Shown here piece after piece: positions 1 to 34,109 of a DNA stretch of 34,109 nucleotides. The position numbers and the translations under genes are program-made. The stretch is from Candidatus Omnitrophota bacterium (lineage in GTDB: Bacteria > Omnitrophota > Gorgyraeia > Gygaellales > Profunditerraquicolaceae): NCBI GenBank assembly GCA_016208765.1, contig JACQXK010000021.1:72053-106161 (forward strand), in the 5' to 3' direction. Positions within the stretch are counted from its first letter, which is position 1. The number at the start of each line of letters is the position of its first letter. The notes below the pieces were generated by a model. It worked only from the letters and a program-made list of their open reading frames with translations. It was not told the origin of the DNA and ran no database searches.

Positions 1-399
1 ATACAATAATTTATCAGCAACTTCTAAGCCCCTCCCCGTGCCTACACTGACGTAAATATCCTGATCCCCGTCATTATCATAGTCTCCAACCGCGCATCCG
101 TGGAAATCACCATCTTTTTCAATTCCGCTGGTTGAAGCCATGTCCTGAAATGTCCCGTCTCCTTTGTTTATATACAATGACGGCGGAGGATCATAATGAT
201 TTACAGTAAAAATATCCATCAGCCCGTCACTATTAAAATCGCCCCAACATGCAGAATAACACTCACCGGCATATTCCAGGTTTGCCTTTTTAGCAACATT
301 AATAAACCCCTTTCCACCCTCTTCAAAAGACTCAGGCGTTTCTGAACAGGCATAAACACCTAAAGAAAATAAAAGAAACAATCTTAAACTATCTTTCAT
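1..399 (-). CDS. FG-GAP/VCBS-repeat lipoprotein, N-terminal part
   Basis: This is an open frame of 133 codons starting at the ATG at 399 and running off the window edge, so the C-terminus is missing. Residues 1-17 form a short basic and hydrophobic leader ending in VYAC, an acceptable but not perfect lipobox, which suggests a lipoprotein. Two acidic calcium-binding type repeats follow, DFNSDGLMDIF (about residue 60) and DYDNDGDQDIY (about residue 107). These are typical of FG-GAP/VCBS beta-propeller proteins of the ASPIC/UnbV type, and the preceding FINVAKKANLEY fits that family start. No clear Shine-Dalgarno is visible. It is the last visible gene in the minus-strand polysaccharide locus and may be a surface adhesion or scaffold protein. 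The function is inferred. Confidence 0.75.
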   Translation of the reverse strand, partial: MKDSLRLFLLFSLGVYACSETPESFEEGGKGFINVAKKANLEYAGECYSACWGDFNSDGLMDIFTVNHYDPPPSLYINKGDGTFQDMASTSGIEKDGDFHGCAVGDYDNDGDQDIYVSVGTGRGLEVADKLLY

Positions 400-474
400 A
401 AACAAGATGCTTTGTTCCACTCTAATAGCTCCCAGCGGAAATTTCATTCAACATGGGACCTTAGAAACTCTCAA

Positions 475-1713
475 TTATGTTATTTCTATTCTAATAAATC
501 GAATTACAATAAATGATATCCATAAAATGAATACCGGCACGAGGGGTGTAAATTGTCTGCTATAAGCACTCAACAATGAACTGCCTAAAAATGAAATTAT
601 GCCGAACAGGAGCAGTGCGTATATTTCATATGGAATGTGTCGCCATGCCTTGCAACTTAAATAAAAGCATAAAACGCTAAATACCGCTATAAACATATTG
701 GGTATGATATAGAAGTAAGTTGATAGTTTCTGCTTGGAATAAGTATATGGATAGCTGAACACTAAACGACCAATATTGGCCAGCCAATTCATAAAAAATT
801 TAGACGGGTTATTAATAATATTTTGGATTGCCTGTTTCTTCAACTCTTCATCTCTCTGAATGCTTGAAAGATTTTGAAGTTTGCCAAAAAACCCTACATG
901 ATTTTTAAACAGTTTCGGATATTCCTCCGGATCATAAAAACCAAACCAGTCGCCAAACTCATTATCATAAGGGGTAGACATCCAATACAGACTTAACCCT
1001 CCAGAATTGCCCCAATAAAAAATTTTTCCTGTTAAGGAATATGTATAAAAAAGATACGGTAGGCATACAAGTAAAGCTAATGCATACACCATTAAAGTCT
1101 TTTTGAAAACATTTTTTCTTTTTAAAAAAAATAAAAACAAGAACAGTAACAATCCGCTTAGGATAACGTAGCCAAAGAAAATCTTTGTTAACGCAAGATA
1201 TCCTAAATACAACGATGCAATTAGTAAATGAAATTGTGATTTCTTATCATCATTATATATCTTGCATATGTGGTATATAATCCCGCAGATCAGTAACACA
1301 CTTAATGTTTCCGTCAGCAGCTGGTGCATATGCCTGAAAAATGGCGGATACAGCCCAAATAAATAAGATAAGAACAATGCTGACCGCTCTTTTAGATAAA
1401 AACGAAGGGTATGGTAAAAATAAAGAACCGCCATGAACATAAATATACAATTTAGCAGCTTTGCTGAGAGCCATGGTAACTTCAGCAAAACAAATGGCAT
1501 TAATACAAGCGGATAACCAGGACCATTCCATAAATCTATATTCGCCGTTGGAGAGTAAAACCCTTTTGACAGATTAGTCGCGAACATAACATACCTTGCC
1601 TCGTCTTGCCAAAAATAAGGGGTGCTAAACAGCAAGACAATGACATTGTATAGCAGTAATATGGGCAAAAATCTAACCACTTGCCGAAGATATGGATTTG
1701 TATTTACAGACAC
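475..1713 (-). CDS. GT-C fold (GT39/ArnT-like) membrane glycosyltransferase
   Basis: This 412-residue polytopic membrane protein has about ten hydrophobic segments. The first periplasmic loop carries WQDEARY with adjacent acidic residues D37-E38, the position of the catalytic acidic motif in PMT/ArnT-like GT-C enzymes, followed by NGPGYPLVL. Members move a sugar from a polyprenyl-phosphate donor onto a periplasmic acceptor. The start is GTG with an AGGTG Shine-Dalgarno about 8 nt upstream. It lies 45 bp after an O-antigen ligase-like gene, so it probably adds a side branch to the polymer or modifies a lipid or protein acceptor. The donor and acceptor cannot be told from sequence. Confidence 0.8.
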   Translation of the reverse strand: MSVNTNPYLRQVVRFLPILLLYNVIVLLFSTPYFWQDEARYVMFATNLSKGFYSPTANIDLWNGPGYPLVLMPFVLLKLPWLSAKLLNCIFMFMAVLYFYHTLRFYLKERSALFLSYLFGLYPPFFRHMHQLLTETLSVLLICGIIYHICKIYNDDKKSQFHLLIASLYLGYLALTKIFFGYVILSGLLLFLFLFFLKRKNVFKKTLMVYALALLVCLPYLFYTYSLTGKIFYWGNSGGLSLYWMSTPYDNEFGDWFGFYDPEEYPKLFKNHVGFFGKLQNLSSIQRDEELKKQAIQNIINNPSKFFMNWLANIGRLVFSYPYTYSKQKLSTYFYIIPNMFIAVFSVLCFYLSCKAWRHIPYEIYALLLFGIISFLGSSLLSAYSRQFTPLVPVFILWISFIVIRFIRIEIT

Positions 1714-1758
1714 TATGTATGCACCTGCATAATTGATAATCCCCAGGCTGTTAAAAAG

Positions 1759-3177
1759 TTATTTTGATGCTTCCCTGTTAATTCTTGAAGCACAAGACAA
1801 GCTTATTCCAACAAGGGCAAAGTAAGTAAAAATAATAGGCGAAATATTTAAAGTATATCCAAGGGTATAAAGCAATATAACTACAAGATACACTAAAAGC
1901 CCTGTCAACACGCCTCTTTCCTCATATAAGAATGTTTTCTTTATTAACATAATAAGTGTTAAAGATAGAACAATAAAAAACCCTGTAAAACAAATAACTC
2001 CGGCAACTCCAAGTTCTGCAAGAATCTGCGGCCAAAACTGATCAATGCTACCCCATTTTTCCAACATGTACTTTGCTTTCGGATCAAAATTATACTTTTC
2101 ATAAAGAGAAGACTTGTAGTCTATAGAAATTGGCCCTCCGTACGTCCCCGGCCCTGCCCCCCAGACAGGGTGATCTTTCCATATGTTTAATGCCTTTTCT
2201 TTAGTATATGTTCTATAGGATACTAATCCCCAATCACTATTTGCTGATCCTCTTTCTTCTGTTTTTACTATTGCAGACTTGCTGAATTGCCATATATTAA
2301 AATCATATTCAAAACTCAAGCCGTAAAGTAGTAATCCGACAGGGATGAGCAACAGTAGCAGCCACTTTCGCCCCTTAATGATTAGCCATCCAGAAACAAA
2401 CAGAAAGCCTGAATAAACAATCCTTGAAATACTGCCAACAATACCGGATAAAAGACAAAATACAACAAATAAATTATCCTTCTTTGCTATACACATATAT
2501 AAAGTAAAAATCAGAAGGGCATATAGTCCCGACCCCACTCCATTGAACAATAGTGAAGGTACCCTGTAGAGTCCGAGTTTCCATGTTAAACGTTCATCAC
2601 CAGCTTCATGCATTAACTTTGGATCGCCTTTTACGAAGTAGCCGAGGTCAAGATAGTCAATATTGACTATGTTTTTTTGTAAAATGTATCTGTTACTTAC
2701 TGCCCACACTTCCTGAATAAAGGCTGCCGCTCCAAGTAAGACAGCAACTATCAATAAACCACGCAATACCTTATTCAATTCACTGACATCTCTGAAAAAT
2801 GCAGCATAAATATAGATCACAAGAATATATTTTATGTAGTCAAACATGCCATGTACTGTGATAAAGAAAGGGTTTACATTTACTGCGCCTGCTATGAAGC
2901 CGGTAATAATCAGGGCAAAAATTGGAAGCGACAAATAGCAGTACAATCTAAGGGGGACATCTTTACTTCTGTAAAATTCTTTAATAGCAACAGGCAATAA
3001 TATAACTATAGTAAGTTCGTCAAGGCGGTTCAAGAAAGTTGACAGTTTAGAGCTCCATAGTTTGGCGATGATATAAATAGTATGTTGAAACGGCATATAC
3101 AATAGAATAAAAACAAGCCACCATTTTATAATTTTAATATAGGTTAACTCTTGGATATTTTTTTTCTCTTCTTTCAT
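1759..3177 (-). CDS. O-antigen ligase/polymerase-like membrane protein (first of two)
   Basis: This 472-residue integral membrane protein has about ten to twelve hydrophobic helices. The large loop near residues 331-346 holds HPVWGAGPGTYGG, matching the (N/D)P-x-x-G-x-G-x-G signature of the Wzy_C/O-antigen ligase family. It is followed by LAELGVAGVICF, the usual next element. The family either polymerises undecaprenyl-linked repeat units (Wzy) or ligates chains to an acceptor (WaaL). A second member lies at 16076-17773, so one may be the polymerase and the other a ligase. The ATG at 3177 has only a weak Shine-Dalgarno. The gene lies 98 bp beyond the initiating sugar transferase gene. Confidence 0.85.
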   Translation of the reverse strand: MKEEKKNIQELTYIKIIKWWLVFILLYMPFQHTIYIIAKLWSSKLSTFLNRLDELTIVILLPVAIKEFYRSKDVPLRLYCYLSLPIFALIITGFIAGAVNVNPFFITVHGMFDYIKYILVIYIYAAFFRDVSELNKVLRGLLIVAVLLGAAAFIQEVWAVSNRYILQKNIVNIDYLDLGYFVKGDPKLMHEAGDERLTWKLGLYRVPSLLFNGVGSGLYALLIFTLYMCIAKKDNLFVVFCLLSGIVGSISRIVYSGFLFVSGWLIIKGRKWLLLLLIPVGLLLYGLSFEYDFNIWQFSKSAIVKTEERGSANSDWGLVSYRTYTKEKALNIWKDHPVWGAGPGTYGGPISIDYKSSLYEKYNFDPKAKYMLEKWGSIDQFWPQILAELGVAGVICFTGFFIVLSLTLIMLIKKTFLYEERGVLTGLLVYLVVILLYTLGYTLNISPIIFTYFALVGISLSCASRINREASK

Positions 3178-3275
3178 TTATTATATATCTTAGAATTGTC
3201 AGAGGAAGCAATAATGAACAATTCCATTTATTATGAAGGCAGGTTTTTGTTCTTTGTAGCAACAAAAAAAATATA

Positions 3276-4766
3276 TTATGCTGTCTTTCCGGAGTTGCCT
3301 GAGCGCCAATATTTCCAGCCCTTTATAATCGCCGGAAGTGTCCGAAGGAGTATCTTGAGATCAAGTGACAAAGACCAGTTATCAATATAATCCAGATCCA
3401 TCTGTACCCAATCTCTAAAGTCAGGATTAAATCTCCTTGTCACCTGCCATGTACACACTATTCCTGGACGCAGGCTTAATCGCCTCCTCTGCCATCGTTC
3501 ATATGCCTCAGCTTCTTCAGGAAGAGGTGGCCTGGGACCAATGAGAGACATATCACCAATAAGGACATTAATTAATTGCGGCAGTTCATCAAGGCTTGTC
3601 ATTCTCAAAAACCTCCCAACAGAGGTTACTCTGGGGTCATTTCTTGAATGAAAAACCGGCCCTTCGGTTTCGCTCAGTTTTTTGACTTCATTCAGCATTT
3701 TTTCGGCCCCCTCTACCATGGTGCGAAATTTATAAAGGGTAAATATTCTTCCATTCAGACCAAGCCGTCGCTGTTTAAAGATTACAGGACCTTGAGAAGT
3801 GAGCTTGATGACTAAAGCACAAATTATAAGAAGGGGCATGATCAGCATCAAGACAATTAAAGATATAAATATGTCGCAAAGCCTTTTTACGAAAAGGTGC
3901 CACACATTATACGGCATCGTATCCATGCTAAGAAAAGGCATCCCATGGATATCTATGGTTTTTAATTTAGCAAATGAAAAAGTGAAAAAGTCAACGGCAA
4001 TTGATACTCTCACTCCAACACTTTCACAAATTTTCACGTAGTCCTCAAGTCTGCTCAGCCAATTTCTTGGAAGGATGAAAACCACTTCATCAATAACATT
4101 CTCTTTAAGAATTGTTGCGAGATCATTCAAAGAACCAATGACCTTGGTATTCATAACTTCAGTTCCTACTGTTTCCTTTTCATCTACCAAGCCCACAATT
4201 CTGATACTCCACTCGGCATTCCTGTTAAGCAGGTCTATAAAATTCTGTGCCCTTTTGCCCGTCCCAACAACAATAATATTTCTGAAGTGAATCTGTATCT
4301 TTCTCAGGTAGACAAATAAATACATAAGTGCAATTTTCTCCATGATAATAAGGACCGCACTTATCAACGTAAAGTTAAAAAGCAGTTTAACGTTATATAT
4401 CCCGACAACATAAAGGTAACTACCCAAAATAATAACTCCTAAAAAAGATACCTTAAATACAATGAACAATATATCGAGGATGCGTCTTTTTCGAATTGAT
4501 TCATACATCTTAAAATGGTACAGCAACCACCCCCAAACAATGCATAACATTGGCAGGATACTGATAAATGTACGAATGGGGAAAAAATCTGTGCTTCTAA
4601 TCTTTATAAGATCTGCAATAACAAAAGACCCTGTCACTAAGCAAAGATCGAAAAAGAGCAAAAACCTTCTGAAGATGTGTTGCGGGAGATGGGTAAAGAA
4701 AGGAAATGTTGTGAGGATATGAAATAGTTTTTTATGTTCTTTATATATCTTGTCTTTGCTTACCAC
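3276..4766 (-). CDS. Polyprenyl-phosphate sugar phosphotransferase (WcaJ/WbaP-type), initiating enzyme
   Basis: This 496-residue protein starts polysaccharide synthesis by moving a sugar-1-phosphate from a nucleotide sugar to undecaprenyl phosphate. It has N-terminal membrane helices, then a nucleotide-binding-like region with IIVVGTGKRAQNF (about residue 163). The catalytic bacterial sugar transferase domain begins near residue 292 with VKRLCDIFISL, followed by GPVIFKQRRLG, YKFRTM, TSLDELPQLINVL, GDMSLIGPRPP and LRPGIVCTWQV, all family hallmarks. The start codon is GTG, 1 nt past the TGA of the upstream radical SAM gene, so translation is probably coupled. The length fits the PNPT family with the extra N-terminal domain. 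Confidence 0.93.
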   Translation of the reverse strand: MVSKDKIYKEHKKLFHILTTFPFFTHLPQHIFRRFLLFFDLCLVTGSFVIADLIKIRSTDFFPIRTFISILPMLCIVWGWLLYHFKMYESIRKRRILDILFIVFKVSFLGVIILGSYLYVVGIYNVKLLFNFTLISAVLIIMEKIALMYLFVYLRKIQIHFRNIIVVGTGKRAQNFIDLLNRNAEWSIRIVGLVDEKETVGTEVMNTKVIGSLNDLATILKENVIDEVVFILPRNWLSRLEDYVKICESVGVRVSIAVDFFTFSFAKLKTIDIHGMPFLSMDTMPYNVWHLFVKRLCDIFISLIVLMLIMPLLIICALVIKLTSQGPVIFKQRRLGLNGRIFTLYKFRTMVEGAEKMLNEVKKLSETEGPVFHSRNDPRVTSVGRFLRMTSLDELPQLINVLIGDMSLIGPRPPLPEEAEAYERWQRRRLSLRPGIVCTWQVTRRFNPDFRDWVQMDLDYIDNWSLSLDLKILLRTLPAIIKGWKYWRSGNSGKTA

Positions 4767-4767
4767 A

Positions 4768-5727
4768 TCAATACCCTATGTTGAAACGGTTTTTAATAAT
4801 CCATACCACCGGCTTCCAGATATGTTTCTTCATCTGCTGGCTCACTGAACCGATCATCCAGCAATTCTTCTGGCATGTTAAAACTTCCTGTCTGATGGTT
4901 TCAGCCGCCTTGCCATTCCATATCTCTTCAAATGTTTTTTCTTTGAGATTTCCAAAACTTTTTTCCATAACATTACATGCAAATATTTCTCCGTATGGAT
5001 CAACGAAGAATGAATCATGCCCCATTTGACATGGCAGAAACCTGGGACGTCCCTGGATATAATTTATCAAACCATAATTAAAATAAGCCCTGAACCAGTT
5101 TTTGATCTTTTTCGACTTCAATAGTTCATTTATCAATTTCTTGAATTCCTCTATTGCTATATCAGGATGCTCAAATCTGTTGTCAACTTTATGGAAGTAA
5201 AAAGCATTATGAACTGCTGCGGTGGCAAATTCAAGGCCCATCATCTCAGAAAGGTAATATAGCTCGATCAAGTCCTTGGCATTCCTGTCGGAAACAGTAA
5301 TGCCAAATCCGATATCTTTGATTCCTTTATGATGGAGTTCAACAAGGCTTCGGATACCCCGGTCAAAGCCGTCCTTGATTCCCCTCAACTCATCATTGGC
5401 CTTTGGAAGTCCCTCAATACTGATCCTTATGCCGATGTCTTTGTGTTTATCAAATAAATTCAGTATCCTTGACGTAAAGAATCCGTTTGAACTGATAACT
5501 AATCTGTTAGTCTTCTTCTTTAAGACGGTTATAATATCATCCAGATCTTCTCTTAAGAATGCCTCGCCACCGGTAACATTAATGGTATCCATAAAAGGCA
5601 GTTTTTCATAAACCGAAACACCTATCTCATCTTCCCGCTTTGAGGGGTACTTCCATGTGTTGCACATATGGCATTTTGCATTACACCTGTATGTCACGAT
5701 GATGCTTGCGAATTTGATTTTATTCAT
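4768..5727 (-). CDS. Radical SAM/SPASM domain protein
   Basis: This 319-residue protein has the radical SAM cluster motif YRCNAKCHMC (Cys15, Cys19, Cys22) near its N-terminus and a GGEAFLRED segment that matches the SAM-binding GGE motif. The C-terminal region has a SPASM/twitch-like set of cysteines, in PCQMGHDSFF, IFACNV and TCQKNCW, that should bind auxiliary iron-sulfur clusters. Such enzymes often modify peptides or sugars. Here it sits between a GT4 gene and the initiating sugar transferase gene, so a carbohydrate substrate is plausible but not shown. No ribosomal peptide precursor is visible nearby. The ATG at 5727 has a GAGGA Shine-Dalgarno about 8 nt upstream. Confidence 0.88.
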   Translation of the reverse strand: MNKIKFASIIVTYRCNAKCHMCNTWKYPSKREDEIGVSVYEKLPFMDTINVTGGEAFLREDLDDIITVLKKKTNRLVISSNGFFTSRILNLFDKHKDIGIRISIEGLPKANDELRGIKDGFDRGIRSLVELHHKGIKDIGFGITVSDRNAKDLIELYYLSEMMGLEFATAAVHNAFYFHKVDNRFEHPDIAIEEFKKLINELLKSKKIKNWFRAYFNYGLINYIQGRPRFLPCQMGHDSFFVDPYGEIFACNVMEKSFGNLKEKTFEEIWNGKAAETIRQEVLTCQKNCWMIGSVSQQMKKHIWKPVVWIIKNRFNIGY

Positions 5728-5746
5728 CTGATGGTCCTCTGCTTGT

Positions 5747-6847
5747 TCAATTTAATAACTTCCCGTAAATTTCTTCAAACCGTGATGCTATGTTTTCCCA
5801 CGAATAATTTGTCAGTACATATTCCTTAGCAGGTTCTTTCACCGACTGAACAGCGCCTGGATCGCTTATCAAGTCATTCAACTTGACGCACAAATCATCA
5901 ACATCTTTATTTCTGAATGTATAGCCATGTCCGTTCAATGCCTCAAGGTTTTCCTCTATGTCACTGACAAGACAACAATTACCATAACTCATTGCTTCCA
6001 GCAGGACCGTTGGTAACCCCTCTACTATTGAAGGGAGGACAAAAATGTAGCTGTTTGAGAACAGTTCGTTAAGAAGCTGTCCGGTAACAAATCCTGTGAA
6101 TATAATATTATTGTTACCCCCCGACAGCTTAAGTAGTTCAGATCTATACACTTCTTCATGCTTTGCGTCCCCGGCAATCACAAGTTTTAAACTGGTATTG
6201 ATCCGCTTATATGCTTCTATAAGATAATGGGCGCCTTTTTCTCTTACAAGCCTCGCAACAAAAAGGATGTAATCATTGCCTTGCAGCTTATATCGCTGTC
6301 TGATCAATTCCGGTTTTTGAATTTGCGGGGGATTAACACCGGTAGGAATATATACACTTTCCTTTTCGTATTTCTCCCGAATATAACGCTGCTGCACCTT
6401 TGACACCACCGAAATTATATGAGGAAACTTTACCGATGGAATTTCTGTAAATTTGAGAAATAATCTGCCGAATGTTTTCCAGCGTGATCTCTTCCATTCA
6501 AGCCCGTGACCCTGCACGACAACCTTTCTGCCCAGGAGCCTTGGAATAATGGAGAACATTGCTGGGCCGAACGCGTGGAAGTGAACAATGTCTAAATTTC
6601 GCTCAAAACATTGATACAGCGTAGCAATAAATGATGCTATGATCTTTTCCAAACTTTTTGTCTTAAGAGTTGGAATATTTATTATTCTCATTCCCCTGTA
6701 TAATTCACCATTAGCCCCATAATGTTTCATCGTATAAACTATAATGTCATGACCTCTTTCAGCAAGTCTTGAACCTATCTCTTCAGTATATTTTTCTATT
6801 CCTCCTCCTAAAGGCATACCTTTCAGCACTATGTAAGCAATTCTCAT
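5747..6847 (-). CDS. Glycosyltransferase family 4
   Basis: This 366-residue GT-B fold enzyme has the N-terminal glycine-rich loop PLGGGIEKYTEEI, an acceptor-domain segment VVQGHGLEW, a mid-protein ILFVARLVREKGAHYLIEAY typical of the GT4 C-terminal domain start, and the EGLPTVLLEAM donor-binding E-x7-E element near residue 280. It probably adds one sugar to the lipid-linked repeat unit on the cytoplasmic face. It follows the deacetylase gene by 28 bp and precedes the radical SAM gene by 19 bp. The transferred sugar is unknown. Confidence 0.9.
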   Translation of the reverse strand: MRIAYIVLKGMPLGGGIEKYTEEIGSRLAERGHDIIVYTMKHYGANGELYRGMRIINIPTLKTKSLEKIIASFIATLYQCFERNLDIVHFHAFGPAMFSIIPRLLGRKVVVQGHGLEWKRSRWKTFGRLFLKFTEIPSVKFPHIISVVSKVQQRYIREKYEKESVYIPTGVNPPQIQKPELIRQRYKLQGNDYILFVARLVREKGAHYLIEAYKRINTSLKLVIAGDAKHEEVYRSELLKLSGGNNNIIFTGFVTGQLLNELFSNSYIFVLPSIVEGLPTVLLEAMSYGNCCLVSDIEENLEALNGHGYTFRNKDVDDLCVKLNDLISDPGAVQSVKEPAKEYVLTNYSWENIASRFEEIYGKLLN

Positions 6848-6875
6848 AAAAAAATATCTTCTGAAATAAATCTTA

Positions 6876-7661
6876 TTAAAGCCCTATGTATTCCTTAATT
6901 GAGGTAAAATTGTATCTTTGCAGTAAATATGTCAGCTTTCTTTCAGTCGTAAAAGTAATTGGGGATTGAAGCATCTTCTGCATTAAAGGAACTTTTCTCT
7001 TCGGCTGATCATTATTGAATTCCCAGGGATGAACATAAATCATAATGGGTTGCCCGAGTCTCTGGTAAACAGAGCACCCCTTGTTTATCACATATATTGG
7101 CAGTATCCTGAAATAAGTGCCTCCAGAAAATACTAACTTACTCCCAAACAGATTAATCACTGAAGGGTATATTTGGAAGATGTTCCCGTTCATTATTGTT
7201 TGAACATTGTTTTTTTTCTCAGGCTTTCTGCTTGAAGAGTAAGCATATCCGTACTCTTTCAGCAAAGTATAAAATCCTTTTTCATCATCCGGAATAGAAT
7301 ATCCCATCGACCGGTATCCAAGAATTGGGGTACCTGTCAATGAAGACAGTATGTCCCGCGACATCCTTATATCTTCTTCGATTTCACGGGGCGATATAAG
7401 ATTCAAAGGTTTATGCCAATAACTATGTGAGGCTATTTCGTGTTCATCCTGACAAATGTACTTAATTAGTTCCGGATGTCTCTCTGCCACTTTCCCAACA
7501 ATAAAAAAAGTCGCTCTCGCGTTATTGCTCTTTAACAAGGCAAGGATTCTTAATGTATTGTCAACAACCTGGCTTTCATACTTTGGCCAATCATCCTTGT
7601 TAACCAGTTCTTCGCAGGTAAAATTATCTTCAACATCTACCGTCAGTATTCCTCTTCTCAT
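6876..7661 (-). CDS. Polysaccharide deacetylase (NodB-like, DUF3473-type)
   Basis: This 261-residue protein contains the NodB homology elements: TVDVED at the N-terminus with the catalytic and metal-binding aspartates, the metal-binding HSYWH motif, YRSMGYSIP, and a late YVHPWEF. The C-terminal stretch with HPWE and a T-x2-KL-x3-L pattern resembles the deacetylases of exosortase/EPS loci (DUF3473 type). There is no signal peptide, so it may act in the cytoplasm on lipid-linked sugars or nucleotide sugars carrying N-acetyl groups. Its ATG overlaps the stop of the upstream methyltransferase gene (ATGA), so the two are translationally coupled. Confidence 0.9.
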   Translation of the reverse strand: MRRGILTVDVEDNFTCEELVNKDDWPKYESQVVDNTLRILALLKSNNARATFFIVGKVAERHPELIKYICQDEHEIASHSYWHKPLNLISPREIEEDIRMSRDILSSLTGTPILGYRSMGYSIPDDEKGFYTLLKEYGYAYSSSRKPEKKNNVQTIMNGNIFQIYPSVINLFGSKLVFSGGTYFRILPIYVINKGCSVYQRLGQPIMIYVHPWEFNNDQPKRKVPLMQKMLQSPITFTTERKLTYLLQRYNFTSIKEYIGL

Positions 7662-8305
7662 ACATTTGCCTGGATATCGCCGAAGATAATTATGAATTCA
7701 TAGGTAAAAAAGAAAAGCCTGTGCTTTATAATTTTATACTGAGAAATGCCGGCTCCAGCCAGCAGCTCATGTACATCTTTTAAGGTTAACAGATTCATAT
7801 AGTCACCTGTAGCCCACTCTTTGCCGATAAGTGAAAGATATCTGTCAAAAAATTTCTTGGGCAAGAAATGCAGTAAAGGTGAACGGGTATGGACCTCAAC
7901 CGGGAAATGCCTGTTTGGCGTTGTAATGAAAGCGGTCTTTGCAACCTTGACAATTTCTTTGAGGAACTCTATCTGCCGTTCTTTACCGCCCACATGTTCC
8001 AGCACAGCATTTGACCAACACACATCAAACGATTTAGGCTCAAAAGGAAATTTTCTTCCGTCATAGACAACCACCCGCACATCAGGGTACCTCTCCAAAA
8101 ACTTTTTGGGTTCTTCGACTCCTAAGGCAGTTATATTTCGGGGGAAAGGGTAATTTTTTTCTATGAAGTTTGATGTGCTGCTTCTCTCATCTTCCTCAAA
8201 GCCTACGTCTAACACTTTTGTATCTGGAGTTGACCCCATCTCCCTCAGAAAAATCTTCCACTTCCTTTTTCTATTGTAACTGGATATTTTGTAAGCTATG
8301 GACAT
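7658..8305 (-). CDS. Class I SAM-dependent methyltransferase
   Basis: This 215-residue protein has TKVLDVGFEED (motif I, SAM-binding), a later RVVVYDGRKFPFEPKSFDVCWSNAVLEHV-like segment split over motifs II-III in which FDVCWSNAVLEHV is the Methyltransf_11 hallmark, and TPNRHFPVEVHT after it. Motif I has VGFEED in place of the more usual GxGxG. It probably methylates a sugar or a small acceptor during polymer assembly. The Shine-Dalgarno is weak. It ends in a 4-bp overlap with the deacetylase gene, and it is separated from the sulfatase-like gene upstream by 175 bp. Confidence 0.82.
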   Translation of the reverse strand: MSIAYKISSYNRKRKWKIFLREMGSTPDTKVLDVGFEEDERSSTSNFIEKNYPFPRNITALGVEEPKKFLERYPDVRVVVYDGRKFPFEPKSFDVCWSNAVLEHVGGKERQIEFLKEIVKVAKTAFITTPNRHFPVEVHTRSPLLHFLPKKFFDRYLSLIGKEWATGDYMNLLTLKDVHELLAGAGISQYKIIKHRLFFFTYEFIIIFGDIQANV

Positions 8306-8480
8306 TATTTTCTTTTATTAATTAAAAAAGAGATGCTTACTTATTAACTTCCACTATCATATAAGACGTGGCATTCACTTTGCTTAGCAATCTTAAAATT
8401 GTATTATTGTATATCTGCCAATTCTGGACGGCGATTTCTGATCTTGGCATGAAAGAATTTATTTGACAGACAGGATTACC
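8306..8480 (-). other. 175-bp spacer between sulfatase-like and methyltransferase genes
   Basis: This is AT-rich DNA with no clear promoter or terminator. The frame of the upstream sulfatase-like gene stays open for 47 codons past its TAA, down to the TAA at 8337-8339. It includes a 37-codon ATG frame starting at 8450. That start has no Shine-Dalgarno and the product has no recognisable motif, so it is not called as a gene. Confidence 0.4.
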
Positions 8481-10511
8481 TTACTCTGCTGATGACTGAG
8501 AAATTCTGGCATTTGCTTTTTCAAGGTTATCATTAAGCATCTGTTGAAGCCGCTGCGCTATTACATGCTCGTTTCCTATTATATTGTTGGTCTCATTAGG
8601 ATCATTTTTTAAATTAAAAAGCATTGCCTTCTCGTCCTCCAAGATTTTAAAATATTTATAATCTCCGTCTATAACAGCAATAGATCCCCTGGAAATTGAC
8701 TTCGTGGACGAAGGATTCTTTATGAGGTACATAACAAAAACGGGACGATGCTCTAATGGTTTTCCATTAATTACCGGCAATAAGGACTGTCCTTCAATCC
8801 ACTCCGGGATAGGTAACCCGGCCAGATCGAGTACTGTGGGAGCAATGTCTATTTGTGATACAGGATCATCAACCTCCAAACCGCCCTTTACGCCGGGTAT
8901 CTTTATTATTAACGGTATCCGGGACACAGGTTCATTAATGAATTTGTCATACCCGTGTCCTACTACATTATTTGAAAAACTTTCTCCATGATCCGAGGAA
9001 AAGATCAAAATCGTATTTGACATATCAATCTTCTTTAAAAGATTATTGATAAACTGCTCAAATTGCTTGTCACTATATAAAATAAATTCATCATACCTTT
9101 TTCTGAGTATGTCAATTTCTTCCTGCTGCTCCGGTTTATAACTTCTATTTATGGTCTTCCAGCGTTTCAGTATATCCGCGGTTTTTTCATTCTCGCCGAA
9201 CAAACCCATGTACGGTTTTGGAGGTAAATATGGATCGTGTGGAGGGTTAGTATGAAGCCATGCAAAAAATGGAGACTTTATCCTGCCCTCATCAAAGTTA
9301 TTTGAAAATCGGTCATATACTAACGACGGTGGGAACAAAGTGACAGGTAGTTCATCTGTTTTACTTGAATCTGAGTGCTTAATCATTAAGGCCATCTTAA
9401 CGATCTTTTTTATGCCATCATCAAAATGAGGATATTCTTTTATGAATTCCCTGACAATAGGCCTATTGAAGAAAAATATATACAGTTTTGTCATAAAAGG
9501 AGAGCCTGGATCGTACATGGAGATAAATGTGAAGAAATGATCATTTATAGAAAAATCTTCACCAATGCCTAATACATCAGGGTCTGCATGCTTATTTTGC
9601 ACAAATCCATAGATGTTGTATCCATAATTTCTTAATGTTGCAGGCAAGTTATGTTCATATGTTCTTGCCGAATAGTTAGAAGCGCGAAACCAGACTTTAT
9701 GTGTCCAAGACCTTTGTCCGGTCATTAAATTCATGACAGATGGGCTTGTCCAATTGCATCCAGAATAAGTTCTTTTGAACACAATTCCATCTTTTGCCCA
9801 TTCCTTCAGAAAAGGGGTTGTTTTGCGATGATAGCCATATAACTCCATATCTAACGCCGTAGCTGCATCCCATGTCACTAAAATAATATTAGGTAGCTTA
9901 CCAGGAGAAGGAACTTTGCTACTTATTGCTCTATGTCTCTGGGCTGAAACGTCGACTTTAGCAATACTATAGGCAGCCGGCGGTATGGCGATAATCAATA
10001 AGAAACCGAAAATCCATACCAAGGGTGTAATATAACTGTTTATCTTATTTAAAATTTGATTAACATGCCGGCGAATAAGCCACGCAGCAAGTGCAGCTAC
10101 AACGCCGCAAATTAAAAAAAACATTAAGTGACTCAACCCGGTGGAATCATCTGTAAGGATATAGTTGTGTGACATATCTTCAGCAATAATTAAAGATAGA
10201 ATAAAAACCAGCCATATAGTCAGAGTCTCAAGACGAATAAGATTTAGTGATTTTGGCGTTATTGTAAAGATTCCATAAATTATCAGACAGGCAAAAAAAG
10301 TAATTAATAAAGTCATGATCGTCCAAATAATGAACGTCAAAGATAGGTCTAAAAGATAGACTGGAAGCGGCATATAGAAGGCTACCCCGTCCCACTTGTA
10401 AAAAGCTTTGTTCAATAAAGAAAGAGATAATAAAAGAAAGGTTGCTTTCAGGATAAAGAAGAGAGCTTGTTTTGCAGATATACCTTCTTCGGTCTCTAAA
10501 ATAGTTCGCAT
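8481..10511 (-). CDS. Membrane-anchored sulfatase/phosphotransferase-fold enzyme
   Basis: This 676-residue protein has five predicted N-terminal membrane helices (about residues 10-190) followed by a periplasmic alkaline-phosphatase-superfamily domain. It begins PNIILVTWDAATALDMELYGY and contains CNWTSPSVMNLMTG, LPATLRNYGY, a His in THPPHDPY-like context (TNPPHDPYLPP), and the metal-binding IFSSDHGESF. The place of the formylglycine Cys in classical sulfatases (C-x-P-S-R) is taken by Thr, and the Arg by Val. A formylglycine sulfatase is therefore unlikely, and a phosphoglycerol- or phosphoethanolamine-transferase-like or phosphohydrolase role is more plausible. In the polysaccharide locus it probably decorates the polymer in the periplasm. 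Confidence 0.85.
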   Translation of the reverse strand: MRTILETEEGISAKQALFFILKATFLLLSLSLLNKAFYKWDGVAFYMPLPVYLLDLSLTFIIWTIMTLLITFFACLIIYGIFTITPKSLNLIRLETLTIWLVFILSLIIAEDMSHNYILTDDSTGLSHLMFFLICGVVAALAAWLIRRHVNQILNKINSYITPLVWIFGFLLIIAIPPAAYSIAKVDVSAQRHRAISSKVPSPGKLPNIILVTWDAATALDMELYGYHRKTTPFLKEWAKDGIVFKRTYSGCNWTSPSVMNLMTGQRSWTHKVWFRASNYSARTYEHNLPATLRNYGYNIYGFVQNKHADPDVLGIGEDFSINDHFFTFISMYDPGSPFMTKLYIFFFNRPIVREFIKEYPHFDDGIKKIVKMALMIKHSDSSKTDELPVTLFPPSLVYDRFSNNFDEGRIKSPFFAWLHTNPPHDPYLPPKPYMGLFGENEKTADILKRWKTINRSYKPEQQEEIDILRKRYDEFILYSDKQFEQFINNLLKKIDMSNTILIFSSDHGESFSNNVVGHGYDKFINEPVSRIPLIIKIPGVKGGLEVDDPVSQIDIAPTVLDLAGLPIPEWIEGQSLLPVINGKPLEHRPVFVMYLIKNPSSTKSISRGSIAVIDGDYKYFKILEDEKAMLFNLKNDPNETNNIIGNEHVIAQRLQQMLNDNLEKANARISQSSAE

Positions 10512-10531
10512 TAAAATGCCTTGCTTCTTAT

Positions 10532-11812
10532 TTACTGAGCACTACAAGTAAACTTTAGGTTGTTCGTCTGTTTCAAGAGCGCCTTCTTATATATTTCTAT
10601 AAGCCCCGCATAATGCTTTGCTGCATTGAATTCCTGCTCTACCAATCTTTTCGCCCTTTGCCCCATATCGGCAGCCAAAACTTTATTAGACGCAAGATAT
10701 TCAATCTTCGAATATAAGTCTTCATGCTTCCTGGGTTCAAAAAGAAAGCCTGTTTCTCCATCTTTGACGATCTCAGGTATGCCACCTATCTTTGAAGCAA
10801 TAACAGGTTTGTAATAATTGTAAGATTCTAACACAATGTTAGGAGAATTTTCATAGCATTCAGATGGCAGTATTACAGCGCGGCATCTTTTTATCAAATC
10901 CTGAAGGTCAGAATATTTTTGAAAGCCGAGAAATTCAATATTGCCAATTTTATTATTCGTGCAATATGCCTTCAATTCCGCTTCTGCAGGGCCGGCCCCG
11001 GCGATAATTAATTTAAGCTTTGCATTCCGCTCTATCGCTTTTAAAAGTGTCATCACACCTTTTTCCTTGCTCAACCTTCCGGCGTAGAGAAAATATCCGT
11101 CATCTGCATCGGCAGAAGAAGCATTTGATGAATCGATAAAAACCGGAAGGTAGCAAATCCTCTCAGACGGTATTTTGTAATGTTTTATGAAAATATCTCT
11201 TATAAATCGGCTTGGGGCAATAAAATAATCGACATATTTATTATACGCCCCCAATAAAAAAATCGTTTTAACCTCAAACAGTCCGAAGAAGCTCGCAATA
11301 AGCGAGTTGTGGACACATCGTTTACTCAGTATCTTCGAAAAATTCATGCCTGTGCAAGAAAACTCCGTGCATAACTCTCCTGCGCCGTCTATGCCTATCG
11401 CGCAGGGACAAAATAATGCGTAGTCAGATATCCTCATGATAGTCGGCACCCCTGCATCTTTAGCTCCCTTAAAAACCGAAAACGAAAGGTTCCTGGCCAT
11501 ATTGAATCCCTGCAACAAATCAGGTTTGGTCTCCCTGACCAAGCGTTGAATCTTTATATATGCCTCTCGATTAAAAAATAAATTCATCAGTGCCTGCAAA
11601 TTCTCCTTAAAAGGTTTTGAAAGCGCTTCACTGGAAACGTCATAATATTTACAGAAATAATCTGAATATTCCGAATCATAATTCTCAAAATAGTCAGTTG
11701 CAAACGGCACTATATGATGTCCTTTTCTTTCCAGTAACTCCTTAGTTTTAAACAGATAGGACTCCAGCCCACCCCGACGATAATAGAATGTGGAGGCAAA
11801 AACCAGCTTCAT
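10532..11812 (-). CDS. Glycosyltransferase family 4 with Cys-rich insert
   Basis: This 426-residue GT-B enzyme has YRRGGLESYLFKTKELL at the N-terminus, YAGRLSKEKGVMTLLKAIE at the start of the donor domain and PSECYENSPNIVLESYNYY (about residues 315-335) as the donor-binding E-x7-E. A cysteine-containing insert at about residues 133-170 (FCPCAIG, LCTEFSC, RCVHNS) occurs in a known subset of GT4 enzymes and may bind metal. It should act on the cytoplasmic face on the lipid-linked repeat unit. There is no clear Shine-Dalgarno before the ATG at 11812. It is separated by 104 bp from the glycosidase gene upstream. Confidence 0.9.
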   Translation of the reverse strand: MKLVFASTFYYRRGGLESYLFKTKELLERKGHHIVPFATDYFENYDSEYSDYFCKYYDVSSEALSKPFKENLQALMNLFFNREAYIKIQRLVRETKPDLLQGFNMARNLSFSVFKGAKDAGVPTIMRISDYALFCPCAIGIDGAGELCTEFSCTGMNFSKILSKRCVHNSLIASFFGLFEVKTIFLLGAYNKYVDYFIAPSRFIRDIFIKHYKIPSERICYLPVFIDSSNASSADADDGYFLYAGRLSKEKGVMTLLKAIERNAKLKLIIAGAGPAEAELKAYCTNNKIGNIEFLGFQKYSDLQDLIKRCRAVILPSECYENSPNIVLESYNYYKPVIASKIGGIPEIVKDGETGFLFEPRKHEDLYSKIEYLASNKVLAADMGQRAKRLVEQEFNAAKHYAGLIEIYKKALLKQTNNLKFTCSAQ

Positions 11813-11916
11813 TGTATTTTATTGGAATGCTTCAAGCCAGTGCTTTTGATAATGAGGCTGAGTATGTCACGTTAATTACAATCTTCCATCGACAACGCTT
11901 AATCAAAATCAACCAT

Positions 11917-14016
11917 TTATTCACGGGATGGCAGTTGGTGCAATACCGGAGGAGAAGGGCGCAAAGAATTTTCTTTTAATGTAAATTCAAGTGCCGTCAA
12001 AGAATGTGCAGGAAATAGATAACTCAAAGTATTTTCATTTTGGAGGTCAGTGAGTTTGTGTGTGATTTTCACATTATTAGGGTCAGTTTCGTTAGTGGTC
12101 GCCACAGAACCCCCTCCTAAAGTCCATACATTAACACTGTTTGATAACGAAAAATCCCGCAGCATGATTGAGGCCTCTAAATCTTGATACACATTTTTAT
12201 TTAATACCATAAGATAAAGCTTATTCCCATCTTTATTCAGGCTGGCTGAGGCGGAAAGCGCGTTGTTTTCCGTTTGTAAATTTACCGGTTTTTCAACTAA
12301 GCTAACCTTCCGCACAAATACTTTCCCTTTGACCGGCCCGGATGATCTTTTAACGCGTCTAACTATAACTGAAATATCAGAAGCATCACTTAACGTAGTG
12401 TAATCGGCACCTACGGATATCCAATCGATTGTCCCCCACGCACGTTCAGTAACAGCATTTGAGCGGGTCTTGCTCCACCCTCTTCCATCTTGAATTTCCA
12501 GGAGAACTCCTTCCTTATCCTGTAAATTCTCTGCTTTTATATACGCTGAAAGATGATATGTTGTATGTGGCTTTACGGCAACCTTTTTATGTACATGGTA
12601 AAAGTTCAAGTCACTTTCACCGGTAAAATAAACTTCTACATCGTCTTGTGATACTTTAATCTCTGCCCCAAAGGTTTGCTCGGTTTGCCACTTTATACCA
12701 GACAATAAGTTAATACTATTAAGGTCGGACGGCGATCCGATTGAATCAGCAGTCACATCTATCAACTCTGTTCCGAAATGTTTATGGAACATTTCCAGCG
12801 CGTAATAGTTAGGACGCTTTATATAAACACCGCCGCCCTGCATAAATTGATCATTTTTTATCATCCCCCAAAAACTGTTTATGAACTGCCAATAGTTTGC
12901 AAACAGTATATTATTTTCAGGTTTCATAAAGAGTTGCAACAGCCCGGCATTAAAAAGGGCCGTCCCAAGGCTGTGACGAAAAGGAATCGGCCTGTTCTGT
13001 TCAAACCCACCGTTATATTCTGTGACGGCAATAGGTATATTCCTTCGGGCGGTCACCATCTCAAAGTGTCTTGAGAGAGTTTTATAATACTTGTCAACTT
13101 CATTCAGACTTTTAAGAGTATCGTCGAACAATTGGTCCGGATCTACTGTTTCATCATTTGAGGTATACCAGGGACGGTAGGTATGCTCAATTAAAAAATC
13201 AATTGTGTTTCCGGCTGTTTTAAATACACTATCATTCCAGGCTGAAATCCCTTTGCCCACTGAGCCGGAATTCACAGTAACGGCCCCGAGTTGAATAGTT
13301 GAATCCACGGCTTTCATGGCTTTCCTGTAAACCAGGTAAGCTTCTGCATACTTGACCGGATCAGCCGGAGAGACGCCTTTTTTAGGGGACCCGTAATTCA
13401 CCTCTGAACTTAATTCATAAAACTTGACGTTGTATGGCAAAGGATGACCATTGTTAGCTCTCTCTCTTGCCCAATCAATACCCCCTGCAGGGTTACTCCC
13501 ATCATCCAGACTGTTCAAGTATTCAACCAAGTCAGCGGCATCTTGTGGTGTACCTGTGAAATAAGGTAACGTGAAAACAGCCGCTGCGCCAAGCTCTTCA
13601 CAGGTTTTCAGGAATTCATCCAAGCCATAAAGAAAATGAGGCCGCTGGGAAGGATTGCCGATGGTTTTCTTCCAATTATAGAACCAACTCTCGTTTCCGC
13701 CTGGGAACCTGAGAATCTTTATTCCTATCTCTTTAGCAAAGTTAATAACTGCCGGCACTGACTGCATAGTCTGAGGATTCCATACGCCAGAGCCGTAATT
13801 AGAATAGCCTACGTAAGAAGTTGTCCAGTCTTCGAGCATAGTGGGGTCATACCCAATCATATTATTACCAAAAATCAGGGGGTTTATTTTTACAGGGATT
13901 TGATTATTGGAAACAATAATTTTTATATTTTCCCCAAACGATGTCTTAACGTCAGAAAACATGACAGTAAAAATCAACGCTATCAACAAAGTAATGATCT
14001 TAGTTTTATTAATCAT
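11917..14016 (-). CDS. Secreted GH51-like glycoside hydrolase (alpha-L-arabinofuranosidase-type)
   Basis: This 699-residue protein has a signal peptide (about residues 1-28), then a clan GH-A (beta/alpha)8 domain. LRFPGGNESWFYNW near residue 90 is typical of GH51/GH79-like enzymes. The predicted acid/base glutamate is in YELSSEVNYG (about residue 204) and the predicted nucleophile is in IAVTEYNGG (about residue 333). A jelly-roll carbohydrate-binding-like segment follows (VKPHTTYHLSAYIKAE, about residues 470-580), then a C-terminal beta domain. A strong purine-rich GGGAGGGGGAG sits just before the ATG. It lies inside the exopolysaccharide locus and probably trims or releases the polymer in the periplasm or outside. 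Exact substrate specificity is not visible. Confidence 0.85.
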   Translation of the reverse strand: MINKTKIITLLIALIFTVMFSDVKTSFGENIKIIVSNNQIPVKINPLIFGNNMIGYDPTMLEDWTTSYVGYSNYGSGVWNPQTMQSVPAVINFAKEIGIKILRFPGGNESWFYNWKKTIGNPSQRPHFLYGLDEFLKTCEELGAAAVFTLPYFTGTPQDAADLVEYLNSLDDGSNPAGGIDWARERANNGHPLPYNVKFYELSSEVNYGSPKKGVSPADPVKYAEAYLVYRKAMKAVDSTIQLGAVTVNSGSVGKGISAWNDSVFKTAGNTIDFLIEHTYRPWYTSNDETVDPDQLFDDTLKSLNEVDKYYKTLSRHFEMVTARRNIPIAVTEYNGGFEQNRPIPFRHSLGTALFNAGLLQLFMKPENNILFANYWQFINSFWGMIKNDQFMQGGGVYIKRPNYYALEMFHKHFGTELIDVTADSIGSPSDLNSINLLSGIKWQTEQTFGAEIKVSQDDVEVYFTGESDLNFYHVHKKVAVKPHTTYHLSAYIKAENLQDKEGVLLEIQDGRGWSKTRSNAVTERAWGTIDWISVGADYTTLSDASDISVIVRRVKRSSGPVKGKVFVRKVSLVEKPVNLQTENNALSASASLNKDGNKLYLMVLNKNVYQDLEASIMLRDFSLSNSVNVWTLGGGSVATTNETDPNNVKITHKLTDLQNENTLSYLFPAHSLTALEFTLKENSLRPSPPVLHQLPSRE

Positions 14017-14189
14017 GATCTCCCCCTCCCTTCGAGTAAATTAAGTTGCAGCACGCATCCCGCAGACGCTGAAACAAGGATATGTTCCAAAAGCACATGG
14101 TATTATTTTTATAACAGATCAGTCTTATACCCGACTGTGATTCTCATCACTAACAAAAAATCTAATGGGTGTAATTCTCACGAAAAGGG

Positions 14190-15200
14190 TCAAAGCTTCT
14201 GTATCCACGTAATATCTTTTGGATAAGACGAGATATCTTTTATTTTTCTGAAAAAGCCGCTAATGAGGTTTAAAGAGATGACGGTATAATTCAATGCACT
14301 TAAGATTCCTTGATAAAAACTGCGTTTCTTGATGCACATAATAAAAACAAAAGCAACCGGAATAGCTGCAAATATTAAAGAAAAAATGAATTTCCCGAAA
14401 ATCGTATTAACGACTGTTCCCAATAAACTTATTATGACAAGAAGTGAGAATAAAATATATTCCCGGAACCTTTTCCAGGCAATTGAGTAGTACTTATTCT
14501 GCAGGCACCATGAAAACATATCTCCAACACCGGCCCACAACTTATTCTTCGTCCGCCTTATTGTGCTCTGAATTGTGTTCGTCGGGATACGGTAGTGTTT
14601 GATTGCATCATATGGAAGAAAAAACAAACTGTATCCCCTCTGCTTCAATCTGTGTGATACTTCAGCCTCCTCCTCGGCCCTTAAGAAGGGCTGGAAATTA
14701 CCAACTTCGGTGAGACTCTCTTTCCTGAAAATAGAAGACTGAAAAACATAATCAATTTCCTGCAGCTTGTTCAAGTTATGGCAAGCCCTGTTTAAAGACG
14801 GCTCTGAAATGCTGCCGTCTTTCAGATAGCAGACATCATAGTGCCTTCCAAGAACCGAGGCTACGTTTGGATTTTCTTCCATAAACTGCAGTGCTGGCTT
14901 AAGCCATCCGTCCAGCAACTGCATATCACCGTCAATAATTAAAATATATTTTCCGGTAGCATTATTGACTCCGCTAAAGCGGCCGGCAGCCGGCGATAAC
15001 TGCCAATTATCATGCAGCCTTATGATATTTATTGGGTAACGTTTTGCGATCTCAATAGTTCCGTCAGAGGAGCACGAATCTACCAGGAGAATTTCTGTAT
15101 CCTTGATGTCTTTGATGCAACTCAGTATTGATTCAATACATCTCGCAATATTTTTTTCTTCATTTTTTGCAACAATTACACAGCTAAGAAACATTTCCAA
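14190..15200 (-). CDS. Glycosyltransferase family 2 with C-terminal membrane helices
   Basis: This 336-residue GT-A enzyme has VIVAKNEEKNIARCIESIL at the N-terminus, LLVDSCSSDGTIEIA with the nucleotide-binding Asp, and the metal-binding LIIDGDMQLLDGW near residue 90. RAEEEAEVSHRLKQRGY matches the later ED-x-D-type catalytic region, with Glu replacing Asp. Two or three hydrophobic segments lie after residue 240 and suggest membrane attachment. The longest frame opens with TTG at 15200. An ATG two codons later (15194) is an alternative start, and an AGGGAAG element favours the TTG. The following 172 bp up to the glycosidase gene's start region hold no gene. Confidence 0.88.
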   Translation of the reverse strand: MEMFLSCVIVAKNEEKNIARCIESILSCIKDIKDTEILLVDSCSSDGTIEIAKRYPINIIRLHDNWQLSPAAGRFSGVNNATGKYILIIDGDMQLLDGWLKPALQFMEENPNVASVLGRHYDVCYLKDGSISEPSLNRACHNLNKLQEIDYVFQSSIFRKESLTEVGNFQPFLRAEEEAEVSHRLKQRGYSLFFLPYDAIKHYRIPTNTIQSTIRRTKNKLWAGVGDMFSWCLQNKYYSIAWKRFREYILFSLLVIISLLGTVVNTIFGKFIFSLIFAAIPVAFVFIMCIKKRSFYQGILSALNYTVISLNLISGFFRKIKDISSYPKDITWIQKL

Positions 15201-15224
15201 TGTACTTCCCTATTTATTGCCAGG

Positions 15225-15998
15225 TCAATTTTTTACCTGAAGCCTTAAGTATCTGAGTAAGTCTTTTCTTTTAGAATTAATGGTTCTTAACAATACGTAT
15301 CTTAATATATAAAATAAAAATACATGTAACGGAAAATGCTTATAAATTATTTCCGCCCGCTCCATGACCTTATCATTTGCATTTTTAAAGCTAAACCCCA
15401 TGTAATAATAAAAACAAATATACCGGTCCATAAGCTTCATCTTTACAGAGGAGTCATATACTGATAAAAGCCAGTCAAAATCAGCATAAAGATATTTAGT
15501 GTTAAAACAACCTGCCTTATCGAATACCCACTTTTTTGTAAAAATACTTTGATGGCATATCCCCTGACTTAAAAAATCATTTTTTGTTTCAATATGTCTA
15601 ACTTCATTTATATATGGCTCTAATTCACGAGGAACATTCACAAAGCGGACTTTTCCATAGAACAAACCAGCCTCAGGATCAGCATCAATCTCTTTGATAA
15701 CATCGTTTATTACATCATTATCATACAGCCTGTCATCTGAATTTAAAAAATAAATAATATCTCCTTGCGCCGTCCGAATACCTTTATTCATGGCGTCCCA
15801 TATGCCATTATCTCTCTCTGAAATAACAGTTGATATCCTGTCACGGTACTTATCAATAATATCCATTGTCCCATCGGTAGACTGACCGTCAACAATTATA
15901 TATTCGATCTTTTTATAGGATTGCGCCAATACAGATTTAATGGCCTCTTCTATACAATTGGCGGCATTATAACAGACTGTTATTATTGAAACATTCAT
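15225..15998 (-). CDS. Glycosyltransferase family 2 (WcaA-like)
   Basis: This 257-residue GT-A enzyme has SIITVCYNAANCIEEAIKSV, IIVDGQSTDGTMDII, SERDNGIWDAMNKGI and the metal-binding YFLNSDDRLYD (about residues 88-98), all hallmarks of cytoplasmic GT2 enzymes that build repeat units. GICHQSIFTKK and DFDWLLSVY match the later acceptor region. The ATG at 15998 has only a weak Shine-Dalgarno. The gene is 24 bp upstream of the other GT2 and 77 bp after the Wzy-like gene, consistent with one operon. Confidence 0.92.
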   Translation of the reverse strand: MNVSIITVCYNAANCIEEAIKSVLAQSYKKIEYIIVDGQSTDGTMDIIDKYRDRISTVISERDNGIWDAMNKGIRTAQGDIIYFLNSDDRLYDNDVINDVIKEIDADPEAGLFYGKVRFVNVPRELEPYINEVRHIETKNDFLSQGICHQSIFTKKWVFDKAGCFNTKYLYADFDWLLSVYDSSVKMKLMDRYICFYYYMGFSFKNANDKVMERAEIIYKHFPLHVFLFYILRYVLLRTINSKRKDLLRYLRLQVKN

Positions 15999-16075
15999 AG
16001 CTACTTGTTAAGTAAAAAAAATTCTCAAGTAAACACGGGGCTCAAAAACTCAGGCTGATGCTTCTATCAGACAGA

Positions 16076-17773
16076 TTATATCGTTACGTGTTTATTTTGC
16101 AGAAATACTTCATGCGACATAACCTGGCTTTTCTTTTTATAGAGATAATAACCAATATAAGGGATAGCGAAACAGAGCCCTAATAAAGCCATAGTTCTGT
16201 ATTCAATAATGATTGTCGCAAAAAAAATCTCAGGTATCAAGAATAAAAAACCAGCAAACGCTGCTTCTTCAAAGCCCCTAATCTCTAAAGGCATTTCTCG
16301 TCGCCTTGTCAGCCAAAATTGGACGTATTTGTAAAAAAATGCTATAAAAACCAAGACGCCTATCAACCCCATCTTTAGCCAAAGATGAAATACAGAGCTA
16401 TGAACAAGATTTGTCGGCAATCCTAAGTCCACCCTTTTACTGAGGCGTATTGCCTTATACTTACCCCAAGGGCCCATACCAAAGATAGGGTTTTTTTTAA
16501 TTGTTTGCCATGCCGTCTTTATTTCAAGAAAGCGCCCCTCGTCAGCAGTAACTCCACCTGATTTTTTGGATACAATATCAGGAGCAATAGCCCCAAGCCC
16601 CTCACCTTCGCCAAATCGCTGGCTGGCCGCATTTGACAATAGAACAATGCACAGTATGCCAGCCGGAATGCCAATAGCAATTCGTTTCCTCATTGGCATA
16701 TTCAAAAAAAACCATGCAAGAGACATAACCAGACCTCCCCAGGCGGCCCTGCGGTATGAAAACACTATATCGAATATGCATATAATCGCAACAGAAGAGT
16801 AAAACAAGGTGCTACTTCTTGACAATCTGGATTTGCTATTGACTAACATCCATAATGCATAAAATGCTCCGATACCTAACATTAAGTTATCAGTTACGTC
16901 AAAAAAAGTTATTTTTTTAAGGCCTATGGCTTTCCCGTCATATGTAGCATAGGCATACATGTTAACAGGGTCGCCTTTCAGGAAAATGTAGCGCACAAGC
17001 CCCCAAAATGCTTTAATGGCCACAAAGCCCATAAACATATTCTTGACTCTTTCATAGTCTTTGTCTGCCCTGAAAATATTCAACATCACGAATACAAAAA
17101 CGCCCAAATTGACTATATTAATAACCCCCCTTCGGTGAAAAATTTGGCTTGGGGGAATTCCGGCCACGATGCCCCATATGACATAGCATCCAAATAAGAG
17201 ATTGAATATCCAAAAGTATTTATATAGGTTACAAGAAAAGGATTCATGGTTGAATCCTTTTCTTGGATACAGAATAATCTTATGAATAATGATTGAAACA
17301 GCAATAAACAATAATAGAACATTAACTAAGGAGAGTTCGAAAGGCAGCATTCCCCTTCCCTTATCGTAAAGGTTAAATGCTTTTCCAGTGTAGTCAGTGC
17401 CTACTTGTTCGAATAACAATATGAGTGCCAGATAAATGTAAGTAGTGATCTTAAGTCGGGTAAATAATAGAGGTATCATAAGTATTATAAACAGCATTAA
17501 AGCTTTGAAGGCATCGGCTCCCAAAAAAATTATATAGGTGTATATGGAAATAAGAATATAGAGTGATAAAAGAAATAACTTGTTCGCATATCGATATACT
17601 GTTGAAGTCGTCTTTGTAAATAAGATCAGAAAGAAAAAGACGGCAAGCAAACTAAAAGCAAGATATGCCTGCTTCATTATGATTGCATAAACAAGGTAAG
17701 CTACAAGGACAATAAAACCAAAAAGCAACACTGCCTTGTTAGAAAGACGAAATATCGTTGACTGAAATCTCAT
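16076..17773 (-). CDS. Wzy-like O-antigen polymerase/ligase membrane protein (second of two)
   Basis: This 565-residue polytopic membrane protein has about twelve to fourteen hydrophobic segments. The periplasmic loop near residue 428 carries KKNPIFGMGPWGKY followed by LVHSSVFHLWLKMGLIG, the Wzy_C/O-antigen ligase signature with its downstream His. It lies directly between the flippase gene and two GT2 genes, the usual place of the repeat-unit polymerase, so this copy is the better Wzy candidate than the one at 1759-3177. A Gly- and Arg-rich loop before the motif (EGEGLGAIAPDIVSKKSGG) is polar and likely periplasmic. Confidence 0.87.
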   Translation of the reverse strand: MRFQSTIFRLSNKAVLLFGFIVLVAYLVYAIIMKQAYLAFSLLAVFFFLILFTKTTSTVYRYANKLFLLSLYILISIYTYIIFLGADAFKALMLFIILMIPLLFTRLKITTYIYLALILLFEQVGTDYTGKAFNLYDKGRGMLPFELSLVNVLLLFIAVSIIIHKIILYPRKGFNHESFSCNLYKYFWIFNLLFGCYVIWGIVAGIPPSQIFHRRGVINIVNLGVFVFVMLNIFRADKDYERVKNMFMGFVAIKAFWGLVRYIFLKGDPVNMYAYATYDGKAIGLKKITFFDVTDNLMLGIGAFYALWMLVNSKSRLSRSSTLFYSSVAIICIFDIVFSYRRAAWGGLVMSLAWFFLNMPMRKRIAIGIPAGILCIVLLSNAASQRFGEGEGLGAIAPDIVSKKSGGVTADEGRFLEIKTAWQTIKKNPIFGMGPWGKYKAIRLSKRVDLGLPTNLVHSSVFHLWLKMGLIGVLVFIAFFYKYVQFWLTRRREMPLEIRGFEEAAFAGFLFLIPEIFFATIIIEYRTMALLGLCFAIPYIGYYLYKKKSQVMSHEVFLQNKHVTI

Positions 17774-17803
17774 GAACTACAATCCCGCAATCTCATATGT
17801 CCT

Positions 17804-19309
17804 TTACACATACTTTTTATTTAACAGCTCGTTAGTTACCCACCCAAACAACTTCTTGCGCATCGGATGAAACCATAGCGGCAAAGAAATAATGACTGAA
17901 AATGTAAGGAGCATTATGCTATTTAATAAGGTAGTGCTTGGGGTAAAATGAATACTTGATTTAATTAAAAAGATGGCGGTCAATCCGGATATACATATTA
18001 CAGCGATTATTCTGCTTTCTTTCGGGATCAATTCGCTCAAAGGTATTCCATATTTTAAGTGGTATGCTATGTAAATCACAGAGCTTCCTAAAGCCAATGA
18101 AATAACCCATGCTATAACAACTCCAGTGCCGCCATATAAGCTGCCTAATACAAAGCCTAAGCCGGCATTTAATATTCCAATTGCAATGTGTCCTATAACA
18201 TTCCAATAAAGTTCTCCGATTCCAAGATATGCAAAATATGCAGGCACATTCAATGTATTCAAAAACCATCCAATGGCAAGCAAAATGCCAAACATCACAA
18301 AAATGCTTTCATAATGCCCAATCCACAACTCAGAAATCAGTGGCACGCATAAAATTATGAAGGAATATAATGGCAAAGAAAGATAAAAAAGAAGCTTATA
18401 AGAACTACGGTAAACCGATTGTATTTTATCCGGCATTTTTTCCTGTAAGACTGCAATGGCTGGGACAATAACCTGGTTGGCTGATACTATAAATGCTCTA
18501 AACTGCTGAACCATCTTATTAGCCATTTCATAATATCCTACGGTAGAAAGACTGCCGAATTTACTCAGAAATGCCTTGGTGATCGGATCATATAACATTG
18601 TAGTTATGGTTATCACCTGAAAATTTAAGCCGTATCTGAATATCTCTTTGAACAATTTTTTATTCCATTTATAAGGGATTAAAGGTAATATTGGAAGTTG
18701 TTTTTTCAACAAGAACCAACCTATTGTCATAACCGCAAAATTTTGAATCACTTCAGTATATGCTAAGCCCATCAGTCCATATGCCGGAGCAAGAATGAAA
18801 CATAAAATCAAACGGGAAATTGCTCCTCCCATTAAGATGAAGCTTCGTATATCCATGCGCTGATATCCGTCAAGGCCTGCTTGAACTATACTTGTAAGCA
18901 TCAAGAGCCATAGAGCCAGAAGGGATAGAGGTAATATATCTATGGCCAGATGTAAGGATTCAGGAGGAACCACAAGACTAAGAATCCACTTAATCAGCGG
19001 ATATCCAGCCAAGACCAGAAGACCGATAACTATACCTATAGATAGGAACGATGTCTGAATAATACCAGAAACACTTTCGTGCTCTTCTCGAGCAATATAC
19101 TTTGCAACAAATTTTACTACACTACCCGAAAGCCCAAGGTTTGCAACTTGATTCACTGAAGTAATGGCCGTCACGAGTGTCCATACCCCAAATTGCTGAA
19201 CCCCTATAGTGTGCAACAAGAACTTGTAAAGTATAAATAGCACACCTCCGATAACACCAATTTGCAACACTGACATGATCGCGTTTATTAAAATCCGACG
19301 GCGCTGCAT
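17804..19309 (-). CDS. Wzx-like oligosaccharide flippase
   Basis: This 501-residue integral membrane protein has about twelve to fourteen helices and the N-terminal features of the MVF/Wzx superfamily: FGVWTLVTAITSVNQVANLGLSGSVVKFVAKYIA and YYEMANKMVQQFRAF in the second half. It should flip the undecaprenyl-linked repeat unit to the periplasm. It lies between the Wzz-like and Wzy-like genes. The ATG at 19309 has no evident Shine-Dalgarno. Confidence 0.92.
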   Translation of the reverse strand: MQRRRILINAIMSVLQIGVIGGVLFILYKFLLHTIGVQQFGVWTLVTAITSVNQVANLGLSGSVVKFVAKYIAREEHESVSGIIQTSFLSIGIVIGLLVLAGYPLIKWILSLVVPPESLHLAIDILPLSLLALWLLMLTSIVQAGLDGYQRMDIRSFILMGGAISRLILCFILAPAYGLMGLAYTEVIQNFAVMTIGWFLLKKQLPILPLIPYKWNKKLFKEIFRYGLNFQVITITTMLYDPITKAFLSKFGSLSTVGYYEMANKMVQQFRAFIVSANQVIVPAIAVLQEKMPDKIQSVYRSSYKLLFYLSLPLYSFIILCVPLISELWIGHYESIFVMFGILLAIGWFLNTLNVPAYFAYLGIGELYWNVIGHIAIGILNAGLGFVLGSLYGGTGVVIAWVISLALGSSVIYIAYHLKYGIPLSELIPKESRIIAVICISGLTAIFLIKSSIHFTPSTTLLNSIMLLTFSVIISLPLWFHPMRKKLFGWVTNELLNKKYV

Positions 19310-19509
19310 TATTGATTATTTCTCATCCTGAATATCGCATTGTGTGTGTAAATAGTGATGTCTTATTTTGAGTTCTCTTTTTTTGTCTGGTGTGAGACTT
19401 ATCTAATGATAAGAGTTAGTCAGTTTTGCAAGATGGACAAGTTAAATTCATTACTTCGATTTTTTCCAAATGTTAGCACGCTCAGTAATGACAAACTTAC
19501 AGAAACGAC
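19310..19509. other. 200-bp spacer between Wzz-like and flippase genes
   Basis: No gene is found here. There is a perfect 6-bp stem with a 4-nt loop at 19398-19413 (CTTATC / GATAAG), but no T-run next to it, so it is not a clear terminator. On the minus strand there is an 11-codon frame reading MNLTCPSCKTD that resembles the very start of a zinc-ribbon protein. It is too short to call and could be a relic. Confidence 0.4.
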
Positions 19510-21087
19510 CTAAATCCGGTCATAAAGCCATTGAGGGATGACAAAACTTCGATTGTTTATGATTGCTCCGACTATATTTGTTTCTTTCTCTTTCAATGGG
19601 GCAATGGCATTTTTAACAACATAGCGTTTTGTTTTACCTTCATCTAAAACAAGGATGATTCCGTCTATGCTGTTGGAGGCAAGTATAGCCGCATCAGTAA
19701 AATCTTTTAAATTTGCGCAAGAAATAAATATCATGTCATATTTTGCATTAGCGGTTCTCACTAAGTCAGCCATTGCGGATGAACTTAAAAGGTTCGTCGG
19801 GTTCAACTCAGTATTGTAAGAAGGTAAAATATATAAGTTAGGCTCAATCTCATGGACCGCGTCTTCAAAGGGAGCATCTCCTTTAAGCACATCTGCCAAA
19901 CCTTTGTTGCCGGAAAGATTTACTATATTGAAAATCGACGGCCTTCTTAAATTGGCATCAATTATGAGCACTTTCCTGTCTCCTTTACTGGCTGAATGAA
20001 TGCCAAGACCAACAACAACATTATTAATGTCCTCGGAAGCCTCAATTTCACTTATTAAAATAGACCTTAATCCTTTGTCCTTCATCAATAAAGATATCTG
20101 CCCACTCAGGCCTTCATAGGAATTGTTATATTCATCAGTTGGATCATAATCCCTGCTCAGACGCAATCTGTTTTTTGTCTTTACCTTAGGGATATAACCC
20201 AAAAATCTGGTGTTAAGAAACGTCTCAATATCATCCGGTGATTTAAGAGTATGATCCAGGTACTCTGCAACCACGGCAAGAACGAGACCAAAGACTATGC
20301 TTAATAGGACAGACAGGGCAAGCATACGTTGTTTAGCAAACTCGGCATCGAGGTCTTTTTCTACCTTTGCCTGTTCCATTATCTTCACAGCCGCGGGGCC
20401 TAACGCGTCTATGTCGGGAATTGGTCTACCGTCAAGTGTATTTCTGAAATTATCTATATAATTCCTAAGCTGAATTACTCTCTCATGTTTTTCTCCATAT
20501 TTCAACAGAAGTTCCGCAATTTTCTGTTCAACGTCATAAATCACATATGAACGGCTGACGGAATTAGCGGTTGCAGCAGCTATTCCGGGATCGAAATCAC
20601 TAACAGTTATACTGAATATATTACCGGCTTGAAATGGACTCGTTATGGAAATATTCTCCGAAAGCCTATCTATTGCAAGGTCAACATCTTCTTCAATGTT
20701 TCTCTTTTTGTTCAGTATATTAAACTTCTTAAGCTGAATGTCTATAAAAGCCCTCCTAATGGGAGAGGCAAATTTCTTCTCGAAATCAACCGGCCTTTCA
20801 TAGAGCCTAAGAGCTCTAACTACGCGTTCTAACACATGTCTTGATTTTACAAGCTCCGGCAAGGCAGAATCAGAAGACTTGTCAGTTCCTTTATAGTAGG
20901 GACCTTCCACTTCTTTTGTTCCTACCACAATTACTTTTACCGAGGCGCTGTATACAGGAGTCTTTAGTTGTGTTACAACATAAGCAATTAATATTGCAGG
21001 GACAATAGGAATCACAACTAAAAGTTTATGCCTGAAAATGATCCTGAAAACATCCCGCATTGTAATTGTTTGTGTATCAGATACCAT
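19510..21087 (-). CDS. Wzz-like chain-length co-polymerase fused to a degenerate BY-kinase-like domain
   Basis: This 525-residue protein has a Wzz domain with membrane helices near residues 22-42 and 255-275, and the proline-containing LDHTLKSPDDIETFLN after the second helix. A C-terminal ParA/BY-kinase-like fold follows. The domain keeps VLIIDANLRRP (A'-like, with Asn for the second Asp) and GLADVLKGDAPFEDAV. Where a Walker A (GxGKT) is expected, about residues 336-348, it reads SEIEASEDINN, and the Walker B place reads MIFISCAN. The C-terminus has a single Tyr and no Tyr cluster. It probably controls polymer length without kinase activity. The ATG has an AGGAG Shine-Dalgarno and starts 15 bp after the Wza-like gene. 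Confidence 0.88.
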   Translation of the reverse strand: MVSDTQTITMRDVFRIIFRHKLLVVIPIVPAILIAYVVTQLKTPVYSASVKVIVVGTKEVEGPYYKGTDKSSDSALPELVKSRHVLERVVRALRLYERPVDFEKKFASPIRRAFIDIQLKKFNILNKKRNIEEDVDLAIDRLSENISITSPFQAGNIFSITVSDFDPGIAAATANSVSRSYVIYDVEQKIAELLLKYGEKHERVIQLRNYIDNFRNTLDGRPIPDIDALGPAAVKIMEQAKVEKDLDAEFAKQRMLALSVLLSIVFGLVLAVVAEYLDHTLKSPDDIETFLNTRFLGYIPKVKTKNRLRLSRDYDPTDEYNNSYEGLSGQISLLMKDKGLRSILISEIEASEDINNVVVGLGIHSASKGDRKVLIIDANLRRPSIFNIVNLSGNKGLADVLKGDAPFEDAVHEIEPNLYILPSYNTELNPTNLLSSSAMADLVRTANAKYDMIFISCANLKDFTDAAILASNSIDGIILVLDEGKTKRYVVKNAIAPLKEKETNIVGAIINNRSFVIPQWLYDRI

Positions 21088-21101
21088 TAGCGCTCCTGAA
21101 T

Positions 21102-22733
21102 TTAAAAAATTCCTGATGAAACCACTATAATATCTCCAGGGATAAGGGGAATGTCTGCATCAGCTTTCCCATTTATTACATCATTAACATTAGCTTTAAT
21201 TGTATCAAAATCCTTGCTGCCAGGTATAGGTCTGAGAATTTTGACCCGGTTCGGCGATCCCCATTTGGTAAACCCCCCAGCTTGTATAATTGCCTTAAAA
21301 ACGGTAAGACCATCTTCATAAGGAAATTCGCCAATTTTATTGACCTCTCCATAAATCAAAATCTTCCGGATGCATGTAACTTTTACTACATCATCAGGGA
21401 ATAATGGCATATCCACTTTGCCGTTGCCCTCAATTAAATTTTTAAGGTCTACTTCTATGTCATCGTATCCCAATGAACTCTCTTTTTTTCTTCTTACCGT
21501 TACCTTGCCATACTTGCCGCCGTCCTTAACTCCTCCAGCCACTATAATCGCCTTTCCAACAGTCAGGCCATCCTCAAGCTCATACTGTCCCGGGCGTGTA
21601 ACTTCACCGTCGATAACGAATGTTTTGCTCTTCTCGACTATAATAATATCATTGGGTTCCAAAAGCATATTCTCTAATTCTTTGCTCTTTATAATTCCAC
21701 TGCCAATACCTCCCTCCTTTATATCGCTTTCTTGATAGGAGTCTGTACCTTTATCACGTCTTCTAACCTTTACCTTCCCATTCAGACCACTAACTGTGAC
21801 TCCGCCTGCAATTGTTAAACCTCGCCCAAGCGTCATCCCCTCTTCCAGTATAAATTGACCTGGTTTTACAACTTCCCCCTGAATGAAAATTTTATTGCGT
21901 TCGACTATTAATATATCGTCAGGGTTAATAAGTACATCATCTTTTACATGGCCAGCTATTATATTCCTTAGATCTATCTCTATATCCTTAAATCCGGGGG
22001 CTTCATTCTGCCTGCGCCTGATCTTCACGGTTCCATATAACCCGGTTTCAGGAATGCCACCGGCATTGGTGACAGCTTTAATGACAGTTAACCCCTCCTC
22101 CAAGGCAAATTGTCCAGCATGCATAACTTCACCCTGAATGAAGAAAGTCTTGCTGCGCCCGATAATTAATATATCATCAGGTTTAAGAAGCATATTGCCT
22201 TTCGCACTGTCGGCTAATATGCTCTGAACGCCAATCACTATATCTTTATTCCCAAGAGTGCCCTCTTGCTTACGTCTAATTGTTACAGTCCCGTGAAGAG
22301 CTGCTTCATTTACTCCTCCAATTCTTGATAATGCTGTCAGTACCGTCATGCCTTTCTCATAAGTAACTTCTCCCGGACCTCTTACGTCTCCATAAATAAA
22401 GATTTTCGTCTTCAAAGCTCTTGTCAACGACACAGTTACAACAGGATATTGTATATAACCCTTACTGAGTCCATCCTCTATTGCTTTTTTAATTTCAGAA
22501 ACGGTCATATCTTTAACAAAAAGAGTTCCTAAGTAAGGAAAAGTTATTGTGCCATCAGTCGATACAGTTGCAATTGTTTTCAACTCAGGATTGTCATTTA
22601 CTCTTATGTCCAGAACATCATTAATGTCAACTTTATATGTATCTAATTCAAATTCCGAAGTTTTGGCATCAACAAAAACCGCGCAAAGAAGAACCCAACA
22701 TGAAATTACAATGTAGAAAGTCAAATATCTCAT
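21102..22733 (-). CDS. Wza-like polysaccharide export protein with five SLBB domains
   Basis: This is a 543-residue outer-membrane/periplasmic export channel protein. The chosen start is the ATG at 22733, because GGAGGT sits 5 nt upstream. A longer in-frame version begins at 22790 but adds residues before the signal peptide. After the leader (to about residue 23, ending VDA) comes a Poly_export domain (YKVDINDVLDIRV to YPVVTVSLT). Five SLBB repeats follow, each opening with a variant of I-x-G-E/D-V-x-x-x-G-x-[FYV] and ending in AGG or IGG. There is no lipobox and no clear C-terminal amphipathic helix like that of E. coli Wza. Confidence 0.93.
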   Translation of the reverse strand: MRYLTFYIVISCWVLLCAVFVDAKTSEFELDTYKVDINDVLDIRVNDNPELKTIATVSTDGTITFPYLGTLFVKDMTVSEIKKAIEDGLSKGYIQYPVVTVSLTRALKTKIFIYGDVRGPGEVTYEKGMTVLTALSRIGGVNEAALHGTVTIRRKQEGTLGNKDIVIGVQSILADSAKGNMLLKPDDILIIGRSKTFFIQGEVMHAGQFALEEGLTVIKAVTNAGGIPETGLYGTVKIRRRQNEAPGFKDIEIDLRNIIAGHVKDDVLINPDDILIVERNKIFIQGEVVKPGQFILEEGMTLGRGLTIAGGVTVSGLNGKVKVRRRDKGTDSYQESDIKEGGIGSGIIKSKELENMLLEPNDIIIVEKSKTFVIDGEVTRPGQYELEDGLTVGKAIIVAGGVKDGGKYGKVTVRRKKESSLGYDDIEVDLKNLIEGNGKVDMPLFPDDVVKVTCIRKILIYGEVNKIGEFPYEDGLTVFKAIIQAGGFTKWGSPNRVKILRPIPGSKDFDTIKANVNDVINGKADADIPLIPGDIIVVSSGIF

Positions 22734-22745
22734 TTTTACCTCCGT
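22728..22745 (-). promoter_or_regulatory. Ribosome binding site fixing the Wza-like start
   Basis: Reading the minus strand, GACGGAGGTAAAAATG places a strong GGAGGT five bases before the ATG at 22733. This supports the internal start over the longer reading from 22790. Confidence 0.85.
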
Positions 22746-22991
22746 CAAGATACTATGGAGAAATCTGTTGCAAAGCAAGCCGTGCAACATTCAGTCTTAT
22801 ATCGAAAATAATGTATCAAAATTTGAACACTGCTCCGCCTTCTCGGTTACATAAAAAATATAGCCGCGACTTAATAAAATTAACTGTACTCAAATTCCGC
22901 AGACTTTTTAGGAGTTAAATAAAATTATGCTTGTGATCGTTTTTTCATTCCTTACACATGACATCTTAAAGAAAAACCTGATATATCTTGA

Positions 22992-23930
22992 TTAATCTGC
23001 GTCTTGGTTACTTCTTTTATAAAAAAACTCATATGTCTTTTTTAGTCCATCTATAAGGTCAAGAGATGGAGCCCAGTGTAGAAATTCTTTTGCCCTATCA
23101 CATGCTATTACACTTCTTTTTTGTTCACCCTGCTGGGGTGGCCCATGTTTTTCACGAATTGATGGGTTTATGAAATCCTTGAGATAGTTAAATAACATTC
23201 TAACGGAAGTTTCAGTACCTGTCCCAATATTAAATACCTGAGCTGTAGTGTTATTTTTTAATGATAAAACATTTGCCCTGGCAACATCTTCCACATAAAC
23301 AAAATCTCGCGTCTGCTCCCCGTCTCCATTTATGACAGGCTGCAATCCGTTAAGCATCTTCTGGATAAAGATAGCCACAACTCCAGCTTCTCCATGCGGG
23401 TCCTGTCTTGGTCCGTACACATTTGCATAACGAAGAGATACATAGTCTAACCCGTGTATGACCTTATAATAATGCAGATATTGTTCAACTACTAATTTAG
23501 TAATACCGTATGGACTTATCGGTTTTAAAGGGTGGCTTTCTGGCGCAGGAAACGTTTCCTGTTCTCCGTAAATAGCACCCCCGGTGGAGGCAAAAACTAC
23601 TTTTTTCACATTGTATTTAAGACAGTTTTGAAGAATATTTATAGAGCCAAGTATATTTATCTTGGCATCATAAATAGGATCGGCAACGGAGACGCGTACA
23701 TCTTTCTGAGCAGCCTGATGAGCTATATAGTCAGGGCGTTCCTTAAGAAAAATCTTTTCCAATTCAGGATGCTGGATATCCAACCTGTAAAATAAAGCTT
23801 TTTTGTTTAAGTTACCTTCATTGCCTGTAGAAAGATCATCTACGACGACTACTTCAAATCCCTCAGCTATTAGCATATCTACTATATGTGAACCAATAAA
23901 GCCAGCACCACCAGTTACTAATACCTTCAT
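22992..23930 (-). CDS. NAD-dependent sugar epimerase/dehydratase (GalE-like)
   Basis: This 312-residue short-chain dehydrogenase-type enzyme has TGGAGFIGSH (NAD-binding), DDLSTGNEGNL, GGAIYGE and YGITKLVVEQYL with the catalytic Y-x3-K pair (about residue 139). It resembles UDP-hexose 4-epimerases (GalE/WbpP type), which supply nucleotide sugars. A TTG immediately precedes the chosen ATG at 23930. The ATG is preferred because AGGAG lies 5 nt before it. It sits between the outer-membrane barrel gene and the Wza-like gene, so its product probably feeds the polysaccharide pathway. Epimerase or dehydratase specificity cannot be decided here. Confidence 0.88.
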   Translation of the reverse strand: MKVLVTGGAGFIGSHIVDMLIAEGFEVVVVDDLSTGNEGNLNKKALFYRLDIQHPELEKIFLKERPDYIAHQAAQKDVRVSVADPIYDAKINILGSINILQNCLKYNVKKVVFASTGGAIYGEQETFPAPESHPLKPISPYGITKLVVEQYLHYYKVIHGLDYVSLRYANVYGPRQDPHGEAGVVAIFIQKMLNGLQPVINGDGEQTRDFVYVEDVARANVLSLKNNTTAQVFNIGTGTETSVRMLFNYLKDFINPSIREKHGPPQQGEQKRSVIACDRAKEFLHWAPSLDLIDGLKKTYEFFYKRSNQDAD

Positions 23931-24034
23931 CAATTCTCCTCTATTGTTTTATAACTTGATCACAAAAAAACATTTTCTAATTTCAATTTTATTTCACAAA
24001 CTTGGTGTTTCCATAGTTGCAAAGCTTGTGCGAC

Positions 24035-25192
24035 TCAGAAATTTAAAGACACGTTCGCAGTGACCGCATCTCTATTATATCCTCCCAATTCATTCGTTGA
24101 ATTAGAATTCGAATAGACATAATTAAGGCTTGTAGTCAAGTGTTCCGAAATTTCATATTGCAATAGAAAACTTACTCCGAGAAACCTGTTGGTAATATCC
24201 GTTGAAATTGATTTCCCCTCTGCATAAAAGCTTGAAATAGTGCTGTTTAATTGCTCTAAGAAATTATGAGCAAGGCTACTGTTGATTTGCCAGTTTCTGT
24301 AAGCATCATCAGTGTTCGGGTACGTTTGTATATTTTTCGTATACGCAAGAGAAAAATTCGTCTTTTGATCTATCTCATATTGCAAGGCAATATCCATATT
24401 TAATGCGCTGCTTTTACTATTTTCAGCAGACGTTGAACTCATTCCTACATTCCCTGATAATTGAATCGCCTTAGTTATAGATATATTTTGTCTTAAACCA
24501 ATCGAAGTGCTTTCAATAACAACATCGGAGCTACTATTTGCGTGAGAATACGAAAGTACAACTGAGGTGTCTGTGCTATACAAATAATTGCAATTAATCC
24601 CGTATGAGCTTTGCCACCACTTGTCTACCTCCTCAAGTTCAGCCTTGCTAGACGAATAATTATACATCGCACTAATACTGAAATGCTCACTAAGATTCCT
24701 TAGGTAATGTACTCCATAATTATTAGCGTAGGATTCATATCTACCACTGACCCTCCCAAACGCCTCTTGAAAGCTGCCTGGCGTAGAAGAATGAGAAAAA
24801 TTATAATTCAGAGTTATATCGTCATAATTAGAAAATTCATTTTTAAAATTAAGATTAAGGTATTCAGAAGAATTTTTTATATCTTTATACCTTGCGTTAA
24901 AACCGTAATTGAAACCTCCTGCAAGATTCAAAAATCTTCTTTTACCTTCATATGCAGTGCTCATGTTAAGTCCCAATGCTGTTATAAAATCCTCCTTCTT
25001 ATCTGCCTTTGAAAAAGTCAAGTTATCATCATATGTTTCGGAAGTAGTGCCGGAAATCTTTAAGTCTAATCCTTTATATTGAAGAGCATGGGCGCCTGTA
25101 GACACAAAAAAAAGCAAAAAGGCTATTAAATAACCCTTTGCAACTGATAGTAGATGACATCTTTTTTTCACTCTCACATTGATAAATATCAT
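24035..25192 (-). CDS. BBP2-like outer-membrane beta-barrel protein of the polysaccharide locus
   Basis: This 385-residue protein has a signal peptide ending near ALQY (ATG start at 25192, a downstream GTG possible). The rest is rich in alternating aromatic and polar residues typical of beta-strands, and it ends with the Phe of LSLNF, as expected for Bam-dependent insertion. TYDDNL after the signal peptide is typical of the BBP2 family of putative barrels found in EPS/PEP-CTERM loci. It may let the polysaccharide cross the outer membrane, comparable to AlgE, or act as an accessory. No Shine-Dalgarno is apparent. It is the first gene of the locus and is divergent from trpF. Confidence 0.85.
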   Translation of the reverse strand: MIFINVRVKKRCHLLSVAKGYLIAFLLFFVSTGAHALQYKGLDLKISGTTSETYDDNLTFSKADKKEDFITALGLNMSTAYEGKRRFLNLAGGFNYGFNARYKDIKNSSEYLNLNFKNEFSNYDDITLNYNFSHSSTPGSFQEAFGRVSGRYESYANNYGVHYLRNLSEHFSISAMYNYSSSKAELEEVDKWWQSSYGINCNYLYSTDTSVVLSYSHANSSSDVVIESTSIGLRQNISITKAIQLSGNVGMSSTSAENSKSSALNMDIALQYEIDQKTNFSLAYTKNIQTYPNTDDAYRNWQINSSLAHNFLEQLNSTISSFYAEGKSISTDITNRFLGVSFLLQYEISEHLTTSLNYVYSNSNSTNELGGYNRDAVTANVSLNF

Positions 25193-25381
25193 TTAGTATA
25201 TAATAATTCCATAAAAATTTCCTATAGCTGAATATCTGTTATATAATTTCAAAATCAATACTATAAGTTCAAATTAATATTCTCCAAGTCTTTTTTATTA
25301 ACATTATTACTTATAGTTAAAAACAGGTATATCTTCAGTTAACTGTATGACCTATAACGTTATTGTGCTAAAATATGACAA
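25193..25381. other. 189-bp divergent intergenic region (beta-barrel gene and trpF)
   Basis: This is very AT-rich DNA between the minus-strand polysaccharide locus and the plus-strand trpF. It should hold both promoters. Apart from the trpF -10 candidate, hexamers on the minus strand are ambiguous. Confidence 0.5.
25369..25374 (+). promoter_or_regulatory. Candidate -10 element just upstream of trpF
   Basis: TAAAAT lies 7 nt before the trpF ATG at 25382, with no Shine-Dalgarno in between. A transcript from it would start at or next to the start codon, which suggests a leaderless mRNA. No -35 hexamer is convincing. Confidence 0.4.
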
Positions 25382-26014
25382 ATGCTGAAAATTAAAATCT
25401 GCGGAATAACCAACATCGATGACGCTACAGCCGCAATCGAATATGGCGCGGATGCGTTAGGTTTTGTTTTCTATCCGAAAAGCCCGCGGTATATAACTTC
25501 CGAGACAGCGAAAACTATTATATCGTCGCTGCCGCCTTTTGTGAAAACAGTTGGTGTCTTTGTTGATAAAGAAAAAAAAGAAGTTGAGCAAATCACATCT
25601 TATACAGGATTAGATTTAATACAGTTTCACGGCTCTGAGCCCCCGGAGTACTGCGATACCAGCAGGAAAGTCATCAAAGCTCTCAGAGTGAAAGAACTAT
25701 CCGACCTTGAGCCTTTAAAACGTTATAAAACTGCATCGGCATTTCTTCTTGATACGTATTCCTCCGAGACAATTGGCGGGACAGGACAGATATTTAACTG
25801 GGAGATTGCTATTGAGGCAAAAAAATTAGGACGGATAATACTTGCAGGCGGTTTGACCCCCGAAAATATCGAGGAAGCGGTAAAACTGGTCCAGCCATAT
25901 GGTGTTGATGTAGCTTCCGGTGTCGAAGGCAGTATTAAGGGAAGAAAGGACCACAAAAAACTGCGGTTGTTCATTGAAAGAGCAAGGGATGGGTCTTTAA
26001 GACATAATTTATGA
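25382..26014 (+). CDS. trpF: Phosphoribosylanthranilate isomerase
   Basis: This 210-residue (beta/alpha)8 enzyme converts phosphoribosylanthranilate to CdRP in tryptophan synthesis. Hallmarks are KICGITNIDDA at residues 5-15 with the catalytic Cys, GFVFYPKSPRYI, VGVFVDKE, LIQFHGSEPPEYC, ILAGGLTPENIEEAV and GVDVASGVEG with the active-site Asp. The length is normal. The ATG directly begins the conserved first strand, so the start is secure even though no ribosome binding site is seen. It overlaps the next gene by 4 bp. Confidence 0.97.
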   Translation: MLKIKICGITNIDDATAAIEYGADALGFVFYPKSPRYITSETAKTIISSLPPFVKTVGVFVDKEKKEVEQITSYTGLDLIQFHGSEPPEYCDTSRKVIKALRVKELSDLEPLKRYKTASAFLLDTYSSETIGGTGQIFNWEIAIEAKKLGRIILAGGLTPENIEEAVKLVQPYGVDVASGVEGSIKGRKDHKKLRLFIERARDGSLRHNL

Positions 26015-27192
26015 ATAACATGTCAGTTGCAAATGTATCAACACCTGACAAAACACTCCTTAACAAAACTGAAATAGAAAAAATATTAGGTCTGCCTTTT
26101 ACGAAAAATAACAATGTCCGGCTACTACAAAGCGGACTGGAAGTCTTTCAGTCAATACTCGATGCTGTATCAACTGCCCAACGTACTATCTGCATTGAAT
26201 TTTATATCTTTAAGGACGATGATACAGGTAATAAGCTTTCATCTTTGCTTAAAGAAAAATCCCGGCAAGGCGTCAGTGTCTACTTACTATATGATCATTT
26301 CGGGTCATTCCTCACTGCCCGAAATTTCTGGTCTGCTTTAAAAAAAGAAGGTGTTAAGGTCAGGGTATCTCATCCTTTTAAATTGTCATCGCTTAAAAGT
26401 TATATCTATCGTGATCATAAAAAGCTCCTGATAATCGACGGTCAAAAGGCATTTATGGGCGGATTCAATATTGCTGACGAATATCACAGGTTTTTCAGAA
26501 AGAAAAAAAAGATATGGCGCGATATGGGAATTTATCTTGAAGGGCCGATCACCTCTTCCCTGCTCGACATTTTCAGTAAAAGCTGGAAGACCTGGAAAGG
26601 CGAGCTTATTAAGTCGCCACCGGAACACCGGCAACCAACACACGGCGTCCCTGTTATTCCCATCTTTGTCAGTTCAGCCAGGACAAGAAGGAAAATGAGG
26701 AGGCTGCTTCTTTACAGTATTAAAAACTCAAAAGAGAGCATTTTACTGACAACCGCCTATTTCATCCCGAGCAGAAGAATACTCATGGCGCTGATAAATG
26801 CAGCTCAAAGAGGCGTAAATCTCAAGCTTCTTCTTCCGGGAAAAACAGATGTCCTCTCGGTCTTTTACGCAGGCAGAAGTTATTATACCCGGCTACTAAA
26901 GGCAGGGGTTGAAATCTATAATTATCAGGGAGCGGTGCTTCATTCCAAGACCTCGGTATTTGACGGCTGCTGGAGTGTCATAGGTTCCGCAAACCTCGAC
27001 TTTCAATCTCTGCGGAGAAATGAGGAAAGCAATGTTGGAATATTCGACAGGGAATTCAGCAGGCAGATAACAGAGGTTTTCCAAAATGACCTTAAGAGTT
27101 CTATCAAAATAGATCCTGAGACATGGTCAAGGCGTCCTTTACATCAAAAATTCCTGGAGAAGTTCTTTTCCCTGATTATGAGAAAATTATAA
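26011..27192 (+). CDS. cls: Cardiolipin synthase-like phospholipase D family protein
   Basis: This 393-residue protein has two HKD catalytic motifs: DHKKLLIIDGQKAFMGGFN near residue 135 and HSKTSVFDGCWSVIGSANLD near residue 309. IEFYIFKDD is the usual first-strand element. There is no N-terminal transmembrane pair, which resembles the short ClsB-like form. It condenses phosphatidylglycerol with another lipid to make cardiolipin. Its ATG overlaps the trpF stop (ATGA), so the two are translationally coupled, an unusual partner for a tryptophan gene. Confidence 0.9.
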   Translation: MNNMSVANVSTPDKTLLNKTEIEKILGLPFTKNNNVRLLQSGLEVFQSILDAVSTAQRTICIEFYIFKDDDTGNKLSSLLKEKSRQGVSVYLLYDHFGSFLTARNFWSALKKEGVKVRVSHPFKLSSLKSYIYRDHKKLLIIDGQKAFMGGFNIADEYHRFFRKKKKIWRDMGIYLEGPITSSLLDIFSKSWKTWKGELIKSPPEHRQPTHGVPVIPIFVSSARTRRKMRRLLLYSIKNSKESILLTTAYFIPSRRILMALINAAQRGVNLKLLLPGKTDVLSVFYAGRSYYTRLLKAGVEIYNYQGAVLHSKTSVFDGCWSVIGSANLDFQSLRRNEESNVGIFDREFSRQITEVFQNDLKSSIKIDPETWSRRPLHQKFLEKFFSLIMRKL

Positions 27193-27229
27193 TTATCCCC
27201 CCCGATATTTCGCGTACTTTTTGCGGTTA

Positions 27230-27257
27230 TTGTTATTCTCCTTTACTGTGATATAAT
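27230..27257 (+). promoter_or_regulatory. Candidate sigma70-type promoter for trpB-trpA-accD
   Basis: TTGTTA (27230-27235) and TATAAT (27252-27257) are separated by 16 bp. This predicts a start near 27264 and a 35-nt leader before the trpB ATG. The -10 is perfect and the -35 matches 4 of 6 bases. It suggests trpBA-accD can be transcribed independently of trpF-cls. No attenuator or leader peptide is visible in so short a leader. Confidence 0.55.
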
Positions 27258-27298
27258 AGTTTTTTGTAAAATTCAATCTTTAAGGACTTGCTGAATTT

Positions 27299-28492
27299 AT
27301 GAATGAAAAAGTTCCTGACAACAAAGGCCATTTCGGCATTTATGGTGGCAGGTTCGTGCCTGAAACCCTCATGCCAGCGCTTATTGAGCTTGAGGCCGCA
27401 TACAGGAAATACATAAAGGACACGACCTTTCTTGAAGAATTACGCTCGCTTCAAAAAGATTTCATAGGAAGACCGACCCCGCTGTACTTTGCAAAGAACC
27501 TCACTGAAAAACTCGGCGGGGCAAAAATCTACCTCAAGAGAGAAGACCTCTGTCACACGGGCGCCCACAAGATCAATAATGCCCTTGCCCAGGCACTGCT
27601 TGCAAAGAGGATGGGGAAAAGCAGGATAATCGCGGAGACAGGCGCTGGGCAGCACGGTGTTGCCACTGCGACAGGCGCTGCGTTAGCCGGACTTGAATGC
27701 GAAATATACATGGGAAGCGAAGATATAAGACGGCAGTCGCTGAATGTTTTCAGGATGCGCCTGCTTGGCGCAAGGGTCTCGGAAGTGAATGTGGGTTCAA
27801 GGACTTTAAAAGACGCGATCAATGAGGCCTTGAGAGACTGGACGACCAATGTCGGCCATACTCATTATGTCTTAGGCACAGCGTTCGGTCCCCATCCTTA
27901 CCCTGTGATGGTAAGAAATTTTCAGTCGGTAATAGGCAATGAGGCAAGAAAACAAATATTACAAGTTGAGAAAAAACTGCCTGATTGTTTGATCGCCTGC
28001 GTCGGCGGCGGCAGCAACTCCATCGGATTATTTTTTGCGTTCCTTAAAGACAATATCAGAATGATCGGTGTCGAAGCCGGAGGGCATGGGATAGCATCAG
28101 GCGAGCACGCGGCGCGTTTCGCTGGAGGCTCTATCGGGGTCTTTCAGGGATGTAAAAGTTATCTGTTACAGGATGATGACGGCAATGTGCTCGGCACGCA
28201 TTCGGTTTCCGCGGGACTTGATTACGCGTCAGTGGGGCCTGAGCATTCTTTTCTCCGGGACCTAAAAAGGATCGAATATACTTATGCCACTGACGAAGAG
28301 GCCTTGAAGGCGTTTGAACTGTTAAGCAGAACTGAAGGCATCATACCTGCGCTTGAATCCGCACACGCGGTTGCTGAGGCAGCCAAGACAGCTCCGGCCC
28401 TGCCGAAAGATTCTGTCATCATTGTAAACCTCTCAGGCAGGGGGGATAAAGATGTCCAGGAAGTGGCGAGGATAAAAGGAATAGAGTTGTAG
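27299..28492 (+). CDS. trpB: Tryptophan synthase beta chain
   Basis: This 397-residue PLP enzyme condenses indole and serine. [22 protein letters not shown] contains the PLP lysine, [19 protein letters not shown] and [12 protein letters not shown] bind the cofactor phosphate, and KREDLCH precedes them. The N-terminal [12 protein letters not shown] is the standard TrpB1 form. It is of normal length. AAGGA lies about 12 nt before the ATG. It partners with TrpA, encoded 53 bp downstream. Confidence 0.98.
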
Positions 28493-28545
28493 GTTCAGAA
28501 TATAGAAAACAGAAGACAGATCAAAGAATAAAGAATAAGACAAGA

Positions 28546-29322
28546 ATGAGCAGAATTGAACAGACATTTAAACAGTTAAGAAAGTCCGGGGGGAAGGCCC
28601 TTATACCCTACATTATGACGGGAGACCCGTCTCTTGAGGCCACAAAAAAACTTATAGCGGATATTGAGGAGGCAGGGGCTGATATTATTGAACTCGGAGT
28701 CCCTTTCAGCGATCCTCTCGCAGACGGTCCTACTATACAGAGGGCGCATGAGCGGGCACTGCAAAATGGCGTGACCCTGCGAAAGGTTCTTGCGCTTGTA
28801 AAGGAGATCAGACAAAGCTCTGAGGTCCCGCTGGTCCTCATGACGTACTTCAATCCGGTCTTTAAATTCGGCATAGAGGCATTTGCAAGGGAAGCATCAA
28901 ACGCGGGCGTTGACGGTGTAATAATCCCTGACCTGATACCTGATGAGGCGGACGATTTCATAAAGGCCGCGCGTCAATTCAAACTTGATACAATTTTCCT
29001 GCTTGCGCCGACAAGCACTTTGGAAAGAATTAAGAAAGTCGTAAAGGCCTCAACGGGTTTTATTTATTATGTATCCATCACGGGCATCACCGGAGCAAAG
29101 CTTTCAATCGGGAACCCGATGAAAGACACCCTTGAAATTATCAGAAGCAACACAGGCAAACCGGTGGCCGTGGGTTTTGGGATTTCAACACCTCAGGAAG
29201 CTGCATCAGTATCAAAGCTCTCTGAAGGCGTTATCATCGGCAGCGCAATAGTAAGATTGATCGCCGAAGGCAAAGATATCAAAGATTTTGTGAAGAAAAT
29301 AAAAGAAGGGATCGGGGGTTAG
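28546..29322 (+). CDS. trpA: Tryptophan synthase alpha chain
   Basis: This 258-residue TIM-barrel enzyme cleaves indole-3-glycerol phosphate. IIELGVPFSDPLADGPTIQRAHERAL holds the catalytic Glu and Asp, and later segments GVIIPDLIPDEAD, YYVSITGITG and VGFGISTPQEA match the family. It is of normal length. It follows trpB by 53 bp and precedes accD by 52 bp, giving the trpB-trpA-accD order. Confidence 0.98.
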   Translation: MSRIEQTFKQLRKSGGKALIPYIMTGDPSLEATKKLIADIEEAGADIIELGVPFSDPLADGPTIQRAHERALQNGVTLRKVLALVKEIRQSSEVPLVLMTYFNPVFKFGIEAFAREASNAGVDGVIIPDLIPDEADDFIKAARQFKLDTIFLLAPTSTLERIKKVVKASTGFIYYVSITGITGAKLSIGNPMKDTLEIIRSNTGKPVAVGFGISTPQEAASVSKLSEGVIIGSAIVRLIAEGKDIKDFVKKIKEGIGG

Positions 29323-29325
29323 AGA

Positions 29326-29366
29326 TTGGTTTTTAACCAACCCCTGACTACTAACCCCTAACTACT
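29326..29366 (+). repeat. Small hairpin plus 14-nt tandem repeat between trpA and accD
   Basis: TTGGTT, a TTT loop and AACCAA form a 6-bp stem at 29326-29340. From 29339 the unit AACCCCTGACTACT is followed at once by AACCCCTAACTACT (29353-29366), differing at one base. The CTAACCCC at 29351-29358 can also pair with GGGGTTAG at 29315-29322 at the end of trpA. The region could be a translational or transcriptional modulator of accD, whose ATG lies 8 nt past the repeat. Confidence 0.6.
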
Positions 29367-29374
29367 GTCTTTAT

Positions 29375-30226
29375 ATGGCCTGGTTTAAGAAAAAAGAACA
29401 ACCTGCGATTGCAAAGAAAGTCAAAGTACCGGAAGGTCTCTGGGTAAAGTGCAATTCGTGCAAGGAGATCATCTACCGTAAAGAGGTGGAGAAGAACCTG
29501 AAGGTATGCCCGAAGTGTAACTACCACTTCAGGATCTCCGCCAAGGAACGTATATCGCTTCTTGTGGACGAAAACAGCTTTGTCGAAATAGGGGTGAACC
29601 TGGTATCTAAAGACCCCCTCAATTTCAAAGACCAGGTCTCATACAGGGACCGTCTCGGAGAGTACCAGAAAAAAACAAGCAACAAAGACGCAGCGATGGC
29701 CGGCAGCGCCCTGATAGGAAACCATAAGACGATGCTCGTCGTCCTTGATTTTGAATTCATGGGCGGCAGCATGGGTTCGGTTGTCGGCGAAAAATTTGTC
29801 ATGGCCGCTGAAAAGGCCGCTGAAGAGGAATTGCCGTTAATATCCGTTGCCTCATCCGGCGGCGCAAGGATGCACGAGGGGATCATCTCTCTCATGCAAA
29901 TGGCAAAGACCTCAGCCTCGATCGCCAGGTTTAAAGAAAAACGAATGCCCTTCATATCAATACTTGCCGACCCGACCTTCGGAGGGGTATCAGCAAGTTT
30001 TGCAATGCTGGGAGACATAATGATCGCGGAGCCCAAAAGCCTGATAGGCTTCGCAGGGCCGAGGGTGATCGAGCAGACGATAAAACAGCAATTGCCCGAG
30101 AACTTTCAAACCGCGGAATTCCTGCTCCAGCACGGGATGATCGATATGATCGTCCCCAGAAAAGAGCTGAAGCAGACCATTATAAAACTTTTGTCATTGA
30201 CCGCCGGAGATAACATATCCGGATAG
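29375..30226 (+). CDS. accD: Acetyl-CoA carboxylase carboxyltransferase subunit beta
   Basis: This 283-residue subunit makes malonyl-CoA together with AccA. The N-terminal zinc ribbon is intact (Cys26, Cys29, Cys45, Cys48). The crotonase-like core has GGSMGSVVGEK, SSGGARMHEGIISLMQMAKTS, LADPTFGGVSASFAMLGD and IGFAGPRVIEQT. It is of normal length. It has no clear Shine-Dalgarno. In many related genomes accD is followed by folC, but here the next gene is convergent, so the block ends at accD. Confidence 0.97.
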   Translation: MAWFKKKEQPAIAKKVKVPEGLWVKCNSCKEIIYRKEVEKNLKVCPKCNYHFRISAKERISLLVDENSFVEIGVNLVSKDPLNFKDQVSYRDRLGEYQKKTSNKDAAMAGSALIGNHKTMLVVLDFEFMGGSMGSVVGEKFVMAAEKAAEEELPLISVASSGGARMHEGIISLMQMAKTSASIARFKEKRMPFISILADPTFGGVSASFAMLGDIMIAEPKSLIGFAGPRVIEQTIKQQLPENFQTAEFLLQHGMIDMIVPRKELKQTIIKLLSLTAGDNISG

Positions 30227-30361
30227 AAAAATTCATACTGAATTGTCTCATTTCCCACTTCACTCATTGATCTTTTCTCTCCTGTTTCTACAACAATTCC
30301 GACAAGACAAAGACAGATAGTTTCCGCTTCGCTCCGTGTGCCATTTAATTCAAATGACTTT

Positions 30362-32512
30362 TCAGTCCCCGATTCCCGGCCCCGGTGCTTTGCCGTAGTA
30401 CTTGCGCCAGATGTTGAAGTCCTGTATCCAGACAGTACCGTTACCGTCTAAATCCACATATGCAGGAGCGCCCTGCTGAATTGTCTTGCCGGCCCACTTG
30501 CGCCATTCATTGAAGTCAATGATATTCACAAGTCCATTGTTGTCGAAGTCAGGATCACAGAGATCACCATAATGCTGTATGCCTGCTTTGTTCAAATTGT
30601 CATCTTCGGGATAATTGCTGTCACGCTGGTCAGAATTTGCAACAAGCCTGCAATTGTCCACCGAATCAGGTACGCCGTCCAAATCTGCATCCATTAAAAC
30701 TACACCATCACAGTTCTCATCTATATTGTTATTGGGGATTTCTGTTGCGGCTGGGTTTATAGCTGCATCGTTGTCATTGCAGTCAGTTGTTTCAGCGCAA
30801 TAACCATCTATATCAATATCAGTGCACGCATCACATGCATCACCTACCTCGTCACCGTCGATATCGAATTGGTCGGGATTGGATACATTCGGACAGTTAT
30901 CATTGCAATCTGAAATTCCATCGCTGTCTGTATCTGTATCAGATATTCCGCAGCCGCAGTCACCAGGCACTGTTTTACCCGGATCATCGGGACATAAGTC
31001 ATATATAATCTCACCGTTGGCATCCGGAGATGTAGAAACTTCAGGATTCGACAAATCGGTTGCAAATGTGTAAGAATCGCCAAAACCCATCTCATACACT
31101 ATGCCGCCTGTATTGTCCTCATTTGCGCTGACAGATAAATACCATCTGAGATATGTTTCAATCTCAGAATTTTCCAGTATGCCATCTTTGTCTTCATCGC
31201 CGTTCAGGACATTTTGATTATTGAAAGTAAGCATTTTCTCGACCGCCCTGCCGAACATCGGCATACCATTAGGCCAGAAATAAGACGAATCGTTTTCTGG
31301 TGCAGCAGCAAAGAATGCTATATTCTTTAGTTTTTCTAAATCGCCTGCATCATTTGGATTATTATTTCCCCAGAAACCTCCTGAATGACAGGCATCAATA
31401 AAAACAAATTTCTTGATGTCATCCATACCGGTTAAGTAAGAATAGAGTTTATCATCGGTTAAAATCTCGTCTCTGTTATCGGTAAGTGCAACAAACTCAT
31501 TTGTGGAGGTAAGTGTTGTTTCCGGTGTCGGCCATCCATTAGCGGGGTCAAGCGAGCCTCCATGTCCTCCCACGTAAACAAAAAGTGAATCTCCTGCTGA
31601 CATATTCCCCTTGAGTGATATTATTGCATCTCTTATTTGAATATCAGTAACAACATCTCCATTATCTCTGTTCGCTGTCAATACAAGCGAGCTTCCATAA
31701 CTCGGCAACTGTCTAAATGCCGCATCCAGCTTCCTTGCCATTTCATCTGTTCTGATATTTACGCTCAATCCCGGAGCACTTTGATAGTTACCTATAAAAA
31801 GACCATGCAGCCGGGGCAGTTTTTTCTGATCACTTGGATCAAGCGGATTCTTTCCCTGGGCAATTTCATCCCCGTCGTTCACGCCGTCGCCATCAGTGTC
31901 CCACTTTATCGGGTCTGTGCCGCGCTGATATTCCCCGAGATTACTCAGATTGTCATGGTCGTAATCATCAAAGGTTGTTTGAACCAGGTCTCCAAAGTAG
32001 TCCATCTCCCAGTTATCAGGTAATCCGTCATTGTCTGCATCAAGAACTGGTGGTGAAACTTCCCATAAGTTAATGTTGGTTGCGCGGGTGTATGGATCAG
32101 CGCCGCTCCCCTGCCAGCCATAGGGGTCTACCGGAATGCCATCTCTTTGTACCTCAAAATGAAGGTGATATGCTCCGGAATATCCAATATGCTGACCTCT
32201 TGTAACAGGGGTTCCTTCTGAAACTACCCGGCTGCTTAAGTGAAGGTAATAAGTTCTGTAACCGTTTTGATGATCAATCTCAATTGTATTGTAATTTTGT
32301 GCAGTTAATACACCCGGAAAACTTGCCGGCATATGCGCTATCCCATCAGCCGCAGCGTAAACCGGTGTGTTATTGGAAACCGGATAATCAATCCCCGGAT
32401 GGCCGTCATAAAACAGATAATAACTATTCCCACCACCTGTATAATTGATACCTTGCAATTGAAATTTCTGACAGTCACTTTTCTTAAACCCGTAGTGTGT
32501 TCCATAGAATGA
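30362..32512 (-). CDS. C-terminal part of a frameshifted multidomain protein: M23, TSP3, caspase-like, MopE-like, dockerin-like
   Basis: The open frame runs from 32512 to the stop at 30362. Its first start-like codon is a TTG at 32458, giving 698 residues, but this is an internal position, not a real start. From that TTG the order is: M23 metallopeptidase (HPGIDYP near residue 20, HLHFEV near 107), bacterial TSP3-type calcium repeats (about 138-212), a caspase-like C14 domain with His299 (VGGHGG) and Cys357 (IDACHSGG), a second TSP3/MopE-like region with DCNDNDAAINPAATE, and two dockerin-like calcium loops (DFDNNGLVNIIDF and DLDGNGTVWIQDF) at the C-terminus. The upstream frame at 32338-33033 carries the missing N-terminus. 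It is secreted and probably surface-associated. Its substrate is unknown. Confidence 0.85.
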   Translation of the reverse strand, partial: SFYGTHYGFKKSDCQKFQLQGINYTGGGNSYYLFYDGHPGIDYPVSNNTPVYAAADGIAHMPASFPGVLTAQNYNTIEIDHQNGYRTYYLHLSSRVVSEGTPVTRGQHIGYSGAYHLHFEVQRDGIPVDPYGWQGSGADPYTRATNINLWEVSPPVLDADNDGLPDNWEMDYFGDLVQTTFDDYDHDNLSNLGEYQRGTDPIKWDTDGDGVNDGDEIAQGKNPLDPSDQKKLPRLHGLFIGNYQSAPGLSVNIRTDEMARKLDAAFRQLPSYGSSLVLTANRDNGDVVTDIQIRDAIISLKGNMSAGDSLFVYVGGHGGSLDPANGWPTPETTLTSTNEFVALTDNRDEILTDDKLYSYLTGMDDIKKFVFIDACHSGGFWGNNNPNDAGDLEKLKNIAFFAAAPENDSSYFWPNGMPMFGRAVEKMLTFNNQNVLNGDEDKDGILENSEIETYLRWYLSVSANEDNTGGIVYEMGFGDSYTFATDLSNPEVSTSPDANGEIIYDLCPDDPGKTVPGDCGCGISDTDTDSDGISDCNDNCPNVSNPDQFDIDGDEVGDACDACTDIDIDGYCAETTDCNDNDAAINPAATEIPNNNIDENCDGVVLMDADLDGVPDSVDNCRLVANSDQRDSNYPEDDNLNKAGIQHYGDLCDPDFDNNGLVNIIDFNEWRKWAGKTIQQGAPAYVDLDGNGTVWIQDFNIWRKYYGKAPGPGIGD

Positions 32513-33033
32513 TCAAATACACTGCTAACTGGAGCAGTATACGGTGTATAACCTTGAACATGAAGCGGAAAAGAAAGCAATAAATCACCAAAGGACCCAG
32601 ACTGTCCGCCGCGCACGCACCGAACGTAGAAGTAGTAGTACTTATAGTAGTTGTAGACGTAGCCATAGTAGAAGTTTACGTACCACGCGTAGCTTGGATA
32701 GCTGGCGTAGGTAGTAGACGACCAGTAGTGGGACGCATATGCATTTGGAAAGTAATTGATATCTATCGCAGGATTATATCTCGTATCATCGGTTATTGAC
32801 TCAAGCTCCTTGATATTCGGCAGCCGCCAGTCTGTCTTGTTAAGTCCTTCACAATATGAAAGAGCGGAACCCCATGTCATAGATCCCGGCTCGCCCTGCT
32901 GCCACACAAGCCCGGTTCTATAATCCGTCACCGTTCCATTGCCGTTGTTGACGAAGCTCGCTGCAAAGGATAGCGCAGCAGAACAGCAGAGCAGCAGCGC
33001 CACTGCTAAAACAAAAAATATCTTTCTCTTCAT
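32338..33033 (-). CDS. N-terminal part of the frameshifted protein: signal peptide and DUF1566 (Lcl) domain
   Basis: The ATG at 33033 has a GAGGAGGG Shine-Dalgarno and begins MKRKIFFVLAVALLLC, a signal peptide ending SFA. A DUF1566/Lcl domain follows (FVNNGNGTVTDYRTGLVWQQ, WRLPNIKELESI, HYWSSTTYA, VRCVRGGQ). The frame stays in register with the downstream M23 module until VFDHSMEH near 32500. After that it reads unrelated residues to its stop at 32338, while the other frame carries on with YGFKKSDC. The original protein was therefore about 890 residues. The stretch between AWYV and VRCV is very rich in Tyr (11 of 23 residues). The frame could be a true mutation or a sequencing error. Confidence 0.8.
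   Translation of the reverse strand: MKRKIFFVLAVALLLCCSAALSFAASFVNNGNGTVTDYRTGLVWQQGEPGSMTWGSALSYCEGLNKTDWRLPNIKELESITDDTRYNPAIDINYFPNAYASHYWSSTTYASYPSYAWYVNFYYGYVYNYYKYYYFYVRCVRGGQSGSFGDLLLSFPLHVQGYTPYTAPVSSVFDHSMEHTTGLRKVTVRNFNCKVSIIQVVGIVIICFMTAIRGLIIRFPITHRFTLRLMG
32605..32735 (-). other. Tyrosine-rich variable-region-like segment of the DUF1566 domain
   Basis: On the minus strand this stretch is a run of TAC/TAT, TTC, AGC and AAC codons ahead of a conserved VRCVRGGQ. Nearly every variable site is an NNC or NNT codon, as in DGR variable regions where AAY codons in a template are mutagenised. No template repeat or reverse transcriptase is found in this window. It may equally be a natural Tyr-rich lectin-like surface. 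Confidence 0.4.
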
Positions 33034-33041
33034 AATTCCCT

Positions 33042-33359
33042 CCTCAAAAAGCAAATGAACTTGCTCTCAAGGTATACAAACTTACAGAAACTTTCCCAAA
33101 GAAAGAAACTTTTGGCATTACCAGTCAGATAAGACGTGCAGTTCTTTCTGTACCGACAAATATTGTTGAAGGTTACAGCAGAAGAACTAAAAATGAACTT
33201 TCCCGTTTTATTGATATTGCCCGAGCCTCTCTGGCAGAAACTGAATACCTTCTTGAGTTCTCTAATGAACTTGGATATATTGATGCAGATACTGCAAACA
33301 TAGAAAGTCTTATAGAAGAAGTCGGCAAACTTCTCTGGGGTTTTCAGAAGAATCTTTAA
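33042..33359 (+). pseudogene. 5'-truncated S23/IVP four-helix-bundle gene remnant
   Basis: A plus-strand frame with no ATG, GTG or TTG start encodes the body of a 23S rRNA intervening-sequence-type four-helix-bundle protein: QKANELALKVYKLTETFPK, TSQIRRAVLSVPTNIVEGYS and SRFIDIARASLAETEYLL, ending QKNL then TAA. The usual first dozen residues before KA-x-EL (an L-x-V-W-type start) are absent. The frame meets a stop just upstream (33033-33035), inside the start region of the divergent DUF1566 gene. A rearrangement probably replaced its 5' end. This family shares its fold with the Avd accessory protein of diversity-generating retroelements, but the sequence is S23-like rather than Avd-like. Confidence 0.8.
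33071..33099 (-). promoter_or_regulatory. Weak candidate promoter for the DUF1566 gene inside the IVP remnant
   Basis: On the minus strand TTGGGA and TATACC are separated by 17 bp, giving a start near 33064, about 30 nt ahead of the ATG at 33033. Each hexamer matches 4 of 6 bases, so this is only a candidate. It would mean that the promoter was captured from the IVP gene body. Confidence 0.3.
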
Positions 33360-33371
33360 AAGCGCATCAGG

Positions 33372-33569
33372 GCAGCAGCGCAGAAGCGCAGTAGTAAAAA
33401 CTATTGTAAGTGCAGCAGAGCAGTAGAGCAACAGACCAGTAGGAAAACACTGCTTCTCTACTGCGTTGCTGCTCTGCTGTTCTGTTGTACTCCATTTAGT
33501 TCTCATTTTCATTTCGTCCTTCCTGCTGTTCTACTGTCCTGCTGCGCTACTGCTCTTCTGCGCTGCTGC
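33372..33569. repeat. Long low-complexity inverted repeat (GCAG/CTGC units)
   Basis: The 23-nt arm at 33372-33394 pairs with 33547-33569 at 22 of 23 bases. Nested inside, GCAGCAGAGCAGTAGAGCAA-type sequence at 33412-33435 is partly complementary to 33450-33487. The sequence is built of imperfect GCAG/GTAG or CTGC/CTAC units. It can fold into a long hairpin, or a cruciform in DNA. It sits just after the stop of the IVP remnant. The 241 bp between 33360 and the hicBA promoter hold no gene. Confidence 0.75.
33516..33536 (+). repeat. Left direct repeat flanking hicBA
   Basis: The 21-nt sequence beginning GTCCTTCCT recurs at 34072-34092 with two mismatches. The two copies, 556 bp apart, bracket the hicBA pair. 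Confidence 0.65.
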
Positions 33570-33577
33570 TCTAATTT

Positions 33578-33606
33578 TTGACAGACAATAACCCATATGG
33601 TAAATT
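33578..33606 (+). promoter_or_regulatory. Promoter of hicBA
   Basis: A perfect TTGACA (33578-33583) is followed after 17 bp by TAAATT (33601-33606). Only 6 nt separate this -10 from the hicB ATG at 33613, and no Shine-Dalgarno lies between, so transcription would start at or beside the start codon. HicB-type antitoxins usually autoregulate such a promoter. Confidence 0.65.
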
Positions 33607-33612
33607 ACAAAC

Positions 33613-33810
33613 ATGAAATACACGGTAGTAATTAATAAGAGCGAGTACGGATACGATGTACATTGCCCGGCGCTTCCCGGCTGCCACAGCCAGGGCGACA
33701 CTCTGGAGGAGGCTATAGAAAATATTAAAGACGCCGTCACAACCTACCTCCATATGATAGAGGAAGAGACAAAGGACGCCACTGTATATCAGATAGAGGT
33801 TCCCGCCTGA
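33613..33810 (+). CDS. hicB: HicB-like antitoxin
   Basis: This 65-residue protein is of the HicB type: MKYTVVINKSEYGYDVHCPALPGCHSQGDTL-like first half (YGYDVHCPALPGCHSQG) and EEAIENIKDAVTTYL helix are the family hallmarks, a partial RNase H fold. There is no separate DNA-binding domain. It lies 1 nt ahead of hicA, in the order antitoxin then toxin, the reverse of E. coli hicAB. It should neutralise HicA by direct binding. Confidence 0.92.
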   Translation: MKYTVVINKSEYGYDVHCPALPGCHSQGDTLEEAIENIKDAVTTYLHMIEEETKDATVYQIEVPA

Positions 33811-33811
33811 A

Positions 33812-34021
33812 ATGCTCTTTACAGATGTCTCTTCCGACCGTGCAGTAAAGGCCTTCGGCAAAGCCGGTTTTAAAATTATCAGCAGAGGTAAACACATTGG
33901 TATGTCCGATGGGACCAGACGCCTTACAATCCCAGGCCATAAAAGACTGAATCCTTATACCCTGAAAGCAATCACTAAGGACGCAGGCCTTACCGATGAA
34001 GAATTCAGGAAGCTTCTTTAA
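33812..34021 (+). CDS. hicA: HicA-like mRNA interferase toxin
   Basis: This 69-residue double-stranded-RNA-binding-fold protein matches HicA/YcfA: SSDRAVKAFGKAGF, the G-x-H motif in SRGKHIGMSDG with catalytic His28, RLTIPGHKRLNPYTLKAI and the final helix LTDEEFRKLL. It would cleave mRNA when HicB is lost. Its ATG follows the hicB stop by 1 nt, and a GAGGT in the hicB end lies about 11 nt upstream, giving coupled translation. Both genes look intact. Confidence 0.92.
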   Translation: MLFTDVSSDRAVKAFGKAGFKIISRGKHIGMSDGTRRLTIPGHKRLNPYTLKAITKDAGLTDEEFRKLL

Positions 34022-34071
34022 TGTCATGTCATAACCCTTTTCATAAGATAGATTATCTGCTCTGCCTTTTT

Positions 34072-34109
34072 GTCCTTCCTACTGCTCTACTGCGCTGCTG
34101 TTCTACTGC
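34072..34109 (+). repeat. Right direct repeat and start of another CTGC/CTAC tract
   Basis: A copy of the left repeat at 33516-33536 begins at 34072. It continues as CTGC/CTAC units to the window edge, and the tract is cut there. The 50 bases after hicA (34022-34071) hold no gene. Confidence 0.65.

Follow-up and report, generated by a model that had tools for sequence, protein, structure and literature searches.

DUF1566 is the most common Pfam domain in the targets of diversity-generating retroelements (DGRs) (PMC6642488), and targets separated from their cores have been described previously. In Treponema denticola, DGR targets persist in isolates without the core and remote targets occur (PMC4891356), and remote variable proteins are known in cyanobacteria (PMC7517822). 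In the S23 family, the S23p open reading frame of the Coxiella IVS and its upstream region are decaying (PMC4990558).

The window analyzed here, a stretch of 34,109 nucleotides, is a clear example of these known processes of genome decay and dispersal, in which a beheaded S23 gene is joined to an apparently orphaned DGR target (Table 1). The best explanation, to which a probability of roughly 0.8 is assigned, is that a truncated S23 gene was joined to the Shine-Dalgarno sequence of a DGR target by deletion or illegitimate recombination, and that the target is probably rewritten from elsewhere, or was until lately. The DUF1566 gene is the same in kind as the targets in PMC6642488, except that the core is missing beside it. 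It resembles the T. denticola targets in that the variable repeat (VR) differs from a template repeat (TR) mainly at adenines and that the reverse transcriptase (RT) and TR appear to be distant or lacking (PMC4891356), but its start lies against a truncated S23 gene, and in its relatives the core consists of an RT that bears a MutS_I part. With the cyanobacterial systems it shares C-type-lectin targets dispersed from the RT and 3' VRs, but it belongs to another lineage and its VR has no assigned in-genome TR (PMC7517822). The S23 gene belongs to the same family, PF05635, as the Coxiella S23p and is decaying too, but it lies outside 23S rRNA, and its 5' end is replaced by the leader of another gene (PMC4990558). 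A loosely described gene truncation is thereby resolved into a base-exact rearrangement at a DGR target and what appears to be a case of a hypervariable surface protein separated from its mutator core; the sequence-only reading had overlooked both the DGR-target nature of the DUF1566 gene and the missing DGR core.

Table 1. Features at the right end of the window, in window positions
Feature	Position	Strand	Basis
Peptidase_M23, caspase-like, TSP3, and MopE-type parts in an open frame	30362..32512	-	profile matches
DUF1566 (Lcl_C, C-type-lectin-like) gene	32338..33033	-	PF07603, E 6.6e-36; ATG at 33033
DGR variable repeat (VR), 132 nt	32605..32736	-	ungapped alignment to TRs of relatives
Shine-Dalgarno sequence AGGAGGG of the DUF1566 gene	33038..33044	-	read from sequence and relatives
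Chimeric junction, DUF1566 5' end/S23 codon 11	33044..33045		0-1 nt microhomology versus the relatives compared
S23/IVP (PF05635) gene body, pseudogene	33045..33359	+	missing start codon and first 10 codons; Pfam/NCBIfam matches
Degenerate 8-nt-period CTRCTGYK repeat arrays, both orientations, inverted repeats	33366..33576		pattern matches
HicB-like antitoxin gene	33613-33810	+	PF15919
HicA toxin gene	33812-34021	+	PF07927
8-nt CTRCTGYK repeat running to the contig end, where the assembly breaks off	34068..34109		pattern matches

Judged by its sequence, the DUF1566 gene is a DGR target: it encodes a C-type-lectin-type domain with a VR at the 3' end, and its differences from TRs are biased toward adenines. 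In cross-genome comparisons with the TRs of three complete DGRs in relatives, the window VR had 16 mismatches at adenines and 2 elsewhere for locus L248 (p 2.4e-7), 18 and 5 for L246 (p 2.3e-6), and 18 and 7 for L254 (p 1.9e-5), and the changes fell in template AAY codons. The six local VRs in L246, L248, and L254 had 17 to 23 mismatches at adenines and 0 or 1 elsewhere, so the method of TR/VR comparison works. An ordinary surface-protein gene that was never a DGR target would fit a contig without an RT and a window without a TR-like stretch, but that reading is barely credible in view of mismatches to the TRs of three relatives that are concentrated at adenines (p 2e-7 to 2e-5) and lie in template AAY codons. 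The window VR is tyrosine-rich, with 13 of its 16 adenine changes being to T, compared with 5 to 14 of 17 to 24 in ten other VRs.

The start of the DUF1566 gene, MKRKIFFVLAVALLLCCSAALSFAA, resembles a signal peptide, and the 5' part of the gene is 79 to 83% identical to relatives; the gene is orthologous to target no. 2 of L246, with 83% DNA identity over positions 1 to 285 of the junction query described below. The DUF1566 frame passes an apparent frameshift and ends at the stop codon at 32338-32340. The frameshift, at 32495-32512 between the DUF1566 part and the M23/caspase-like parts, reflects either true decay or an assembly error; in a relative, L256 in the genome that also carries L070, DUF1566 and M23 are fused in one frame, whereas in the window they are out of frame. 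This downstream frameshift suggests that the target gene may be decaying, or that the assembly is in error at this point.

The DNA from 32760 to 33470 was used as a query for the junction in 230 genomes from the class to which the nearest relative belongs; two candidates were scored per genome, and 48 of the 230 genomes matched. Among the 65 matches listed, those on the DUF1566 side that reach the junction ended at query positions 285 (G363), 284 (G359), and 288 (G366), and those on the S23 side started at position 286 in G147, G298, G148, G273, G280, and G165, at 285 in G372, and at 289 in G252, eight genomes altogether. None of these 65 matches crossed query position 285/286, which corresponds to 33044|33045, by more than 3 bases. 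Upstream of this point, S23 relatives continue into their own start codon, and DUF1566 relatives continue into quite different DNA. Because the homologous DNA of the two genes parts at 33044|33045, and because the closest S23 copy retains the missing residues, this site is a chimeric junction. The proposal that the junction is a recombination point is thereby borne out, and the break is placed to the nucleotide.

No repeat and no microhomology of note were found at the join, which speaks against an assembly chimera and against repeat-mediated recombination alike. An assembly chimera is very improbable, even though the bin is metagenomic and includes one or more foreign contigs and the contig ends in a repeat: the two sides share 0 to 1 nt, while graph assemblers need shared k-mers to connect sequences, the join sits between S23 codon 11 and the Shine-Dalgarno sequence of the DUF1566 gene, and the S23 and DUF1566 gene types are also neighbors in L070 and L071.

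The S23 side of the junction is a well-preserved body without a beginning. The frame from 33036 to 33359 (plus strand) translates as FPPQKANELALKVYKL...FQKNL-stop and scored 115.3 bits on Pfam PF05635 (E 1.8e-33; curated cutoff, 33.8) and 114.6 bits on NCBIfam TIGR02436; the solved S23 protein 2gsc gave a chain match to it with an E value of 9.5e-19. The PF05635 match begins at profile position 7 of 106, so that the N terminus is incomplete. The frame is closed on its 5' side by the TAA at 33033-33035, and neither the interval from this stop codon to the S23 body nor codons 1 to 10 of the body contains an ATG, GTG, or TTG. The absence of a start codon and of the normal first residues, as read from the letters, therefore holds, and so does the statement that the start (ATG, 33033-33031) and Shine-Dalgarno sequence (33044-33038) of the divergent gene occupy the S23 5' region. 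The coordinates given for the frame, 33042-33359, also stood, except that S23 homology begins at 33045 rather than 33042. The window S23 frame is a pseudogene. Its neighbors are protein genes, unlike the original IVS setting in 23S rRNA, and an Rfam search of 30000-34109 gave no RNA family match, placing the body outside any 23S rRNA gene.

The sequence-only reading had further suggested that the DUF1566 gene may now use promoter sequence from within the IVP body. A consensus promoter scan of 33020-33650 does not bear this out, since it returned no minus-strand site; two sites were found, both on the plus strand, compared with 0.9 +/- 1.1 in shuffled sequences. A minus-strand candidate read by eye, TTGGGA-17-TATACC (8/12), was set aside as too weak to be evidence of a promoter.

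Alignment with full-length S23 genes, the check that had been proposed for locating the break, placed it at 33044|33045 with a loss of ten N-terminal codons. Among the class genomes compared, the closest S23 copy is at 3444-3799 of L070, from the Thermodesulfovibrionia bin DeMMO2_3; it is 91% identical in DNA from 33045 on and extends 5' with MPKYKTLIVW, the ten residues missing in the window. Five more S23 relatives have a start codon and MAKYKNLIVW-type N termini. The L070 copy is itself broken by a frameshift farther 3'. Since Ka/Ks values between the window and L070 genes are low on either side of the L070 frameshift (0.235 and 0.058), both copies were under selection until recently. Comparison of window 33045-33359 with L070 3444-3756 gave a Ks of 0.11 for the first 225 nt, before the L070 frameshift, and 0.89 for the last 75 nt compared, after it; the pair is thus a mosaic in Ks, which suggests gene conversion.

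A total of 136 distinct S23 bodies were collected, 116 of which scored above 60 bits, with one of the 116 lying at a contig edge. An in-frame start was absent in 6 of these 116 bodies. The other five startless bodies keep their N-terminal codons and have a stop codon, a frameshift, or merely no ATG, GTG, or TTG; only in the window S23 (1 of 116 bodies) is the 5' end physically replaced. Homologs with the same short N terminus, named beforehand as evidence against a truncation, were thus not found among the 116 bodies. One candidate, L080, was rejected as such a homolog, since a stop codon follows its intact N-terminal codons. That the S23 frame is expressed from a noncanonical start and that its short N terminus is natural is extremely unlikely: the body is intact to its stop codon and its Ka/Ks is low, but there is no start in the first codons, a stop codon stands at 33033-33035, and the N terminus is replaced in none of the other copies among the 116.

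The complete DGRs of relatives show what normally lies beside such a target. In L246 and L248, the order is target no. 1, template repeat, RT with a MutS_I part, and target no. 2; L246, L248, and L254 all have RVT_1 and MutS_I matches, and L254 has in addition a bAvd gene in front. RT and Avd are also present in L249. The MutS-like stretch, for which we take MSL to be the name, although a literature search did not confirm it, lies partly in a different frame from the RT in L246 and L248. In both loci, the MutS-like coding stretch runs right up to the start of target no. 2, and the Shine-Dalgarno sequence of the DUF1566 ortholog overlaps the end of that coding sequence; in the window, the S23 debris begins exactly where the MutS-like stretch ends in L246 and L248. 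The AGGAGG-ATGA sequence is conserved, yet any Shine-Dalgarno sequence followed by ATG-AAG gives the same, so its conservation does not by itself prove that an RT once lay next to it.

Two other loci combine S23 with such targets. In L071, the order is target no. 1, an antisense S23 gene, a ParE-like toxin pair (the toxin and its small partner gene lying on the target no. 2 side of S23), and target no. 2; this S23 is only 65% identical to that of the window. In L070, the order is a bAvd gene, target no. 1, and an antisense S23 gene. With flank lengths varying, an Lcl_C gene lay within 1.6 kb in 3 of the 116 distinct S23 bodies, namely those of the window, L070, and L071. In seven genomes, S23 and Lcl_C genes were adjacent twice against 0.26 expected (P 0.03), which is modestly above chance, in a rough estimate with loci grouped by hand and genomes chosen nonrandomly.

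The arrangement still seen in L071, with an S23 gene antisense between targets no. 1 and no. 2, may have been the starting point. A deletion or another illegitimate recombination would then have removed the DNA from the beginning of target no. 2 up to the S23 body and, with it, the S23 5' end, so that S23 codon 11 became fused to the target no. 2 Shine-Dalgarno sequence; the orphaned target would since have been rewritten by a DGR RT acting from elsewhere in the source genome. Because only 3 of 116 S23 bodies show an Lcl_C gene nearby, we infer, rather than assert, an origin from S23 between targets.

The rival reading is that S23 traveled together with the 8-nt repeats around it and landed within or beside the DGR target locus, with the junction as the insertion edge. 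S23 is multicopy, with 14 matches in G147, 10 in G155, and 9 in G151; like repeats lie on both sides of the L070 S23 gene and recur in other class genomes (query positions 650-711); and in G000:C85 a piece of an S23 gene comes after an integron integrase gene. The window S23 has repeats on its 3' side only, however, with none at the junction, insertion alone would not delete ten codons and a start, and S23 lies between targets in L071 too at 65% identity, so that the neighborhood looks old. Insertion is thus possible but doubtful. The CTRCTGYK repeat had 18 matches in the window versus 0.10 expected, with inverted pairs of 18 to 41 nt. Two copies, at 32976-32997, lie in the signal-peptide-like coding sequence of the DUF1566 gene (ALLLCCSAAL), and signal-peptide cores and intergenic arrays appear to share one repeat. 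Similar repeat arrays flank S23 genes in other class genomes. At L031 1010-2718 (G000:C85), an integron integrase gene (TIGR02249, 467.6 bits) is followed by the S23 gene fragment, which is a possible integron cassette.

A different view would give S23 a role, as an accessory factor for remote DGR targets like its distant relative Avd, kept beside the targets for that reason. S23 belongs to the same four-helix family as Avd, with the window S23 scoring 38.4 bits on bAvd (PF22296) against a cutoff of 40, and three loci show an S23 gene next to a DGR-type target, each time in the same orientation. The NF033474 score, 35.6 bits, was likewise below its cutoff of 80. The view is very unlikely, since the window copy is startless, the L070 copy is frameshifted, and 113 of 116 distinct S23 bodies lack an Lcl_C gene within 1.6 kb (flank lengths vary). 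Just as unlikely is its extension to this Nitrospirota lineage, in which an antisense S23 gene would repeatedly stand where the template-RT-MutS-like core is expected between paired DGR targets, intact S23 would aid rewriting in trans as Avd does, and the window would just have lost its helper. An S23-family gene stands in a row with RT and Cas1-like genes at L149 1297-3611 (G147:C330), with Cas1 recognized by eye, a possible RT-Cas1 CRISPR locus.

Under the preferred reading, a deletion-type junction at a target rewritten from afar, the whereabouts of the core matter. No RVT_1 was found on the contig, C48, so that the 5 kb or so to the left of the DUF1566 gene are free of RT; on the right, the contig stops 1.1 kb beyond the start of this gene, and an RT may lie past the contig end. 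The window contains no TR-like stretch. The window lies at the end of C48, in a 2.4-Mb bin (G000). The window-encoded AccD shares 87% identity with its counterpart in the L070 genome but 55% with the AccD of the genus to which the bin belongs; a second AccD (54%) occurs elsewhere in the bin, on a different contig. Gene order in the stretch leading up to accD matches that of the L070 genome (75.5% DNA identity), in which a folC-like gene (identified from its translation), not DUF1566, follows accD. C48 is most likely a Thermodesulfovibrionia (Nitrospirota) contaminant of the bin. In-bin absences of an intact S23, an RT, and a TR therefore say little about the true genome, and misbinning of a contig defeats a search across its bin for a partner system. 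A DNA search of G000 found no TR for the window VR, but the window contig is foreign to G000.

The window VR itself hints at recent rewriting. At non-adenine sites it equals the L248 TR at 86 of 88 positions, compared with 79 to 83% identity for the 5' part of the gene, and because of this difference the window target has probably been rewritten, now or until lately, by a DGR RT elsewhere in the source genome. DGR action in trans is plausible in view of L247 (G359:C29), a target pair with no RT, Avd, or S23 match within the first 10 kb of its contig. Both of its VRs fit the TR of the complete DGR that the same genome carries on G359:C53 (L254), differing from it at 22 and 21 adenines and at 2 and 2 other sites (p 1.2e-10 and 4.8e-10). 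Together, the window and this G359 pair make diversification in trans testable in Thermodesulfovibrionia. More Lcl_C target loci in class genomes (L250, L251, and L252) had no RT match in the 9 to 12 kb examined, and RT-less DUF1566 targets may be common in the class.

A TR pattern search in six genomes returned only the two VRs, with a pattern that was misplaced at the 5' end and would miss L246-like TRs, so that a TR may still be present in G147. Among the RT loci examined in seven S23-bearing genomes, no TR fitting the window VR or the L070 VR was found; the RT in G153:C111 has a bAvd neighbor and a different target type. For the L071 VRs, no TR was found near the three RT loci of G149. The TR of a DGR in G000:C38 was rejected as the window template, with 7 non-adenine mismatches in the best 50 nt. 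That DGR (L030 1718-4440) is phage-like and comprises RT, an Avd-like gene, a TR, and a target with an Lcl_C domain; in G000:C62 (L033 2593-2930), an open reading frame of a similar variable type adjoins phage-like genes.
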